Of a DNA stretch of 64,000 nt, positions 1 through 64,000 are shown piece by piece. Location of the stretch: positions 1 to 64,000 of the forward strand of contig JAFUDQ010000006.1 in the NCBI GenBank assembly GCA_017459075.1, read 5' to 3'. The stretch is from Bacteroidales bacterium (GTDB lineage: Bacteria; Bacteroidota; Bacteroidia; Bacteroidales; UBA932). The number at the start of each line of letters is the position of its first letter. Position 1 is the first letter of the stretch. Below the pieces are notes generated by a model. That model was given only the letters and a program-made list of their open reading frames with translations. It searched no databases and was not told the origin of the DNA. The position numbers and the translations under genes are program-made.

Positions 1-32
1 AAAGAAAGGATGGCAATTGCCATCCTTTCTTT
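1..32 (-). terminator. Perfect palindrome, probable original tRNA-Arg terminator
   Basis: The first 32 bases form a perfect palindrome (14-bp arms around AATT, ending in a T run) that abuts the left attachment repeat. Read on the minus strand it would follow the tRNA-Arg 3' end directly if the integrated element were removed. I infer it is the tRNA's native intrinsic terminator, now displaced by about 5.1 kb. Confidence 0.65.
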
Positions 33-54
33 TGTGACGCCTGCAGGATTCAAA
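32..54. repeat. Left attachment site (attL core, 23 bp)
   Basis: This repeat is identical to 5176-5198, where the same bases form the 3' acceptor strand and part of the T arm of tRNA-Arg. Identity stops abruptly on both sides (ATATTT follows here, CCTGCG follows in the tRNA), so the crossover lies within the 23 bp. Confidence 0.9.
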
Positions 55-164
55 ATATTTATTTCAGTTACTGCTAAAACTATCGCCAAATGTAGGAAAA
101 CCTTGATTTATTGTGTTTTAATAAGGTTTTGCAAATGTAATAAAAAGCAATAGAATAGCAAAAA

Positions 165-185
165 AGTTTCACCAAAAGTTTCACC
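165..185 (+). repeat. Paired AGTTTCACC repeats, candidate integrase arm sites (left)
   Basis: Two copies of AGTTTCACC start at 165 and 177, 12 bp apart, between attL and the integrase promoter. The same motif occurs as a pair near the right end (5099 and 5111, the last with one change) and singly at 2005. Paired short repeats near both ends are typical of arm-type sites bound by tyrosine integrases or excisionases. An autoregulatory role at the int promoter is also possible. Confidence 0.5.
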
Positions 186-201
186 TAATTAGAAAAAAGC
201 C

Positions 202-209
202 TATATTTG
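202..209 (+). promoter_or_regulatory. -7 box of the integrase promoter
   Basis: TATATTTG matches the Bacteroidetes TAnnTTTG consensus exactly and lies 23 bases before the integrase ATG. The -33 element would fall in the second AGTTTCACC repeat (TTTC rather than TTTG), so binding there could block transcription. Confidence 0.6.
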
Positions 210-232
210 CAATGAACTAATAATGCAATAAT

Positions 233-1660
233 ATGGCTACTACATTTAATCTTGAATTAAAGAAAACACCCACTAAGGCTGGCACCTATCAGGTTTATAT
301 TCGTATAACGAAAGATAAAAAGCACAAGCGCTTAGTCACTTCTGTTGCCCTTCAGAAAATAGCCCACTGGAATCCCAAAGGCGCAAAAAATAATAACTGG
401 GTGCGCAGCCAGGAAAGGGATGCAGCGAAGTTGAATGATGCTCTTGCAAAAGAACTGGCTGAAGTGCGTGAACTCTATCGTGAAGATATGCAGGCATCGG
501 TGGAAGCGCTGGCAGCGAAGGCTAAGAATAAAGTAACCAGCACTTCATTTCTGGCTTATGCTATCGCCCATAAAAACGAATTAGACGCACAAGGCAGAAG
601 TATTGCAAAGCACTATGGCTCTTTCTGTAATAGGCTGGAAGAATACCTGAAAGCGAAGGGGCTAAATGATTTATCCTTCAGTGATCTTTCACCAGCTCTT
701 CTTTCTGATTTTGAGTCTTACCTACAAAAGGCTGAAAATCATAAAATTAAGAAAGAAGAAAAGCGCTTGCATCCAAATTATATTCGTACACTTCTGGTAA
801 AATTTAGAGCGCTGGTGAATATGGCTATAAATGAAGGGTTATTGTCTGCTGATAAATACCCATTCAGATATTATCATATTAAGAAAGAAGTTCAAACTGG
901 CAGGGAAGCCTTAAGTGAATCTGAAGTTAATGAAATAATTGCTTTGGAGTATTCTAAGGGCTGCTGGCTGTGGAACACAAAAAACGCCTGGCTTTTCTCT
1001 ATGTATGGTGCAGGGATTAGGGCTGCAGATTTGATTCAATTAAGGTGGGCAAATATTAAAGATAATGGGAATGTCTTAGATTACACAATGGATAAAAACC
1101 ACAAAAAGCGCACCTTGATTCTTTTTCCTGAAGCAAAGCAGATTCTTCTGCTTTATAAGAGCCCTAAAAGCAAGCCTTCTGATTATATCTTCCCCTTTCT
1201 GGATAATAAAGCCCCTTATGCAAAAAATCCTGATATTTTCACCTTGCCAGTGGATTTGAAGAAGGCTCTTTTTAAACAAGTGTACTCAAAGAATACTTTA
1301 CTTAATAAGTACCTGAAGCAAATAGCGATAGATGCAGGGATAAAAAAGGTTTTATCTTTTCATATCAGCAGACATACATTTGCTACTTTTGCGATAGCAA
1401 AGAAAAAGACTTCAAAAGAAGTGCAGCAGATGCTTGGACACTCACACCTTTCAACCACAGAAGCATATTTGCATAGTTTGAATAATGAAGAAATAAACAA
1501 AGCAATGAAGGGCGTTTTTTCAGGACTAAATACAAAACCTAAGAAAGCCACCGCCAGCGCAAAAAAAGAAGCCACCAATAGGGGCGCCAGAAAAGGCGAA
1601 ATAGATGCTTTAAGGCGCAGACTTGCAGAACTACTGGCTGAAGAAGGTTTAGAAAACTAG
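233..1660 (+). CDS. int: Tyrosine recombinase/integrase
   Basis: This 475-aa phage-type integrase catalyses site-specific recombination between the element and the tRNA-Arg target. The N-terminal third has the arm-binding and SAM-like core-binding layout common in Bacteroidetes integrases. The catalytic residues are visible: Arg263 in GIRAADL, His377 and Arg380 in HISRH, His403 in LGHSH and the nucleophile Tyr412 in EAYLH. A Lys near 288 probably completes the set. The C-terminal 40 residues form a Lys/Arg-rich tail beyond the usual fold. It is the first gene inside attL and has its own promoter. The next ORF begins 8 bases after the stop. Unlike most conjugative-transposon integrases it has no associated mobilisation genes. 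Confidence 0.95.
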   Translation: MATTFNLELKKTPTKAGTYQVYIRITKDKKHKRLVTSVALQKIAHWNPKGAKNNNWVRSQERDAAKLNDALAKELAEVRELYREDMQASVEALAAKAKNKVTSTSFLAYAIAHKNELDAQGRSIAKHYGSFCNRLEEYLKAKGLNDLSFSDLSPALLSDFESYLQKAENHKIKKEEKRLHPNYIRTLLVKFRALVNMAINEGLLSADKYPFRYYHIKKEVQTGREALSESEVNEIIALEYSKGCWLWNTKNAWLFSMYGAGIRAADLIQLRWANIKDNGNVLDYTMDKNHKKRTLILFPEAKQILLLYKSPKSKPSDYIFPFLDNKAPYAKNPDIFTLPVDLKKALFKQVYSKNTLLNKYLKQIAIDAGIKKVLSFHISRHTFATFAIAKKKTSKEVQQMLGHSHLSTTEAYLHSLNNEEINKAMKGVFSGLNTKPKKATASAKKEATNRGARKGEIDALRRRLAELLAEEGLEN

Positions 1661-1668
1661 CAGGCTTT

Positions 1669-1935
1669 ATGATAGACACCTCAACAAAAAGAATATGGGC
1701 GCAGGTGGAAAGCACCCTATCAGAACTGCTGCAAGAGGGCTGCGCTTCTACCCTGCAGGCGGTGGAATTGGCGCAGGCTCTGGAAGTCAGCAAATCTTTG
1801 GGGAAGGTGACGCAAGAGTTAGCGCTTGTGCATGGAAGAATAATCACTGCCAGGGCGCAGGCTCTGATTAATGCCTTAGAACAAGGTAGGACACCGCCAG
1901 CGCTGCAGCACCTCAACAAGAAATATAGTAACTAA
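1669..1935 (+). CDS. Small protein of unknown function in the integrative element
   Basis: This 88-aa ORF starts 8 bases after the integrase stop and ends just before a strong terminator, so it is very likely translated from the integrase mRNA. I do not recognise a family. The sequence is mostly predicted helix (Ala, Leu, Gln and Glu rich) with no membrane segment or Cys. Its base composition matches the other element genes, including their frequent GCGCAGG-type codon runs. It could be a recombination accessory factor or an integrase regulator, but only position supports that. Confidence 0.6.
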   Translation: MIDTSTKRIWAQVESTLSELLQEGCASTLQAVELAQALEVSKSLGKVTQELALVHGRIITARAQALINALEQGRTPPALQHLNKKYSN

Positions 1936-1956
1936 TTAAAGAAGGTAAGAGCATCA

Positions 1957-1990
1957 CACCCATCCCTATTGCAGGGGTGGGTGCTTTTTT
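1957..1990 (+). terminator. Intrinsic terminator after the integrase operon
   Basis: An 11-bp stem (CACCCATCCCT with AGGGGTGGGTG, one G-T wobble) and a 5-base loop are followed by a six-T run. It separates the integrase transcript from the excisionase/Rep transcript. Confidence 0.85.
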
Positions 1991-2177
1991 ATTCGCCTTG
2001 TGATAGTTTCACCTGAAAAGGTAGGTATATTCCATATTTGCTTGATACAGAGTGATTTATAAAATATGTTTGTAATCCCACGTTTCAAAAGTTTACAGAA
2101 AGCCTTCAAATCATATTTAATAAGTGAAATAGGACAATAAAACGCAAGGTGCGTTTTGGGAAGCCTAAAGCAATTAA
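1991..2177 (+). promoter_or_regulatory. Intergenic control region before the excisionase-Rep operon
   Basis: This gap holds a third AGTTTCACC copy (2005-2013), a near-consensus -7 box (CATATTTG, one mismatch to TAnnTTTG) about 25 bases later, and a hairpin at 2139-2157 with stem AAAACGC/GCGTTTT just before the next gene. It looks like the promoter and leader for the rightward Rep operon. Sharing the motif with the integrase promoter suggests common regulation. Confidence 0.45.
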
Positions 2178-2495
2178 ATGAATACTGAAGAAGTTTTCAA
2201 GAATCAGGGAACGCAGCAGCAGGCGTTTGTGCTGCTTCCCAAATCAGAACTGGATGCTATTTCAAGCAGCCTGGAAGAATTAAAAGAACTGGTGAAAGGG
2301 AAGGCGCAGGCAGAAGCGCAGGGGCGCTGGGTTGAATCAGAAGAAGCAAGGAAGATGCTTGGAGTATCAGCCAAAACCTGGCAAACCTATCGTGATACCA
2401 GGGCGATACCCTTCAGCCAGTTTGGGCGCAAAATCTATGTGAAGCAGTCTGATTTAGATGCTTTTCTGGAATCACACAAGATAAACAAGAACTAA
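2178..2495 (+). CDS. Excisionase-like HTH protein
   Basis: This 105-aa protein has a C-terminal winged-helix/MerR-like HTH of the HTH_17 type. Residues about 50-100 contain WVESEEARKMLGVSAKTW, then a QFGRKIYVKQSDLDAFL wing and a terminal helix. That is the standard layout of excisionases and DNA-binding proteins of Bacteroidetes mobile elements. The N-terminal half is helical and lacks a recognisable motif. It heads a rightward gene run and is followed 18 bases later by the 186-aa gene. Likely roles are directionality factor for the integrase and/or repressor of the run. Family assignment is good; the exact role is inferred from position. Confidence 0.8.
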   Translation: MNTEEVFKNQGTQQQAFVLLPKSELDAISSSLEELKELVKGKAQAEAQGRWVESEEARKMLGVSAKTWQTYRDTRAIPFSQFGRKIYVKQSDLDAFLESHKINKN

Positions 2496-2513
2496 TCTGC
2501 AAAGGCTCCAAAT

Positions 2514-3074
2514 ATGAACAAAGAATTTTTGAACAAAGTGGCTTGGAGAGCCCACTATCGCCTGAAAGAAGGCACAAGTACTTCTTTTGTCTATGCCCCT
2601 TATTTGAGAATAGAATCAATCACAGATAAGAAGGGGAAGGCAGCAGCCACCGCCAGGCTTATAAACGAAATGAAAGCAGCAGGAAGGGTGATGCTGCTGC
2701 CCTTCAGAATCTGCTTTGTGAAGGCAGATGCAGCACCAGTTGCAAACTCTGGTAGAGGGGCAAGAACTAAGGTGGCGCAGATGAAGGCGAAGTTTACTAA
2801 AGGCGAAGATTCTCCCTATAAGATTGCAGCGCCTTTTAAGGTTTGCACTTCTATCTGGCGTGTGTCTGAGACAAGGTGCTTTTATTATGGTACTATTGGA
2901 ATCACCCAGAAGGTAAACGTACACCCCAAAGATAATGGCGATTTAGTGATATTTCACACCGCTAACTGGAAAGAAGTTGAGGTGTTTATCTTCAAGGGGC
3001 TGGCAAAGCCAAATGAAGATGCTTCGCTTGCAGATGCTCTTGAATATGTTGAAGGGTGTGTTATACAAGGATAA
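2514..3074 (+). CDS. Unknown protein between excisionase and Rep
   Basis: This 186-aa protein is of no family I recognise. It has an N-terminal basic, aromatic section, an Ala/Arg-rich helix around residues 40-60, a segment resembling a small beta-rich domain in the second half (KVCTSIWRVSE, then GTIGITQKVNV) and an acidic C-terminus. There is no signal peptide or membrane segment. In filamentous phages a single-stranded-DNA-binding protein often sits beside the gene II/X Rep, and the placement and beta-rich second half would fit, but this is only inference. The gene lies 18 bases after the excisionase and about 50 bases before Rep. Confidence 0.7.
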   Translation: MNKEFLNKVAWRAHYRLKEGTSTSFVYAPYLRIESITDKKGKAAATARLINEMKAAGRVMLLPFRICFVKADAAPVANSGRGARTKVAQMKAKFTKGEDSPYKIAAPFKVCTSIWRVSETRCFYYGTIGITQKVNVHPKDNGDLVIFHTANWKEVEVFIFKGLAKPNEDASLADALEYVEGCVIQG

Positions 3075-3080
3075 GAAAAA

Positions 3081-3105
3081 GGGGTGTGCTTCGCAGCAGT
3101 ACCCC
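3081..3105 (+). promoter_or_regulatory. Stem-loop between the 186-aa gene and Rep
   Basis: GGGGT pairs with ACCCC, enclosing a smaller TGCT/AGCA stem with a TCGC loop. An in-frame upstream GTG falls inside this hairpin, which argues that Rep starts at the ATG at 3126 instead. The structure could modulate Rep expression. Confidence 0.35.
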
Positions 3106-3125
3106 CTATTGAACTAATTGTGCAA

Positions 3126-4073
3126 ATGATAGACTTTTTATCGGCTACCAAATACAGATGCAAAGATACTCTTTTTCTGGGACACTGCAAACTTGTGGGC
3201 TCTTATGATTCAGGGCTGGTGCAATATGTTCTGGAAGGGTGTGAAAAGTTGAAGATTTGGCACAATCCAAGTGCAGACTGGGTGAAGGTGGAAGGCTCAC
3301 TGCCATACTTCCTGCAAGGGCATAATTTCACCTTCAGCACCAGCGCACTTATTGAAGCAGTGGATGAAATAGATGCTTTGCTGGGTGGCGTGGGTTTATG
3401 GGGTGGGATAGTAAATCAGTTTGAATTTGGAGCCATCGTACCAGTTGAGGATAAACCAAAGGAATATATCACCAGACACACCGCCAGATCTGGAAGCCAC
3501 TTGAAGAAGGTACATAATGAAAAATATGCTGGTAAATTTTCAATGTGGCAAAAACCAGGATTGGATTTGAAGGTATATGATGCAGGGGCAAATATCTTGA
3601 TGAAACAAGGGCTTGTGCGTAGGGGAGTAATAGAGGGTGCTGGCTGGAATCCAGATGGAGAATATTTGAAGTGTGAAGTACGATATAATAAGCCTGCAGC
3701 CTTAAATTCTGGGAAGGTGGTGGCGGTGGAAAAATTGCAAAATCAAATCTTTTTGAATATGTTAAAAGGGGAACTTATGGAAGAATATCACCTGCTGGCA
3801 CCAGCCAGGGCGCTTTTGCCTGCTTCGGATAAAAAAGATTTGAGCACCCTTGATATTGTGGTGCGCACACTCGCAGAATCTTGTGGGCTTTCTCTGGAAG
3901 AAGCGAAAAGGCAAATTTATCGCACTATTAACCAGGCAGACTGCCTAAGCAAAGCAGACAAGGATAGCAGAAAGGGACAGATTAGGAAGGCGCTTGCTAA
4001 GGTGGAAGAAGCGCCAGGAAGCCCCTGGGATTTGACAGAAAGGCTTGAAGCAGCACTGGATGATGAAGAATAA
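3126..4073 (+). CDS. Replication initiator resembling filamentous-phage gene II/X protein
   Basis: This 315-aa protein starts at the ATG of MIDFLSATKY; an in-frame GTG at 3084 lies in a hairpin. The layout matches the phage/plasmid replication protein II/X family as I know it. There is a central block GHNFTFSTSALIEAVDEI followed by a hydrophobic strand ending in EFGA, then a YNKPAALNSGKV-type strand (LKCEVRYN) and a long helical C-terminal part. Proteins of this family nick the plus-strand origin and start rolling-circle replication. This suggests the element has a circular, self-replicating stage after excision. No Zot/pI-type assembly ATPase or coat gene follows. The assignment is by pattern recognition and the catalytic tyrosine is not proven. 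Confidence 0.6.
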   Translation: MIDFLSATKYRCKDTLFLGHCKLVGSYDSGLVQYVLEGCEKLKIWHNPSADWVKVEGSLPYFLQGHNFTFSTSALIEAVDEIDALLGGVGLWGGIVNQFEFGAIVPVEDKPKEYITRHTARSGSHLKKVHNEKYAGKFSMWQKPGLDLKVYDAGANILMKQGLVRRGVIEGAGWNPDGEYLKCEVRYNKPAALNSGKVVAVEKLQNQIFLNMLKGELMEEYHLLAPARALLPASDKKDLSTLDIVVRTLAESCGLSLEEAKRQIYRTINQADCLSKADKDSRKGQIRKALAKVEEAPGSPWDLTERLEAALDDEE

Positions 4074-4109
4074 CAACAATGCACAAAGTGCGCTTAAAAC
4101 GAAAGGAAA

Positions 4110-4487
4110 ATGGCAAAGAAAACAAGTGTGAATAGTGTCCTTCAGGAACTTATGAAGAAGGCAAAGGCTGCGACTGAAGAAAACAGAGCGAAAGAGTTAC
4201 GAAAAAACGCCTTGAATGTAGCAAAAGAATTTGCTATGCTATCAAGGTGGCTTCAGGAAGTTACCAGGGCAGACCTTTTGACAGATGAACAGATAAAAAT
4301 CTGGCTGGCTCAAATGCTGAAAGATTACCCACTAGAACTAAAGAAGGTGCTGGAGTATTCTGATAAACTGAAAGAATATGCTATAAAGGGCAATTTTCTT
4401 GGATTTCAAGTCAAAGGGAACTGCATTGAAGAAAGCAGGCTTTGGTTATCTGTAAATTGGGCTCAAATGGAGTTTCCAACAGAGTAA
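4110..4487 (+). CDS. Unknown helical protein of the integrative element
   Basis: This 125-aa protein is highly charged and apparently all-helical. It has a Lys-rich N-terminus (MAKKTSVNSVLQELMKKAK) and no signal peptide, membrane segment, HTH or metal-binding motif. I do not recognise a family. It begins 36 bases after Rep, behind a tiny GCAC/GTGC hairpin, and a purine-rich AAAGGAAA precedes the ATG. It is probably co-transcribed with Rep, so it could be a copy-control or segregation accessory. Confidence 0.65.
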   Translation: MAKKTSVNSVLQELMKKAKAATEENRAKELRKNALNVAKEFAMLSRWLQEVTRADLLTDEQIKIWLAQMLKDYPLELKKVLEYSDKLKEYAIKGNFLGFQVKGNCIEESRLWLSVNWAQMEFPTE

Positions 4488-4520
4488 GAAAAGGCAGCAC
4501 CCCTTTTTATTATATGCAAA

Positions 4521-4542
4521 AAGCATAGATATTTATATGCTT
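4521..4542 (+). promoter_or_regulatory. Inverted repeat upstream of the last element gene, candidate operator
   Basis: AAGCATA and TATGCTT form a perfect 7-bp inverted repeat with an 8-base spacer. It lies 16 bases before the ATG of the HTH protein. A dimeric HTH regulator binding its own leader is plausible. This is sequence symmetry only. Confidence 0.4.
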
Positions 4543-4557
4543 AAAGATTGAAACAAA

Positions 4558-5061
4558 ATGAAACAGAATTTGACAGAAAAAGAGCAAGCGGTTGAGGTGG
4601 TGCACCCTGATAGTGGGCTAACTGCTTCGCAGGAAAAGTGCGCCATCCTTCTTGCTTCAGGGATAAGGGTGACAGATGCAGCGCAGCAGGTAGGGGCAAG
4701 CAGGGCGTCTGTTTATCGGTGGCTTGATAATGATGCCTTTGCCTGCTATTATAACCTTATGAAGAAAGAAGTGCAAGGGTATGTGGAAGGTGCTCTGCTT
4801 GAATTGCACCAGAAGGCGCTTGCTGGAATAACTGCCAGTCTTGATTCTCCAAGAGAGGATTTGCGCCTAAAGGCTTCAATGTGGGTAGTGGAGAAAGTAA
4901 GTCAAATGCCCATAGGGGAAACAAGTGTAAGAAAGTTATTGCAGAATAAGGTAAAGATGGAAGTGAGCGATGGATATTTAACTATTGGTGGCACTGGCTT
5001 AGGGATATATAAAGAGCAAGAATATAAGAAAAAACTGCAGGAAGCAGGGTTGGAAGAATAG
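4558..5061 (+). CDS. HTH DNA-binding protein (terminase-small-subunit-like)
   Basis: This 167-aa protein has an N-terminal helix-turn-helix (residues about 22-60: TASQEKCAILLASGIRVTDA, then AAQQVGASRASVYRWLDND). A helical tail follows, similar to phage small-terminase or transposase-type homeodomain-like HTH proteins (CAILLASG, VYRWL). There is no large terminase next to it, so a packaging role would need a helper phage; a transcriptional role is equally likely. It is the last gene before the right attachment site. A palindrome at 4521-4542 just upstream is a candidate operator. Confidence 0.65.
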   Translation: MKQNLTEKEQAVEVVHPDSGLTASQEKCAILLASGIRVTDAAQQVGASRASVYRWLDNDAFACYYNLMKKEVQGYVEGALLELHQKALAGITASLDSPREDLRLKASMWVVEKVSQMPIGETSVRKLLQNKVKMEVSDGYLTIGGTGLGIYKEQEYKKKLQEAGLEE

Positions 5062-5098
5062 CGGTGAATTGGGGCTGAAAATGAAGGTTTTTTCAAAA

Positions 5099-5118
5099 AG
5101 TTTCACCTATGTTTCACT
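5099..5118 (+). repeat. Paired GTTTCAC repeats, candidate integrase arm sites (right)
   Basis: AGTTTCACC at 5099 and TGTTTCACT at 5110 mirror the pair at 165-185. They lie about 60 bp inside the right attachment core. Confidence 0.45.
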
Positions 5119-5130
5119 AAATAGATATGA

Positions 5131-5173
5131 AAAACCCCACAAGTGCTTATTACTTAGCCACTTATGGGGTTTT
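5131..5173 (-). terminator. Terminator supplied by the element for the interrupted tRNA
   Basis: A 15-bp stem (5131-5145 with 5159-5173) is fully paired in the minus-strand RNA with one U-G wobble, and is followed by five U. On the plus strand the same position would be an A-C mismatch. The structure therefore appears adapted to leftward transcription coming out of tRNA-Arg, replacing the displaced native terminator at 1-32. Confidence 0.7.
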
Positions 5174-5175
5174 GC

Positions 5176-5198
5176 TTGTGACGCCTGCAGGATTCAAA
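5176..5198. repeat. Right attachment site (attR core, 23 bp)
   Basis: This copy is identical to 32-54. It overlaps the 3' 20 nt of tRNA-Arg, so the tRNA stays intact after integration. Confidence 0.9.
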
Positions 5199-5252
5199 CC
5201 TGCGACCTTTTGATCCGTAGTCAAATGCTCTATTCAGCTGAGCTAAGGCGCC
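5179..5252 (-). tRNA. tRNA-Arg (ACG anticodon)
   Basis: The minus-strand sequence folds as a complete cloverleaf. It has acceptor GGCGCCU/AGGCGUC (one G-U), a D arm with GCUC/GAGC, an anticodon stem UUUGA/UCAAA with loop CUACGGA giving anticodon ACG, a T arm with loop UUUGAAU, and discriminator A. CCA is not encoded. It lies 20 bases downstream of rplS and may be co-transcribed with it. Its 3' end is the integration target of the element to the left. Confidence 0.95.
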
Positions 5253-5272
5253 GTTCCGGGTTTACACCCTTA

Positions 5273-5650
5273 TTATTCTACAGTCTCCTTTGCTACGAAC
5301 TTCTTCTCCTGAATTCTTGCCTTCTTACCGGAAAGGTTACGGAGGTAGAAGATTCTTGCTCTGCGAACTTTACCAACCTTGTTGACTTCAATGCTCTCAA
5401 TTGCGGGGGACTGGAAGGGGAAAATCCTCTCTACACCAACACCGCTGGAAACCTTGCGAACTGTGAAGGTCTTGGTGAAAGGATCCTGACCAGAAATCTG
5501 AATCACTACACCTCTGAACTTCTGAAGTCTCTCTTTGTCTCCCTCCTTAATCTTAAGGGTAACGGTGATGGTATCACCGGCCTTGAACTGAGGGTATTCG
5601 GCAACTTTCTCATTCTGGAAAGACTGCTCTACTAATTTAATCAAATCCAT
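5273..5650 (-). CDS. rplS: 50S ribosomal protein L19
   Basis: This 125-aa protein is the large-subunit protein L19, located at the 30S-50S interface. The family hallmarks are present: FKAGDTITV near residue 22, KFRGVVIQ, FTVRKVSSGVGVERIFPF and RRARIFYLR near the C-terminus. The length is normal, with a slightly extended tail. It has its own well-formed promoter about 75 bases upstream. tRNA-Arg follows within 20 bases on the same strand. Confidence 0.98.
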   Translation of the reverse strand: MDLIKLVEQSFQNEKVAEYPQFKAGDTITVTLKIKEGDKERLQKFRGVVIQISGQDPFTKTFTVRKVSSGVGVERIFPFQSPAIESIEVNKVGKVRRARIFYLRNLSGKKARIQEKKFVAKETVE

Positions 5651-5722
5651 AATCTCTATGTACTTTAGCGCAACGTTACTTTAACACTTACTCGTAAGAG
5701 GTTGCTTTGTTTTTAGGGATTG

Positions 5723-5753
5723 CAAAGGTATGAACTTTTTATTTATCTGCAAA
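5723..5753 (-). promoter_or_regulatory. Promoter of rplS
   Basis: On the minus strand, TTTG (5750-5753) and TACCTTTG (5723-5730) are separated by 19 bases. This is a full match to the Bacteroidetes -33/-7 pattern and predicts a leader of about 70 nt for rplS. Confidence 0.75.
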
Positions 5754-5769
5754 GTTTTTCTGCAAAAAA

Positions 5770-6963
5770 TCAAAAATTCTCCTTCATTTTTTCAAAAAGA
5801 TCCCTGTCATCACGGTTTGGAGCCGGTCTGAAGGACTCGTTATTCCTCATTCCTTCAAGAACTTCCCTCTCATTTCTGGAAAGTTTGCGGGGTATCCAAA
5901 CCAGGAATTTCACATAAAGGTCTCCATTTCCGCTGCCGCTGTAATTCTTGAGGCCGGGCATACCCCTGCCCTTGAGTCTTACAATGGAGCCGGACTGTGT
6001 TCCGGGTTCAACCTTAACCTTGTATGAGCTGTCAAGTCCGGGAACTGTAATCTCGGTCCCAAGCATAGCATCGGTAACAGAAAGCGTGTGGGTGTAGAAC
6101 AAATCTTTACCCTGCCTTACAAAGTAAGGATGCGGCAGTTCCTCTATCAGAACCAGCAAATCGCCCTTAGGACCGTTCCACTGGCCGCTATGGCCGGCCT
6201 CAGGCACGGTTAGCTGCATGCCGTTCTCCACTCCCGCAGGAATGTTAACCTTAACGGAAACTCTCTTGCGAACAACACCCGTTCCACCGCAGGTGCGGCA
6301 TGGATTCTTGATTTCCTTGCCGGTACCTCCGCAGTGAGAGCAGGTAGTGTAAGTAATAGTCTGTCCGAAGATGCTGCTGGCTATCCTCTGCTCCTGTCCG
6401 GAACCCTTGCAATGTGAACAGGTTTGGACATCGCTTGCATTCTTGGCACCGCGGCCGCCGCAATCAGGACATGGCTCGCTACGCTCGATGCTGACATCTT
6501 TCTCTACTCCGCGGGCGATTTCTTCCAGCGAAAGCTTTACGCGTGTGCGGATATCCCTGCCGCGGAAAACCCTCTCCTGGGGCTGGCCGCCGGAACGCCT
6601 GCCGAATCCGCCTCCGAACATATTGTTCAAGAAGTCATTCAGGCCGCCTCCGAAACCACCGAATCCGCTGCCGAAAATATCTTCAAAATTAATATTAGAG
6701 AAGTCCGGAGCACCTTGTCCGTCAATGCCTGCATGGCCGAAGCGGTCGTACTTAGCTTTTTTGTCAGGGTCGCTCAATACGGAATAAGCCTCGGAAGCCT
6801 CCTTGAAGATTTCCTCTGCCTTTTTCTTCTCCTCTTCAGAGTCGTTGACATGCTTGTACGGATGCCACTTCAGGGTAATTTGCTTGTATGCAGCCTTGAT
6901 TTCATCGGCCGAAGCATTCTTGCTTACCCCAAGGACCTCGTAATAATCTCTTTTGTTTGCCAT
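5770..6963 (-). CDS. dnaJ: Chaperone DnaJ with altered HPD motif
   Basis: This 397-aa type I Hsp40 has an N-terminal J domain (residues 5-70), a Gly/Phe-rich stretch (about 80-125), a zinc region with four CxxCxGxG-type repeats (CPDCGGRG, CSHCKGSG, CSHCGGTG, CRTCGGTG) and the C-terminal substrate-binding domains. DnaJ delivers unfolded clients to DnaK and triggers its ATPase through the invariant HPD tripeptide. Here that motif reads WHPYKH: His34-Pro35-Tyr36. The codon is TAC where GAC would give Asp, a single-base difference. Everything else looks intact. grpE is 25 bases upstream in the same operon. Confidence 0.95.
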   Translation of the reverse strand: MANKRDYYEVLGVSKNASADEIKAAYKQITLKWHPYKHVNDSEEEKKKAEEIFKEASEAYSVLSDPDKKAKYDRFGHAGIDGQGAPDFSNINFEDIFGSGFGGFGGGLNDFLNNMFGGGFGRRSGGQPQERVFRGRDIRTRVKLSLEEIARGVEKDVSIERSEPCPDCGGRGAKNASDVQTCSHCKGSGQEQRIASSIFGQTITYTTCSHCGGTGKEIKNPCRTCGGTGVVRKRVSVKVNIPAGVENGMQLTVPEAGHSGQWNGPKGDLLVLIEELPHPYFVRQGKDLFYTHTLSVTDAMLGTEITVPGLDSSYKVKVEPGTQSGSIVRLKGRGMPGLKNYSGSGNGDLYVKFLVWIPRKLSRNEREVLEGMRNNESFRPAPNRDDRDLFEKMKENF

Positions 6964-6988
6964 AAATCAATCTCCTATAGGGTGGAAA

Positions 6989-7522
6989 CTACTGTCCAAC
7001 CACAACTTTCGCAAAGCGAAGTACTTTTCCGTCAAGCAGATAGCCTGTCTGGATAACATCGTAAACCATACCCTTCTTCTCTTCCTCTGCCACCGGAATC
7101 ATTGCCTCTGCTTCGTGGAAATCAGTATCAAACTTCTGACCAAGGGCCTCTATCCTTTCCAGGCCGCGGGTCTTCAGATAAGCGAATAACTTATTGTAAA
7201 TCAGGCTGGTGCCTTCTTTTGCAGCTTCATCTGACGATGCCTTAAGAAGTTCCATTGCCCTTTCGCAGTCATCCAGAACCGGCAGCAGGCCTTTGATTGT
7301 GTCTGCCGATGCGCTGCTGATGATGGAAGCCCTTTCTTCCTTCGTCCTCTGGCGGAAGGTGTTGAACTCTGCCAGCAGTTTCAGGTAGTCGTTTTTCTCT
7401 TTTTCAAGGTCTTCCTTTGCCTTTGCAAGGTCTGCTTCAAGTGCTTCTGTCTTGATTTTTTCTTCATCTGCAGCGGCTTGTTCTGTCTGTGCCGATGCTT
7501 TCTGTTTCTTATCTTTTGCCAT
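6989..7522 (-). CDS. grpE: Nucleotide exchange factor GrpE
   Basis: This 177-aa protein promotes ADP release from DnaK. It has an acidic, low-complexity N-terminus, a long coiled coil (about residues 25-75, EKNDYLKLLAEFNTFRQR) and the conserved beta domain near the end (DTDFHEAEAMIPV, then YDVIQTGYLLDGKVLRFAKVVV). It is the first gene of a grpE-dnaJ operon. I see no hrcA gene or CIRCE element upstream. The region upstream instead contains a palindromic dispersed repeat. Confidence 0.97.
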   Translation of the reverse strand: MAKDKKQKASAQTEQAAADEEKIKTEALEADLAKAKEDLEKEKNDYLKLLAEFNTFRQRTKEERASIISSASADTIKGLLPVLDDCERAMELLKASSDEAAKEGTSLIYNKLFAYLKTRGLERIEALGQKFDTDFHEAEAMIPVAEEEKKGMVYDVIQTGYLLDGKVLRFAKVVVGQ

Positions 7523-7623
7523 AATTGTTCAAATTTCTGCTGATTGTTGAAGCAACAAATAATCTGCCAATCAGCCAATACCTGCCATTATGGCAGATAT
7601 TAGCAACCGGTATTCATTATCTG

Positions 7624-7746
7624 ACCGTAGGTATCAGACTGGTCGGGAGGCGTGCCACCCTCGGCATCGTTAGAGGGAGGGGCCCATCGCTTGCGATGGG
7701 AGGGATGAGCGAAGCGAACCGGATCGACCAGTCTAATACCTACGGT
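7624..7746. repeat. Dispersed palindromic repeat, copy 1
   Basis: A 22-bp outer inverted repeat (7624-7645 with 7725-7746, one mismatch) encloses a GC-rich core. The core at 7653-7704 (TGCCACCCTCGGC ... AGAGGGAGGGGCCCATCGC ... GATGGGAGGG) recurs almost exactly at 35692-35743, but the outer stems of the two copies are unrelated. It lies between grpE and the GpsA-like gene. It resembles a REP-type or miniature non-autonomous element. Confidence 0.8.
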
Positions 7747-7753
7747 TAAAAAA

Positions 7754-8800
7754 CTAAATATCCTGGAAAGTGAAGGACTTCCAAGGGAAATCCTTGATGC
7801 GATCCTCCTCAAGAACCTCATCAACAAAGGTAAGCATCGGAAAATCAGAAAGATTCACCAACCCCAGCGCAGCCTTAGTCTTAACCGCCCGGGCCAGCCT
7901 CTTGATAATCACAATAGACTCAAGAGTCATCCCGCTAAGAATAGCCGTAGCCTCTGCATAAGACTTACCCTCACCAAGAAGAACACCGATTTTACGAGTC
8001 CTGGCCCCAGTAACAGTAACGTAAAGGTCTCCAAGACCAATCATGATACTATCTTCCGACGCCTTCTCTGCCTTAAGATAAGACACCATCTCTTTGGCAG
8101 CCTGATAAAAAGCAGCCGCCTGTGAATTGAAATGAGACTTTTCCGGGGCTGCCTTCCCGCAGTAGCCGATAGCCATCGCAACGCCAAGGGCGTATGCATT
8201 CTTTATAGCTACCGCACTCTCCAGCCCATGAACATCCTTTGTAAGGGAAATATGGAACGTATCAGTCTCCAAGGCCGATTTCATCATGAGCAAAAGCTCA
8301 TTGTCAGGGCCGCAAACGGCGACATGGGTATGCTCTCCGCGGCGAATCTCTTCTGCCGTACCAGGGCCGCCGATGGCGTAAATATCCCTTTTAATACCCT
8401 TAGCGGACAACTTCTGCTCCCAATACTCCGGATAAGAAATAAGACTGCCGTCTTCCTGGTCTACCAAGCCTTTTGCTGCCGATACCACCGGGACTGATGT
8501 GTCCATGCGGGACAAAATCTCCTCCAGGAACCAATCGACACCGAAAGAAGAAATAGCTCCGATTACAAAATCCGCCCCCTCGCAAGCCTCCTTCCAGTCT
8601 TCGCTGTACCGGAAACTAACATTCTCAGGGAAACGCTGTTCAATTTTGGGATGACGCCCGCCTTCATTAATGCAGACGTCGATAATATCTTTATCTTGAG
8701 GTGTGCCCACAGCCGTTATACGATTCCCTGCCTTTGCTGCAACAAGAGCAAGGGCTGAACCCATCTGGCCAAGGCCAATCACTGTTATATTCTTTGCCAT
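7754..8800 (-). CDS. gpsA: NAD(P)-dependent glycerol-3-phosphate dehydrogenase-like protein
   Basis: This 348-aa cytosolic dehydrogenase is expected to reduce dihydroxyacetone phosphate to sn-glycerol-3-phosphate for phospholipid synthesis. A Rossmann GLGQMG is at residues 9-14, followed by SAAKGL, the IGGPGTAEEI block, the catalytic-Lys helix AIKNAYALG and the signature-like GLGDLYVTVTGARTRKIG. The signature is divergent: typical GpsA has SRN near this point. A divergent or specialised paralogue therefore cannot be excluded. The length is typical. A -7 box sits 7 bases before the ATG, implying an almost leaderless mRNA. Confidence 0.85.
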   Translation of the reverse strand: MAKNITVIGLGQMGSALALVAAKAGNRITAVGTPQDKDIIDVCINEGGRHPKIEQRFPENVSFRYSEDWKEACEGADFVIGAISSFGVDWFLEEILSRMDTSVPVVSAAKGLVDQEDGSLISYPEYWEQKLSAKGIKRDIYAIGGPGTAEEIRRGEHTHVAVCGPDNELLLMMKSALETDTFHISLTKDVHGLESAVAIKNAYALGVAMAIGYCGKAAPEKSHFNSQAAAFYQAAKEMVSYLKAEKASEDSIMIGLGDLYVTVTGARTRKIGVLLGEGKSYAEATAILSGMTLESIVIIKRLARAVKTKAALGLVNLSDFPMLTFVDEVLEEDRIKDFPWKSFTFQDI

Positions 8801-8807
8801 ATCGCCG

Positions 8808-8815
8808 CAAAGATA
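8808..8815 (-). promoter_or_regulatory. -7 box directly upstream of gpsA
   Basis: TATCTTTG on the minus strand matches TAnnTTTG exactly and ends 7 bases before the gpsA ATG. Transcription would start at or within a few bases of the start codon. Confidence 0.6.
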
Positions 8816-8834
8816 CGAAACATTTTCTTAACTC

Positions 8835-9710
8835 TTATAATCCTTTGGCTTTTCCTTCGTCCCAGATGGCATCCATTTCAGAAAGTGTCATGTCATGGAG
8901 GCTCCTTCCCTTGCGGATAGTCTGCTCTTCAAGGTAGGTAAAACGGCGGCGGAACTTGGCGCAGGCACGTGACAGGGCAGTGTCCGGGTTAAGGCCGTAC
9001 AGGCGTCCTGCGTTGATGACGGCGAACATGAAGTCTCCAAGTTCATCCTCTGCACGGTCATAGGCGGCCTTGAACTCTTCGGAAGAACCTTCTTCGGGGG
9101 CAAGGACGGAAGGGTCTACATGCCCTCCTGCAGCGGCCATGGCATCCAGTTCTGCCTGGAATTCACCAATTTCTTCGCGGACTTTATCCCATACCTGGGA
9201 AGGATTTTCCCAGTCGAAGCCCACCCCGCGGGCCTTGTCCTGCATGGATAAAGCCTTAAGAACCGGCGGAAGGGATTCCGGAATTCCTGAAAGCACGCGT
9301 TTGTTGCCACCCTTTTCCTTAGTCTTTATCATTTCCCAATTCTTGGAAACCTCCTCAGGGGTAAGGCCCTCTGACTTTGCCGGACTGCCGTCAGGAGCAA
9401 AGATATGCGGATGGCGGAAAATCATCTTCTCGCAAAGCTTTTCAGCAACATCGGCAATATCATATTTACCTTCTTCCTCTGCGATTTTGCTATAGAAGAC
9501 GATGTGAAGCAGGACGTCGCCAAGCTCTTTTTTAAGGTCTTCATCAGACTTGGACATAACGGCATCGGACAGTTCATAAACCTCTTCCAATGTCATAGGA
9601 CGCAGTGTATCAATTGTTTGCGCCTTGTTCCAAGGGCAGTTGGCGCGAAGCCTGTCCATTACATCAAGAAGGCGCCCGAAGGCTGCCAGTTTTTCTTCTC
9701 TCGTATGCAT
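8835..9710 (-). CDS. mazG: Nucleoside triphosphate pyrophosphohydrolase MazG
   Basis: This 291-aa house-cleaning enzyme hydrolyses NTPs and dNTPs to the monophosphate and pyrophosphate. Two MazG repeats are visible. The first has CPWNKAQTIDTLRPMTLEE and EEVYEL, then KKELGDVLLHIVFYS, which are the metal-binding ExxE and ELGD motifs. The second has a KVREEIGEFQAEL helix and EDELGDFMFAVIN. The length is slightly above the family norm because of an insertion between the halves of the second repeat. It starts 3 bases downstream of the GDPD-like gene's stop, so the two are probably co-transcribed. Confidence 0.95.
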   Translation of the reverse strand: MHTREEKLAAFGRLLDVMDRLRANCPWNKAQTIDTLRPMTLEEVYELSDAVMSKSDEDLKKELGDVLLHIVFYSKIAEEEGKYDIADVAEKLCEKMIFRHPHIFAPDGSPAKSEGLTPEEVSKNWEMIKTKEKGGNKRVLSGIPESLPPVLKALSMQDKARGVGFDWENPSQVWDKVREEIGEFQAELDAMAAAGGHVDPSVLAPEEGSSEEFKAAYDRAEDELGDFMFAVINAGRLYGLNPDTALSRACAKFRRRFTYLEEQTIRKGRSLHDMTLSEMDAIWDEGKAKGL

Positions 9711-9713
9711 ATC

Positions 9714-11090
9714 TTAATCTTCCCAAACAAAAAATCGCATTCCGGCCTCTCGGGCAAGACCGGCAAGCTCTTCATTAAACATCTCTTTTTGAAATCCTAT
9801 CCATCCGGGTACAAAATCCAGAAGCGACATGAAATCCTGGTAACTGCCGCACTCTGTGTCTACAAGGTAACATAATTCCGCGTCAGGATATTTTGCGTGG
9901 ATATAATTCAGCACCCGGTCGTCGAAACTCTCTATCAGAAGCCTGCCTTCAAGGCCTTTTGCGGCAAGAAGGGACAGACACTTGTCTGCAAATTCCTTGT
10001 ATTCAGGCCAAACCTTGCCTTCGCCTGCCCCTGAACCGCTGTTTATGGCAAAGGCATAGCGCTGCTGCGGCAGGCCGCAGTCTTTCGTGAACGCCTCCAC
10101 CATGTCTATGAATTCTTCAGCCTCAAGGCTGGCGGATGCGGCGTATTTTGGATAATTGTCCTGAAGCAGGATTACCTTGCCGCTGCGGGACAGCTGTAGC
10201 TTTGCTTCTATGTATTCCACCCCTGAGCAAACGGCCTCAAGTGCTTCTTTTTCAATATTTTGGACGGTACTGCCAAAGAGGTTGAGACGGGCCATCTGCT
10301 TGTCCGGGTATTCTTCATTTACGGACCGATGGTAGTTCCAGCTGAACTTTTCCCCGGTGCGGGAATACACTTTGAAGCCTTGTGGCGCATACTGCCATTT
10401 GCTGCTGAACGATTCCGGGTAAAGGACATATGTATCTTCCTGCAACATGCCGAACAGCTTTTGGACAAAAGCTTGTGTGGCATTATCGTTGTTCCGGCTG
10501 AAAACAATAAGGTCTTTACCCATGAACATGGCTTTGTCAGCCGGGCCGTCCCCGGTAAAATGCATCTGAATCTTTGCCGATGCAAGAAGTTTCTTAACCT
10601 TCGGAAGATATTCCGGTCCGATGCCTTCTGTCCTGACGACGGCGGCTGTGAGGCCTTTTATCCTGGCCTTTATGGAAATATCGGACAAATCGGGTATGAA
10701 TGTCGATTTGAAGTCGTCAAACTGCTGTGGGTCAGATATTTGCAGACTGGTTATTGCAAAAAGGGTATAATCAGTTGCCGGGGAAGACGGAACCAGTTCG
10801 AAGCTGAACCATGTGCGTCCATCGGCCTCCTGCCAATATATGGGATATCCGCCCTCCGATGCTGTAGTGGTGAATCCATACGGAGGTACGATATAGATAA
10901 ACTCTGTGTTGTCCCTTACCTCCATCCGGAAGGCACCTTCTGCGTTTGTGCGGGTGAAGGCTTCCCCGTCTGTCACTATGACTCCTGAAACGGGACGGTT
11001 GCTGAAGTGTACCCGCCCCTCTACCTGTTTGGCCAGGGACAGGCTGCATAAAATGCAAGTAAAAAATATGCAGGTCAGAAACCGTTTCAT
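9714..11090 (-). CDS. Secreted GDPD-like phosphodiesterase-fold protein, probably degenerate
   Basis: This is a 458-aa exported protein. I place the start at the ATG of MKRFLTCIFF; an upstream in-frame ATG at 11102 would overlap the promoter. A signal peptide (residues 1-20) is followed by a carboxypeptidase-regulatory-like domain (QVEGRVHFSNRPVSGVIVTD). The C-terminal half resembles a glycerophosphodiester phosphodiesterase TIM barrel: GVEYIEAKLQLSRSGKVIL, SFDDRVLNYI and a final MRFFVWED. The usual HRG and HD catalytic pairs are not evident (QD where HD is expected). It may therefore be catalytically dead or act on another substrate. It probably forms an operon with mazG. Confidence 0.6.
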   Translation of the reverse strand: MKRFLTCIFFTCILCSLSLAKQVEGRVHFSNRPVSGVIVTDGEAFTRTNAEGAFRMEVRDNTEFIYIVPPYGFTTTASEGGYPIYWQEADGRTWFSFELVPSSPATDYTLFAITSLQISDPQQFDDFKSTFIPDLSDISIKARIKGLTAAVVRTEGIGPEYLPKVKKLLASAKIQMHFTGDGPADKAMFMGKDLIVFSRNNDNATQAFVQKLFGMLQEDTYVLYPESFSSKWQYAPQGFKVYSRTGEKFSWNYHRSVNEEYPDKQMARLNLFGSTVQNIEKEALEAVCSGVEYIEAKLQLSRSGKVILLQDNYPKYAASASLEAEEFIDMVEAFTKDCGLPQQRYAFAINSGSGAGEGKVWPEYKEFADKCLSLLAAKGLEGRLLIESFDDRVLNYIHAKYPDAELCYLVDTECGSYQDFMSLLDFVPGWIGFQKEMFNEELAGLAREAGMRFFVWED

Positions 11091-11099
11091 AATATCCTG

Positions 11100-11107
11100 C
11101 AAAGGTA
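11100..11107 (-). promoter_or_regulatory. -7 box of the GDPD-like gene
   Basis: TACCTTTG on the minus strand ends 9 bases before the preferred ATG at 11090. It overlaps the alternative upstream ATG, which decides the start. Confidence 0.6.
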
Positions 11108-11149
11108 TTAAAAACGCTTCTAACCTGCAAATACAAAAGATGGCCCGGT

Positions 11150-12514
11150 TTATTTGTTCAGGACGTCTGCACTCTGGATGAATTTGGCCAGGTCTGAGTC
11201 AGAAACGTGGTAATTCTGCATCTCACCAGAGAAGTAGCTGTCGTATGCGCTCATGTCTACGAATCCGTGGCCGGACAGGTTGAAGAGGATGGTCTTGGCC
11301 TCTCCTGTTTCTTTGCACTTAAGGGCTTCTTTAATGGTGGCGGCAATGGCATGGCAGCTCTCCGGGGCAGGGATGATGCCTTCCGTACGGGCAAAGAGAA
11401 CTCCAGACTGGAATGAGTCAAGCTGCTCAATATCAACTGCTTCCATGAGTCCGTCCTTCATCAGCTGTGAGAGGATAACTCCTGCTCCGTGGTAGCGGAG
11501 TCCGCCGGCGTGGATGGATGCTGGTTTGAATGTGTGGCCAAGGGTGAACATCGGCAGAAGGGGAGTCATTCCGGCTTCGTCGCCAAAGTCATATTCAAAT
11601 TTACCCTTTGTGAGTTTGGGGCAGGAATAAGGCTCTGCGGCAATGAAACGGGTCTTTTTGCCGTCAAGGATATTGTGCCTCATGAACGGGAAGGCGATGC
11701 CTGAGAAGTTGGAACCGCCGCCGAAGCAGGCAATTACGATGTCCGGATACTCTCCGGCAAGAGCCATCTGCTTTTCTGCTTCAAGGCCGATGATGGTTTG
11801 ATGCAGGCAGACGTGGTTCAGAACGGAACCAAGGGCGTATTTGCAGTTGGGGGTGGATACTGCAAGCTCGATAGCCTCTGAGATTGCGCAGCCAAGGGAG
11901 CCCTGGTCGTTGGGGTTGCGGGTTATGATGTCTTTTCCGGCGCGGGTAGACATTGAGGGTGAAGGTGTGATGGCGGCTCCGAAAGTCTGCATGATAGACC
12001 TGCGGTATGGCTTCTGCTCATAACTAACCTTAACCATGTAAACGGCGCATTCTATACCGAATTTCTTGGTGGCATAGGAGAGGGCCCCGCCCCACTGGCC
12101 GGCTCCGGTCTCTGTGGTGAGGTTTGTGATGCCCTGCTCTTTGGCATAATATGCCTGGGCTATTGCAGAGTTCAACTTATGCGAGCCTGCGGGCGATACG
12201 CTTTCGTTCTTGAAGTAGATGTGTGCCGGAGTCCCGAGGGCTTTTTCCAGCTCGTAGGCTCGTACGAGAGGGGTGCACCTGTACGCTGCATACTGCTCGC
12301 GAACCTCTTCCGGAATGGGAATCCACTCGTCCGTCTGGTTCAGTTCCTGGTCTGCGCAGGCTTTACAGAAGATGGGATACAGGTCTTCCGGCTTAAGGGC
12401 CTGCTTGGTTGCAGGGTTAAGGAAGGGGAGGGGCTTGTTGGGCATAACTGCCTGGATGTTAAAGAAATGGGTCGGGATTTCGCTCTCCGGGAGCAGGAAT
12501 TTTTTCTGTTTCAT
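11150..12514 (-). CDS. TrpB-like PLP-dependent enzyme (tryptophan synthase beta, TrpB2 type)
   Basis: This 454-aa fold-type II PLP enzyme belongs to the TrpB2 branch, which is longer than canonical TrpB and normally condenses indole with serine without needing TrpA. The PLP lysine lies in NESVSPAGSHKLNSA. TETGAGQWGGAL and the glycine-rich phosphate loop CFGGGSNFSG are also clear. No trpA or other trp gene is nearby, consistent with a stand-alone indole-salvage role. The start codon lies next to an intergenic tandem-repeat array that may carry or replace the promoter. The family is secure; the physiological substrate is inferred. Confidence 0.9.
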   Translation of the reverse strand: MKQKKFLLPESEIPTHFFNIQAVMPNKPLPFLNPATKQALKPEDLYPIFCKACADQELNQTDEWIPIPEEVREQYAAYRCTPLVRAYELEKALGTPAHIYFKNESVSPAGSHKLNSAIAQAYYAKEQGITNLTTETGAGQWGGALSYATKKFGIECAVYMVKVSYEQKPYRRSIMQTFGAAITPSPSMSTRAGKDIITRNPNDQGSLGCAISEAIELAVSTPNCKYALGSVLNHVCLHQTIIGLEAEKQMALAGEYPDIVIACFGGGSNFSGIAFPFMRHNILDGKKTRFIAAEPYSCPKLTKGKFEYDFGDEAGMTPLLPMFTLGHTFKPASIHAGGLRYHGAGVILSQLMKDGLMEAVDIEQLDSFQSGVLFARTEGIIPAPESCHAIAATIKEALKCKETGEAKTILFNLSGHGFVDMSAYDSYFSGEMQNYHVSDSDLAKFIQSADVLNK

Positions 12515-12540
12515 GGTGTTTTATGTTTAGTTTGTTAATA

Positions 12541-12668
12541 GATTTCTCGACTGCAGCCTTCGGCTTTCGCTCGAAATGACAAAGAGTGTGCTCGAAATGA
12601 CAAAGAGTGTGCTTGATATGACAAAGAGTGTGCTTGATATGACAAAATGTGTGCTCGATATGACGGTA
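12541..12668. repeat. Palindrome-linked 21-bp tandem repeat array
   Basis: About 4.7 copies of a 21-bp unit (CTCGAAATGACAAAGAGTGTG and variants) run from 12570 to 12668. They follow a lead-in GATTTCTCGACTGCAGCC. The TCGAAATGACA core and the GATTTCTC lead-in are shared with the repeat inserted inside the GH97 gene at 32256-32389. The array lies directly upstream of the TrpB-like gene. Confidence 0.85.
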
Positions 12669-12869
12669 CAAAAAAGGTGGCATGCTGTGAGCACGCCACC
12701 TGGAAACCTCAGGATAATATACGACGATTCGCTCACAGCTGCCGGCTGAGAGTGCGCCACCAATGTCTATTAATCCTGTTACAACTCATTATTATGAAAC
12801 GCCAAATCTCCTCATTTGATCTGACTACCCCAAAGTTAGGAATCCTTTGTGATAAAAGCAAATAAAATG
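12669..12869. other. Intergenic stretch with an inverted repeat, no gene seen
   Basis: Between the tandem array and the end of the GH9 gene there is a 9-bp inverted repeat (GCTGTGAGC at 12684, GCTCACAGC at 12731) and a duplicated GCGCCACC/CACGCCACC motif, suggesting another decayed repeat unit. I see no convincing coding region or RNA gene. Confidence 0.5.
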
Positions 12870-15356
12870 TTAAAAAATTGCAACTGCCTCTTTCAAAGGA
12901 GTGAAAATATAGCCTTTTCGGCGCAATTCCTTTATAAGTCTTGGAAGCTCGTTATAGAATTTTTCCTTCCGAAGGGGCGATGTCCCGAAATGAATCAGTA
13001 ACAGGTGGCCGTTCAGGGAGTTAGCCTTTTCGTACTTCATCAGTTTGTTCCATATATACTTGTTGCTCATGTAGTTTTTCATGTCCGGGGTGGTGTAATC
13101 TCCGTTGGACCCCGTTCCCGGAGTGAAATTAACAATTTGTAAGCCCAGTTCCCGGGCCCATGATGCAATGGTGGCGTTATAATATTCATAAGGAGGGATG
13201 AAGTAAGGGGCATCATCGGCGGTGATGCCGAATTCCGCCATCTTCGCATAGCCGCGGCGCATATCGGCCATGAATTCTTCCTTCGACACCAAAAGACTGT
13301 CCCTGTTTTCCCATGGCATGTAAAGCAGGTGGCCGTAGCTGTGGCTGCCAACATAGTGACCATCGGCCAGAAGCCTCCTTATGACATCGGGGTAGAGCTT
13401 ATAAAATTTTCCGGTGAAGAAGAACGCCCCCTGAATCTTTTCTTTTTTAAGGGTGCCGATGATGGCATCAGCTCCGTCGGCCATGTCGTCTGCCGTAAAT
13501 ACCAGGGTGATACGCTTTTGCGAAGGGTCGGTCCGGTTTATTCCACCGTTGGCATATACGTTCTTGTCCGTTGCCTTCCGCCCCTTGGTCTGGTAGTATG
13601 AAAGCGGGAAGGTAAGGCTGGCGGTGCCGTCCATCGTGGGCTCGTTGGTAGAGTAGTCGTGCACGCTGTCATGGTAGACGCGGTCTCCCGGCTGGAAGAG
13701 TTCGTAATTGGTTCCGCCTTCCATGTTCACTCCGCGAAGGCTGCCGAAAATAGTGCTGTAAACAGGGCCGTCTACAAGGCCGCCGGTAGTATTTCCCTTA
13801 CCCAGAAGGATGTAGCAGGAATGCGGCTGCATGGGGTAAACGCCGCTTCGGGGCAGCTCCACAATCATGCTTACTCCCCAGGGGTTGCAGCCCAGAAGCC
13901 AGTCGCGAAGCGCTCCTTCCATTTTCTCGTAGGAGCGGTCTCCGGAAAGCTCCCGGTACAGGATGCATTGGGTGAGCATGGCTGCGGTAAGGTTGTTGGA
14001 GCACCAGATTCCCGGTATTCCGTAAAGGAAGGGATGGTCTTTAGCCTTTTCCCATGTGCGCTCTATTCCACTGCGCAGGTTTCTTATAAATTCCGCCTTT
14101 ACGCGCGGACCGGCAAGCTCTGCAATGCGTGCGTGGCCCATATTCATGAAGGGGTACCACTGATAGTGGAGGGCGCTGTCGGCTCCCATCCAGGGGGTGA
14201 CAGGCTCCATTCGGCCATATTCCACGGCTTTGTCCAGGTACTTTCTGTCTCCGGTAAGGCGGTAGAGCTCTGCCCCGGCCAGTTCCATGTCGTCAGTCCA
14301 GTTAGTCTCTTCATATATATAAGGAGAGAGGACCGATGCCGTCTGGCTGTAGCCTGGTTTTTCTTCCCCGAAGGCAAAGCCTTCCGCCGCCCTCTGGCGA
14401 AGATTGGCGGCGTATTCCGGATAGAAGGGCTCCAGAATCCTTGCTCCAAGGGCGTAATTGCTTGAGAATTTTGCAGTAATGCTGGCAACTCCTGTGGTAG
14501 AGTTCATCCTGCCGGTCTTGCGGCCTCTCATCTGGGGCTCTCCTGTAACAAAATAAACAGGTCTTGCTCCACCCGGGCCCCAGTCATAATTGGCCTGGTC
14601 ATCCGGCGGCAGGCGCATGCCTACGTGGTCGCGGTCGTCGGCCAGCTGGTTGTAGAATTCCTTGGGGCCGGGGTTCATCTTAAGTAGCCAGTCCATACCC
14701 CATTTAATTTCATCCACAATGTCCGGAATCCCGTTCGCTCCGGGGAGTCCGGCGGCATCGTAATAATCCGTAAATACCTCAGGATTAGCCAGATAGGCCG
14801 TCATCATCTGATAAACTGCGTTGGCCGATGTTGTACTGTATTGCAGGCAGTCCGATGCATCGTGCCATCCGCCGGTAACGTCCAGATGCTGTCCGCTCTT
14901 GGTAGGATGATATATGATTATGCCGTCTTTCTTGTGGCAGCTGTCGCGAAGGAAGGGATTGAATCCGCAGCGCTGCTGGCGCATATAATTAAGGACGAAG
15001 TCTGCCGTGCCGTCATATACGTTAGGGCCGACGGGGAAGGGTTCCGAGCTTATGCTCCCGGCCTTAAGTACCACGCTTCCCGTAGCCTGGAAGTCGCTGA
15101 AGTCCAGCCTCCAGGTGCCGGCCATCTGCCCCATGGGGCCGGTTGCCGTCACCGCGCGGCTACGCCAAAGCTCCTTTCCTGTAAACGTATCCTCAATTGT
15201 AAATTCTTGTATGTCAAGAGCTTCCGTACTCATCAGCACGGCAATCTTTGTGGCCTCCGGCAGGTATCCCAGCTGGTTAATGCGAATCCAGCCCTCTGCC
15301 CTGGCAATCAGGGCAGAAGTTGCTGTAATCAAAAGCGCCGTTAACAGCCGTTTCAT
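12870..15356 (-). CDS. GH9 glycoside hydrolase fused to a NodB polysaccharide deacetylase
   Basis: This is an 828-aa secreted two-enzyme protein. The start at MKRLLTALL overlaps the upstream peptidase stop by one base (TAATG). A signal peptide (1-20) is followed by an Ig-like CelD_N domain (about 22-105) and a GH9 (alpha/alpha)6 barrel with base motif GGWHDASDC (162-170) and acid motif DYSTNEP near residue 600. A CE4/NodB domain then runs to the end, with LVFTADDMADGA for motif 1 and GSHSYGH for motif 2. GH9 enzymes cut beta-1,4-glucans, and CE4 removes acetyl groups. One chain could thus attack an acetylated beta-glucan or mannan. It is the last gene of the recA-recG-cutC-WYL-S9 run. Confidence 0.9.
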   Translation of the reverse strand: MKRLLTALLITATSALIARAEGWIRINQLGYLPEATKIAVLMSTEALDIQEFTIEDTFTGKELWRSRAVTATGPMGQMAGTWRLDFSDFQATGSVVLKAGSISSEPFPVGPNVYDGTADFVLNYMRQQRCGFNPFLRDSCHKKDGIIIYHPTKSGQHLDVTGGWHDASDCLQYSTTSANAVYQMMTAYLANPEVFTDYYDAAGLPGANGIPDIVDEIKWGMDWLLKMNPGPKEFYNQLADDRDHVGMRLPPDDQANYDWGPGGARPVYFVTGEPQMRGRKTGRMNSTTGVASITAKFSSNYALGARILEPFYPEYAANLRQRAAEGFAFGEEKPGYSQTASVLSPYIYEETNWTDDMELAGAELYRLTGDRKYLDKAVEYGRMEPVTPWMGADSALHYQWYPFMNMGHARIAELAGPRVKAEFIRNLRSGIERTWEKAKDHPFLYGIPGIWCSNNLTAAMLTQCILYRELSGDRSYEKMEGALRDWLLGCNPWGVSMIVELPRSGVYPMQPHSCYILLGKGNTTGGLVDGPVYSTIFGSLRGVNMEGGTNYELFQPGDRVYHDSVHDYSTNEPTMDGTASLTFPLSYYQTKGRKATDKNVYANGGINRTDPSQKRITLVFTADDMADGADAIIGTLKKEKIQGAFFFTGKFYKLYPDVIRRLLADGHYVGSHSYGHLLYMPWENRDSLLVSKEEFMADMRRGYAKMAEFGITADDAPYFIPPYEYYNATIASWARELGLQIVNFTPGTGSNGDYTTPDMKNYMSNKYIWNKLMKYEKANSLNGHLLLIHFGTSPLRKEKFYNELPRLIKELRRKGYIFTPLKEAVAIF

Positions 15357-17554
15357 TATTTGCACCATTTGTCCAGCCAGTCAAAGTAGCTGCGATGCCA
15401 GAATAGGGCGTTCTGGGGTTTCAGGATCCAGTGGTTCTCTTCAGGGAAAACGATGAGCTTGGAAGGAACTCCCATCATTTGGGCGGCGTTGAAGGCTGCC
15501 ATTCCCTGGTCGTAAGGAATGCGGTAGTCCATCATGCCGTGGATGCACAAAATGGGTGTGTGCCAAGCAGTTACGTTAATATTGGGAGAACCCTTGCTGT
15601 AGTGGCGGACGGCCTTGGGAGCGTTGCTCCAAGGAGAGCCGGCCTGCTGCATTCCACCAAAGGTTACGCCGTCGCCCTTAGGGCCAACCTGGCCTTCTTC
15701 GTAAGCATATTCAGAGAGGCCGCCGTTGTCCCAGTTGGGGAACCAGAGCTCCTCTGTTTCATAGTACATATATTTCTCGTCAAAAATACCTGCATGGGCA
15801 ATGAAGCAGTCGTAAACATCGCCATGGATGCCGGCAAGGTAGTAAACGGAGAATCCGCCGTAAGAAGCGCCGCAGGCGGCCAGTTTGCCTACATAAGGCT
15901 CTGCCTTTATCATCTTGGCGGCAGACAGGTAATCCTGGATGTTGAGGCCGCAGTAGTCGCCGGAAATCTGCTCGCACCACTCCTGGCCGAAGGCTGTTGT
16001 GCCGCGCCTGTTAGGAAGTACTACAACATAGCCCTGGCTACACATGAGGCGGTAGTTCCACCTGTAAGACCAGCCCTGGCTAAGTGTGCCCTGAGGGCCT
16101 CCAAGGCAGATTTCAATGGCAGGATACTTCTTGCTTGCGTCAAAGTCCGGGGGAAGGAGAACCCATGTGAGCATATCCTTTCCGTCAACAGTTTTGACGA
16201 TTCTCTTCTCTGTCTTGTGCTCCTTAAGCTGGCTCAGGATATGGTCGTTCTCCTTTGTAACAGGGGTGAGCGCTTCTCCTTTGACTGCCACAAGTTCGGT
16301 AGGGAAGTCCATGCTGGCCCAAGTGGTGAGCAGGGTACCGTCTTCAAGGATGCCGAACGGGCTGCCAAAGTCATACCAGACGCCCTTGGGGGTAAGAAGC
16401 TGTGCGGGAGCAAGGCCTGCATCGGTCTTGAAAATGCCTTTGACTCCGTCCGGATAAAGGGCGCTGAAGTAGATGTCGTTGCCATTCCATACAATGCCCT
16501 CTACATTGTTGTCAAAGCCGTTAAGATAGCGAACCTGTGATACTTCCGGGAAGCCGGCCTCCGCAGGGGTGAGGTCTGCGATTGCAAGGCGAATCTGGTC
16601 TGCCTCATAGCCGTTGCGGGCCATGCTGCACCATGAAAGGTGAAGGCCGTCGGGGCTCCATACAGGGTCTGTATCGTAACCGTTTGCAGTTGAGACTTTT
16701 ATATCGCTGCCATCGGCAACACTGTAAATATAGATGTCTGTGTTGGTAGAGAAGGCGTACTGCTTGCCGGAGAACTTCTTGCATGAGTAGGCGATGAAGC
16801 GGCCGTCAGGGCTCCAGCAAAGCTGCTCGGCTCCGCCGTAAGGCTCAAGCGGCAGTTCAAACTTTACATCCGGCCCGCCAAGAATATCGGCGGAATTCTC
16901 TTTTGTGATGGTCTCACCACCGATGGTGGCAACGTAAGAGTGGGGGAGTTCTGTTACCCAATGGTCCCAGTGACGGTACATAAGGTCCTCTGTTACATAG
17001 GCTTTGGCCTTGTCAAGGGCAGGGTCGCTGTCGGCGGGGGAGGTGACGTTTGAAGGTACTGTGCTTACATAGATGACCTTTGTCTGGTCAGGGGAAAGCT
17101 TGAAGTCAGAGATGCCTTCTGCAACATCGGACAGCTGTTTGCGTGACGTCAGTTTGCCGTTGGCGTATGCGGCCTTCCAAAGCTGGCCTCCCTGAAGGAA
17201 GAAGATGCTCTTGCCGTCATTTGCCCAGCGGGCGGCGGAGATGCTTTTGCCATCCGCCGTAAGTTGCTGACGGTCAGAACCATCGACATTGCAGATAAAG
17301 AGATTCCGGCAGCTGCGGTTCTCCTGAATGGAGGTGTAGCTTACCCCGAAGAGAATGGTTTTGCCGTCCGGTGAAAGCTGGGGGTCAGACAGCCTTCCAA
17401 GGGACAGCAGAACCTCCGGCGTCATTTTTCCATCGCTGATTGTGAGGTTTGCAGGGCCGATGTAGCCGGCTTCCGTTCCTGTTTCTCCGTTATTTGAGCA
17501 ACTCATAATTGTTAGTGCGGCCCCAATCGCCGCCGTAGCTTTAAGTAAATTCAT
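15356..17554 (-). CDS. S9 family peptidase (prolyl-oligopeptidase type), lipoprotein
   Basis: This 732-aa exported serine peptidase has an N-terminal lipobox (LTIMSC, Cys at about residue 19), a WD40-like beta-propeller through the first 430 residues (repeated SPDGKTI, SPDGRF and SPDGLH motifs) and a C-terminal alpha/beta hydrolase. The nucleophile is Ser in GASYGG. The acid is Asp in HGMMDYRIPYDQ and the base His in ENHWI. These enzymes release dipeptides or acyl-amino acids from short peptides in the periplasm. The gene lies 8 bases after the WYL regulator and overlaps the GH9 fusion start, so all three are probably translated from one mRNA. Confidence 0.93.
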   Translation of the reverse strand: MNLLKATAAIGAALTIMSCSNNGETGTEAGYIGPANLTISDGKMTPEVLLSLGRLSDPQLSPDGKTILFGVSYTSIQENRSCRNLFICNVDGSDRQQLTADGKSISAARWANDGKSIFFLQGGQLWKAAYANGKLTSRKQLSDVAEGISDFKLSPDQTKVIYVSTVPSNVTSPADSDPALDKAKAYVTEDLMYRHWDHWVTELPHSYVATIGGETITKENSADILGGPDVKFELPLEPYGGAEQLCWSPDGRFIAYSCKKFSGKQYAFSTNTDIYIYSVADGSDIKVSTANGYDTDPVWSPDGLHLSWCSMARNGYEADQIRLAIADLTPAEAGFPEVSQVRYLNGFDNNVEGIVWNGNDIYFSALYPDGVKGIFKTDAGLAPAQLLTPKGVWYDFGSPFGILEDGTLLTTWASMDFPTELVAVKGEALTPVTKENDHILSQLKEHKTEKRIVKTVDGKDMLTWVLLPPDFDASKKYPAIEICLGGPQGTLSQGWSYRWNYRLMCSQGYVVVLPNRRGTTAFGQEWCEQISGDYCGLNIQDYLSAAKMIKAEPYVGKLAACGASYGGFSVYYLAGIHGDVYDCFIAHAGIFDEKYMYYETEELWFPNWDNGGLSEYAYEEGQVGPKGDGVTFGGMQQAGSPWSNAPKAVRHYSKGSPNINVTAWHTPILCIHGMMDYRIPYDQGMAAFNAAQMMGVPSKLIVFPEENHWILKPQNALFWHRSYFDWLDKWCK

Positions 17555-17562
17555 ATGTGTGG

Positions 17563-18450
17563 TTATTTATACAATTTTGCAGCGTTTTGGAACTCCAGGC
17601 TCAGCCGGTCGCGGAGTTCCCTGGGCTCCAGGACTTCCAGGCGGTTGCCACGGCTAAGCAGCTCAATGACAAGGTCGTCGCTTATTGCCACATCCAGGCT
17701 GAACATTCCCGGTTCAGTTTCCTTTTGGCTGTGGTGGAGAGGCAAATCCCTAAGATATGCAGCCTCTCTTTCAGTGGCCTTTAAAACTATGTGTCTCAGG
17801 TCTTTATGTTCTGCGGCGTAGATGCCGAAGCTGTCGCGGAACAGGACATCCACATCAAAATCATCAGGGAAACGGAAATTTTTCCCGGTAGGGGAGACGT
17901 CTTTTATCCTGTCCAGGGCATAGACCCTTATGGTCTTCTGACTTTTTTCCAGGGCAACAAGATACCATCTCTTTGAATACTCCTTCAGCGCATAAGGGAG
18001 CACCAGCCTTTTGTGAAGCGGCTCTCCGGTGTATTTCTGGTATGAAATCTCCAGCTCTTCATTCGCCAGCATGGAATTCATAAGAGACATCAGCCATTTC
18101 TGCCCGGAAGGAACAGCCTCTACGGACACCCTGCCTGCCAGGCCCTCCTTGCTAAGTGACAACAAACTGTTGACGGTGAAAGAGTCTATGAGCCATGAGG
18201 CCTTTGATTTATTATTCTCAAGGTCTTCAAAATCAATGTAATACAACTTCGTCCCGCGATTGCATTTTATGTCGATGCCAAAAATATCCAGTATCGCGGA
18301 GCGATGGTTGAAGAAACTCCTGCGGTTGTAAGGTTCACCCCAGCGGCTCTCCCAGCGGGATAAGATTTGCTCCAATGGCAGGCCCCTTGGAGATGCCTTG
18401 CTGAAGACATCTATAAGCCAGATATATTTGTTGATAAGTTCCGGTATCAT
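17563..18450 (-). CDS. WYL-domain transcriptional regulator
   Basis: This 295-aa protein has an N-terminal winged HTH region (residues 1-70, MIPELINKYIWLIDVFSKAS) and a WYL ligand-sensing domain whose namesake reads RWYLVAL at about residue 165. A C-terminal WCX-like extension follows. WYL regulators respond to nucleotides or other small ligands and often control DNA-repair, defence or metabolic genes. It overlaps cutC by 4 bases (ATGA) and lies downstream of recA-recG. The target genes cannot be deduced. Confidence 0.9.
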   Translation of the reverse strand: MIPELINKYIWLIDVFSKASPRGLPLEQILSRWESRWGEPYNRRSFFNHRSAILDIFGIDIKCNRGTKLYYIDFEDLENNKSKASWLIDSFTVNSLLSLSKEGLAGRVSVEAVPSGQKWLMSLMNSMLANEELEISYQKYTGEPLHKRLVLPYALKEYSKRWYLVALEKSQKTIRVYALDRIKDVSPTGKNFRFPDDFDVDVLFRDSFGIYAAEHKDLRHIVLKATEREAAYLRDLPLHHSQKETEPGMFSLDVAISDDLVIELLSRGNRLEVLEPRELRDRLSLEFQNAAKLYK

Positions 18451-19070
18451 AACTTTGCAAGCCCTATCCTTGAACCATGGATTTCCTTTACGCCGGTGTA
18501 TTCAATAAGCTCTTTTGCGTTTTCCGGAGTTACCCCGGCGCCGGCCATGATTATAACCTTGTTCCCAGCCCTTTCAACCATCTTTCTGATGGTTTCCCTG
18601 CCTTCCGGGGCCGATGCTGCTCCGCCGGAGGTCAGAATCCTGTCCACACCAAGAGACAGGACATCGTCCAGGGCCTCCATGATATCAGCAGCGCAGTCAA
18701 TTGCCCGATGGAAGGTAATAGACAGCCCGTAGCTTCTGGCCATATCAATTATATCCTTGCAAAGAGGCAGGTCTATCTTGCCATCATCGGTCAGTGCGCC
18801 AATCACAACTCCGTTCACCCCTACGTTGCCGCAGTATGCCACGTTGAACAGTATGTGATGTATTTCCGAATCGCTGTAAACAAAATTCCCTTCCCTTGGG
18901 CGGATGAGCACATTCACAGGCACCCCAAGGGTAACGGCATTATCCAGAACCTCATGCGGCGGAGTAATGCCACCGCAAGAAAGCTCGGCGCAAAGTTCTA
19001 TCCTTTTTGCACATGCACCAACGGCCGCCATCGCGGCCTCAAGGCCATCGCAACAAATCTCTGCCAGCAT
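18447..19070 (-). CDS. cutC: CutC family protein
   Basis: This 207-aa TIM-barrel protein is of the family originally linked to copper homeostasis; that role is disputed and the biochemical function is unsettled. Recognisable blocks are RIELCAELSCGGITPP, VNVLIRPREGNFVYSD, GVNGVVIGAL, ITFHRAID, ILTSGGAASAPEG and IIMAGAGVTPEN. It is somewhat shorter than the roughly 240-aa norm, ending soon after KEIHGSRIG. It begins one base after the recG stop and overlaps the WYL gene, so it sits inside the recA operon. Confidence 0.93.
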   Translation of the reverse strand: MLAEICCDGLEAAMAAVGACAKRIELCAELSCGGITPPHEVLDNAVTLGVPVNVLIRPREGNFVYSDSEIHHILFNVAYCGNVGVNGVVIGALTDDGKIDLPLCKDIIDMARSYGLSITFHRAIDCAADIMEALDDVLSLGVDRILTSGGAASAPEGRETIRKMVERAGNKVIIMAGAGVTPENAKELIEYTGVKEIHGSRIGLAKL

Positions 19071-19071
19071 T

Positions 19072-21192
19072 TTAACTTATCTTACTGTAGTCTTTAATTT
19101 CATATTTACCTTTTTCCAGTTCTTTCCGCAGAAGGAAATTCTTCGGCAGTTCAAGAACCGGGTCCTCTGCCAGAACCCTTTCCGCATAGCCCCTCGCGGC
19201 CTGGAGAATCAATCCGTCCTTTGCCAGCGAAGCTATATTAAGGGTGATTGGCAAGCCGCTCTGCTGGGTTCCCTCCAGGTCTCCCGGCCCACGCATCTTC
19301 ATATCTTCTTCTGCCAGGTCAAAGCCGTTTTCAGTGTGGCACAGCAGCTCCAGGCGGTGCATGCTGTCTTTACTCACCTTGTCTCCCTTGACAAGGATGC
19401 AGTAGGATTTGTCCGCCCCTCGGCCTACTCGTCCGCGAAGCTGGTGCAACTGGCTTAGCCCGAAGCGTTCCGCGCTTTCAATTACCATGACGGAAGCATT
19501 GGGAACATCGACTCCTACTTCTATTACCGTGGTGGATACCAATATGTTGGCTCTTCCTGCCACGAAGGCGTCCATGTTGAAGGTTTTTGTCTCGTTCGTC
19601 TGCTGGCCGTGCACTATCGCCACCTTGTAAGGAGGGAAGGGGAAAGCCTCCACAACCTTTTCGTACCCCTGCTCAAGATTCTGATAATCAAGCTTTTCAC
19701 TCTCAAAAATGAGCGGGTACACTATGAAGGCCTGGCGCCCGAGCCCAATCTGGTCCTTAATGAATTTCCAAAGGGAGGAGCGCTGCCTTTCGGTAATGAG
19801 CATTGTCTGGACAGGCTTGCGGCCGGGGGGCATTTCATCTATCACGGAAACGTCAAGGTCTCCGTACAGGGTCATGGCCAGGGTGCGCGGAATAGGGGTT
19901 GCCGTCATGACAAGCACATGAGGCGGCAGTCCGTCAGTAGTCTTGCTCCAGAGCCGGGCTCTCTGGTCCACGCCAAAACGGTGCTGCTCGTCTATTATTG
20001 CCAGCCCGAGGCGTTTAAACACCACCGTATCTTCTATGAGCGCATGCGTTCCCACTATTATGCCGATTTCTCCCGATGCCAGGGCTGGCAGGAGCTTTTT
20101 ACGTTCCGATGCCTTGCTGCTGCCTGTGAGCACTGCGGCCTTGACTCCCGTTGGGGCAAGATACTTTGATATATTCGCAAAGTGCTGTCTTGCAAGTACT
20201 TCCGTGGGGGCCATGATGCAGGCCTGATAGCCGTTTCCTACTGCCAGAAGGGCTGATAGCACGGCAACCATGGTCTTTCCCGAACCTACATCCCCCTGTA
20301 GCAGGCGGTTCATCTGATGCCCGCTCATAAGGTCAGAGCGAATCTCTTTGATAACCCTTTTCTGCGCCCCTGTAAGCTGGTACGGGAGGGCATTGTAGCA
20401 AAGGTTGAAGTCTTCTCCTACGCGGGGCATCATTATTCCTTTTTCTTCGCGGCTGCGGACGAATTTCTGTTTCAGAAGCGACAGCTGAAGGAGAAGGAGT
20501 TCCTCAAACTTAAGCCTGTAGCGGGCTTTCTGAAGGGATTCTGCATCTTTGGGGAAGTGCACGTTGCGAATGGCTGGGGCCAGGCCCATCAGGGCGTTTT
20601 CCCTTAGCACGTAATCCGGCAGGGTTTCTTCTATTTCCGGAAGCGTCATCCGCAGGGCGTTGGCCATGAGTTTATTCATGACTTTGCCCGTGATTCCGGC
20701 ATTCTTTAGTTTTTCAGTCGAAGGATATACCCCCAGAATCATCGGCCTGTCTGACGCTCCCGGCTTGCCGGCAGAGCCACTATCGGCCTGGGGAGCATCA
20801 ATCTCCGGATGAACCATGTTCAGCCGGCCGTTAAAAAGGGTCGGCTTGCCGAAAAAGGTGAAGACTGCACCGGGGACGAGGCGATCTGCAATGTATTTCA
20901 GGCCTTTGAAAAAGACCAGATCCATCTCTCCGCTGCCGTCTTTTATGGTTACGGTTATGCGCTTTGGCGGCGTGGCCACGGAAACAACTTCTCCCGTCAC
21001 CTGCACCGACGCGGAATCAGGCACCACCTCTGCAATCGGAGTGACGGTGCTTCTGTCTATGTGCCTAAAAGGATAGATTTTTATAAGGTCTCCGATGGTA
21101 CTGACCCCCAACTCCCTTGCCAGAAGCGAGGCCCTTTTGGGCCCCACTCCGGGAAGAAATTGAATTTCAGTATCTAAGGCCTTTTTAATCAT
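19072..21192 (-). CDS. recG: ATP-dependent DNA helicase RecG
   Basis: This 706-aa superfamily 2 helicase reverses stalled forks and processes R-loops and D-loops. The N-terminal OB-fold wedge domain (residues about 40-150, including [12 protein letters not shown]) is followed by helicase motifs: Walker [13 protein letters not shown] box ([10 protein letters not shown]), TATPIPRT and motif [11 protein letters not shown]. The length is normal. Its ATG lies inside the last 8 bases of recA (ATGATTAA), indicating translational coupling. Confidence 0.98.
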
Positions 21193-22201
21193 TCATTGAC
21201 TTTAACTGCTCGCGGACTTTTGCTTCAATCTCATCGCAAAGTTCTACGTTGTCCACCAGCAGTTGCTTCGTAGCCTCACGGCCCTGGGCAAGTTTCTGGT
21301 CATTGTAGCTGAACCAGGAACCGCTCTTGTGGATGATATCCATCTCTACGGCAAGGTCAAGAACCTCTCCGCTGTGGGAAATACCCTCTCCGAAGACAAT
21401 GTCAAACTCTGCTTTCTTGAAAGGCGGGGCCATCTTGTTCTTAACCACCTTTACGCGGGTGCGATTGCCAAGGGCTTCCTCTCCGTCCTTAATCTGGGTG
21501 GTACGGCGGACATCGATTCGAACGGATGCATAGAACTTGAGGGCGTTACCGCCGGTAGTGGTCTCAGGGTTGCCGAACATTATGCCTATTTTCTCCCTGA
21601 GCTGGTTGATGAAGATGCAGCAAGTGTTTGTCTTGCTGATGTTTGCGGTAAGCTTGCGAAGAGCCTGACTCATAAGGCGGGCCTGAAGGCCAACCTTGTT
21701 GTCTCCCATCTCTCCCTCAATCTCTGCCTTGGGAGTAAGGGCTGCCACGGAGTCAATTACTATAATGTCAATGGCTCCTGAACGGATAAGGTTGTCTGCG
21801 ATTTCAAGGGCCTGCTCTCCGTTGTCCGGCTGCGAAATGAGGAGGGTGTCAAGGTCTACGCCAAGGGCTTTTGCATATGTTCTGTCAAAAGCGTGCTCTG
21901 CGTCAATCATTGCGGCGATGCCTCCCTGCTTCTGGGCCTGTGCTATTGCATGGATTGCCAGGGTTGTCTTACCGCTGGACTCCGGGCCGTAAATCTCAAT
22001 TATCCTGCCGCGGGGATATCCGCCGATACCCAATGCGTGATCCAGAGCGACAGAGCCGCTGGGGATTACCTGGACATCATATTGTGGCTGATCTCCCAAC
22101 TTCATGATAGTTCCCTTGCCGTAATCTTTTTCAATCTTGTCTATGGTTGCCTGCAATGCTTTCAGCTTGCCTGCGTTGTCCTGTACTGCTTCTTTAGCCA
22201 T
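21185..22201 (-). CDS. recA: Recombinase RecA
   Basis: This 338-aa strand-exchange protein and LexA-type coprotease starts at the ATG of MAKEAVQ; an upstream extension in the same frame has no RecA similarity. It has Walker A GPESSGKT near residue 67, the DAEHAFD segment, Walker [12 protein letters not shown], the L2-loop region [21 protein letters not shown] and [12 protein letters not shown]. It heads a six-gene leftward run. No LexA box is obvious upstream. The promoter box is about 42 bases before the ATG. Confidence 0.99.
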
Positions 22202-22242
22202 AATAATTAAATTAAACTGTCCATAATAGGATACCGTACTTG

Positions 22243-22293
22243 CAAAGATATTAAAAGATACGGTGAATGTGAAATAATTTTTCAGTATTTTTG
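22243..22293. promoter_or_regulatory. Divergent promoters of recA and rlmN
   Basis: TATCTTTG on the minus strand at 22243-22250 serves recA. TATTTTTG on the plus strand at 22286-22293 ends 8 bases before the rlmN ATG. Both match TAnnTTTG. Confidence 0.65.
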
Positions 22294-22301
22294 CGGAGCG
22301 T

Positions 22302-23357
22302 ATGAACAAGATAAAATTATTGGGCAAGACACCGGCCCAGCTTAAGGAAATAGCACTCTCCTGCGGACTGCCGTCCTTCGCCGGACAGCAGATTGCGCAG
22401 TGGCTGTATAAGAAGAAGGTTCGCAGCATAAGCGAAATGACGAATTTGTCCAAGGCGGGACGTGAAGCCCTGTCGCAGGGCTATGAGGTCGGAGCCATCG
22501 TCCCCGAAGAAGTTTTCACTTCCGCCGATGGCACCAGGAAGTACCTCTTCCCGGTAAGATGCCCGGTCGCCGCCGGACATGACGAGGAATCAGTGGTAGA
22601 AGCAGTTATGATACCCGACGGGGATCGTGCGACCCTTTGCGTATCCTCCCAGGCCGGTTGCAAGATGGGCTGCAAATTCTGCATGACCGGCCGTCAGGGC
22701 TTCCACGGCAACCTCTCTGCGGCGGACATCCTGTCCCAATTCATAAGCATTGACGAATCCGACCAGCTGACTAATGCCGTCTTCATGGGAATGGGTGAAC
22801 CTCTGGATAATTTCGATGCGGTAATGACTGTTATCCAGGTACTTACGGCAGACTGGGGCTTTGCATGGAGCCCTAAGCGCATAACCCTTTCCAGCATAGG
22901 CGTACTTCCAAGGCTAAAAGAATTTCTGGACGGCTGCAAATGCCACCTTGCAATCAGCCTCCACAATCCTTTCCCTGATGAGAGAGAGTCGATGATGCCG
23001 GTGCAGAAAGCCTTCCCTTTGGCTAAGGTTCTGGATTTGCTGCGACAGTACGACTTCTCCGGCCAAAGGCGCGTAAGTTTCGAGTACACAATGTTTTCCG
23101 GCTTCAATGACGACAAACGTCATGCCGATGCCCTTGTGCGCTTGCTTCGCGGAATCCCATGCAGGGTTAACCTGATAAGATTCCATAAAATCCCGGATTT
23201 TCCTTACGGTACCAGTCCCGCTCCTGTGATGGAGATGTTCCGTGACCGTCTGGACGCCGCCGGAATAACCTGTACCATCCGCGCCTCCCGCGGCGAAGAC
23301 ATCTTCGCCGCCTGCGGCCTCCTTGCCGGTAAACATAATGAAAAAGATAGTATATAG
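22302..23357 (+). CDS. rlmN: Dual-specificity 23S rRNA/tRNA adenosine methyltransferase RlmN
   Basis: This 351-aa radical-SAM enzyme adds the C2-methyl group to A2503 of 23S rRNA and A37 of some tRNAs. The [4Fe-4S] motif CKMGCKFC is near residue 125. GMGEPLDN, the [14 protein letters not shown] segment and a C-terminal catalytic Cys region ([10 protein letters not shown]) are in place, and the length is standard. The promoter box lies 8 bases upstream of the start. The 3' end overlaps the patatin gene by 20 bases in another frame. Confidence 0.97.
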
Positions 23358-25689
23358 TGTATTGATGCTGCTGTTATCTGTGCCGATGCTGGCGCAGAAC
23401 AAGCTGGAGACCGTATCTCCGGCTTTGGACAGCATTGCAGTACAACCCTTCAAGGCACGCCTCGACTCCATCAGGCAGCATCGTCCTACAGTTGCACTCG
23501 TCCTTAGCGGAGGCGGTGCAAAAGGAGCCGCCCATGTTGGGGCGCTCCGCTATCTGGAAAGCATAGGAATGCCGGTTGACATAGTTCTTGGAACAAGCAT
23601 CGGCGGCCTCATAGGAGGCTTATACTCAGTTGGTTACAGGGCTGCCGAACTGGATACTTTGATTCGCGGCATGGACTGGCCGGTCATTCTTGGAGACCGA
23701 ATACCCTCAAAATACATATCGCACGAAAAAAAGATTTACGACTCCAAAGTCCTGCTGTCCGTCCCGTTCGGGGGCTCTCTCCCGATTTCCGACGGGGCCT
23801 CCAAACAAAGCTTTGCCAAATCACTGGCGGCAAGCTTCCCCGGAGGACTTGTGGCAGGCCAGAACGTAAGCAACCTGCTTTCTTCGCTCACTGTCCCGTG
23901 GCAGGATTCCCTGTCTTTTGCCACCCTCCCTATACCATTTGTATGTGTGGCTACAGACATGGTAAGCGGCAAGGCAAAGGTGTGTTACGATGGCAACTTG
24001 CTGACGGCGATGCGTTCCACCATGTCCATCCCGGCCCTCTTCGCCCCTGTAAAGACAGACGGAATGGTGCTTGTGGACGGCGGAATGAGGGATAATTACC
24101 CGGTAGACCTGGCGCGCGAACTCGGGGCTGACATCGTCATAGGAGTATACCTTTCCCAGGGCTTCAAGAACTATGAAGAGATGAACAACCTCATGGATGT
24201 GTTGGTCCAGATGTCGGATCTCTTTGGCCGTCAGGTATTTGAGGCTAACCTTTCTTTGGCCGATGTCAATATTCATCCCGACCTCAAAGGCTATGACATG
24301 CTTAGTTTTGATGCCGATGCCATTGATATAATGATTGGCCGGGGCTATGAGGCGGCTGTATCCAAAGCCGATGAAATTAGCGCGGCCCTGTCGCGTGTGC
24401 GGCCTTCAAAGGCCGATACCGGTCCGGAGCCTGTTAACCTGGCCCATTCCAAGGTAAACATCGGCAAAATAAGGGTCGGGGGGCTGTCTGACCGGGAAGC
24501 GGCTTCGCTGATGTCTTCCATCAATTTACCGGCAGGTCAGCTTGGTAAGGAAGAGATTGAATCGGCAGTGGCAAGGCTCTTCGGTTCCGGTGCTTTTGAA
24601 ACCGTAAATTATTCTGTTACAGGTGATAACGAGCCTTATGAGCTGGTTTTCCAATGCAAGAAGGGGCCTGTAAACAGGGCCGGATTCGGCGCCAGGTTTG
24701 ACAAAGAGGAGCTGGTTTCAGTACTTCTGAACCTTGGCTTTAACGTGAATTCTGTTAAAGGATCGTCTTTGGATATAACTGGCAAAATCGGCGTAAATCC
24801 TTATGTGTCAGCAGATTATAAATATAAAACCGGGCTGGGGCTTGCCATCGGGGCAGAATCTTTTTACCGGTATGTAGACAGGAATAATTTCAACGTTGGC
24901 AAAAATACGTATCATGCTATATATCACCAGTTTAGGCAAAGCATTTATCTCTCCAGCTTCTCTCAAAGTTTTACGGAGATTAAGGCTGGCGTGAGGGCGG
25001 AATATACTAACATCGGCTCTTTGCTTGGGGATATTGGAAATGCAGAACTCAGTGGTGTTTACAAAAGCATTGCAGACAGTTACAGCGTTGGCAATAAGAA
25101 AGATACGTACTTCAGCGTTTTTGCGAATGCCTTAGTTGACAATACCGATGATGTTTATTTTCCTTCTCACGGCCTGCGGTTCAAGGGCTCCTATAGTTGG
25201 GTGCCTTTTTCCTGGCAGGAAGGGAAGATTGGTTTTCACAAGATTGGAGCGGAACTGACGGCAATAGTTCCTCTTGGCCCTGTCGTTTCTCTCATTCCAA
25301 GTGCTTATGGCTCAGCTATTTCCGGGGACTATAATCCATTTCCCTACGTGAATCTGGCCGGGGGACTGCTTCCGGGAAGATACCTTGACGGACAGATACC
25401 TTTCGCCGGCCTTGGCAGTGCCTTCACGGCTGCCGATGTCCTTGGCGTCGGGAGGGTGGACTTAAGATTCCGCCTGGCCGAAAATCATTATCTGACAGGA
25501 ACTTACAATCTTGCCGTAGACGCCTCGTCCGTTTCATCACTGTTCCGTTCCGGTGAGAGGAACCACATTCACGGAGCCGCCATGGAATACGCCTGGAACA
25601 CCATCGCCGGTCCCTTCCGCCTTGGCCTGTGGTGGAACTCCCTCAAGCACCGCACCTCCTTCTACTTCGCCATCGGCAAGAATTTTTAA
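23338..25689 (+). CDS. Patatin-like phospholipase with POTRA and outer-membrane barrel (PlpD type)
   Basis: This 783-aa protein starts at [10 protein letters not shown], which gives a clean signal peptide, rather than 15 bases earlier. The patatin domain covers about residues 50-320: oxyanion GGGAKG (58-63), nucleophile GTSIG (Ser87) and DGG (VLVDGGMRDNYP). A POTRA-like segment (about 370-430: KIRVGGLSDREAA) and a 16-strand-type BamA/surface-antigen barrel follow, ending in the aromatic SFYFAIGKNF. These proteins act as autotransported lipases or phospholipases in the outer membrane. The last 80 bases are duplicated at 26879. Confidence 0.93.
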   Translation: MKKIVYSVLMLLLSVPMLAQNKLETVSPALDSIAVQPFKARLDSIRQHRPTVALVLSGGGAKGAAHVGALRYLESIGMPVDIVLGTSIGGLIGGLYSVGYRAAELDTLIRGMDWPVILGDRIPSKYISHEKKIYDSKVLLSVPFGGSLPISDGASKQSFAKSLAASFPGGLVAGQNVSNLLSSLTVPWQDSLSFATLPIPFVCVATDMVSGKAKVCYDGNLLTAMRSTMSIPALFAPVKTDGMVLVDGGMRDNYPVDLARELGADIVIGVYLSQGFKNYEEMNNLMDVLVQMSDLFGRQVFEANLSLADVNIHPDLKGYDMLSFDADAIDIMIGRGYEAAVSKADEISAALSRVRPSKADTGPEPVNLAHSKVNIGKIRVGGLSDREAASLMSSINLPAGQLGKEEIESAVARLFGSGAFETVNYSVTGDNEPYELVFQCKKGPVNRAGFGARFDKEELVSVLLNLGFNVNSVKGSSLDITGKIGVNPYVSADYKYKTGLGLAIGAESFYRYVDRNNFNVGKNTYHAIYHQFRQSIYLSSFSQSFTEIKAGVRAEYTNIGSLLGDIGNAELSGVYKSIADSYSVGNKKDTYFSVFANALVDNTDDVYFPSHGLRFKGSYSWVPFSWQEGKIGFHKIGAELTAIVPLGPVVSLIPSAYGSAISGDYNPFPYVNLAGGLLPGRYLDGQIPFAGLGSAFTAADVLGVGRVDLRFRLAENHYLTGTYNLAVDASSVSSLFRSGERNHIHGAAMEYAWNTIAGPFRLGLWWNSLKHRTSFYFAIGKNF

Positions 25690-25694
25690 AAACG

Positions 25695-26600
25695 ATGAAT
25701 AAAAACGTAATCATATTCGGGAATCACCCCATAGTCAGCAGCCTGAAAAGCCAATTCGAGGTTAACGGGGACATAGTCTCCTCACAGGAGGCTTTCGCTA
25801 TTCCCGAAAGCCCTCCGGATGAAATGGTAATCTTATCATCTTCCCCCGATGGCGATTCTGACGCTGAGGATTTTCTGTCTGAGTTGGCCGTTGCTTATAA
25901 AGGCTCTGTGCAGAGTCGACCTCTTGTCCATCTTCTTCTTCGACAGCCCGGTTCTCTCCGGAAATACCAAGTCTCTGACTTTGAGCCCATCGTAAATGAG
26001 GTGTTTGAGGTTTATCCCTTCTCGATGGAGGAGGTTTGGGCTGATAATGTGATTGTTCGTCTCCCCGGTATTGACAGCCATAACCTCCAGGCGCTTGACA
26101 GGGAGCCCATTTCAGCGGAGAGTCATCAATTTGTACACCTTATAATTGCCGGCTTCGATAGTTATGCCGAGAGTATCGCTGTCAGGGCTGCCCAGGTGGC
26201 TCATTTCCCCAATTATGATGGTAAGGCCCGGCATCCGTTACGCACCAGAATCACAATTATCGCTCCCGGAATATCAACATCAAAGGATTCTTTTATCGCC
26301 AGATATCACAATTTGTTCGATAATTCCTATTATAGGACGGTTGATATCGATAAAAAGACTTCCACATTGCATCATCCTCTTTACGAAGGAAAGCGGGAAG
26401 ATTTTGTGGATGTGGAGTGGGAATTTGTTGACGGAAGTTTGAGTAATCCCGTCGTTGTTAAAAAGCTGTCCATGTGGGCGAAAGATTACGGCCGCCAACT
26501 GACACTTGTTATCACCGGTGATGATGACAATGCAAACATCGTTAATGCCATTTCGCTACCTGACATAGTACTGGAAAGCGAGACCCCCATTTGGGTTTAA
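25695..26600 (+). CDS. Unknown protein with Rossmann-like segments, possibly truncated
   Basis: This 301-aa protein starts at MNKNVIIFGNHP, five bases after the patatin stop. It shows two nucleotide-binding-like strands: VIIFGNHPIVSSL at the N-terminus and HLIIAGFDSYAESIAVRAAQ near the middle. A late VITGDDDNANIVNA and a LPDIVLESETPIWV end follow. This is reminiscent of TrkA/RCK NAD-binding repeats, but the glycine motifs are poor. The abrupt end in PIWV suggests the original C-terminal part is lost. The gene lies between the real patatin 3' end and its repeated copy. I do not assign a function. Confidence 0.6.
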   Translation: MNKNVIIFGNHPIVSSLKSQFEVNGDIVSSQEAFAIPESPPDEMVILSSSPDGDSDAEDFLSELAVAYKGSVQSRPLVHLLLRQPGSLRKYQVSDFEPIVNEVFEVYPFSMEEVWADNVIVRLPGIDSHNLQALDREPISAESHQFVHLIIAGFDSYAESIAVRAAQVAHFPNYDGKARHPLRTRITIIAPGISTSKDSFIARYHNLFDNSYYRTVDIDKKTSTLHHPLYEGKREDFVDVEWEFVDGSLSNPVVVKKLSMWAKDYGRQLTLVITGDDDNANIVNAISLPDIVLESETPIWV

Positions 26601-26608
26601 GCGCCGGT

Positions 26609-26731
26609 ATGTGTCTCTTTTCCGGACAGCATAACGACCATACACCCAAGGAGTATTCCTGCCTTGAGGAAATGATGGATGCTTACTATTTGCTCCTCTA
26701 CGCCGTGGACGAAATTGCAAATACTAAATAA
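26609..26731 (+). CDS. 40-aa ORF, probable gene remnant
   Basis: A 40-codon ORF (MCLFSGQHND to AVDEIANTK) follows the 301-aa gene by 8 bases in another frame. It looks protein-like (aromatic and acidic helix YYLLLYAVDEI) but has no recognisable family. It may be an internal piece of a frameshifted gene. Confidence 0.3.
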   Translation: MCLFSGQHNDHTPKEYSCLEEMMDAYYLLLYAVDEIANTK

Positions 26732-26878
26732 ATGATATTTGCGAGTCTGCGCGGTAGTTCCTGGCAAGATTCCCTAATGTGGATACTCTGATTGTAACTC
26801 TGGGCACCGATGGTAGTTGGGAAATATCCCGAAACCATGAGGAAATCAGTGCTATAATTTTAAACATACTGCCAGTAC
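26732..26878 (+). pseudogene. Decayed coding debris
   Basis: A short stretch reads as protein in one frame (ARFPNVDTLIVTLGTDGSWE) between in-frame stops. I see no start codon or ribosome site. I interpret it as debris of a lost gene in a recombination-prone gap. Confidence 0.3.
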
Positions 26879-26966
26879 TTTCCGCCTCGGCCTGTGGTGG
26901 AACTCTCTCAAGTATCGCACCTCCTTCTACTTCGCCATCGGCAAGATTTTTTTAAAACGCTTGTAG
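26879..26966 (+). pseudogene. Duplicated 3' end of the patatin/barrel gene
   Basis: The frame reads FRLGLWWNSLKYRTSFYFAI, then GKIFLKRL and a stop. It matches the last 24 residues of the patatin-barrel protein at 25614-25689 with about six base changes over 80 bases. Nothing upstream belongs to the same gene. It is therefore a remnant of a duplication or recombination event. Confidence 0.8.
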
Positions 26967-26989
26967 TTGGGAGATACAAGGTGTAAAAG

Positions 26990-27008
26990 CAGTGGGGTTA
27001 AACCGCTG
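26990..27008 (-). terminator. Possible terminator of the MFS gene
   Basis: On the minus strand CAGCGG pairs with CCACTG (one G-U) and is followed by CTTTTAC, 2 bases after the MFS stop codon. The stem is short and the T run weak. Confidence 0.35.
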
Positions 27009-27009
27009 T

Positions 27010-28359
27010 CTATCTGATATTTGGCAGTTCTAATTCGTGTTTGTTGTTTTTATCTTCTAACAGGAGCAGTATGCTAAGCAATATTGTTGCGATGCTTAGT
27101 AAAACAAATGATATGAATGCTGCTTTGTAACCAAACTTGAAATATATCCCACCGAAGGCAATCGGGAAACAAAACAATCCAATATTTTGTAGCCAAAACA
27201 TTAAGCCATACGCACTTCCTAAAACACTCCTGTCAACGACCTTAGTAACAGTAGGCCACATGGCGGCAGGAATAATTGCGTAAGATAGGCTTAATAAAGA
27301 AATAGCCAGGTATAAAGCAAAATTGGAGTGATAAGCAGGAAGGATAAAAGTAATTATCAGGAAGTACAAGAATGTAAGAATGCCGCCTACTAAAATAAAT
27401 GAAATTGTTCGGCCCCAAATATCAAATATAGAACATAGGAATGGGCTAAGAACAATAGCGATTGTAGGTAAAAATAACCAAACTTTTGAAACGAAACCTT
27501 CGTCATAACCCAAATCTTGGACAAGAGCCTTGGAAAGGAAGGCCTGTCCGCAATAAAGCAAAGCATAATAGCATATACATAGTAGTACAAATATCCAAAA
27601 GACCTTTGACTGGAGTGTTTTTTTCAGACCTTTAGTCGTAAAGCGCTCAGCTTGTATGGCGTAGGGAGATGAAATTGAGATTTTATTATCGTAATAACTA
27701 TAAAACATTAGAAGGCTAATGCCTATTAGAACAATTAGGACGCCTATAAATATAAGTCCTAATATGCTATATGGAAAAATAATATTGGAGATTTTAGGAA
27801 TAATCGTGGTGCTGCATATAACGCCGAGTCGGCAGAGTATTGTTTCTATGCCCAAAGCCAGAGCTAGCTCTTTGCCTTCAAACCACTTTACAATACACCT
27901 CATTACCAGTAATCCTGCACCCTCTAAACCGGCGCCGAATATCATAAAGCCCAATGAAGCCAATTTGGCTGATGCGGGCATTAATGAAATACTATGGGAG
28001 ATATAAACTTTATCAATAACTGTGTGCAACCAACTATTCTCAAAACTGTCAGTAAAAGCGTATAACTCAATTAATGCTCCTGTTAGCATGAATGCACCAG
28101 TCAAGCGAGCCATAAAGCGGGTGCCCTTTTTATCCAATAAAAAGCCTCCGATTATAAGGAATAGTAAAAATACATTGAGAAAAAGCTCGCTGCTTGCATA
28201 CATGCCATATACATCATCATCCCAGCCGTAGATATATTCAACCCATGTATTTATTGGAGAGAGTATATCAATAAACAAATAACCAGTAAACATAACAAAA
28301 GAAAGGAGAAGGAGGATCCCCCACCGCTTTGTCCAGGAATAATGTGTATTAATCACCAT
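27010..28359 (-). CDS. Major facilitator superfamily transporter
   Basis: This is a 449-aa inner-membrane protein with about 12 hydrophobic helices. I start it at MVINTHYSWTKRWG; an in-frame ATG 63 bases upstream is less likely. Segment 2 ends in GGFLLDKKGTRFMARLTG, the MFS A-like loop motif, and helix 4 contains RCIVKWFEGKELALALGIE. A cytoplasmic loop near the middle splits the two six-helix halves. The substrate is unknown. It is transcribed divergently from the SIR2-TIR/STAND operon across a 100-bp gap and shares its low GC, so it may have arrived on the same island. Confidence 0.88.
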   Translation of the reverse strand: MVINTHYSWTKRWGILLLLSFVMFTGYLFIDILSPINTWVEYIYGWDDDVYGMYASSELFLNVFLLFLIIGGFLLDKKGTRFMARLTGAFMLTGALIELYAFTDSFENSWLHTVIDKVYISHSISLMPASAKLASLGFMIFGAGLEGAGLLVMRCIVKWFEGKELALALGIETILCRLGVICSTTIIPKISNIIFPYSILGLIFIGVLIVLIGISLLMFYSYYDNKISISSPYAIQAERFTTKGLKKTLQSKVFWIFVLLCICYYALLYCGQAFLSKALVQDLGYDEGFVSKVWLFLPTIAIVLSPFLCSIFDIWGRTISFILVGGILTFLYFLIITFILPAYHSNFALYLAISLLSLSYAIIPAAMWPTVTKVVDRSVLGSAYGLMFWLQNIGLFCFPIAFGGIYFKFGYKAAFISFVLLSIATILLSILLLLEDKNNKHELELPNIR

Positions 28360-28405
28360 AGTAAACTGAATGTTGTTTGCGAATGTAATCAAAATAATCC
28401 ATATA

Positions 28406-28436
28406 TTTGATATTACATTCAAAAAAACTATATTTG
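28406..28436 (+). promoter_or_regulatory. Promoter of the SIR2-TIR/STAND operon
   Basis: TTTGA at 28406-28410 and TATATTTG at 28429-28436 are separated by 18 bases, a good Bacteroidetes promoter. The ATG of the first gene is 22 bases further on. Confidence 0.65.
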
Positions 28437-28458
28437 TATCTAATTCATTTATAAAGAT

Positions 28459-29814
28459 ATGGGCTTCAAACCGAAAGATTCAGACAGGATACGCCTAGAC
28501 AGAATTCAGGATGTCTCCTTTAACAGAGAACAATTCATTGAAGAAGTTTTGGATAATGAATACATTCTCGTTATTGGTGGTGAAGTTATTCTGGATAAAA
28601 GGGTAGAACCAACAGGGGATGTAAACCAGTATCTCCTCAATACAGTCAACTCTTTTCTGAAAACTGATTATTCCAGTTTGAATGATCTTGAACGTCATTA
28701 TGGCAATGGCGATGACCCTGTGAGGAATCTACTCACGGATTCTAATAACTTCGAGTATGAGTTATCAGACATTGAACCATCATTAAAGGAACTTCTTGAA
28801 CACCGGCTTTTCCCTGTCGTTCTTTCAACCACTTTTGACGGTTATATTGAAACCCTGATGAGACATATCTGGGGCGAAAAATTGCGCGTCGTCAATATCG
28901 ACGACAGAAAAAGTGTTCAGGAGTTCCGCTCAATCCTGAGAGAACATGGAGATAAGACACGTTATCTTGAACCTACGCTGATTTATATTTTTGGAAAGGT
29001 GTCGAAAGATGAGACCAAAAATTATGTGCGAACAGACGAGGATGCCATTAGAATTATAGAGAAATGGATGACTCTTCCTCAAGACGATCCGATTCTCAAG
29101 CTAATAAGAGGAAGAAAGATGCTGGCGCTGGGGTGCAAGTTTGAAAACTGGTATTTCCGTTTTTTCTGGTATGTTCTTCGGCATGAAACAATGAGGTTCA
29201 AAGAAGGACAAGTCGCGTTTGTGTTAAACGAGGGTGACATCGACGATAACCGGCTCAAACATTTTATGAGTCAGACAAGGATTTATTGTCATGGAGACGC
29301 ACGCGATTTTATGAAAGGATTGTCAAAAGACCTATCATCAGTAGATCCGAGCAGTCCTTTCTGGAAAATGATTCTAAACAAGAGAAGAAAAGGCGGAATA
29401 TTTTTGTCACATTGCAGTGTGGATAACGTTGCCGCAAGCGCACTGTTTTTAAAACTGACGAAGGCTGGCTACAGCGTTTGGTTTGATGGTGTATCTTTGA
29501 GAGGTGGAGATAATTATGAACAAAAGATTCAGGAGGCAATAAAGGATTCTCCAATCTTCCTGGCATTATTATCGAATAAAGTCAGAAATGATATTAACGA
29601 AGGAAGGACAGAAGAGTACTATATGAAAGAGTGGAAATGGGCTTCAGACTTTCATGTTAAAGGAATCTTCCCGATATCAATAGAAGACTATAATTTCAAG
29701 AGCTCTTATCATTCTGACGGTTTTCAAAGAATTGTAAGTTTGCCGTTGAATTGCGTGTCGGCATTCGAAATTGAAGACAAGTGTTTTGATTCATTTGATG
29801 AAGTCCTTAAGTAG
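28459..29814 (+). CDS. SIR2-like/TIR domain protein, putative immune effector
   Basis: This is a 451-aa cytosolic two-domain protein. Residues about 30-240 look like a SIR2-family fold: ILVIGG, STTFDGYIE (123-131) and LALGCKFENWYFRFF (222-236). The canonical catalytic pieces are altered, with TTF-D where TTN-D is usual, FGK where HG is usual and GGE for GAG. Residues 311-440 form a TIR domain (GIFLSHCSVDN, then AGYSVWFDGVSLRGGDNYEQ and SPIFLALLS). Glu391 in YYMKEWKW sits where the NAD-cleaving Glu of TIR enzymes falls. I infer NAD depletion or signalling upon infection, controlled by the STAND ATPase encoded 5 bases downstream. Confidence 0.82.
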   Translation: MGFKPKDSDRIRLDRIQDVSFNREQFIEEVLDNEYILVIGGEVILDKRVEPTGDVNQYLLNTVNSFLKTDYSSLNDLERHYGNGDDPVRNLLTDSNNFEYELSDIEPSLKELLEHRLFPVVLSTTFDGYIETLMRHIWGEKLRVVNIDDRKSVQEFRSILREHGDKTRYLEPTLIYIFGKVSKDETKNYVRTDEDAIRIIEKWMTLPQDDPILKLIRGRKMLALGCKFENWYFRFFWYVLRHETMRFKEGQVAFVLNEGDIDDNRLKHFMSQTRIYCHGDARDFMKGLSKDLSSVDPSSPFWKMILNKRRKGGIFLSHCSVDNVAASALFLKLTKAGYSVWFDGVSLRGGDNYEQKIQEAIKDSPIFLALLSNKVRNDINEGRTEEYYMKEWKWASDFHVKGIFPISIEDYNFKSSYHSDGFQRIVSLPLNCVSAFEIEDKCFDSFDEVLK

Positions 29815-29819
29815 AGATT

Positions 29820-31118
29820 ATGCCAGATATTATTAGTTTCAATCCTTGGATTGGTCTTGGACAGTATCCTGATCCGGAAGAAAGTTCAAATAAATACCTT
29901 TTTTGTGGGAGAGACCGTGAAATCAAGGACATTTATGACTTGATTGATGATAATATATTTGTCACCATCTACGGAAAAAGCGGGATAGGTAAGAGTTCAA
30001 TTCTTAAAGCCGGAGTATTCCCTGTGCTCAGGGATAATCGGTATCTTCCAATAATTGTCAGACTGTGGATGGATGCCCGTGGGATATCCTTTCAGGACTG
30101 TATCATCGATGCCGTGAATGCAGCAATCAAGAATAAAGGATATATCCAAACTCAAGACATTATCCCTCTATCTTCTGATAAAACCGAAGATGATTATTTC
30201 TGGCGTTATTTCGCCAGAACTTCGTTTAAATCTTTTGACGGAAAGACGCTGTTCCCAGTTATTGTATTAGATCAATTCGAAGAGGTACTACGGGAGAAGT
30301 CAGGTGAAGCGGAAATACTGCTTAGACAAATTGATTTTTTGGCAGATACCAGTCATGTTTATAATATTTCTGGGGGAATTCTTGATGGTTATGAATACGA
30401 TTATAATTATCGTTTTGTTTCCGTTATCAGAGAAGATGATTTGTATCGTTTAGAGGATGTTATAGACAATAATTTCCTTCCTAAACTAAAACAAGGACGT
30501 TTCCGTTTGAGAAATCTAACAGATAGCGGGGCAAGGGAAGTTGTTCTTAAACCAGCGAAGGGCCTTTTCCGCGAAGAGGCTAAAAAGGAAATCGTTGATA
30601 CTATTCTGGAATTATCCAAAGCAGATAACGATGGGGTTGTTTCCTCCCAGATTCTATCATTGGTATGTAACCGAATGTTTCGGGTATATCAGCAAAAAGA
30701 AGAACCTTACATAACTTTGGACCTGGTAAAATCGTTTGTAAATGAGAATCCTCTCAGAACTGTTTATTTTGAGATTGTCTCAAAACTTCCGTTCAGGCAG
30801 AGAAAATATCTGGAAAGGAATTTAGTGGATTCTTCCGGAAGAAGGAATTTCATATCATTTAACGACTTCAAGGATAATATTCCCGACGGAATGTATTTGC
30901 TTGGTGGCGATACGCAAATATTAGTTCAGACAACAATATCCTCACGCACGGGAGATTCTTGTGTGGAATTGATTCATGACTCTTTTTGCGATGTTGTAAA
31001 GTGGGAAAACGAAAAAGAAAGACAGGGTAGCAAAAGGGCTTCCTTTATTATCCTGTTAATAGTCTCCCTTTTAATGATACCATTCATTATACTTTTCTTT
31101 TATTCCTTATTATCCTAA
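29820..31118 (+). CDS. nSTAND-type P-loop ATPase with C-terminal membrane anchor
   Basis: This 432-aa protein has the nSTAND1 pattern: a FNPWIGLGQYPDPE lead, CGRDREI, Walker A GKSGIGKS (52-59), KAGVFPVLR, Walker B VIVLDQFEEVL (147-157), an arginine-sensor strand FVSVIREDDLYRL and the ELIHDSF block (384-390) that normally precedes sensor repeats. Instead of WD40, TPR or other repeats the protein ends in one hydrophobic helix (408-430). STAND ATPases oligomerise on ligand binding and activate an effector. Here the effector is probably the upstream SIR2-TIR protein. The missing sensor and the membrane anchor are unusual and suggest sensing at the envelope. Confidence 0.85.
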   Translation: MPDIISFNPWIGLGQYPDPEESSNKYLFCGRDREIKDIYDLIDDNIFVTIYGKSGIGKSSILKAGVFPVLRDNRYLPIIVRLWMDARGISFQDCIIDAVNAAIKNKGYIQTQDIIPLSSDKTEDDYFWRYFARTSFKSFDGKTLFPVIVLDQFEEVLREKSGEAEILLRQIDFLADTSHVYNISGGILDGYEYDYNYRFVSVIREDDLYRLEDVIDNNFLPKLKQGRFRLRNLTDSGAREVVLKPAKGLFREEAKKEIVDTILELSKADNDGVVSSQILSLVCNRMFRVYQQKEEPYITLDLVKSFVNENPLRTVYFEIVSKLPFRQRKYLERNLVDSSGRRNFISFNDFKDNIPDGMYLLGGDTQILVQTTISSRTGDSCVELIHDSFCDVVKWENEKERQGSKRASFIILLIVSLLMIPFIILFFYSLLS

Positions 31119-31154
31119 GTTGTTTTGAATCAAGTTAAAATTTTATAATAAGGC

Positions 31155-31610
31155 ATGGAAGAGCGACAGAAAAAAGTATTGGACCGTCTGCAGGCGCAGT
31201 GTTCCAGACGCGAATATTGTATCAAGGATATCAGGGAGAAGGCGTTGAAGGCACTGGATGGTGATGCCGATGCAGCATCGGCCATTATTGATTCTTTGGT
31301 TGAGGAGCGTTTTGTGGACGAACTTCGTTATGCTTCTGCTTTTGCACGCGAAAAGGCTCATCTGACGGGCTGGGGGCCGATAAAAATATCGGCTGCGCTT
31401 AGGGCGAAGGGCATTCCGTCCGGCGTTATTAAGGAGGCTCTGTCAGAGGCTTCGGATGAGGAGGCTGCCACAAAGCTTGAGTCCGTCCTGCGGGCAAAAT
31501 TCCGCACCCTGGAGGGTGAACCGGATGCCAAGCTGCGCCTTATAAAATTCGCCCTTCAGCGGGGTTATGACTACGAACAGGTTCGCGTGGCCGTTGATAA
31601 GATTATTTAA
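31155..31610 (+). CDS. recX: Regulatory protein RecX
   Basis: This 151-aa all-helical protein binds the RecA filament and inhibits or tunes its activity. Three tandem three-helix repeats are visible: the first has RREYCIKDIREKAL, the second LVEERFVDELRYASAFAREK with the GWGPIKISAALRAKGIP block, and the third LRLIKFALQRGYDYEQVR. It is unlinked from recA (about 9 kb away). GC rises back to the level of the core genes here, marking the right edge of the AT-rich island. Confidence 0.93.
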   Translation: MEERQKKVLDRLQAQCSRREYCIKDIREKALKALDGDADAASAIIDSLVEERFVDELRYASAFAREKAHLTGWGPIKISAALRAKGIPSGVIKEALSEASDEEAATKLESVLRAKFRTLEGEPDAKLRLIKFALQRGYDYEQVRVAVDKII

Positions 31611-31621
31611 AATTTGACATA

Positions 31622-33745
31622 ATGAAAAGAATAGCAATCCTGGCAATAGCCTTGTTATCAAGTATTTGCATCTCTTGCAAACAAGACCTTACCGTATCCT
31701 CTCCGGACGGACGGATTAAATTCGGCCTTGGCATAGAAGGCGGCCGCCTCAGTTACAATGTTCGTGTAGACACCGCCTGCTTCGTGTTGCCATCGGCCCT
31801 TGGACTTCAGTCAAAAAGGGTAGTGATGGATAAGGATTTCAAGTTGATGGGCGTTAAGCACAGCAGCGTATCAGAGGCCTGGACTTCGCAGTGGGGAGAG
31901 AACAAGGAGCATCAGGATGTTCATAATGAGCTTGAGGCTACTTTCAAGAATCCGGACGGCGTAGTGCTGACCATCCGTGCCCGCGCCTTTGACGACGGCG
32001 TTGGCTTCCGCTATGAATACAAGGTCCCGGGTGACTCCGTGAAGGTGACAGACGAGCTTACCGAATTCCGTCTTGCGAGCGGCGGCACTTCTTGGTCAAT
32101 TCCTGCCAATTTCAATACTTATGAATTGGAATACAGGACTTTACCTCTTGCCGATGTTGCCGATGCCAACACTCCTTTCACTTTCAAGACCGATGAGGGC
32201 CTTTATGGTAGCATCCATGAGGCCGCCCTTTACGATTACCCGGAGATGACCCTTCGGAGATTTCTCCACTCCGGTCGAAATGACAAGGATGTGTCAGATT
32301 CTCCTCGACTGAGCGAAGACACTTTGTCATTTCGACCGAGCGAAGACTCTTTGTCATTTCGACCGAGCGAAGCGAGTGGAGAAATCTCCTTCCGCGCAGA
32401 CCTGGCCCCCTGGCCTGACGGCATAAAAGCCCGCGTCCCCTCTGAATTCCACACTCCCTGGCGCGTTATTCTTATAACCAAGGACGCCGCCGGCCTTGTT
32501 AACTCAGACCTCATCCTAAACCTAAACGAGCCTTGCGCCATAGATGATGTGAGCTGGATTAAGCCCCAGCGCTATGTGGGTGTCTGGTGGGGAATGCACC
32601 TTGGAATTGAGGCCTGGTACGATGACGGCCCTGGCCGCCATGGCGCTACCACTGCCAATGCTATCAAATACATCGACTTTGCTGCCAAAAACGGCATAGA
32701 AGGCGTTCTCTTCGAGGGGTGGAACGACGGCTGGGCCTCCTGGGGCTCCCGTGAAGACTTCGACTTCACAAAACCGGCTCCGGACTTCGACTTTGAAAAA
32801 GTCATTGACTACGCCGCATCCAAGGGCATAAATTACATTCTTCATCACGAGACCGGCGGCAACATCGTCAGTTATGAAGCCCAGCTGGACAAGGCCCTTG
32901 ACTGGGCTGCCGCGCATGGCATCCATTCTCTTAAGACAGGTTATGCCGGAGGCATCTCTAACGGCCACAGCCATCATGGACAGTATATGGTTCGCCACTA
33001 TCAGAAAGTTGTTGAGGAGGCTGCCAAAAGGCAGATTATGGTAGATGCCCACGAGCCAATTAAGGCCACGGGAATCCGTCGTACCTGGCCTAATTTCATG
33101 TGCCGTGAAGGTGCCCGCGGAATGGAGTGGAACGCCTGGAGCGAGGGCAACAAGCCTGAGCATCAGACCATCCTCTCTTATACCCGCCTGCTGGGAGGTC
33201 CCATGGACTACACTCCCGGCGTATTCGACATCCAGTATCGGAACATCATCGGCAATAAGAATCTGAGAATGTGGAATAACAATCGTCTGGCAACAGAGTG
33301 CCGTTGCAATACCACCCTTGCCAAGCAGATTGCAGATTGGGTTGTGCTCTACAGCCCTATGCAGATGGCCTGCGACCTGGTGGAAAACTATGAGGGACAT
33401 CCGGCCTTCCAGTTCTTCCGTGATTATAATGCCGATTGTGACTGGTCGCGCGCCCTTGCCGGTGAGGTAGGGGATTACATCGTAGTGGCCCGCCGCGCTG
33501 GTGAGGTTTATTTCCTTGGCGCTGTTACTGACGAAAATGCCCGCACCCTGGAGCAGCCGCTGGACTTCCTTCCTGCCGGAAAGACTTATGCAGCAACTAT
33601 TTATGCCGATGGTGCCGATGCTTCCTGGGAGGCTAATCCATATTCTTACCAGATTACTTCCCGCGAAGTTACATCTGCCGATACCCTTACTTTGAACCTT
33701 GCTACCTCCGGTGGCTGCGCAATAGTATTCAAGCCCGTTAAGTAA
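31622..33745 (+). CDS. GH97 family alpha-glucosidase (SusB-like), lipoprotein
   Basis: This 707-aa exported glycoside hydrolase releases alpha-linked glucose or galactose units. A lipoprotein signal (SICISC, Cys about residue 19), an N-terminal beta-supersandwich (SSPDGRIKFGLGIEGG) and a central (beta/alpha)8 barrel (VLFEGWNDGWASWG, HHETGG, VDAHEPIKATG) are clear. A C-terminal beta sheet follows. HHETGG and the following SYE match inverting SusB-type members as I remember them, suggesting alpha-glucosidase rather than retaining alpha-galactosidase activity. Residues about 212-256 (LHSGRNDKD, LSFRPSEDSLSFRPSE) are a translated copy of a palindromic repeat. The stop overlaps the next ATG by one base. 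Confidence 0.95.
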   Translation: MKRIAILAIALLSSICISCKQDLTVSSPDGRIKFGLGIEGGRLSYNVRVDTACFVLPSALGLQSKRVVMDKDFKLMGVKHSSVSEAWTSQWGENKEHQDVHNELEATFKNPDGVVLTIRARAFDDGVGFRYEYKVPGDSVKVTDELTEFRLASGGTSWSIPANFNTYELEYRTLPLADVADANTPFTFKTDEGLYGSIHEAALYDYPEMTLRRFLHSGRNDKDVSDSPRLSEDTLSFRPSEDSLSFRPSEASGEISFRADLAPWPDGIKARVPSEFHTPWRVILITKDAAGLVNSDLILNLNEPCAIDDVSWIKPQRYVGVWWGMHLGIEAWYDDGPGRHGATTANAIKYIDFAAKNGIEGVLFEGWNDGWASWGSREDFDFTKPAPDFDFEKVIDYAASKGINYILHHETGGNIVSYEAQLDKALDWAAAHGIHSLKTGYAGGISNGHSHHGQYMVRHYQKVVEEAAKRQIMVDAHEPIKATGIRRTWPNFMCREGARGMEWNAWSEGNKPEHQTILSYTRLLGGPMDYTPGVFDIQYRNIIGNKNLRMWNNNRLATECRCNTTLAKQIADWVVLYSPMQMACDLVENYEGHPAFQFFRDYNADCDWSRALAGEVGDYIVVARRAGEVYFLGAVTDENARTLEQPLDFLPAGKTYAATIYADGADASWEANPYSYQITSREVTSADTLTLNLATSGGCAIVFKPVK
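32256..32389. repeat. Palindromic repeat inserted in frame in the GH97 gene
   Basis: A perfect 16-bp inverted repeat (32256-32271 with 32374-32389) encloses two tandem 27-bp units beginning TTTGTCATTTCGACCGAGCG (32324 and 32351) plus a diverged third. TCGAAATGACA is the same core as in the intergenic array at 12570-12668. The reading frame stays open across the whole insert. Confidence 0.85.
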
Positions 33746-35661
33746 TGAAAAAGATTCTTGTTCTGGCCCTGGCTTTCCTGCCGCTCTGCGCCTTTGGCCA
33801 GACTGTTCCAAAAATGGTGGATATCCCCGGAGGAACCTTTATTATGGGTAGCTCCGGAGATGGCTATAATTATGACGAGGCTCCAGCGCACAAGGTTACT
33901 CTTTCTGCCTTCAGGATGAGTGCCTGCGAGATTACCAATGCGCAGTTTGAAGAATTTGATTCTGACCATAAAGAATTGAGAGGCAAAGAGTTCGGTATCT
34001 CAACAGGAGATAATGAGGCTGTCTGCTATGTGTCTTGGCCTGTTGCTGAATGGTACTGTAATTGGCTGTCAGCGAAGACTGGCCGCAAGTTCCGCCTGCC
34101 AACAGAGGCGGAGTGGGAGTATGCCTGCCGCGCCGGGACAACTACGCCTTATTATACCGGTGATGTGCTTCCGGAGGGCTGCGACCGTAACCAGAAAACA
34201 GAGCGTAATCTTAAGCTTGTTTCCCTTGAAGTAGGGAAATCCCAGCCTAACGCCTGGGGACTTTACGACATGCACGGAAATGTAGAGGAATGGTGCCGGG
34301 ACAATTACGGGCCATATTCCTCTGAGCCGGTAGTCAACCCTGTGGGGCCTAAATATGGAGTTTTTAAAGTTACACGGGGCGGCAGTCATAATACTCCGGC
34401 GGAGTTTTTAAGAAGTGCTAACAGAAGTGCGGCCTCTGCTTCTGACTCACACAGCCAGATTGGCTTCAGGATAGTTGAGGAACTGCCTTATGAATGGAAT
34501 ACTCCGTCGGCAGAGCCTCTCTTTGCAGAGCCTGTCCCTTATGTCATTGCTCCTACGGACGGCAGCCCGTTCTACAAGCATAACCATCAGCCTGCCGTTA
34601 CCTGGTGTGACGACGGTGACCTTCTGGCTATATGGTTCAGCTGCGATGCGGAGAGCGGCCGTGAAATGGTAGTTCTAGGCTCCCGTTTCCATGATGGGAA
34701 GTGGGCTCCTGCCAGTCTTTTCTACAAGGTTCCGGACCGCAATATGACCGGGAGCTCCCTGGTTCGAGAGCATGATGGGATAATTGTTCACTATAATGGG
34801 GTTGGTAACTCCGGAGACTGGCAGAATCTGTCGGTTATCAGAAGATATAGCTTTGATAATGGAAGGAGTTGGTCTTACACGAGTAAACTAACTGAGCATG
34901 GAAAACGCCATCAGGTTATTGCCGGTGGAATAGTGCTTAAAGACGGTACTACTGTTCAGCCATGCGATGCCGGCCCGGAGGGGAATGATGGAACTGCGGT
35001 GTTTATTGTTAAAGGAGAATTTGATGACTGCATCATTGAACAGTACGACCCTTGGGACGGTAAACCGCTGCCTGTCATCCCGGGCACCAACCAGATTGCG
35101 GACGGCACGGTTTCTTCTACCATCGGCGGAATACATGCAGGCCTGGTAGAATTGGCAGACAGCTCCTGGATGGCTCTTGGCCGCGGAAATCCTGTTCCCG
35201 GGGCCGATGGCAAGCTTCACATGCCTATGAGTGTTTCAAAGGACAGGGGCCAGTCTTGGCTTATTACCGCCAGTGAATTTCCTCCGATAGATGGCGGCCA
35301 AAGACTCGTCTTAAGACGCCTTAATGAGGGCCCTATCCTGCTTGTAAGCTTCACAGATCACCCGGAACGCTCGGCAGAAAAGGGCATGGATTTTAACGGA
35401 GAAAAGGGTTACGGCGTTTTTGTGGCTGTGTCTTATGATGAGGGCAAAACCTGGCCAGTCCGTCGCCTCCTGACTGATGGCGTGCAGCGAACTCTTGACG
35501 GCGGCGCCTGGACTGGAGAGTTTACCATGGATGCCACTCACAGTGAGCCTAAGGGCTATTTTGCCGCCACACAGACCCCGGACGGCGTCATCCACATCCT
35601 CTCCAGCCGCCTTCATTACCGCATCAACCTACCCTGGATAGAAGCTGGTAAGAAACGATGA
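33745..35661 (+). CDS. SUMF1/FGE-like domain fused to a sialidase-fold domain
   Basis: This 638-aa secreted protein has a signal peptide (1-19) and an FGE/SUMF1-like domain (about 22-245). The latter has VDIPGGTFIMGSSG, RMSACEITNAQFEEF, RLPTEAEWEYACRAG, GNVEEWC and TRGGSH, then IGFRI. A C-terminal BNR/sialidase beta-propeller (about 260-630) carries Asp boxes SFDNGRSW, SKDRGQSW and SYDEGKTW. It ends near IHILSSRLHYRI. SUMF1 folds in bacteria often bind or modify rather than form formylglycine. The BNR half may be an exo-sialidase-like hydrolase. It is translationally coupled to GH97 (TAATG), so both may act on one glycan. Confidence 0.85.
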   Translation: MKKILVLALAFLPLCAFGQTVPKMVDIPGGTFIMGSSGDGYNYDEAPAHKVTLSAFRMSACEITNAQFEEFDSDHKELRGKEFGISTGDNEAVCYVSWPVAEWYCNWLSAKTGRKFRLPTEAEWEYACRAGTTTPYYTGDVLPEGCDRNQKTERNLKLVSLEVGKSQPNAWGLYDMHGNVEEWCRDNYGPYSSEPVVNPVGPKYGVFKVTRGGSHNTPAEFLRSANRSAASASDSHSQIGFRIVEELPYEWNTPSAEPLFAEPVPYVIAPTDGSPFYKHNHQPAVTWCDDGDLLAIWFSCDAESGREMVVLGSRFHDGKWAPASLFYKVPDRNMTGSSLVREHDGIIVHYNGVGNSGDWQNLSVIRRYSFDNGRSWSYTSKLTEHGKRHQVIAGGIVLKDGTTVQPCDAGPEGNDGTAVFIVKGEFDDCIIEQYDPWDGKPLPVIPGTNQIADGTVSSTIGGIHAGLVELADSSWMALGRGNPVPGADGKLHMPMSVSKDRGQSWLITASEFPPIDGGQRLVLRRLNEGPILLVSFTDHPERSAEKGMDFNGEKGYGVFVAVSYDEGKTWPVRRLLTDGVQRTLDGGAWTGEFTMDATHSEPKGYFAATQTPDGVIHILSSRLHYRINLPWIEAGKKR

Positions 35662-35669
35662 AAAAATTG

Positions 35670-35780
35670 TCTGCTTCACTTTCATCGCCTTTGCCACCCT
35701 CGGCGGAATAAGAGGGAGGGGCCCATCGCTTGCGATGGGAGGGGTCGCCCAAAGGGCGACGGCAGGGAAAGTGAAGCAGA
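35670..35780. repeat. Dispersed palindromic repeat, copy 2
   Basis: A perfect 13-bp inverted repeat (TCTGCTTCACTTT with AAAGTGAAGCAGA) encloses a core at 35692-35743 that matches 7653-7704 except for a short variable stretch. A second hairpin (GTCGCCC/GGGCGAC) follows the core. The right arm runs into TATTTTTTACC, so it could also end transcription of the SUMF1-sialidase gene. Confidence 0.8.
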
Positions 35781-35809
35781 TATTTTTTACCAATTCTAAA
35801 TAAGTGAGG

Positions 35810-36310
35810 ATGGAAAAGCTAGATTTAGAGAAGAGAACCTTGGCCCATCAGGGAGAGTTCCGGCACGTATTCGCGCGGAACTGCTCCGTGCGGCGGATAA
35901 CCTCCGCTGCGGCCGGGGACTTCCTGGCCCGCTACCACCTCATCGGCCGTCTGAAAGGTCGGTACCATTACGGCCTCTTCCTGGACCGTCCCGGCCGCAG
36001 CGGCCTTGAAGCCGGCACCATGGTTGCCGTCTCTGTCTTTTCCGCCGCCAGAACCTGGCAGAAAGGGGAGCGCACCGTCCGCTCCTTCGAGTGGCTCCGC
36101 GCCGCCAGCCTCCCGGACATTCGCGTAGCCGGAGGCATGGGTAAAATGCTGGATGCCTTCATTGCCGACGCCCATCCGGACGACATCATGTCCTATGCCG
36201 ATGCCGCCTGGTCCCACGGCGACGTCTACCTAAAGCTGGGCTTCCGCCCGGAAGGCTCCAAAACCTTCCCCGACGGCTCCTCCAGCCTCAAATTTCGCCT
36301 GACTTTGTAG
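35810..36310 (+). CDS. GNAT-fold/Mom-like protein
   Basis: This 166-aa protein starts at MEKLDLEKR (an AGTGAGG purine run precedes the ATG). It has the pattern HLIGRLKGRYHYGLFL, then MVAVSVFSAAR, SFEWLRAASLPDIRVAGG, MGKMLDAFI and DDIMSYADAAWSHGDVYLKL followed by GFRPEG. This matches, from memory, a family of acyltransferase-fold proteins related to the phage DNA-modification protein Mom. The substrate is unknown. It is very GC-rich and lies alone between a dispersed repeat and an AT-rich gap. The family call is by pattern only. Confidence 0.55.
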   Translation: MEKLDLEKRTLAHQGEFRHVFARNCSVRRITSAAAGDFLARYHLIGRLKGRYHYGLFLDRPGRSGLEAGTMVAVSVFSAARTWQKGERTVRSFEWLRAASLPDIRVAGGMGKMLDAFIADAHPDDIMSYADAAWSHGDVYLKLGFRPEGSKTFPDGSSSLKFRLTL

Positions 36311-36428
36311 ATGTCCTTTTATTGATTATCAGATACTTACGTATTCCAACTTGGAAAATATTTCTAAGTTGAATCAAGTAACTCATTGATATTCAACATC
36401 GGCTTATAAACTGTATGTGTGTAATACT

Positions 36429-36460
36429 TTTGTGATTGCGGGGATTATTTGTTAGCTTTG
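36429..36460 (+). promoter_or_regulatory. Promoter of the TPR gene
   Basis: TTTG (36429-36432) and TAGCTTTG (36453-36460) are 20 bases apart. The ATG is at 36505. Confidence 0.6.
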
Positions 36461-36504
36461 CGAAAGTAAGGACTAAAGTATTATCCCAATAAACGGCTAA
36501 AACT

Positions 36505-37428
36505 ATGAAAAAGATTCTCTCTGTGCTGTGCTGCATGCTTCTGGCATCAGCCATGGCCTTTTCTCAGAAAATTAACTTCACTGAGGAAGAATACTCTCTC
36601 ATTGAAAAAGCTTTTGAGCAGTCAGATAACGGAGAGGAACAAAAAGCTATTGAAACCTATGCGGAGTTGTTGAATAAGTACCCGGAAAGTGGCTTCCTTA
36701 TGTACGAAACGGCATATTGCTATTATAAGTTGGGAAAATACAAAGACGCTCACGAATTCCTTGAAAAAGCAGAAAAATGCGAGGATGTCACGGCTGATAT
36801 GTTTGCTGTGGATGGTAACAGTCTGGATAACATGGGGTTAAGTGAGTTTGCTGTTGAAAAATACAAGGAAGGTCTTAGGCTTTTCCCGGATTCCGGACAT
36901 CTTCATGTTGAGCTGGGTAATGTTTACACTATGAAGAAAGATTATCAGGAGGCTCTAAAGTGGTATTTGGAGGGTATAGAGCATGAACCTAATTATACTT
37001 CTAATTACTATCGTGCTTCAGTTCTTTTATTCAGTTCTTCAAATCCTGTCCTTGGCTTAGAATACGCCGAGGTGCATAATCTGCTTTCACCGTCATCAGC
37101 GCGAAGTGAGGAGTTGAGCAAATATATCGCCATTGTATACAAAAAACATTTTGCAATGGGCGACAATGCATCAGTATCCGATATCGCGGAAAAGATTAAA
37201 GAAAACCTGTCGGCAGAAGATTATAACCAGCAGCAATATCATGTTGCCGGTATCCGTTCCTTTCATGTCAGAGTAATAGAAGCAGGACATTGGGAGGCAT
37301 ATAACCAATGGTTGATGCGTGGCTCAGATCCAGAGGCATTCAGCGAGTGGGTAGAGCAGAATGAAGAGGCCTTCGATAGTTTCGCAGACTGGTACAACGA
37401 CAATTTGTTCAATCCTGGAACAGAATAA
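36505..37428 (+). CDS. Secreted tetratricopeptide-repeat protein
   Basis: This 307-aa protein has a signal peptide (MKKILSVLCCMLLASAMAFS) and at least four TPR-like helix pairs. Examples are EKAFEQSDNGEEQKAIETY, YETAYCYYKLGKYKDAHEFL, NVYTMKKDYQEALKWYLEG and EPNYTSNYYRAS. A C-terminal helical domain of unknown type follows. TPRs mediate protein-protein contacts, here in the periplasm. The next gene, encoding a two-helix membrane protein, starts 11 bases after the stop. The two probably work together, but their job is unknown. AT content is higher than in neighbouring core genes. Confidence 0.85.
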   Translation: MKKILSVLCCMLLASAMAFSQKINFTEEEYSLIEKAFEQSDNGEEQKAIETYAELLNKYPESGFLMYETAYCYYKLGKYKDAHEFLEKAEKCEDVTADMFAVDGNSLDNMGLSEFAVEKYKEGLRLFPDSGHLHVELGNVYTMKKDYQEALKWYLEGIEHEPNYTSNYYRASVLLFSSSNPVLGLEYAEVHNLLSPSSARSEELSKYIAIVYKKHFAMGDNASVSDIAEKIKENLSAEDYNQQQYHVAGIRSFHVRVIEAGHWEAYNQWLMRGSDPEAFSEWVEQNEEAFDSFADWYNDNLFNPGTE

Positions 37429-37439
37429 AAAAAAGGCTT

Positions 37440-38060
37440 ATGAAGGAAGAAGAAAAATACGGGCCGGACGTAACTCTTTATCCGGATGGTAAGTATCGGT
37501 GGATATATGAGATGAATCTTTATACCAATCCGACGATTCTTATAACTGTTGCCAAAGTAATGCTTGGAACGGTGTTGGGCTTGTGGATATTCTTTACCCT
37601 GATTTTCCTGATTGGCGGTAACTTCGATGCTATCGTGGGAATGGCTAAGGCGATGGGGATTGTTATGGGGCTAATGTCTGTTCTTACCATTTTAGGCTAT
37701 TATGTTTATTGCCTGATAGTTGGTGGAAAGTATATCGTGCTTTTTGAAATGGACGAGACCCAAATCAAGCATATACAGCTACCGCAGCAGTTCAAGAGAG
37801 CCCAGGCAATTAGCCTTCTGGCTGCCCTTGCCGGCATCGCCTCTGGCAGGCCATCTGTTGCTGGAGCCGGCCTTCTGGCTGCCACCAAGCAGGCCAGTAC
37901 CTCGGTCTATGCCAGTGTAAAGAATATCAAGGTACGCCGCCGCAGGCACCTAATCAAAGTAAACCAGTTGTTTAACAAAAACCAGGTCTACGTCCCGGAT
38001 GCCTGGTTTGACTTTGTCCTTGACTACATCCGCTCCCGCTGCCCCCAGGTGAAGGTCTAG
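37440..38060 (+). CDS. Membrane protein of unknown function
   Basis: This 206-aa protein has a charged N-terminus and two strong transmembrane helices: about residues 31-60 (ITVAKVMLGTVLGLWIFFTL) and 70-95 (GIVMGLMSVLTILGYYVYCL). A cytoplasmic C-terminal half follows, with an Ala/Gly-rich helix (LLAALAGIASGRPSVAGAG) and an RRRRH basic patch. It resembles small PH-like or YcxB-like membrane proteins in layout, but I do not assign it. It is probably co-transcribed with the TPR gene. Its 3' end overlaps the convergent hicB end by 4 bases. Confidence 0.75.
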   Translation: MKEEEKYGPDVTLYPDGKYRWIYEMNLYTNPTILITVAKVMLGTVLGLWIFFTLIFLIGGNFDAIVGMAKAMGIVMGLMSVLTILGYYVYCLIVGGKYIVLFEMDETQIKHIQLPQQFKRAQAISLLAALAGIASGRPSVAGAGLLAATKQASTSVYASVKNIKVRRRRHLIKVNQLFNKNQVYVPDAWFDFVLDYIRSRCPQVKV

Positions 38061-38458
38061 GCGAATCTGACGGCTATCAGATTCTCTGCAAACCTTTTTA
38101 CTCCCTGCTGTATTCTGTTGACAGTTTTCTGTGAGGGCTTTCTTCGGCCGTGAAGATAGTGCCCAAGTTGGGCTTGGCTAACGCCGGTAATGCGTTCAAG
38201 CCCGGCCAAACTGAATGCCCTGCTATATTCCTCAAGGAAACTTGCAGTATCATAGTAAAACTCAAATGAAGCTTCCTGAAAGTTCTTTCCAACAGAGGAA
38301 TAGTATGCCTTCATCGATTCGTAAGTATTCTTGAAATCCGCAATACACTTCTCTACGGTTTCTCCTTCACCAATAAGCCCGTAATCCAGATCATTATTCT
38401 CCATATATGCAGAATAACCGTTATCTGCTATCTCGATATAGACTTTTACCTTTTTCAT
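38057..38458 (-). CDS. hicB: HicB-family antitoxin with HTH
   Basis: This 133-aa protein has an N-terminal partial RNase-H-like HicB domain (VYIEIADNGYSAYMEN, then GEGETVEKCIADFKNTYES). A C-terminal XRE-type helix-turn-helix (LERITGVSQAQLGHYLHGRR) follows, fitting an antitoxin that both binds the HicA toxin and represses its own operon. hicA lies 18 bases upstream, the usual toxin-first order. The gene end overlaps the convergent membrane-protein gene by 4 bases. Confidence 0.9.
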   Translation of the reverse strand: MKKVKVYIEIADNGYSAYMENNDLDYGLIGEGETVEKCIADFKNTYESMKAYYSSVGKNFQEASFEFYYDTASFLEEYSRAFSLAGLERITGVSQAQLGHYLHGRRKPSQKTVNRIQQGVKRFAENLIAVRFA

Positions 38459-38476
38459 AATACCCTTTCCAATTAT

Positions 38477-38668
38477 TTATAGTTCAATACCAGATTGCTC
38501 AATAATACTTTTAAGAGTTCCCCTGCGTACCTCCTGCGATTTATGGTGGCTAGTGGTAAATGTCTTTCCAGTAATTGGGCTAAACCATACTGGATGAGGA
38601 ACTCCTTTTAGCTTCAAATCATAACAACCGGCTTTTGCCAATTTCCTTTCAAGCTCTGCGTACTTCAT
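38477..38668 (-). CDS. hicA: HicA-family mRNA interferase toxin
   Basis: This 63-aa toxin starts at MKYAELERKL. The HicA double-stranded-RNA-binding fold is recognisable by the helix AELERKLAKAGC, the strand HPVWFSPITGK and the final helix RRGTLKSIIEQSGI. The usual catalytic His strand is present as VPHPVWF, with a second His pair in TTSHHKS. HicA cleaves mRNA and blocks translation until neutralised by HicB. A Bacteroidetes promoter is placed just upstream and a direct repeat about 110 bases upstream. Confidence 0.88.
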   Translation of the reverse strand: MKYAELERKLAKAGCYDLKLKGVPHPVWFSPITGKTFTTSHHKSQEVRRGTLKSIIEQSGIEL

Positions 38669-38679
38669 AAAATACAATA

Positions 38680-38710
38680 CAAAAGTAGGAATTTTCTTAC
38701 ATTATACAAA
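38680..38710 (-). promoter_or_regulatory. Promoter of hicAB
   Basis: On the minus strand TTTG (38707-38710) and TACTTTTG (38680-38687) are 19 bases apart. The ATG of hicA follows 11 bases after the -7 box. Confidence 0.65.
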
Positions 38711-38949
38711 TTATTTATACGCAAATATATAACGCAAGAAATTGCAAAGTAAGTGAAAGAAGCTTTACTGATTAAAGTTTTTACGAATCTTATGAAAAAT
38801 TTTACGAATCTTATGATTCGATAGATAGAAAAAGACACCTCTTAAAGAAAATAGTTCGCGGTGCAAAACAGGCAGTTTTGCACCCCGAACTCAGTTTTTC
38901 ATGGTCTCCAGGTGCAGGAAGGTCGGTTTTGCACCTGGGGACCTGTTAG
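38711..38949. repeat. Intergenic direct repeats and hairpins
   Basis: A 17-bp direct repeat (TTTTACGAATCTTATGA at 38779 and 38800, 21-bp period) lies on the hicAB side. Two hairpins share the decamer GTTTTGCACC: 38860-38884 with a perfect 10-bp stem, and 38908-38938 with a 9-bp stem. The hairpins sit just downstream of the zinc-ribbon gene's stop on the minus strand and may terminate it. I see no gene here. Confidence 0.6.
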
Positions 38950-41289
38950 TTATTCTTCGTCTTTTTCAAAGATGCTGCACCATTTGTAAACCCAGTGGGT
39001 ACGGCTGCCGCAGCTGGAGAAGTTAAGAGCCTTCACTTGGCCTTTGCGACCCTTGGGAATACGAATCTTATAATCCCATTCACCACTGTGCGGGGAACCA
39101 TACCGGGTACCTACCGTTGTACTTCCAGTCAGGTTCTTCACGACTCCTCTTGAAGCTGATTTGCTTATAAAGCCGTAGTCTACATCCTCATCTTCGAACG
39201 AAAGCAAAGTGTCATTTGAAAGGTACCAGCCGTTTTCTATTGCCTCCAACTTCAGGGTAGTGTGAAGCGTCAGCGAATCGCCACCCTCCATCCAAGCCGG
39301 CGGAGCTTCAATCGTGGCGGTAAAAGTACTCTCGTGAGGATAGTACCAATAGCCGTCATCAAAATCGCTCAGGAATTTTTCACCAGTCCATTTCTCTATA
39401 CACTTGTGATTACCAGGCGATGATGAATAAACGGTAGAGCTTTCGCCGTTACTGCTGCTCGGCGTCCTGTCCATTTCTGTTTTGACAAGCCACCATGAGC
39501 GGAACTCGTTCATATTGTCCACATCCTTCTTGAGCTTGTTACCATAGTAACCTTTCTTGGCAAGCCACCGCTGGAACTGCTCATAGTCCGGGTACAGGTC
39601 AAGATACTTTTCTACAATAAGGCACAGGGTGTAGTCAACGCTGTTCTGACGCTCCTTGCCAGGGAGTTCACCGTTTACAACAAGCTCTGAGCGGAAGCGC
39701 TCCATCAGAATATGAATTCTTGTAAGCCTCTGGATGTAGTCAAAGCCAAGTTTGTCAAAAATCGGCTTGTCAACAAGTTCAAATTCAGGACTTTCCCATA
39801 GGGCGATGAGTTTTCTAAGCTCAGACTTCTTTCTCTCGATCTCCCGGTTGTTTGCATAACGCTCTTCAAACTGCTTGCGAATCTGCTCCTCCGTCATGCC
39901 GAACTTAGCCTTGGCGGCAGCCAGGCGCCTTACGGCGAAGGTATTCCAGTCGTCATTATTCATGCGTCCGTCGCTATTCGCATTCTTCGCGTAGGTGTTA
40001 TACATGTCAATCATCTCATTGCTGGCCCAGAACTTCTTCAGAATCTTCATCGTGGTAGCTCCTGCCTGAATGATTTTAATCTGAGGTATCAGCTTGACTG
40101 ACAAGTCTTTAAGTTTGTCCTCTGCGAAGCCTTTTGCGTATTTCTTGGAATAATCCCAGGCAATTGAAAGAGCACTTTCACCCTTTCCAAGGCGCTCGCC
40201 CAGCTCCTCCATATTTTCCGGCGTAAGGTGCTCCTCAAGCTTTTCTACAATAGCTTTGTTCTTACCCTCCTTGGTAATGCGCGTATGAACGTATTTGTCC
40301 TTAAGCTCGTCATATTCTACATGGTCAACCTCCTTGTCTCCCTTCAGCTTTTCAAAAAGTACGGCAAGCATCTTGGCTTTGGCCTTTTCCTTCAGCTTCT
40401 CTGCTATTGTCTCTGCCATTTTCCCATCAGGGTCATCATACGCATCAATTAAGTCCGATGCATCCTTGATATACTCATTGTCTCCCAGCACCTCACGGGC
40501 GGCAATTCCAAGGAGGTCATTCTCTCCAAGGCCGATGTTGTTTGCAATTTCCGTAATCTTATCCCTTAGGGTGCCCTCAACGTCGGCATCGCAGGCATTC
40601 GCCTTCCATTCGCTTACGCAGATGCGCTCAATAAAGAGTTCACGCCTCTTTTCCCTGTCCATTTTGGCAGCTCCCGCCCAGCTGAAATGGCTGGTCTCGA
40701 ACTGCACGACGCCCTTCCTGATACCCTCAATTTCCGGTATCATATACATGGGGCCGTCGTCAGTCACAAGAACACCTACAAGGTCTATGTAATCCTCTTC
40801 AGGAATATTTCCCGGTATTTCAAAACGAACCTTGGCCATCTTTTCAAGCTGAACATGCTTCTCTCCGTTCTTAGTTACAAGAAGAGGCTCAGAGATATAC
40901 TCGTAGTTCCTGGACTTGAGCTGATTCATCTGCTCCTCTGTTGCAGGTTCGCAGTCAAGGCCACCGGCACCATCGGGCAAATCAACGGTATAACCGTTTC
41001 CGCTGATAGAACCGCCTCCGCCTCCCAGGGAAAGGATCAGTATCAGAATGATAAGGATGGCGGCAAAGGCGCCGCCTCCAATCGCCAGCAGCTTTCCGTT
41101 CAACTTTTTCGGAGTGTTTCCATAAGGGTGAGCAACCTGTGGCATTACGGGCGCCTGCTGCGTTACAGGTGCCTGCTGCGTTACATGTGCCTGCTGAGCA
41201 GGGTTGTCGGCTACAGGAGCACCGCAATTAGTGCAGAACCTGTCACTGGAAGTAAGCGGCGCGCCGCAGTTGCTACAAAAATTTGCCAT
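38950..41289 (-). CDS. Large zinc-ribbon membrane protein of unknown function
   Basis: This 779-aa protein starts with a double-Cys zinc ribbon (FCSNCGAPLTSSDRFCTNCG), then a Gln/Pro-rich linker (repeated AQQAPVTQQAP) and one transmembrane helix (about residues 68-88, LLAIGGGAFAAILIILILIL). The long remainder is probably extracytoplasmic. It is mostly charged helices up to about residue 600 and then a beta-rich end (ESTFTATIEAPPAWMEGG). I recognise no enzyme. It starts 15 bases after hisS on the same strand. The cytoplasmic zinc ribbon with an external domain suggests a sensor or scaffold. Confidence 0.75.
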   Translation of the reverse strand: MANFCSNCGAPLTSSDRFCTNCGAPVADNPAQQAHVTQQAPVTQQAPVMPQVAHPYGNTPKKLNGKLLAIGGGAFAAILIILILILSLGGGGGSISGNGYTVDLPDGAGGLDCEPATEEQMNQLKSRNYEYISEPLLVTKNGEKHVQLEKMAKVRFEIPGNIPEEDYIDLVGVLVTDDGPMYMIPEIEGIRKGVVQFETSHFSWAGAAKMDREKRRELFIERICVSEWKANACDADVEGTLRDKITEIANNIGLGENDLLGIAAREVLGDNEYIKDASDLIDAYDDPDGKMAETIAEKLKEKAKAKMLAVLFEKLKGDKEVDHVEYDELKDKYVHTRITKEGKNKAIVEKLEEHLTPENMEELGERLGKGESALSIAWDYSKKYAKGFAEDKLKDLSVKLIPQIKIIQAGATTMKILKKFWASNEMIDMYNTYAKNANSDGRMNNDDWNTFAVRRLAAAKAKFGMTEEQIRKQFEERYANNREIERKKSELRKLIALWESPEFELVDKPIFDKLGFDYIQRLTRIHILMERFRSELVVNGELPGKERQNSVDYTLCLIVEKYLDLYPDYEQFQRWLAKKGYYGNKLKKDVDNMNEFRSWWLVKTEMDRTPSSSNGESSTVYSSSPGNHKCIEKWTGEKFLSDFDDGYWYYPHESTFTATIEAPPAWMEGGDSLTLHTTLKLEAIENGWYLSNDTLLSFEDEDVDYGFISKSASRGVVKNLTGSTTVGTRYGSPHSGEWDYKIRIPKGRKGQVKALNFSSCGSRTHWVYKWCSIFEKDEE

Positions 41290-41304
41290 AGCTATTGGGG
41301 TTAT

Positions 41305-42690
41305 TTATGAATTCAGGAAGGCGATGATAGCGTCGATGTCCGAAGAAGAAAAGGCCTGCTGCTGCCCTGAATCCAGATTCTTGAAATTAACCTTGCCGGC
41401 CGCCGCTTCATCGGAACCGTTGATTGAGATGAATGGAATGGCTTTCTTGGCAGCATAGTCAAACTGCTTCTTGAGTTTGCCGGTATCAGGGTAAATCTCG
41501 CAGGCAAGCCCACGGCCGCGGAGTTCCTTGGCTATCGGAATAAGATAAGGAAGGACGGTAGCATCCATATTTGCAAACAAAACCGTTGTGGAAGTTGTCA
41601 GGTCCTTGGGGAATTTGTCCAGCCCCTTAAGCACATCGTAAATACGGTCAGCACCAAAAGAAATACCCACTCCGGAAAGACCGGGCAGGCCGAAGATTCC
41701 GGTAAGATTGTCGTAACGGCCACCTCCGCAGATGCTTCCGATCGCATAGTCAGCAGCCTTGACTTCGAAAATAGCACCGGTATAATAATTCAGGCCACGG
41801 GCCAGCGAGAGGTCGATTTCAACCTGATTGCGGATGCCTGCAGCATCGATAAAGCCAAAGAGCTCTTCAAGTTCATCAAGTCCCTTGAGGCCAGCTTCTG
41901 AAGTGATGCCAGAGGCGGAACCTCCGGACATAAGCCCACGCATAACGGCTATCTTTTCCGATGTTGTGCCGGACATGCCAAGAATGGGTTCAATCACTGC
42001 TACAGCCTGCTCAGAGAGCCCTCTTTCAAGCATTTCAGCCTTTACGGCATCCAAGCCGATTTTGTCAAGTTTGTCGATGGCGACGGTAATGTCCACCACC
42101 TTCTCCGGGAAGCCTGCGATTTCTGCCAGACCCGTAAGAACCTTACGGTTGTTGATTTTTATGATAACGCCGATGCCGAATTTTGTGAAAACGGTATCTA
42201 CTATCTGCACAAGCTCCAGTTCATTGAGCTGTGAATTGCTGCCCACAACATCGGCATCGCACTGATAAAACTCGCGGTAGCGGCCTTTCTGAGGGCGGTC
42301 TGCACGCCATACAGGCTGAATCTGATAGCGCCTGAACGGGAAGGAAATCTCATTCTGATGCTGGACAACATAACGGGCGAATGGAACGGTCAGGTCGTAC
42401 CTGAGCCCCTTTTCGCACACCTGGCGGGTAATCGCAGCACCATCGGCACCGGATAAATCAACATTCGCAAAAGCATCTCCGGAGTTCAGAATCCTGAAGA
42501 GGAGTTTGTCCCCTTCGTCTCCGTATTTGCCAAGCAATGTAGACAGGTTTTCCATTGCCGGAGTTTCTATCTGGGAATATCCGTAAGTCTTGTATACACT
42601 TCTGATTGTATCGAAAATATAATTCCTCTCGGCCATTTCTGAAAGGCCGAAGTCACGTGTCCCCTTGGGTATTGAAGGTTTCTGAGCCAT
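41305..42690 (-). CDS. hisS: Histidine-tRNA ligase
   Basis: This 461-aa class II aminoacyl-tRNA synthetase charges tRNA-His. Motif 1 ([14 protein letters not shown]), motif 2 ([23 protein letters not shown]), the histidine-specific [14 protein letters not shown] and the GGGRYDNL motif are present. A C-terminal anticodon-binding domain follows ([15 protein letters not shown]). The length and order are standard. The promoter box lies 19 bases upstream. Confidence 0.98.
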
Positions 42691-42709
42691 AATTTCAAAT
42701 CTTATCGCG

Positions 42710-42746
42710 CAAATATACCAAAAAAACTGTGAAATGACTATATTTG
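42710..42746. promoter_or_regulatory. Divergent promoters of hisS and sppA
   Basis: TATATTTG occurs on the minus strand at 42710-42717 (for hisS) and on the plus strand at 42739-42746 (for sppA). The plus-strand box lies inside the first codons of an extended sppA frame, so the extended start is not used. Confidence 0.65.
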
Positions 42747-42781
42747 CAGAGGATACACAAGACTATTTTACATTAGAGCGT

Positions 42782-44557
42782 ATGAAAGAGTTCTGGAAAA
42801 TGCTGCTTGCGGCTGCACTCGGATGCTTTGTAGCCGGGCTCCTTACATTGTTTTTCTTTATAAGTTTCCTCGGAAACCTGTTTACCTTCGAGTCCGGAAC
42901 TCCCGGGCTGAAGCCGGGCAGCGTGCTTAGGATTGACATGTCGCAGATTGTCTTTTCTGAGAAAAAGGCTACGGCAGACCTTCAGTCTTTCCTTCAGGGA
43001 CAGGCCATGCCTTCCGTTACATTATGGGATGCCGTCAAAACAATAAAGAAAGCGGAATCAGACCCCAGAATCAGCATCATTTTCCTTAAGCCGGACGGTC
43101 TTTCAGCAGACATCGCCCAGTTGGAAGAGCTCCGCAAGGCGCTTCTGGAATTCCGCAGCAGCGGCAAAGCCGTAGTTTCATTCTGCGAATTCCCAACCCT
43201 TGGTTCCTACTATCTTGCAAGTGTTTCAGACCGTGTTTTCCTGAGCGCAAACAAGGGAGCTGGTCCCCAGATTAACGGAGTCGGCACCCAGATGTTCTTC
43301 CTCGGAGACCTTCTGAACAAGCTGGACGTCAACGTACAGCTCATCCGCCACGGCAAATTCAAATCCGCAGGCGAAATGTTCATTAAAAGCGAGCCCAGTG
43401 CGGAGAACCTGCTCCAGACCAAGGAAATGATAGGTTCAATATGGAAGTCTATTGCCGATGATATTGCCGCCGCCCGCGGTATTGATGCCGGCTCTTTCAC
43501 GGAACTAGTTGAGAATCTGAAGCTTAACTCTTGTGAGTCGATGGTCGAATATAACCTGGCCGATGAACTCCTGACCCGCGAGGGCCTTAAGGAAAAACTG
43601 GCCACACTCTCAGGCGCTCCTTCATACGACAAAGTTAATTACATTTCCCTTACTGATTATGTCAGATTGCGCTCCAAGGCGGTTGAATCCAATAAAAAGC
43701 AAATCGCCATCCTTGTTGCCAGCGGCGAAATTGTAGAGGGTGTGGACGATGCCAACATTGCCGGCGACACCTACGCATCAGCTATCGCTGCGCTAAGGAA
43801 AGATGACAGGGTAAAGGCTGTTGTCCTCAGGGTTGCATCTCCCGGAGGAAGCGTGCTTGCATCGGACAAAATCAAAACGGAACTTGACCTTCTTGCACAG
43901 GAGAAGCCGCTTATCGCTTCCTATGGTTCATATGCAGCCTCTGGAGGATACTGGATTTCCAATAACTGCAATCATATTTTCACGGACAAGACAACCCTTA
44001 CGGGCTCAATAGGAGTATTCTCCATGATTCCGGACATAAGCCGGACGTTCAAAAATAAACTGCATGTAAACGTAGTTACAGTTGGTTCCAGCAAGCATAA
44101 CGGAGGCGTTTTCGCTCCCCTTGACGCCCAGGAAAGGGAGGCTGTCCAGGAGCAGATTGAGGATATTTACCAGGCCTTTGTCAATACGGTTGCAGAAGGC
44201 AGGGGCATGGAGCCGTCGGCAGTAGACGAAATCGCCCAGGGCCGCGTATGGACTGGCTCAGATGCCATCGGCCTTGGACTGGTTGATGAGGTTGGTAGCC
44301 TGATGGAGGCTGTCCGTTACGCTGCGGTAGAAGCTGGGGACTCTGATTTAACAGCTTGGAACATAAGTACTTATCCAACCGTTGAGACTACTTTTATAGA
44401 TGAGCTTGTTGATTCAATGGGTTCTGAATTCGGAAGCAGTGACGTGTTTGCCGATACTCCTTTGCACCAGTTGGAATACACTTTGAAGCGTTGGTACAAG
44501 GCTTCTTCGCAGGAGAGGTATTTTGCAAGAATGCCCTATGAGATTATTGTCAGATAA
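42782..44557 (+). CDS. sppA: Signal peptide peptidase SppA (protease IV type)
   Basis: This is a 591-aa membrane-bound serine protease. I start it at MKEFWKMLLAA because a promoter box overlaps the upstream in-frame ATG at 42734. An N-terminal transmembrane helix (residues about 8-30) precedes two S49 domains. The first supplies the general-base Lys (RHGKFKSAGEMF), and the second the nucleophile Ser in SYAASGGYWIS. SppA degrades leftover signal peptides after secretion. The length is right for the long, double-domain form. pgi follows 13 bases later. Confidence 0.95.
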   Translation: MKEFWKMLLAAALGCFVAGLLTLFFFISFLGNLFTFESGTPGLKPGSVLRIDMSQIVFSEKKATADLQSFLQGQAMPSVTLWDAVKTIKKAESDPRISIIFLKPDGLSADIAQLEELRKALLEFRSSGKAVVSFCEFPTLGSYYLASVSDRVFLSANKGAGPQINGVGTQMFFLGDLLNKLDVNVQLIRHGKFKSAGEMFIKSEPSAENLLQTKEMIGSIWKSIADDIAAARGIDAGSFTELVENLKLNSCESMVEYNLADELLTREGLKEKLATLSGAPSYDKVNYISLTDYVRLRSKAVESNKKQIAILVASGEIVEGVDDANIAGDTYASAIAALRKDDRVKAVVLRVASPGGSVLASDKIKTELDLLAQEKPLIASYGSYAASGGYWISNNCNHIFTDKTTLTGSIGVFSMIPDISRTFKNKLHVNVVTVGSSKHNGGVFAPLDAQEREAVQEQIEDIYQAFVNTVAEGRGMEPSAVDEIAQGRVWTGSDAIGLGLVDEVGSLMEAVRYAAVEAGDSDLTAWNISTYPTVETTFIDELVDSMGSEFGSSDVFADTPLHQLEYTLKRWYKASSQERYFARMPYEIIVR

Positions 44558-44570
44558 ATAAATTCAAGAT

Positions 44571-45908
44571 ATGGTAAATGTAGATTTGAAAGGTTGCTCT
44601 GCCTTTGTGAAACCAGAGCTTTATAAAGAGTATGTAAAGAAGGCGCTTGATGCCTTTGATGTGCTTGAGAGTGAGCAGGGTGCCGGAAACGATTTCCTTG
44701 GCTGGAAGCATCTGCCTTCTGAGGTTCCTGCTTCTATTCTGGAAGATATCGACGTTATTTGTGCAGACTGGAAGGCTCGCGGAGTGAATCTGGTTATCGC
44801 TATCGGCATCGGAGGCAGCTATCTTGGTGCAAAGTGCGTTATCGAAGCCCTCAGTCACAATTTTGCGAAGCAGCTTGCAAAGAAAGATGCTCCCGAGGTG
44901 GTGTTCGCAGGTAACAACCTGTCTGAGGAGTATCTTGCAGAGCTTATGGACCTTGCAGCAGAGCGCAACGTTGCCTGCATCGTCATTTCAAAGTCTGGTA
45001 CAACCACAGAGCCGGCGGTTGCATTCCGCGTTGTAAAACAATATATTGAAGAGCGTTACGGTAAGGCCGATGCTGCTGTTCGCATCGTCGCTATCACTGA
45101 TGCAAAGAAGGGTGCCCTTAAGACTTTGTCTACCCAGGAAGGTTACAAGACTTTTGTTGTTCCGGACAATGTTGGCGGACGTTTCTCTGTTCTTACTCCT
45201 GTTGGTCTTCTTCCTATTGCTGCCGCAGGGCTTGATGTAAAGGGCCTTCTTGAGGGTGCAAAAGAGGCAGAGAAGGTGCTGGCTGTGAAGTCAGAGGAGA
45301 ATCCGGCTGTTGTTTACGCCGCCATGCGCAACCTGCTTCATACTGAGTGCGGTAAGAGCATTGAGATTCTTGTTAACTATAATCCTAAGCTCACCTATGT
45401 AGCTGAGTGGTGGAAGCAGCTTTATGGTGAGTCTGAGGGTAAGGATGGCAAGGGTATTTTCCCGGCTTCTGTTAACAATACGGCTGACCTTCATTCAATG
45501 GGGCAGTTTATTCAGGAGGGCTCGCGTGTTATGTTTGAGACTGTGCTTCATGTAGAGAAGGCTCAGCGCAGCGTTGTCATCGGCAGTGATGAGCAGAATC
45601 TTGATCAGCTTAATTTCCTTGCCGGCAAGCATATAGAGCATTGCAATCATATGGCGGAGCTTGGTACGAAGCTGGCTCATATTGATGGTGGTGTTCCGCA
45701 GCTTACTGTTACTTTGGAGAAGGTGGATGCTTTCAATCTTGGCGCGCTTCTTTACTTCTTTGAGTTTGCTTGTGGCGTAAGTGCTTATACTCTTGGTGTT
45801 AATCCTTTCAACCAGCCTGGTGTTGAGGCTTACAAGAAGAATATGTTTGCCCTTCTGGAGAAGCCTGGTTATGAGGAGCAGACAAAAGCTATCAGAGAGA
45901 GATTATAA
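44571..45908 (+). CDS. pgi: Glucose-6-phosphate isomerase
   Basis: This 445-aa cytosolic enzyme interconverts glucose-6-phosphate and fructose-6-phosphate. It is the shorter form usual in Bacteroidales and Firmicutes. It has IGIGGSYLGAK, ISKSGTTTEPAVAFR, the NVGGRFSVLTPVGLLP signature and the catalytic-Glu region SEGKDGKGIFP. LEKVDAFNLGALLYFFE and NPFNQPGVEAYK are also present. It lies between sppA and the phytase/GDPD fusion, which begins one base after its stop. Confidence 0.98.
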   Translation: MVNVDLKGCSAFVKPELYKEYVKKALDAFDVLESEQGAGNDFLGWKHLPSEVPASILEDIDVICADWKARGVNLVIAIGIGGSYLGAKCVIEALSHNFAKQLAKKDAPEVVFAGNNLSEEYLAELMDLAAERNVACIVISKSGTTTEPAVAFRVVKQYIEERYGKADAAVRIVAITDAKKGALKTLSTQEGYKTFVVPDNVGGRFSVLTPVGLLPIAAAGLDVKGLLEGAKEAEKVLAVKSEENPAVVYAAMRNLLHTECGKSIEILVNYNPKLTYVAEWWKQLYGESEGKDGKGIFPASVNNTADLHSMGQFIQEGSRVMFETVLHVEKAQRSVVIGSDEQNLDQLNFLAGKHIEHCNHMAELGTKLAHIDGGVPQLTVTLEKVDAFNLGALLYFFEFACGVSAYTLGVNPFNQPGVEAYKKNMFALLEKPGYEEQTKAIRERL

Positions 45909-45909
45909 C

Positions 45910-47952
45910 ATGAAATTTAGAAATATACTCTTTAGTCTTCTGGGCTTGCTGGCATGCGTAACGTTGGCAGCCCAGAAGCCGTATTATGCCCCTGTCAAAG
46001 AGGTATTTGCGAAGGATTCGCTGCTTACAAACGGCAATTTTTTATTATACCCTTCGGATAAGATACAGGCTCCGACGCCGGCCCCGAAGGGCTTCAAGCC
46101 TTGCTACGTAAGCACTTATACCCGTCACGGCTCAAGATATGTGGTAAGCGCAAGCACTTATAACAATGTATATCAGTTCTTTACGAAAGCCAAAGAGGCC
46201 GGAGTCCTTACAGAGAAGGGAAAGGAATTCGCAGATAAATACCTGGAGTTCTATCCCCAGACGGTAAATAGGAACGGGGACCTGACTCAGGTTGGGTGGG
46301 AGCAGCATGCGGGGATTGCCCGGAGGATGTACCACAATTACCCTGAGGTTTTCAAAGGAAATGCCTGGGTTGATGCCCGCTCCACCCTTGTAATCAGGGT
46401 CGTAAAATCCATGTACTCAGAGTTGATGCAGCTTCAGAGCGAAAATCCTGCGCTTCGCATTACTTCCGATGCTTCCGCTGCTGACCTTTCCTTTATGGAT
46501 CCTATGCTGGAGAATAATCCGCTTATGACAGCGCGCGACCAGGACATGTGGAGCTCCAAGCGTTCTGCCTGGGGTCAGGATTACAGGGATCTTATGCATG
46601 AGGTTCTGCACCCTGAGCAGTTCTTTGGCCGATATATCACTGATTATAGCTTCGTTACAAGCTTTGCCAAGCCAGAGGCCCTGGAATTCACAATTTGGAA
46701 GGTTGCTGCCGATGCCCTCTGCGTTGGCGAAGAGTATTCTTTCCTTGAATATCTTACTTTGGATGAGATGGCCTCTTGCTGGGAGATTGAGAATTTCCGT
46801 TTCTATGGCGTCAGTGGCCGGAACAAGTATTACGGTGGCCGCAACTGGGCCATGCACGTGACGCTTCTGGAGGATTTTCTGAACAAGGCCCGCGAGGATG
46901 TTTTTGGCGGGGAATGCCGCGCCCGTCTTCGCTTTGGCCACGACATGAACCTTTGCGCCCTGATGTCGCTTCTTCGTATTCCAGGTTTTGATGAGGTGGC
47001 TGCCGATAAGAATGACGCCAAGAACGTCTTCCGCTTCTATCGTTCCCCCATGGCAGCCAACTTCCAGTTGATATTTTTCAAGAACAAAAAAGGCGATGTC
47101 CTTGTTAAGCCCATGCTGAATGAAGAAGAGGTTTCGCTGCCGATTCCCGGTGCTATAGGTCCTTTCTACACCTGGGAGGCCTTTGAGGCCTATTGCAATG
47201 ATATTATTGCCGATGCCTATAAGATTCTTGCCCCCAAGGTTGCCGTTGCCGCTCACCGCGGATACTGGACGGGAAGCGCCCAGAACTCCATCGAATCCTT
47301 GGCTAAAGCCCAGGAATATGGTTTCTGGGGCAGTGAGTTCGATGTTCACCTTACTTCTGACGGCGTAGCTGTTGTGAATCACGATGACAGCATAGGCGGA
47401 ATTGAAATCCACGACAATACATACGAGGCTTTGTCTGAAGTACGTCTTGCCAATGGAGAGAAGGTGCCGACGCTGGATGAATATCTGGCCCAGGGAGAAA
47501 AGAGTGACAAAACTGTGCTTGTCCTGGAAATAAAGATTCAGTCCAGTGTAGAGCGCACTATTGAACTGACTGACAAGTGTATAGCGGCTCTTAAGGCCCA
47601 CGGTCTTTACAAGCCCTCAAGAGTCATCTTCATTTCTTTCAGCTACGATGCCTGCAAGCACATAGCCAAGGTTGCCCCGGAATTTACCAACCAGTACCTT
47701 TCCGGCAAAAAATCGCCGGCAGAATTGCACAAAGACGGCATCAATGGCCTTGACTATCACTTTACGTGGTTCCAGAAAAATCCTTCCTGGGTAAAAGAGG
47801 CCCACGATCTTGGAATGTCCGTGAATGTGTGGACTGTCAATGATGCCGACAAGATCCAATCCATGATTGAGCTTGGGGTAGACTGCATTACCACCAATGA
47901 GCCCGAGCTTGTCCGCTCCCTCCTTAACGGCAACGAGGTCCTGGTAAAATAA
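45910..47952 (+). CDS. Histidine acid phosphatase (phytase-like) fused to a glycerophosphodiester phosphodiesterase
   Basis: This 680-aa secreted bifunctional protein starts at MKFRNILFSLLG, which gives a signal peptide (1-21); the longer open frame runs back into pgi. The first domain has RHGSRY (72-77) and FGHDMNL (about 340), the two active-site motifs of branch-2 histidine phosphatases. It most resembles multiple inositol polyphosphate phosphatase. The second, from about residue 447, has AHRGYWTGSAQNS, EFDVHLTSDGVAVVNHDD and a late VNVWTVND, a complete GDPD active site. One chain could remove phosphate from inositol phosphates and split glycerophosphodiesters such as glycerophosphoinositol. 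It is probably co-transcribed with pgi. Confidence 0.92.
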   Translation: MKFRNILFSLLGLLACVTLAAQKPYYAPVKEVFAKDSLLTNGNFLLYPSDKIQAPTPAPKGFKPCYVSTYTRHGSRYVVSASTYNNVYQFFTKAKEAGVLTEKGKEFADKYLEFYPQTVNRNGDLTQVGWEQHAGIARRMYHNYPEVFKGNAWVDARSTLVIRVVKSMYSELMQLQSENPALRITSDASAADLSFMDPMLENNPLMTARDQDMWSSKRSAWGQDYRDLMHEVLHPEQFFGRYITDYSFVTSFAKPEALEFTIWKVAADALCVGEEYSFLEYLTLDEMASCWEIENFRFYGVSGRNKYYGGRNWAMHVTLLEDFLNKAREDVFGGECRARLRFGHDMNLCALMSLLRIPGFDEVAADKNDAKNVFRFYRSPMAANFQLIFFKNKKGDVLVKPMLNEEEVSLPIPGAIGPFYTWEAFEAYCNDIIADAYKILAPKVAVAAHRGYWTGSAQNSIESLAKAQEYGFWGSEFDVHLTSDGVAVVNHDDSIGGIEIHDNTYEALSEVRLANGEKVPTLDEYLAQGEKSDKTVLVLEIKIQSSVERTIELTDKCIAALKAHGLYKPSRVIFISFSYDACKHIAKVAPEFTNQYLSGKKSPAELHKDGINGLDYHFTWFQKNPSWVKEAHDLGMSVNVWTVNDADKIQSMIELGVDCITTNEPELVRSLLNGNEVLVK

Positions 47953-47972
47953 CCTCTAAATCCCTGAGGAAA

Positions 47973-48458
47973 TCAGACGTTCAGGCTGAGGGAGGATTTG
48001 ATTTCGGACATGACGAAGGAGGAGTGGATGCTTCCGATGGAGTCTATCGTGCCCATAACATTGATAATGAAGCTGTTATACTCTTTCATGTTCTTGGCGC
48101 GGATTTTAAGGAGGTAGTCGTACTCACCTGAGATGTTATAGCACTCGGTAACCTGCGGAATGTCTACAATCACACTGGTAAAGCCCACTGCCACATCCTT
48201 TGACATCTGCTTCAGCTTCACGGAACAAAACACTTCGAAGCCGAGGTCAAGTTTCTCTGCATCAAGGACGGCGACGTATTTTTTGATGAAGCCCTCTCTC
48301 TCCAGACGTTTCAACCTTTCAAACACCGGAGTCGTAGAAAGATTCACTTTTTCTGCGAGACTCCGTGTGGTTATGCGAGCATTCTCCTGCAAGATTCGAA
48401 GCATTTTAAGGTCGATGCTGTCGAGTGTATAACACTGTGAAGATGAATTTTCTATCAT
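47973..48458 (-). CDS. Lrp/AsnC family transcriptional regulator
   Basis: This 161-aa regulator has an N-terminal AsnC-type helix-turn-helix (LDSIDLKMLRILQENARITT, then RSLAEKVNLSTTPVFERLKR) and a C-terminal RAM ligand-binding domain (YDYLLKIRAKNMKEY, GSIHSSFVMSEIKS). Lrp-like proteins sense amino acids and control their biosynthesis or uptake. It is transcribed away from metY across a 140-bp gap that contains the metY promoter. I infer it controls the methionine/threonine operon, with methionine or a related amino acid as a possible ligand. Confidence 0.93.
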   Translation of the reverse strand: MIENSSSQCYTLDSIDLKMLRILQENARITTRSLAEKVNLSTTPVFERLKRLEREGFIKKYVAVLDAEKLDLGFEVFCSVKLKQMSKDVAVGFTSVIVDIPQVTECYNISGEYDYLLKIRAKNMKEYNSFIINVMGTIDSIGSIHSSFVMSEIKSSLSLNV

Positions 48459-48540
48459 ACCGTTAAATCTTGGAATATTTTTCTATATAAAATTTAATTT
48501 TTCACAATTTTAGAAATTATTTCCAAATTTTCAAAGAATA

Positions 48541-48571
48541 TTGCAGGAAAAGGGCCGCCGAGGTATTTTTG
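48541..48571 (+). promoter_or_regulatory. Promoter of the metY-metX-thrA-asd operon
   Basis: TTG (48541-48543) and TATTTTTG (48564-48571) are 20 bases apart. The ATG is at 48601. The AT-rich block 48470-48540 between this and the Lrp gene is where Lrp would be expected to bind. I see no SAM riboswitch fold. Confidence 0.6.
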
Positions 48572-48600
48572 CATCGGAAAACAAATAAACATCGGCAAAT

Positions 48601-49887
48601 ATGGCAAACACGAAAATCGGAACACGCTGCGTGCATGCAGGTTATCGCCCCGGCAAGGGAGAACCCAGACAGATTCCCATCGTACAGAGTACAACATTCA
48701 GATATGAAACATCAGACCAGATGGCCCGCCTCTTTGACCTGAAAGACAGCGGATACTTCTACTCAAGGCTGCAAAACCCTACAAATGACCATGTCGCAGC
48801 CAAACTGGCTGACTTGGAAGGCGGAGTTGCAGCAATGCTCACCTCTTCAGGACAAGCAGCGAACCTCTTCGCCTGCCTTAACATCTGCCAGGCCGGAGAC
48901 CATATCGTAAGTGCCGCCAATATCTACGGCGGAACCTTCAACCTTCTTGGCACAACCCTCAAAAAAATAGGAATCGACGTAACCTTTGTGAATCCGGACG
49001 ATGACGAGGAAATAATAGCCAAGGCATTCCGCAAGGAAACCAAGCTGCTCTTCGGCGAAACCATATCCAACCCCGGTGTGGAAGTGCTTGATATAGAGAA
49101 GTTTGCAAAAATCGCCCACAGTCATGGCGTGCCTCTTATCATAGACAATACTTTTGCAACGCCTATAATTTGCAGGCCGTTTGAATTCGGTGCCGACATC
49201 GTCACCCATTCCACAACGAAATATATTGACGGACAGGGAGTTACCGTAGGCGGCGCAATTGTAGACAGCGGAAACTTCAACTGGGAAGACTATCCTGAGA
49301 AATTCGCCTGCCTCTGCGCCCCAGACCCTTCTTATCACGGCCTTGTTTACACAAAGACATTCGGCAAGGGAGCTTACATTACCAAAGCTACAAGCCAGCT
49401 GATGAGGGACCTCGGAGCTATTCAAAGCCCACAGAACGCATTCTACCTGAACCTTGGACTGCAAACCCTGCACCTCAGGGTGCCAAGGCACAGCGAAAGC
49501 GCCCTTAAGGTGGCACAGTTCCTTAAAAACCATCCGGAAGTTGCATGGATTCATTACCCGGGACTGGAGGATGACAAAGAACACCAGAAGGCTGTCAAAT
49601 ACCTTGGAAACCTTGCAAGCGGGGTAATGTGCTTCGGCCTTAAAGGCGGCAGGGAGTTCGACAACCGCTTCATGGACAACCTTCAGCTTGTCACAATAGA
49701 GACTCACGTGGCAGACTGCCATACATGCATCCTTCATCCTGCATCCCACACCCACAGGCAACTGACGGAGGAACAGCTTCGCGAAGCCGGAATCGCACCG
49801 GACCTCATAAGACTCAGCATCGGCCTTGAAGACAGCGAAGACATTATAAACGATATTGCACAGGCACTGGAAGCAGCGAAAAAATGA
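48601..49887 (+). CDS. metY: O-acetylhomoserine sulfhydrylase/cystathionine-type PLP enzyme
   Basis: This 428-aa cytosolic PLP enzyme of the Cys/Met metabolism family is expected to make homocysteine from O-acetylhomoserine and sulfide. Markers are [27 protein letters not shown], VDIxxFA-like [18 protein letters not shown], the PLP lysine in [11 protein letters not shown] and SLGxxETL-like [15 protein letters not shown]. The long insert before the C-terminal domain favours MetY over MetB. Its stop overlaps the metX ATG (ATGA), and MetX makes its substrate. Confidence 0.95.
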
Positions 49888-50897
49888 TAAAACACTACCT
49901 GAACATAGAATCTTTTGACTTTGAATCCGGCGGCCATCTGGATAATGTAAGAATTGTGTATCACACCTCCGGCAATCGCGAAGGCAAGGTGATTTGGATT
50001 TGCCACGCCCTTACCGCAAACAGCGATCCGGAGGATTGGTGGCCGCAAATCGTGGGCGAAGGAAAGATTCTGGATACATCCCGGTATTTTATCATATGTG
50101 TGAATATCCTGTGCTCTGCCTATGGCTCCTGCGGCCCTGCAACCATTAATCCCGCAACGGGAAAGCCCTTCCTGCTGACTTATCCAAAAACTACGGTAAG
50201 GGATATTGTGAAGACCCTGGAAGTAGTACGGAAACACTTGGGAATCAAATATATAGACCTTTTGGTAGGAAGTTCGGTAGGCGGTTTCCAGGCAATTGAG
50301 TGGGCCGTCAGTGAGCCGGAACTCTTCGGCCATGTCATTTTCTCTGCTACAGCCCCTGTGATATCTCCCTGGTTGGCAGCCCAGACAGAGACCCAGAGGA
50401 TGGCCATAGAGGCCGACCCCACCTTCAGGGAAGCGGCCAGCCTGCAAGGCGGCGCGGCCGGGCTGCGATGCGCAAGAGCCCAGGCATTAATTACTTACAG
50501 GTGCTATGAAGGATACAAACTGACTCAAAGCGAGCCCGACCCGGACTTTCTCTTTGCATCCCGCCCGGCCTCATATCAGCAGCATCAGGGCGACAAACTT
50601 ATATCCAGAGGCTTCGATGCTTATTCTTATTACTATATTTGCAACGAAATGGACAGTCACAACGCCGGTCGCGGCCGCGGAGGACTCAGGGCAGCCCTCG
50701 GACGCATTCAGGCCCCGGCAACCGTGATATCCATTGACACTGACACGATTTTTCCGCCTCATGAAGCGACAGAATGGAGCAAATTCATTCCCAAAGCCAG
50801 GCATATTAGCATAACGTCCAACTTCGGACACGATGGCTTTCTTCTTGAGACAGAACAATTTACGGAAATACTTAAACCAATTTTATGCAAGTTCTGA
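49884..50897 (+). CDS. metX: Homoserine O-acetyltransferase
   Basis: This 337-aa alpha/beta-hydrolase-fold enzyme transfers acetyl from acetyl-CoA to homoserine. It shows CHALTAN (oxyanion loop), GSSVGGFQAIEWA (nucleophile Ser), ISIDTDTIFPP (Asp) and GHDGFLLE (His). A normal NILCSAYGSCGP substrate-loop variant is also visible. The length is a little short but all catalytic residues are in place. It overlaps metY by 4 bases and thrA by 13 bases. Confidence 0.95.
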   Translation: MIKHYLNIESFDFESGGHLDNVRIVYHTSGNREGKVIWICHALTANSDPEDWWPQIVGEGKILDTSRYFIICVNILCSAYGSCGPATINPATGKPFLLTYPKTTVRDIVKTLEVVRKHLGIKYIDLLVGSSVGGFQAIEWAVSEPELFGHVIFSATAPVISPWLAAQTETQRMAIEADPTFREAASLQGGAAGLRCARAQALITYRCYEGYKLTQSEPDPDFLFASRPASYQQHQGDKLISRGFDAYSYYYICNEMDSHNAGRGRGGLRAALGRIQAPATVISIDTDTIFPPHEATEWSKFIPKARHISITSNFGHDGFLLETEQFTEILKPILCKF

Positions 50898-53227
50898 AAT
50901 TTGGCGGCACCTCGGTTTCATCACCGTCCAAGATTATAGACATAGTAAAAGATACCCTTAGGAATGACAGGACAATACTGGTTTGTTCTGCCATCAGCGG
51001 CTGTACGGACACCCTTATTAAAACCGGCGAGCTGGCTTCTGTTAGAGACGAATCCTATCTGACTCTGCTGGACGGTTTGCGGCATCGGCATTCAAAGATG
51101 CTGGAAACTCTTCTGCCGGCGGACATCCGTAAAGGAACGGAAGCGGAAGTGAATGAACTCTTTTCTTCCCTTGCCGATATCCTAAAAGGCATCTTCCTTC
51201 TTGGCGAACTTAGCAAAAGCAGCCTTGAAGCCGTCCAGAGCTTTGGAGAGCTGATTTCAACCAAAATACTGGCAGCCAAATTCAAGTCCGAAGGCATCGC
51301 GTGCAGATGGCTTGACTCAAGACAACTTGTAAAGGTAAACAGCAAAGGGACTGACCTTGAAGCTACCTACGCCAACATTTCCGGAGAGATAGAGAAGTAT
51401 CCGCACACCAGCCTGTTCATTCTTCCCGGCTTTATCGCCTCCGATGCGGAAGGGCGCACCGCTACCCTTGGAAGAGGAGGCTCAGACTACACCGCCTCCC
51501 TTGCAGCCGTTGCCGTAAAGGCCAGATTAGTAGAGATTTGGACTGATGTCAAAGGCATAATGACTGCTGACCCGAGGATTGTCCCTGCGGCCAAACCCAT
51601 CCGCAACATTTCATACCGTGCGGCCCAGGAACTTTCGCACTTCGGGGCGAAGGTAATCTTCCCGCCCACCATTCAGCCGGTTGTTGCCGAAGGCATTCCC
51701 ATTTACGTCAAAGACACATTCTGTCCCAATGACCCCGGAACGCTTGTAGAGCAGAATCCGCCTCACCATGACAACAAGCCCCTTGGAATATCCAACTCAG
51801 ACAAAATAGCCCTCCTGTCCCTTGAAGGCAGCGGCATGGTGGGAGTCCCCGGCTTCTCTTCCCGCCTCTTTGACGCCCTCAGCAGAAGCAATATCAACAT
51901 AATCCTTATCACGCAGGCATCGTCCCTGCATACCATGTGCATAGCTGTCTCTGAGGCCGATGCTGCCAGGGCTAAGCTGGCTGCGGACGACTGTTTTGCC
52001 TACGAGATTTCCCTCGGTAAACTCAATCCCCTGAAGGTGGAAACCGGTTTTTCAATCATCTGCCTTGTAGGTGACGATATCCTTGGAAACAGCGGCGGTG
52101 CGGGACGCATGTTGGCCTCACTCGGGGCTGCCGGCATACCAATTAGGGCGACAGCCCAGGGCTCATCGGAACGAAACATCTCCGTTATCGTACGCTCCGG
52201 CCTGGCAGAAGATGCGATACGCGCAATTCACAAATCATTCTTTGAAAAGCAGGAACTGCAGGAAGTGAATGTCTTCGTGGCGGGGTACGGCTGCATAGGC
52301 AAGGAATTGGTTAAAATGATGGAAGATAATGCCGATGCAATTGCTGCCGTCCGTGGTAAGAAGCTGAGGCTCTGCGGTTTAGCCAACAGCAGAAGATATA
52401 TTCTGGACCTTGAAGGCGTTCAGCCGGACGGTCTTGCGGATGGAAACCAGGGCAACTTTATTGACGCCCTTTTGGAAAGGACTGTGGCTAATGCCGTCTT
52501 TGTAGACTGCACTGCCAGCCACGATACGGGGCCCCGGTATAAGGAACTTCTGGAGGCCGGTTACAATATTGTCGCCTGCAACAAAATCCCTTTCTCCGGC
52601 AGTCTTGAGACATATCGGGATTTGCAGAAGACCAGCGCCCGCTGCGGCAGTTTCCTTAGGTTCGAGACTACGGCCGGCGCGGCCCTTCCGGTACTTGAAA
52701 CGGCAGAGAGAATCCGCCTTTCCGGAGACCGTCTGGTAAAATTGGAGGCCGTCCTTTCCGGCACCCTTGGCTACCTTTGCGACAATTACTCCGGCAGCGG
52801 TTTTGAGGCCCTTGTTGCCGATGCCAAAGCCAAAGGCTTCACTGAACCTGACCCGGCGGCAGACCTTTCCGGGGCCGATGTTGCAAGGAAACTGCTTATT
52901 ATAGCGCGTAAGACCGGCATCCCGCTGGAACAAGTTAACCTCCTTCCTTTCCCCGGCGGGGAAGAGTTGGAGCAGGCTTACAAAAAGGCCTCATCCGAAG
53001 GAAAGAAACTAAAGTATCTGGCAGTCCTGGAGCAGGAAGACTCTCTTTGGAAGGCTTCTGCAAGCCTTCAGAGCGTAGGGCCGGAAAGCCCGCTTTATAA
53101 TCTTCACGGAGCGGATAACTGCATAATATTCACTACTTTGGATTATCATGCAGGACTTGTTATCCAAGGTGCAGGCGCCGGTGCAAGGCAAACTGCAGGA
53201 GGAGTTTTACATGACATTATTTCTTAG
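50885..53227 (+). CDS. thrA: Bifunctional aspartokinase/homoserine dehydrogenase
   Basis: This 780-aa enzyme catalyses the first and third steps from aspartate to homoserine. The N-terminal aspartokinase (1-290) has KFGGTSVSS and TLGRGGSDYTAS. Two ACT-like regulatory segments follow in the middle (about 305-450: VGVPGFSSRLFDAL and NINIILITQAS). The C-terminal homoserine dehydrogenase begins near residue 455 (VFVAGYGCIGKELV). It includes VDCTAS, ACNKIPFS, GTLGYL and FTEPDPAADLSGADVARKLL. The ACT region suggests feedback control by threonine or another end product. Confidence 0.97.
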   Translation: MQVLKFGGTSVSSPSKIIDIVKDTLRNDRTILVCSAISGCTDTLIKTGELASVRDESYLTLLDGLRHRHSKMLETLLPADIRKGTEAEVNELFSSLADILKGIFLLGELSKSSLEAVQSFGELISTKILAAKFKSEGIACRWLDSRQLVKVNSKGTDLEATYANISGEIEKYPHTSLFILPGFIASDAEGRTATLGRGGSDYTASLAAVAVKARLVEIWTDVKGIMTADPRIVPAAKPIRNISYRAAQELSHFGAKVIFPPTIQPVVAEGIPIYVKDTFCPNDPGTLVEQNPPHHDNKPLGISNSDKIALLSLEGSGMVGVPGFSSRLFDALSRSNINIILITQASSLHTMCIAVSEADAARAKLAADDCFAYEISLGKLNPLKVETGFSIICLVGDDILGNSGGAGRMLASLGAAGIPIRATAQGSSERNISVIVRSGLAEDAIRAIHKSFFEKQELQEVNVFVAGYGCIGKELVKMMEDNADAIAAVRGKKLRLCGLANSRRYILDLEGVQPDGLADGNQGNFIDALLERTVANAVFVDCTASHDTGPRYKELLEAGYNIVACNKIPFSGSLETYRDLQKTSARCGSFLRFETTAGAALPVLETAERIRLSGDRLVKLEAVLSGTLGYLCDNYSGSGFEALVADAKAKGFTEPDPAADLSGADVARKLLIIARKTGIPLEQVNLLPFPGGEELEQAYKKASSEGKKLKYLAVLEQEDSLWKASASLQSVGPESPLYNLHGADNCIIFTTLDYHAGLVIQGAGAGARQTAGGVLHDIIS

Positions 53228-53233
53228 GACATC

Positions 53234-54223
53234 ATGAAAGTAGCTGTAATAGGAGCAACCGGACTTGTAGGCACAAAAATGCTTGAGGTCCTGGCTGAAA
53301 GAAATTTCCCGGCAGATGAGATTTTACCGGCTGCATCGGCAAAATCTATTGGAAGGACGGTTTATTACAAAGGCAAGCCGCTCAGTGTTCTGAGTACGGC
53401 GGAAGTGTTGGCTGCAAAGCCGGATATCGCCCTCTTTTCGGCAGGTTCTGCAGCATCGCTTGAACTTGCTCCGGAGTTTGCAAAGGCCGGCTGCAGGGTG
53501 GTTGACAATTCGTCCTGCTGGAGGACGGACCCTCTCAAAAAGCTGATTGTGCCGGAGATAAACGGGGATATCCTGGAAGCATCGGACTATATAATTGCAA
53601 ACCCTAACTGTTCTACGATTCAGATGTTGCTGCCGTTGGCTCCGCTTCATAAAGAGTTCAGAATCAAAAGGATAGTGGTCTCTACCTACCAGTCTGTAAC
53701 GGGGAGCGGCTACAAGGGCGTATCGCAGCTGGAAGCAGAAAGGGAAGGCGCAGAGTGGGGAAGTTACGCAACGGCTTATCCGTGCCAGATAGACCTTAAC
53801 GTTATTCCGCAGATTGGCGATTTTGGCGAGGACGGGAACTCCCAGGAAGAGACGAAAATGATTAACGAGACTCATAAAATCCTGAATGACAACAGTATAG
53901 GAGTGAGCGTCACAACCGTTCGCGTGCCTGTCCGTGGAGGGCATAGCGAGGCCGTAAACCTTGAATTTGAGCGCCCGTTCAAATTGGAAGATGTAAAAAG
54001 GATTCTGTATGAAGCTCCTGGAGTTACTCTTCTTGCAGAAGGATATCCTGTCCCGCGCATGGCGGAAGGCCGTGATGACGTGTTTGTAGGGCGGCTCAGA
54101 AGGGATTCATCCGTCCCCAACGGCCTGAACCTATGGTGCGTATCAGACAATCTTCGCAAAGGGGCAGCAACCAATGCCGTGCAGATTGCAGAGTTGCTTT
54201 ACCAGAGGTTTCTTGTCAGGTAG
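53234..54223 (+). CDS. asd: Aspartate-semialdehyde dehydrogenase
   Basis: This 329-aa cytosolic enzyme reduces aspartyl phosphate to aspartate semialdehyde between the two ThrA activities. It has a Rossmann GATGLVG (residues 8-14), the nucleophile Cys in ANPNCSTIQML, SVTGSGYKG and a VPVRGGHSEAVN catalytic-His segment. The length is standard. It lies 6 bases after thrA and completes the pathway to homoserine. Confidence 0.97.
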   Translation: MKVAVIGATGLVGTKMLEVLAERNFPADEILPAASAKSIGRTVYYKGKPLSVLSTAEVLAAKPDIALFSAGSAASLELAPEFAKAGCRVVDNSSCWRTDPLKKLIVPEINGDILEASDYIIANPNCSTIQMLLPLAPLHKEFRIKRIVVSTYQSVTGSGYKGVSQLEAEREGAEWGSYATAYPCQIDLNVIPQIGDFGEDGNSQEETKMINETHKILNDNSIGVSVTTVRVPVRGGHSEAVNLEFERPFKLEDVKRILYEAPGVTLLAEGYPVPRMAEGRDDVFVGRLRRDSSVPNGLNLWCVSDNLRKGAATNAVQIAELLYQRFLVR

Positions 54224-54271
54224 ACAACTCTGGCACGACTTTGGAAGGAATCCCGGTAAAACAGAAAAGAT

Positions 54272-54679
54272 ATGTTCAAGAGGTTATTCATAGCTGCCAT
54301 TGCGGCCCTTTTTCTGCTTCCGTCCGCCGGAGCACAGGATACTGAAAAAATCAACAAGAAAAACCTTGTTGTAAAAGAATGGAATGTAGATGCCAAGAGT
54401 AACAAGAAGATTCTGGACCATACCACTACATACAATGCTGAAGGTAGGAAGATTGAGGAAATAGAGTATAATTCCGACGGCCAGAAGTGGCGCAAGCGCT
54501 ATGAGTGGGGAGAGAATGGAAAAATTGCACGGGAACTGGTTTATGACGAGCATAACCGTCTTGTAAGCACCAAAAAATTCGAATACAACGAGTTCGGCCG
54601 CAAGAAGACCCAGTACACCTACAACGCCAAAGGGAAGCTTAAGACAATAAAGCAGTTCGAATACGTAACAGAGGAATAA
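54272..54679 (+). CDS. Small secreted protein with YD/MORN-like repeats
   Basis: This 135-aa protein has a signal peptide (MFKRLFIAAIAALFLLPSAGA) and about four beta-hairpin repeats of the form Y(N/D)xxGRxxxxxxY. Examples are YNAEGRKIEEIEY, YNSDGQKWRKRYEW, YDEHNRLVSTKKFEY and YNEFGRKKTQYTY. The repeats resemble short RHS/YD or toxin-immunity-type repeats found in Bacteroidetes. The function is unknown. It follows asd by about 48 bases and precedes a strong terminator, so it may be the last gene of the methionine operon. Confidence 0.8.
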   Translation: MFKRLFIAAIAALFLLPSAGAQDTEKINKKNLVVKEWNVDAKSNKKILDHTTTYNAEGRKIEEIEYNSDGQKWRKRYEWGENGKIARELVYDEHNRLVSTKKFEYNEFGRKKTQYTYNAKGKLKTIKQFEYVTEE

Positions 54680-54680
54680 A

Positions 54681-54708
54681 AAAAACAGCCGTTTTTCGGC
54701 TGTTTTTT
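54681..54708. terminator. Bidirectional intrinsic terminator
   Basis: A perfect 11-bp stem (AAAAACAGCCG/CGGCTGTTTTT) with a 5-T loop has T runs on both sides. It ends the rightward operon and, on the minus strand, the tRNA-fMet transcript whose 3' end is 12 bases away. Confidence 0.88.
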
Positions 54709-54719
54709 AGTTTGTTTAG

Positions 54720-54792
<73 letters not shown>

Positions 54793-54803
54793 GTATTGGA
54801 TTG

Positions 54804-54834
54804 CAAAGGTAGGCATTATTTTTAAATTTGCAAA
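54804..54834 (-). promoter_or_regulatory. Promoter of tRNA-fMet
   Basis: On the minus strand TTTG (54831-54834) and TACCTTTG (54804-54811) are separated by 19 bases, the same strong pattern as rplS. The tRNA begins 12 bases downstream. Confidence 0.75.
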
Positions 54835-54856
54835 AAAATCTTTCTGTTTTTCTTTT

Positions 54857-56689
54857 TCAGGCCTTCTCTGAGAGCTCCAGCCAGCGTAATTCCTTTTCTT
54901 CCAGGAGGGCCGATATTTCTCCGATTCGGGCCGATGCTGCCTGAAGTTCTTCGAAGGGGAGGGAACCGCTGCTCAGCCTGTCTGTGAGGGCTGATTTTTC
55001 TTCTTCCAGGGCCGGAATCTCTGCTTCCAGCTGCTCCAGTTCGCGTTTTTCCTTGAAGGATAGTTTCGGGGCGGAGGTGGTTTTGGTTTTTTTAGATCCT
55101 TCGCTTCGCTCAGGATGACAGGAGGCCGCCTGGCCGCCTGCCATCCGTGTCGCCTGGCCGCCTGCCATCCTGGCCGCTTGGCGCTGCTCTGCCTCCATGT
55201 CTTTCAGGAAGGTGCGGTACTGGGTATAGCTGCCAATGAAGTCCTTGACCTCGCCATCGCCGCATAGAACGAACAAATGGTCCACAAGACGGTCAAGGAA
55301 GTGCCTGTCATGCGACACTATTATCAAAGTGCCATGGTATTCCTTAAGATACTCCTCAAGCACATTCAGGGTAACAATGTCAAGGTCATTCGTGGGCTCG
55401 TCCAGAACCAGCACATTAGGTTGCTCCATAAGAATGGTAAGCAGGTAGAGCCTTCGTTTTTCGCCTCCGGAAAGCCTTGAAACGCGGGTATTCAGCATGT
55501 CGTGGGGGAACATGAAGCGCCCCAGAAGGCGGGTGTCCGAAACTGTCTCAAGCACCGTCTGGTCCCCTGTGAAACTGATTCCTTTCTGGGTATAGTAACC
55601 CACCTTCAGGGATTCGCCATGCTCAATTGTACCGCTGAATTCTCCAGGGTCTGAAGGGTCGAACCTCCCAAGCAGCAGATTCAGGAACGTGGTTTTTCCC
55701 GCGCCGTTCCGCCCCACGATACCAACTTTCTCATACCTCTGGAAATTGTAGGTAAAGTCTTTCAGGTAATACTTCCCTCCATATTTGAAGCTGGCATTCT
55801 TGCAGTTTATGATTTTGGTCCCAAGACGTGAAGCCCCGGCAACATCGTCCAAACTTAGCCTTGATTCGGTATAAACGGCGTCGGCACGGTCCTGAAGGCG
55901 GTAGAAGGCATCTTTGCGGTATTTTGCCTTACCGGTACGGGCGCAAGGGGTGCTTCGCATCCACTCAAGCTCGCGGCGCAGGATGTTACGCACCTTGTCA
56001 GTCTCAGCGTTGTAATTATCTATCCTCTCCTGGCGCTTCTCCAGATAATTCTCATAGTCTCCGCGGTATGTATAGACGGCTCCGTGGTCCAGTTCCATAA
56101 CCGTGTTGCAAACCCTTTCAAGGAAATACCTGTCGTGGGTAACCATAAGAAGGGTGCATCTTGAACGGCCAAGGAAAGACTCCAGATACTCAATGGCATC
56201 GGTATCCAGATGGTTGGTAGGCTCGTCCATAATATAGAAATCGGCCTCAGTAGCGAGCATTTGCGCAATCGCCACACGCTTAACCTCACCGCCGGAGAGG
56301 CTCCGCATCGGCATATCCAAATCTCCAAGGCTGAAGTTGCTGAGGTGCTCCCGCAGCCTTTGCCAATACTCAAACTGCTCTTCAGCGGCGATGCTTTCAA
56401 GGAAGGGGGCAGCGCTGCTTTCTATCTGCTTTTGGATAGACAGTTCCGGCCGGTAATCATATTCCTGCTCAAGGGATGAAATCCTGATATCCTTAAGGAA
56501 GGTGATTTTGCCTCCAGAATCGGATTTGTCCTTTCCCGCCAGAATGCGAAGGAGAGAGGTTTTACCGGTGCCGTTAGGTGCAATGAGGGCGATTTTGTCG
56601 CCCTCTGAAATGTTGAATCCTATGTTCTGGAAGAGAATCTTCGGACCGTAGGATTTGCTTATGTTCTCTATCTGTAAATAACTGGCCAT
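54857..56689 (-). CDS. ABC-F family ATPase (Uup-like)
   Basis: This 610-aa cytosolic protein has two ABC domains and no membrane part. Domain 1 has Walker A APNGTGKT, signature SLSGGEVKR and FYIMDEPTNHLD. Domain 2 has GRNGAGKT, SRLSGGEKRR and VLVLDEPTNDLD. They are joined by a basic linker (RRELEWMRSTPCARTGKAKY) of the ABC-F type, and a coiled-coil C-terminal arm follows. ABC-F proteins act on ribosomes or, for Uup, on transposon excision and replication fidelity. Just before the final coiled coil, ARMAGGQATRMAGGQAAS and then CHPERSEGSKK are translated repeat DNA. It is the last gene of the long leftward run. Confidence 0.93.
   Translation of the reverse strand: MASYLQIENISKSYGPKILFQNIGFNISEGDKIALIAPNGTGKTSLLRILAGKDKSDSGGKITFLKDIRISSLEQEYDYRPELSIQKQIESSAAPFLESIAAEEQFEYWQRLREHLSNFSLGDLDMPMRSLSGGEVKRVAIAQMLATEADFYIMDEPTNHLDTDAIEYLESFLGRSRCTLLMVTHDRYFLERVCNTVMELDHGAVYTYRGDYENYLEKRQERIDNYNAETDKVRNILRRELEWMRSTPCARTGKAKYRKDAFYRLQDRADAVYTESRLSLDDVAGASRLGTKIINCKNASFKYGGKYYLKDFTYNFQRYEKVGIVGRNGAGKTTFLNLLLGRFDPSDPGEFSGTIEHGESLKVGYYTQKGISFTGDQTVLETVSDTRLLGRFMFPHDMLNTRVSRLSGGEKRRLYLLTILMEQPNVLVLDEPTNDLDIVTLNVLEEYLKEYHGTLIIVSHDRHFLDRLVDHLFVLCGDGEVKDFIGSYTQYRTFLKDMEAEQRQAARMAGGQATRMAGGQAASCHPERSEGSKKTKTTSAPKLSFKEKRELEQLEAEIPALEEEKSALTDRLSSGSLPFEELQAASARIGEISALLEEKELRWLELSEKA
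55094..55175. repeat. Repeat inserted in frame in the ABC-F gene
   Basis: The segment begins with an imperfect palindrome (AGATCCTTCGCTTCGC ... CAGGATGACA at 55094-55120), the type often seen between genes in Bacteroidetes. Two tandem copies of GGCCGCCTGCCATCC-type units follow. It is translated in frame as the linker between ABC domain 2 and the C-terminal coiled coil. Confidence 0.75.
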
Positions 56690-56692
56690 CAG

Positions 56693-58057
56693 TTACCTGA
56701 ACATTTTGTCTACATATTTCACCGCCTCCGGAAGGGCGAAAACTGCAACCCTGTCGTAAGCCTCAATCTTGGTGCTTCCCACGGCAATGAAAGACTCGTT
56801 GCCCCTGATTATTCCGCCTACAATCGCATTCTCCGGGAAGTTAAGTTCCGAAAGTGGAACCCTTGTAACCTTGCTTCCGGGGGAAACGATATATTCCAGA
56901 ACCTCGGCCTGAGTGCCGCTCATATACTTTATGAAACGAACCTTGTTGCTGAGGGTCATCTTGAAAATTTTTCCGGCGGTAATAAGCTTCTTGTTGATGA
57001 CGGCGTCTACGCCCATATCCTCTGCCAGCTGGATGTATTCAAGATTCTCTACCTGCGCCACCGTCCTCGGAACCCCGAATTTCTTGGCAACCACGCAGGC
57101 CAGGATATTGGCCTCATCGTTGTCTGTAACGGCCACGAAGGCATCGTAATCCTTGATATTCTGCTCCAGCAGGAAGTCAGAATTACGGCCATCGCCGTTA
57201 ATAACCATAACATTGTCATCAGTCTTCTCACTCAGGTCAAGGCACTTTGCCTTGTCTGTATCAAGGACCTTGATTTTCTCAAGCTGGCGGCTCATTCCTT
57301 TTGCAACCATGCCTCCTATCTGGCTGGCGCCAAGAATCATCAGCTTATTTACTTCGATGTTGCTTTTTCCAAGGAAAGACATTATGGGGTCGATGCCGTC
57401 GCGGGTGGTAATGATGAAGACCAGGTCATGGTATTTGAATTTCATCGAAGCCTCCGGAATAATGGTATCATCGCCCCTGGAAACTGCTACAACGCGGAAG
57501 TTGAGATGGTCTTCCCTTGCTCCCATCGCCGCAGAGAATTCCATGAGCGTCATGTCAAGGAGAGGGGAGTCGTCCTCAAGTTTGAAAACCGCAATCTGAA
57601 GCTTTCCGCGGGCAAAATCCATTGAGTCTGTGGACGCGGTGCGCTTAAGCAGGTCAATGATTTCAGTGGCAGCAATCCTTTCCGGGAAGAAGAGCATGTC
57701 AATGCCCATCTCTGTAAACAGGTAGCGGTTGTCGTAGGATAGATAGTCCTCATCGTCAACGCGGGCGCAAACTTTCTTGCAGCCTAACTTCTTGGCCAGC
57801 AGCGCACTGACTACGTTTACATCCTGATGCGTACCCGGATTTACGGCAATGAAAAGGTCTGCCTTCTCTACGTTCGCCTCCTTAAGTGAGCGGATAGAGG
57901 AGGGGACACCCTCCATGGTGATGACATCTGCACTTGTGGCAAGCTTTGAAAGCCGTTCCTCATCGTGGTCGATAACGGTAATGTCATTTGCCTCCGCTGC
58001 CAACATCTTGGCAAGGTGGATGCCAACTTCTCCTGCGCCTTCTATAATAATCTTCAT
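56693..58057 (-). CDS. trkA: Trk potassium uptake regulator TrkA
   Basis: This 454-aa cytosolic NAD(H)-binding subunit gates the TrkH potassium channel. It starts at MKIIIEGAGEVG; an upstream in-frame TTG is less likely. Two TrkA_N (GAGEVG at residues 7-12; MILGASQIGG near 233) and two TrkA_C/RCK modules give the usual duplicated layout, with DHDEERL and DTDKAKC acidic ends that contact NAD. No trkH gene lies in the window. It precedes the ABC-F gene by 3 bases. Confidence 0.95.
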   Translation of the reverse strand: MKIIIEGAGEVGIHLAKMLAAEANDITVIDHDEERLSKLATSADVITMEGVPSSIRSLKEANVEKADLFIAVNPGTHQDVNVVSALLAKKLGCKKVCARVDDEDYLSYDNRYLFTEMGIDMLFFPERIAATEIIDLLKRTASTDSMDFARGKLQIAVFKLEDDSPLLDMTLMEFSAAMGAREDHLNFRVVAVSRGDDTIIPEASMKFKYHDLVFIITTRDGIDPIMSFLGKSNIEVNKLMILGASQIGGMVAKGMSRQLEKIKVLDTDKAKCLDLSEKTDDNVMVINGDGRNSDFLLEQNIKDYDAFVAVTDNDEANILACVVAKKFGVPRTVAQVENLEYIQLAEDMGVDAVINKKLITAGKIFKMTLSNKVRFIKYMSGTQAEVLEYIVSPGSKVTRVPLSELNFPENAIVGGIIRGNESFIAVGSTKIEAYDRVAVFALPEAVKYVDKMFR

Positions 58058-58088
58058 ACTGATGGACAATTTGTTCCAAATATCGTAA

Positions 58089-59213
58089 TTATTTTATTCC
58101 CCGCTGCAATTTGCCGAAGCTTTTTTTGCCGAATACCAATGCCGATATTGGCAGACAGTGGTTGTAAATACCTGATATGCAGGCGTTTCCGTGTGTGGAT
58201 AAAAAAGCTTCCAACTCTTTTGCCGATGCTGCCTTCCCCCTTAGTTTTTTATATTCTTTATGGGCCGATGTCACCGCTTTGAAGCTGGAGGTCCTTCCCG
58301 TAAGAAGGAAAATGGCTGCGCTGATGCCGTCCAGTACCATTCGGGTGAAAATCCTTCTGCCAGCCCTGCAGCGTGCCTTGGTAGACGCCTTGGAAGCGCT
58401 TAGTCCTTCTCGCAAATATTTGACAGCCAGGGTCTTGGCAAGATTGTTATGCAGCATCAGCAGGTTGTTCCTGTAATTCAGCTTGAGTTTTCCGGGAGAC
58501 TCGGCGGGAAGGGTTCCGCCACCAAGGTGATAGATGGTGGAAACCGGCACCACGCAGGCCCTCCAGCCTTCAAGGTGAGCCCTCCAGCAGAAGTCAATTT
58601 CCTCCATGTGGGCAAAGAACCTGTCGTCAAGCCCGCCCAGGGCCTGCCAAAGGCTGCATCGGACCATGAGACTGGCGCCTGTGGCCCAGAAAACATCGGC
58701 AGGGGAGTGCCCGTACTGGCCTTCATCCTTCTCTGTCCATTTGAGCACGCGGCCTCGGCAGAAGGGAAAGCCGTATCGGTCTATGAAGCCTCCGGCGGCT
58801 CCTGCGTACTCAAACCTGTCTTTGTCCTGCCATGCGTGAAGGACCGGGGCGCAAATGCCGCAGTCCGGGTTCTTCTCCATGAATTCCGTAAGGGGCTCAA
58901 GCCAGCCTTTCGGAACCTCAATGTCAGAGTTCAGGAGTAGGAAGCAGTCAAAGCCGCTTAGCTGGGCCAAAGCCCTGTTGTAGCCTCCTGTAAAGCCATA
59001 ATTCTTGTCCAAGGTAATGAGGCTTGCTCCCGGGAAGCGCTCTTTCATGAACTCTGCCGAGCCGTCCGTGGAACCATTATCCGCCACAACCACGGTGTAA
59101 TCTCCCCCCGGAGTCCCGTCTTCAGCGCAGCCGGCCGAAGAGAGGACTCCCGGCAGAAACTGCTCCAGGAATCCCTTGGTGTTCCAATTCAATATGACTA
59201 TCGCCGTCTTCAT
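58089..59213 (-). CDS. Family 2 glycosyltransferase
   Basis: This 374-aa protein has a GT-A fold of the rhamnosyltransferase/WcaA type: AIVILNWNTKGFLEQFL, VVADNGSTDGSAEFM, DKNYGFTGGYNRAL, the DxD region LLNSDIEVPKGWLEPL, a MEEIDFCWRAHLEGW acceptor motif and YHLGGGTL. A C-terminal hydrophobic helix (about 290-305, DGISAAIFLLTG) may anchor it to the membrane. It probably adds a sugar to a surface glycan; donor and acceptor are unknown. The start overlaps the slyD stop by one base (TAATG). Confidence 0.92.
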   Translation of the reverse strand: MKTAIVILNWNTKGFLEQFLPGVLSSAGCAEDGTPGGDYTVVVADNGSTDGSAEFMKERFPGASLITLDKNYGFTGGYNRALAQLSGFDCFLLLNSDIEVPKGWLEPLTEFMEKNPDCGICAPVLHAWQDKDRFEYAGAAGGFIDRYGFPFCRGRVLKWTEKDEGQYGHSPADVFWATGASLMVRCSLWQALGGLDDRFFAHMEEIDFCWRAHLEGWRACVVPVSTIYHLGGGTLPAESPGKLKLNYRNNLLMLHNNLAKTLAVKYLREGLSASKASTKARCRAGRRIFTRMVLDGISAAIFLLTGRTSSFKAVTSAHKEYKKLRGKAASAKELEAFLSTHGNACISGIYNHCLPISALVFGKKSFGKLQRGIK

Positions 59214-59818
59214 TAATTATCTTTATGGCAGCATTCTCCATCGTGGTGGTGGCAGCACTCGCCATCCTCGTGATGATGGCAATGCCCCTCGCCATGGTGA
59301 TGATGGCCACAACCGCAGCCGCACTCCTCCTGAGGCAGATACTCGCCATGCAGGCCTTCTTTGAGTTCCTTCTCGGTAGCATCGCGAACCTCAAGAATCT
59401 CTCCCTTGAAATTCAGGGTTTTACCAGCCATCGGATGGTTGAAATCCATGGTGACGCTGTTCTCTTTCACGGCAACCACCTTGCCATTCACTACATGGCC
59501 GGAACTGTTCAGCATCGGAATGAAATTACCCGGCTCCAAAAGATCCTCGCGAATCTTTCCGTCAATCTCAAAACTGTCCTTTGGAATGTCAAAGCAGTGC
59601 TTGGGCTCATACTGACCGTAGCCTTCTTCAGGGCTCATCTGGAACTCGAAGGTGTCTCCGGCCTCCTTACCCTCAATCTCTGCCTCGAATTTAGGCAGAA
59701 GCATGTGTCCGCCGTGAATATAATCCAAAGGCTGCTCTTTGGTAGCCTTGTCTGCAATCTGTCCGTCTACGGTAAGCTCGTATGTGAGCACCACAACTTT
59801 GTTCTTCTCTATTTTCAT
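59213..59818 (-). CDS. slyD: SlyD-type FKBP peptidyl-prolyl isomerase with metal-binding tail
   Basis: This 201-aa cytosolic FKBP with an inserted flap domain starts at MKIEKNKVVV. FKBP blocks are KEQPLDYIHGG, EIEGKEAGDTFEFQMSPEEG, the insert-in-flap NFIPMLNSSGHVV, VTMDFNHPMAGKTLNF and EILEVRDAT. The C-terminal 35 residues are packed with His and Cys (CGCGCGHHHHGEGHCHHH then ECCHHHDGECCHK), a nickel/zinc-binding tail. SlyD aids folding and delivers nickel to hydrogenases or urease. No such enzyme lies in the window. Confidence 0.95.
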   Translation of the reverse strand: MKIEKNKVVVLTYELTVDGQIADKATKEQPLDYIHGGHMLLPKFEAEIEGKEAGDTFEFQMSPEEGYGQYEPKHCFDIPKDSFEIDGKIREDLLEPGNFIPMLNSSGHVVNGKVVAVKENSVTMDFNHPMAGKTLNFKGEILEVRDATEKELKEGLHGEYLPQEECGCGCGHHHHGEGHCHHHEDGECCHHHDGECCHKDN

Positions 59819-59831
59819 ATAAATCAATTAT

Positions 59832-61172
59832 TTAGCTATTGAAATCTACATCTTTAAATACCAGTGTGGGTACAACTCTCGGCCTGCACGGGCGGGCATC
59901 ATTGCCAACGGCAACAAGGTTGTTCCACAGTTCCAGCATATTGCCCGTAATAACCAGCTCCCTAACGGGGAAGGAACCGTCCGGCCCATAGTAGAAGCCT
60001 TCTGCGCCAAAGGAAAAATCTCCCGTTGCGCTGTTGCAGTTTCCACCGTTGAAACCAGTTACAAGCACCGTACCATTGTTTCCTCCTGCCAGCCCTTTCA
60101 GGCAGTCTTCCAGCAGTTCTTTGCAGCCTTTTGCCGTTGTGCTGGCAACTACAGGCCTTGATGCATCGTCTACTGTAGAGCTGATGCCCATTTTCTTTGA
60201 TATGTAAGTGTTTACAAACCAATTCTTTAACACTCCATTAGAAACAAGCGGCATTTCCCTGGCGGAGATTCCTACTGAGTCGAAGAGCCGGGAGCCGTAG
60301 GCGCCTTCTTCACGGGGACGTTCGGTAATATTCAAAAAATCAGGGAAACACTTCTGGCCCAGTTTGTCGGCAAGGAAGGAGTTGTTCTGCTGGATGGCGA
60401 AGCCGTTCATCGCGCTTAAAACAGGGGCCAGTAACCTGGAGGCGCTTTCATAGTCCACCACCATGGCCATTTTGCCTCCGGCGCACTCCTTCGCATCCCT
60501 TTTATCCAGGGCGTCTTTAAGCGCCTTCCGTCCAACTGCGGCGGTATCCAGTTTAAGGGGGCTGCGCGCTGCATCCCACCAATATGCGCTCACCTTGGCA
60601 TCGGCATCCTTCACAGTTATCTCATTTGCAAAGTCGAAGGTGCACTCGCTCTGGCGGCAGAAAAGGCCGTTTGAATCCATGATGCAAAGGTCTGTAAGCG
60701 TGTCAGAATACTCCGCTTCCTCTGAAACTATATCGGGATTTGTCCCGAATACTGAGCCTTCCAGGGCTTTCCGGATACGAAGCTCCATTGTCATGCTCTC
60801 GTAGGCGGGGGTGTCGCAAACCTTAATGTCTTCGGAGTCTTTTTCTGTCCTTGATGGGTCGGGAAGGTCCCTGCACTCATCCGGGGCCATCATCCTGACG
60901 GTTTCCATGGCCTTTTTTACGAAGTCTTCAACACCTTCCTCAAATTTGTTGGTAGAGAAGGTGCCGAATCTGCCGTCAGCAAAAATGGCCAGTGTGACGG
61001 CCCTGTCCATGCTGTGGGTTATCTTGTCTACCTGCCCGTCCAGCACGCCTACAAGGTCCATTACGCTTTTGCTTACTGTCACCCTGCACTTCTGCGCCCC
61101 GGCTTCCAGGGCCTTTTCCATGAAAGCCCTTGCCGATGCTATCTCTGAATTATTCAAGAATGCGTCTGTCAT
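59832..61172 (-). CDS. pmbA: PmbA/TldE-type subunit of the TldD/TldE protease
   Basis: This 446-aa protein starts at MTDAFLNNSEIA, overlapping the tldD stop by one base (TAATG). It shows the family start (ARAFMEKALEAGAQKCRV), FADGRFGTFSTN and the PLVSNGVLKNWFVNTYISKK block, then GNNGTVLVTGFNGGNCN and ELVITGNMLELWNNL. It lacks the zinc HExxxH motif, as expected for the regulatory partner. With TldD it degrades unfolded or leader peptides. Confidence 0.94.
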   Translation of the reverse strand: MTDAFLNNSEIASARAFMEKALEAGAQKCRVTVSKSVMDLVGVLDGQVDKITHSMDRAVTLAIFADGRFGTFSTNKFEEGVEDFVKKAMETVRMMAPDECRDLPDPSRTEKDSEDIKVCDTPAYESMTMELRIRKALEGSVFGTNPDIVSEEAEYSDTLTDLCIMDSNGLFCRQSECTFDFANEITVKDADAKVSAYWWDAARSPLKLDTAAVGRKALKDALDKRDAKECAGGKMAMVVDYESASRLLAPVLSAMNGFAIQQNNSFLADKLGQKCFPDFLNITERPREEGAYGSRLFDSVGISAREMPLVSNGVLKNWFVNTYISKKMGISSTVDDASRPVVASTTAKGCKELLEDCLKGLAGGNNGTVLVTGFNGGNCNSATGDFSFGAEGFYYGPDGSFPVRELVITGNMLELWNNLVAVGNDARPCRPRVVPTLVFKDVDFNS

Positions 61173-62626
61173 TATTCTCCTCCTACTGTTAATCCGTCTA
61201 CAAGCACCGTCGGTATTCCGCATGAAACCGGTACGCTCTGCTCTTTTCCGCAGGTCCAGGCACCATCGTCCACAATGGCGTCATTGCCTACCGCCTTTAT
61301 CTGTCCAAGGGCCCTCGGACCGTTGCCAATAATGTTGATATCCTTTACAGGCATCGTCAGGCGGCCGTTTTCAATGAGATAACCGCTTTTTACATAGAAG
61401 GTGAAGTCTCCTTCGCCAATCTTAACCTGGCCATTGGAGAATTCATCAACGTATATACCTTTTTTTACAGAGCCGATGATGTCTGTGGCGTTGCTGCTGC
61501 CGCTTTCCATATATGTCGCCCTCATCCTTGGAATTGGGGCGTACCTGAAGCTTTCCCTTCTTCCGTTACCGGTGGGCTGGACTCCAAGGGCGCGGGCGCT
61601 GATGCGGTCGTGAAGGAAGGATGTGAGAACTCCGTTTTCTACCATGACCGTCCTTTGTGCCGGTACGCCTTCATCGTCAAAGTTGAGGGAGCCGCGGCCT
61701 CCTCTTATTGTGCCGTCGTCGACGATTGTAATGTCATCGGAGCAGATTTTCCTGCCCAGCATGTCATTGAAGACAGACTGGCCTTTTCTTATGAAATCGG
61801 CCTCGAAAGCGTGTCCCATGGCCTCGTGAAGCAGTATGCCGGAGGCTCCTGCTCCCATTACAACCGGCATTTTGCCTCCCTTGGGACGGCCGGCCAGGAA
61901 CTTGTCGTCCATGTTTTTCAGGGCTTCGCTTGCAAGGCTGTCCACAAGGCTGTCGGAGAGCATTTCGGCTCCCATCCTGAAGCTTCGGCTGGCATGGGAG
62001 TTTACGATGTTCTTTCCGTCGGAGAGTATGACGGATACGGCCAGGGTCCCCATCGGCCTTGTCTCATATTTGAGTTCGGCGAAAGAGTTGTACATCAGGA
62101 TGTCGCTGTTCTGCCAGGACAGTACGGCCATTATTTTTACAATCCGGCTGTCTTTTTCCCTGAGCTTATCTTCCAGTTTGTAAAGGGTTTTTGCAAGCTC
62201 CTGGGGCTGCTCTTTCTGCCAGTCGTTCAGGATTGGATACCTGTCTGCGGCGGGATTCGGCTTTCCTTTGTAAAGTCTTGGTACATAGCCGTTTTCTGCG
62301 GCGATGCTGTCCGATGTCCTTATTCTTCCTTCTCCTATTGCAGATGCCGATGCGGCGGCGGCACGCATTGCCGCCGGCTGGGTGCTTTCTGAGTATGCGT
62401 ATCCGGTTTTTTCTCCGCACAGGGTGCGGATGCCTACTCCGTAGTCAATGTGAAAACCGCCGGAGGCTACCTTTCCGTCTCGGAGCATAAGGTCGCTGTA
62501 AACGGAGTTTTCAAAGAAAAGGTCGGCGTATGAACCGCCTTTTCCCATGGCTATGGCAATAAGATTCTCAAGGTCTTCGTTTCCAACCTTGAAGGTGTCA
62601 AAGTAGTATTTCTTATCGTAAATCAT
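61172..62626 (-). CDS. tldD: TldD metalloprotease subunit
   Basis: This 484-aa zinc metalloprotease has the active-site HEAMGHAFEAD (HExxxH) at about residue 270. Upstream are SDLMLRDGKVASGGFHID and YGVGIRTLCGEKTGYAYS. Downstream are DDGTIRGGRGSLNFDDEG and a final VKDINIIGNGPRALGQI. In complex with PmbA it cleaves unfolded peptides and can mature peptide natural products. The zeta-like kinase gene upstream overlaps its start by 14 bases. Confidence 0.96.
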   Translation of the reverse strand: MIYDKKYYFDTFKVGNEDLENLIAIAMGKGGSYADLFFENSVYSDLMLRDGKVASGGFHIDYGVGIRTLCGEKTGYAYSESTQPAAMRAAAASASAIGEGRIRTSDSIAAENGYVPRLYKGKPNPAADRYPILNDWQKEQPQELAKTLYKLEDKLREKDSRIVKIMAVLSWQNSDILMYNSFAELKYETRPMGTLAVSVILSDGKNIVNSHASRSFRMGAEMLSDSLVDSLASEALKNMDDKFLAGRPKGGKMPVVMGAGASGILLHEAMGHAFEADFIRKGQSVFNDMLGRKICSDDITIVDDGTIRGGRGSLNFDDEGVPAQRTVMVENGVLTSFLHDRISARALGVQPTGNGRRESFRYAPIPRMRATYMESGSSNATDIIGSVKKGIYVDEFSNGQVKIGEGDFTFYVKSGYLIENGRLTMPVKDINIIGNGPRALGQIKAVGNDAIVDDGAWTCGKEQSVPVSCGIPTVLVDGLTVGGE

Positions 62627-63209
62627 CTTCTTCCTTGTAAGTTGCAGCCTGGGCTTTTATTGCCTCGAATTTCAGGTTGTCCTGTACGACCATGTTTTTT
62701 TGCCAGCCCTGGGCTACAAGTTTGAATGGCACGGTTGTGTTGTCTGCAAGCATCCATCTGTCAGAGGCTGGCATATATACTTCAAAAAAGTGCCTGAGGC
62801 CGCTGCGGTAGCGTCTTCTGATTGTGGGTTCGGGTACGTTGTGGCCGCCGGCATTCACCCTTGCCTTGACTCTTTGGATGGCCAGCTCTACATTTTCTAC
62901 CCAGAAGTACAGGATTGTTATGCTGTATCCGTATTCGCGTGCTGTTTCGATGGTTCTCATAAGGGTCCTGGAGGAGAGGGTAGTTTCTATGCAGAAGTCT
63001 TCTTTCCTTTCCAGGAGGTAGTTGATTCTTTTTACCATGAAGCGGCCTGCGCTCAGGGAGGCTTTGTCGGGGTCGAAGGGGGAGAGGCCTTTTGCAAATT
63101 CGTCGGAGTTTACAAAGTAGGCGCAGTCCCACATTTCCGGCAGCAACGTGTATGAGGCCGTTGTTTTTCCGGACCCGTTGCAACCTGATATTATATACAA
63201 TTTCGGCAT
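62613..63209 (-). CDS. Zeta-toxin-like P-loop kinase
   Basis: This 198-aa protein has a Walker A at its very N-terminus (LYIISGCNGSGKTTASY, residues 4-20). NSDEFAKGLSPFDPDKASL follows, as in zeta-type enzymes, then ETTLSSRTLMRTIETAREYGY and ILYFWVENVELAIQRVKARV and a basic RRRYRSGLRHFFEVY lid region. Zeta-like proteins phosphorylate UDP-GlcNAc-type substrates or act as toxins. No antitoxin is adjacent, and the gene sits in a housekeeping run overlapping tldD, so a metabolic or chromosomal function is more likely than a plasmid addiction role. Confidence 0.85.
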   Translation of the reverse strand: MPKLYIISGCNGSGKTTASYTLLPEMWDCAYFVNSDEFAKGLSPFDPDKASLSAGRFMVKRINYLLERKEDFCIETTLSSRTLMRTIETAREYGYSITILYFWVENVELAIQRVKARVNAGGHNVPEPTIRRRYRSGLRHFFEVYMPASDRWMLADNTTVPFKLVAQGWQKNMVVQDNLKFEAIKAQAATYKEEDDLR

Positions 63210-63224
63210 ATAGCTAAGCTATTT

Positions 63225-63941
63225 TTATTCCACTCCTCTCGCTCCGCCGGTGACACCATAGCCGAAGAGAGCAAAATCCCCCTTGCATGGGTCTCCGGGG
63301 AAGATTTTCTCAAAGGCTGCGGTTATTTCCTGCGCGGTGGCAAGGTCTTTCTGCCTGCGGGTGGTAAGGCCAAGTTCCGTAGCCTGGGAATAAACATGGG
63401 TATCCAGGGGAATGATTAGTTCCGCCTTGTCGGAGTTCTTCCATAGCCCAAGGTCTACCTTACCGTCATCGCGGACAAACCATCGGCGCATCATGTTTAT
63501 TTTCTTGTTCGGAGCCTTAGCATCTTCCTTCTGACCGAAGATTTGCGTCCTGATATCGTCCACGGGCAACTGCTCCAGGCTTTCATGGCCTGAGTACCAG
63601 ACCTTCAGCCTGTCGCAGATATCGGCCACCTCGCACCACTTTACCGTACGGTGAATACTCACCGGCTCGCGGCAGCATCGGCCCTGCATCACAAAGTCGT
63701 AAGGCTTCCAATCCATGGCGTCAAAAAGCCTGCCGCAGTCCCTTACAATCATGGCCCTGCGGCCCCAGGCAAAGTGAGCCGCAAATATGGCAGCAATCTC
63801 TACGTCTTTCAGGTTGCATCGTCCCGCCTTCATCATCCCCGCAAACCTGGTAGGAAAGGCAATAGGATCCTCCTGAAAATACTCAGGAGAATTATACTTC
63901 TCTGCCCATCCGGCAAGCTTACATCTCAATTCCTCAGTCAT
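63225..63941 (-). CDS. TIGR02757/DUF2400 family protein
   Basis: This 238-aa conserved Bacteroidetes protein of unknown function starts at MTEELRCKLAGW. A promoter box overlaps the alternative ATG 9 bases upstream. Family-like blocks are FPTRFAGMMKAGRCNLKDVE, IAAIFAAHFAWGRR, IPLDTHVYSQATELGLTTRR and GDPCKGDFALFGYGV. The fold resembles HhH-GPD DNA glycosylases, with LFGYGVTGG near the end, but activity is not established as far as I know. It heads the leftward run, 15 bases before the zeta-like gene. Confidence 0.88.
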   Translation of the reverse strand: MTEELRCKLAGWAEKYNSPEYFQEDPIAFPTRFAGMMKAGRCNLKDVEIAAIFAAHFAWGRRAMIVRDCGRLFDAMDWKPYDFVMQGRCCREPVSIHRTVKWCEVADICDRLKVWYSGHESLEQLPVDDIRTQIFGQKEDAKAPNKKINMMRRWFVRDDGKVDLGLWKNSDKAELIIPLDTHVYSQATELGLTTRRQKDLATAQEITAAFEKIFPGDPCKGDFALFGYGVTGGARGVE

Positions 63942-63947
63942 AGCCTG

Positions 63948-63955
63948 CAAAGATA
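63948..63955 (-). promoter_or_regulatory. -7 box directly upstream of the TIGR02757 gene
   Basis: TATCTTTG on the minus strand ends 6 bases before the preferred ATG at 63941 and covers the alternative ATG at 63950. It predicts an almost leaderless mRNA. Confidence 0.6.
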
Positions 63956-63959
63956 GTAA

Positions 63960-64000
63960 TTATTTCGTTGCGGCTTCAAGGCGTTTCATCATGGAGAACA
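63960..64000 (-). CDS. C-terminal end of a gene continuing past the window
   Basis: The minus strand reads FSMMKRLEAATK and then TAA in one frame up to the window edge. Only 12 residues are visible, so no family can be named and it may be a chance frame. Confidence 0.3.
   Translation of the reverse strand, partial: FSMMKRLEAATK

Follow-up and report, generated by a model that had tools for sequence, protein, structure and literature searches.

A gene pair in a 64,000-nucleotide stretch of a Bacteroidales contig (hereafter, the window) is probably, though we say so with some reserve, a two-gene STAND/TIR immune module, made of a membrane-anchored nSTAND switch and a separate SIR2-TIR effector. 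The two genes, denoted here A and B, both start with ATG on the forward strand and are five bases apart. The initial annotation had described them as a SIR2-like/TIR gene followed by an nSTAND ATPase gene, and this was borne out by the open reading frames and by Pfam, where the SIR2_2 match fell just below threshold. Judging from sequence, the pair is probably anti-phage. The genes and their surroundings are:

28459..29814, forward strand: gene A, 451 aa, with a degenerate SIR2-like N-terminal part of ~290 residues and a C-terminal TIR domain at 314-410 (ORF call, Pfam, alignment)
29820..31118, forward strand: gene B, nSTAND1-type ATPase, 432 aa (ORF call, Pfam, alignment)
28406..28436, forward strand: putative Bacteroidota-type promoter, TTTG-N19-TATATTTG, 22 nt upstream of the gene A ATG
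25690..31154, no strand: insert between a patatin-like gene and recX, with a 323-aa ORF, an MFS gene and genes A and B
25629-26600: the 323-aa ORF of the insert, its first part overlapping the end of the patatin-like gene
27010-28422, reverse strand: the MFS gene, inside the low-GC island and the insert

Genes A and B are conserved as neighbours

We collected 40 distinct SIR2-TIR loci, 37 of them through A (the window, L061-L072, L103-L124 and L154-L156, with L113 dropped because it is the same contig stretch as L061) and three through B (L161, L162 and L164). In 31 of the 33 testable relatives found through A (32 of 34 with the window) an nSTAND gene lay next downstream on the same strand, at gaps of -88 to 382 nt, so that the adjacency check proposed in the initial annotation turned out in favour of the pair. 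The neighbour of L124, which is in fragments, was counted as adjacent, and three loci that run off their contigs (L110, L120, L155) were excluded from the test. Two loci that are 99% identical to each other, L068 and L069, have gene A with no adjoining STAND. These counts are not independent, since several loci are closely related: we kept three near-identical A pairs (L061/L110, L068/L069 and L120/L121, 97-100%) and four others above 85% (L107/L109, L108/L114, L122/L123 and L071/L164). Gene A predicts gene B better than the reverse, as eight loci chosen by B (L161-L168) included three with SIR2-TIR proteins, two with SIR2-like proteins devoid of TIR, and three with neither.

The distances between A proteins and between B cores (first 400 residues) were strongly correlated over 28 pairs (Mantel r 0.91; reached in 0 of 5000 permutations, the best of which gave 0.41), and these 28 pairs gave no sign of partner reshuffling between A and B. 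By these sequence comparisons the A-B pair is a real unit; conserved adjacency together with co-divergence rules out chance neighbours.

In a sample of the order, A matched 33 of 393 genomes, 20 by TIR alone and 13 taken as full-length (window included), while three genomes missed by A (G010, G035, G128) were found through B. The A profile matched 67 of 395 genomes in a sample of the phylum, where eight genomes, our own included, held nine loci spanning SIR2 and TIR, one of them broken (G569), and two others (G422, G514) matched across SIR2 only. At the level of the genus, A had matches at E 0.001 in 11 of 200 genomes; apart from the window, those that included SIR2-TIR came from G918 (two loci, one of which contains a stop), G946 (truncated by a contig end) and G802 (broken and distant, and not among the counted loci), the others being TIR only. 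A query limited in reach to close relatives retrieved 14 loci from titled genomes, of which 12 were labelled Bacteroidales, Bacteroidia, Bacteroidetes, Bacteroidaceae, Prevotellaceae or Prevotella and two Lachnospiraceae and Clostridium; the latter two may be misbinned. The titled relatives are mostly rumen Bacteroidales MAGs, and to our knowledge the defences of rumen Bacteroidales have been little studied. No second copy of gene A was found in its own genome at E 0.001, no tblastn match at 1e-5 on plasmids or phages, and none of 52 candidate stretches on viral contigs carried it, the query in this case being able to detect only close relatives.

The pair lies in a low-GC insert between a patatin-like gene and recX

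An AT-rich island between core genes had been noted at this locus. GC content is 37-39% across 27-31 kb and mostly ~50% in the surroundings. recX is present in 29 of 31 genomes of the genus sample (own genome counted), and among 19 same-genus loci read, the patatin-like gene and recX were adjacent in 17; in the remaining two rlmN was directly upstream of recX. The patatin-recX gap was -14 to 38 nt in 16 of these 17 closed loci (starts are approximate) and ~150 nt by alignment in the seventeenth, L138. The insert at this junction in the window measures ~5.5 kb. An 89-nt duplicate of the 3′ end of the patatin-like gene (90%) lies at 26871-26959, in the stretch that separates the 323-aa ORF from the MFS gene, and is probably a trace of how the insertion came about. 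The A-B pair thus looks like an acquired accessory module. A scan of 25500-31700 with Rfam yielded no element at the gathering score.

The two genes had been proposed to share one promoter, and the promoter-like pattern just upstream of gene A agrees with this proposal. We took its consensus to be that of Bacteroidota promoters; with spacings of 18-21 allowed, the window contains 10 copies of the pattern, where 1.03 would be expected from shuffled sequence.

The SIR2-like half of A has mostly lost its signature residues

Gene A contains a TIR_2 domain at 314-410 (E 8e-14, above the cut-off) and a SIR2_2 match at 120-262 (E 1.2e-4; 22.7 bits, just under the cut-off of 24.5 bits). A profile of its N-terminal domain, built from 21 sequences, matched the PDB entries of KomC (8zsf, 4.5e-8) and 7uxt (8.3e-8), and more distantly FAM118B (7.4e-4) and ThsA (8wc0, 0.0014), suggesting that the SIR2 fold is kept in this half. 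Three codons bear on the activities of the protein; residue counts are for 36 A proteins including the window, omitting L106 (frame broken), L124 (fragments), L154 (in-frame stop) and L155 (cut):

28831..28833, forward strand: codon 125 (Thr), at the column of the SIR2 catalytic Asn (TTNxD); Thr in 21, Ser in 10, Asn in 4, Cys in 1
28990..28992, forward strand: codon 178 (Phe), at the column of KomC His146; Phe in 28, Leu in 5, Tyr in 3, His in 0 of 36
29629..29631, forward strand: codon 391 (Glu), the predicted catalytic TIR glutamate; Glu in 36 of 36

The SIR2 and TIR domains had both been put forward as NAD-depleting. For TIR this holds up as a prediction, since Glu391, singled out in the initial annotation, is invariant, and it is this conserved catalytic glutamate by which TIR NADases are recognised; TIR is likely the enzyme of gene A. 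For SIR2 it does not. The window protein reads STTFD at the TTNxD motif, with Thr in place of Asn, and the residue aligned with the catalytic histidine of KomC (His146, as in the PDB entry name H146N of 9xvc) is F178. The Asn is kept only in L067, L071, L161 and L164, the last three of which are related, and the Asp of the motif in 29 of 36 proteins, the window among them. The SIR2 motif also includes the letters GAGxS, and GAG was found in the first 80 residues of none of the 36 proteins. Neither the window protein nor most of the other members retain these residues, which makes NADase activity of the SIR2 half unlikely.

A two-headed enzyme, in which SIR2 and TIR both cleave NAD, would fit the kept fold, the four proteins with Asn and the widely kept Asp. 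It could also draw on Avs5, whose active SIR2 domain, according to the passages on this protein in PMC12931631, has the TTNxD motif and loses immunity with N110A, D112A or E202A; NG stands in for HG in roughly half of Avs5 proteins, and an Avs5 SIR2 domain with NG is active. Loss of the histidine alone therefore proves nothing. The case against catalysis is the joint loss of His (36 of 36) and Asn (32 of 36, window included), the latter a loss that is not expected to be tolerated, along with the missing GAG. We consider a two-headed NADase very improbable, and an active SIR2 as the main reading was rejected on the residue counts; the four proteins with Asn are a possible exception to a dead SIR2. 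The SIR2 half is, by its sequence, most likely a non-catalytic scaffold for docking or assembly.

Gene B encodes an nSTAND1 core followed by a predicted membrane helix

Gene B matched nSTAND1 at residues 21-294 with E 1.2e-20, and nSTAND3 merely with 0.02. It has a Walker A motif (GKSGIGKSS), a Walker B motif (VLDQFEE), which together with the profile mark the nSTAND1 clade, and an IHD close to the end of the core, presumably resembling the MHD motif of NLRs. In alignments of 11 and 14 sequences the Walker A, the Walker B (DQFEE), an Arg past the next strand and the IHD were invariant or nearly so, and hence the 432 residues of gene B seem to form a complete switch. A profile search of the PDB with the B core returned no STAND (best E 0.02). 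The core is followed by:

31044..31100, forward strand: predicted membrane helix of gene B, residues 409-427, by hydropathy only; five residues, then the stop

A hydrophobic helix lies within residues 400-500 in 32 of the 34 B proteins adjoining SIR2-TIR genes (L124 excluded), the two without it being L115 and L119. The ATPase had been described as ending in a membrane helix, and this turned out to be peculiar to the window copy: in 26 measured relatives the helix is in mid-protein and 129-1193 residues follow it, two of the 26 being cut by contig ends. Lys and Arg in the 20 residues flanking the helix averaged 7.0 on the N side and 3.1 on the C side. The excess was on the N side in 24 of 26 proteins, the exceptions, L122 and L123, having additional helices and a reversed charge bias. 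Because basic residues are mostly on the N side, the ATPase is predicted to be inside and the tail outside the cytoplasm. Cysteine is hardly scarcer in the tails (0.86 per 100 residues) than in the cores (1.06), and so does not support export of the tail.

The window copy may be minimal or disabled

With 432 aa the window B protein is the shortest of 30 uncut B proteins, the other 29 having 561-1630 (L112, L121, L154 and L156, cut at their 3′ ends, are omitted). It has no tail, and no exported third gene follows it. The window copy thus appears to keep the switch, the helix and the effector, its sensor part having been lost or never present. This would make it either a minimal version, its partner being located elsewhere, or a remnant that has been disabled; whether it works is uncertain. 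A remnant could have arisen if B was cut just past the helix by the insertion or by a later deletion, which would leave gene A with a sensorless switch and the locus inactive. Its short B would fit this, as would the position of the B stop, 36 nt before recX, so that the tail is missing just where the insert ends. Against it, both reading frames are open, the ATPase and TIR motifs are intact, a promoter-like site is present upstream, and those 36 nt have no space for a remnant of a tail. We give an inactive locus a substantial chance, though short of even; this reading concerns the window copy only and is compatible with an immune module at the level of the family.

Tails and third genes vary among relatives

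Beyond the helix, B proteins can differ entirely even where their cores are close. The cores of L108 and L114 are 80% identical and those of L061 and L108 76%, with no detectable similarity between the tails in either pair; the tails of L061 and L106 (cores 92% identical) are 55% identical, and those of L107 and L109 (cores 84%) 86%. In a Pfam scan of the tails of 24 B proteins of SIR2-TIR pairs, WD40 propellers were found in seven (L061, L071, L104, L106, L114, L116, L162), an FGE-sulfatase domain in L070, TPR in L108 and weak LRR and WD40 matches in L065. The tail of L115, the B protein of which is without the helix, has a second TIR and hexapeptide repeats, this relative thus carrying a TIR within its STAND. 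No convincing known Pfam domain was found in the other tails of the 24, and the third genes largely had no Pfam match.

At 11 loci an ORF overlaps B or starts at most 20 nt after it, and six of these 11 ORFs begin hydrophobic by a crude rule, compared with 82 of 413 background ORFs. The six are from L062, L063, L064, L070, L111 and L168; L062 and L064 are related, and that of L111 is a multi-helix membrane protein. Third genes of L067, L103, L104 and L167 failed the rule, and in L123 the bases are masked; the LRR gene of L167 passes if a later start is used. When gaps of up to 200 nt are allowed, 11 of 26 STAND-adjoining loci qualify for an ORF with a hydrophobic start, and the window does not. 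The gene order of L167 and L168 is a SIR2-like protein without TIR, a STAND with a helix, and an LRR gene. As these two loci retain the SIR2-like protein and the STAND without TIR, they suggest, on thin evidence, that the SIR2-like domain rather than TIR is the constant link to the STAND.

The preferred two-gene module could then work as follows. Gene B would be a STAND ATPase switch facing the cytoplasm, with a single helix anchoring it in the inner membrane, and gene A a separate effector with a SIR2-like domain for docking or assembly and an active TIR. In relatives, the sensor would be the region of B past the helix, probably periplasmic, in some cases joined by an exported third protein; its trigger could be, for example, a phage at the envelope. 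B would then use ATP to form clusters and draw A into them, whereupon TIR would cleave NAD+ or make an NAD-derived signal and growth would stop.

A more specific proposal, which we make tentatively and hold to be doubtful, is that of an outward-looking NLR-like receptor, in which an inner-membrane STAND with a swapped extracytoplasmic sensor, either the tail or an exported partner (for example an LRR or FGE-sulfatase-like protein), fires a cytoplasmic TIR via a dead SIR2 adaptor. Phages would in that case be detected at the envelope, and not once their genome is inside the cell. WD40 tails are usually regarded as cytoplasmic, which counts against an outward tail.

Genomic context and an alternative purpose

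The defence-island context, which the initial annotation had proposed to check, proved weak: the window pair is adjoined by the MFS transporter gene and recX, with no defence genes. PADLOC matched three of 10 chosen neighbours of relatives (TIR, HEAT-ARM, ThsB-like) and did not match the other seven. Given this weak context, a role in defence rests on architecture, not on island position.

The weak context also leaves some room for a cell-surface or stress response module, concerned for example with bacteriocins, envelope damage or kin recognition and not with phages, and a PrsW protease gene beside one relative, an FGE-sulfatase gene beside another, the predicted outward tail and the exported partner genes of some relatives would suit such a role. 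The combination of TIR, STAND and fast-swapping sensors is instead a pattern of immune systems, as described in part by Kaur et al. 2021 (PMC8195603), and TIR proteins adjoin four of the relatives (L104, L107, L109, L115). We think a role other than anti-phage unlikely.

Comparison with known systems

In TIR-NLR and Avs single-protein STANDs a STAND switch has an enzymatic output. Here, unlike in those, the effector is a separate gene; TIR-NLR is ruled out by the location of TIR and STAND on separate chains, and its PADLOC model did not appear among the hits for either protein. No PADLOC (2023) or NCBIfam model fits A or B past the TIR domain, which does not prove that the system is nameless. 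The matches below were weak: for gene A, a SIR2-Argonaute model (E 0.042), ThsB (E 0.005) and ThcB4 (E 8.6e-4, far under the cut-off), and for gene B, mad8 (0.017) and AbiLi (0.031).

The initial annotation had held that the arrangement fits no named system. In terms of models this stands, while the split of TIR and STAND as such is not new, since Kaur et al. 2021 (PMC8195603), in the part concerned with such pairs, described a TIR protein beside a separate STAND, as a Death-like-domain pair of STAND-FGS and TIR, with nSTAND1 among the STAND clades in such proteins. The likeness extends to the variable C-terminal domains, including FGE-sulfatase-like ones (FGS). Unlike there, where bDLD3 is common to both proteins as far as that description goes, Pfam shows no domain shared by A and B and no EAD or Death-like domain in either; here a degenerate SIR2 is fused to the TIR, and the STAND has a helix after its core. 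Membrane helices with an extracellular binding domain were named as a variable part of conflict systems in a portion of Kaur et al. 2020 (PMC7159879), and a 2024 study (PMC10907252) predicts, in the passage relevant here, that one target of a STAND-type locus has periplasmic NACHT and CLec domains.

Like our pair, Avs5 combines a PF13289 SIR2-like domain with a STAND ATPase with variable C-terminal repeats; it does so, in the account given by part of PMC12931631, in a single protein with an essential SIR2 NADase and nSTAND3. Our pair differs in being split over two proteins, in its nSTAND1 core, in a SIR2 that lacks Asn and His, in having TIR as the effector and in its membrane helix. Avs5/AVAST is ruled out by the two ORFs, by nSTAND1 in place of nSTAND3 and by the departure from TTNxD.

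Thoeris type I resembles the pair in that TIR and SIR2 domains share one pathway; there, as sections of PMC12948488 describe it, the TIR protein produces a signal that is received by a separate ThsA carrying a SLOG or macro domain, whereas our pair has TIR and SIR2 on the same chain and a STAND besides. Thoeris is ruled out, as neither A nor B has a SLOG or macro domain. The likeness to Kongming is that the SIR2 of KomC is the best-scoring solved structure for the N-domain profile of A; KomC, in the excerpts of PMC12948488 and PMC12774641 that treat it, has TTNYD and His146, lacks a TIR, and works together with KomA and KomB.

In the literature searched, the term 'SIR2-TIR' was not found, nor was a SIR2-TIR effector without SIR2 catalytic residues paired with a membrane-anchored nSTAND. 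Within that literature, it is this combination that is new here.

If the proposed module is true, a SIR2 fold would have been converted from an enzyme into an adaptor, and a membrane-anchored STAND switch would be served by exchangeable sensors. The family would then include an immune receptor that possibly reads the cell exterior, to be compared with the Toll receptors of animals and their TIR domains, and the pair would be a compact, testable example of all three features.

The insertion site

The patatin-like gene has its 3′ end repeated 1.3 kb downstream, giving two direct copies of 89 nt with 90% identity (window positions 25606-25694 vs 26871-26959). The two copies frame one open reading frame, for which a Pfam scan gave no match at E 0.001:

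25629-26600, open reading frame of 323 aa, in the same insert as gene A (SIR2-like and TIR protein) and gene B (nSTAND1-type ATPase)

The duplicated patatin end looks like an insertion footprint at the patatin-recX site.

Gene neighborhoods in relatives

In two SIR2-TIR loci of relatives a 240-aa gene lies directly 5′ of gene A (L107, 3637-4359; L109, 7270-7992); the L107 gene matched PrsW intramembrane protease, and a PADLOC search with the L109 gene gave no match. In a third such locus the nSTAND partner (L115, 9370-12834) has a TIR domain of its own (443-554) as well as hexapeptide repeats, is without the predicted membrane helix at 400-500, and is followed by a gene encoding TIR and methyltransferase. 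Two loci picked through gene B (L168, 3948-10452; L167, 1551-5845) encode a SIR2-like protein without TIR, an nSTAND bearing a predicted membrane helix and, downstream, a leucine-rich-repeat gene, whose predicted start is signal-peptide-like in L168, and in L167 only if a later start codon is used.

A dispersed repeat in a coding sequence

One open reading frame of the window contains a short repeat:

32325-32372, two copies of TGTCATTTCGACCGAGCGAAG, within the open reading frame 31622-33745

Allowing at most two mismatches, we counted 46 copies of this sequence in its own genome, where the reversed sequence, used as a control, had 0 copies. This dispersed repeat is REP-like and reaches into coding sequence.
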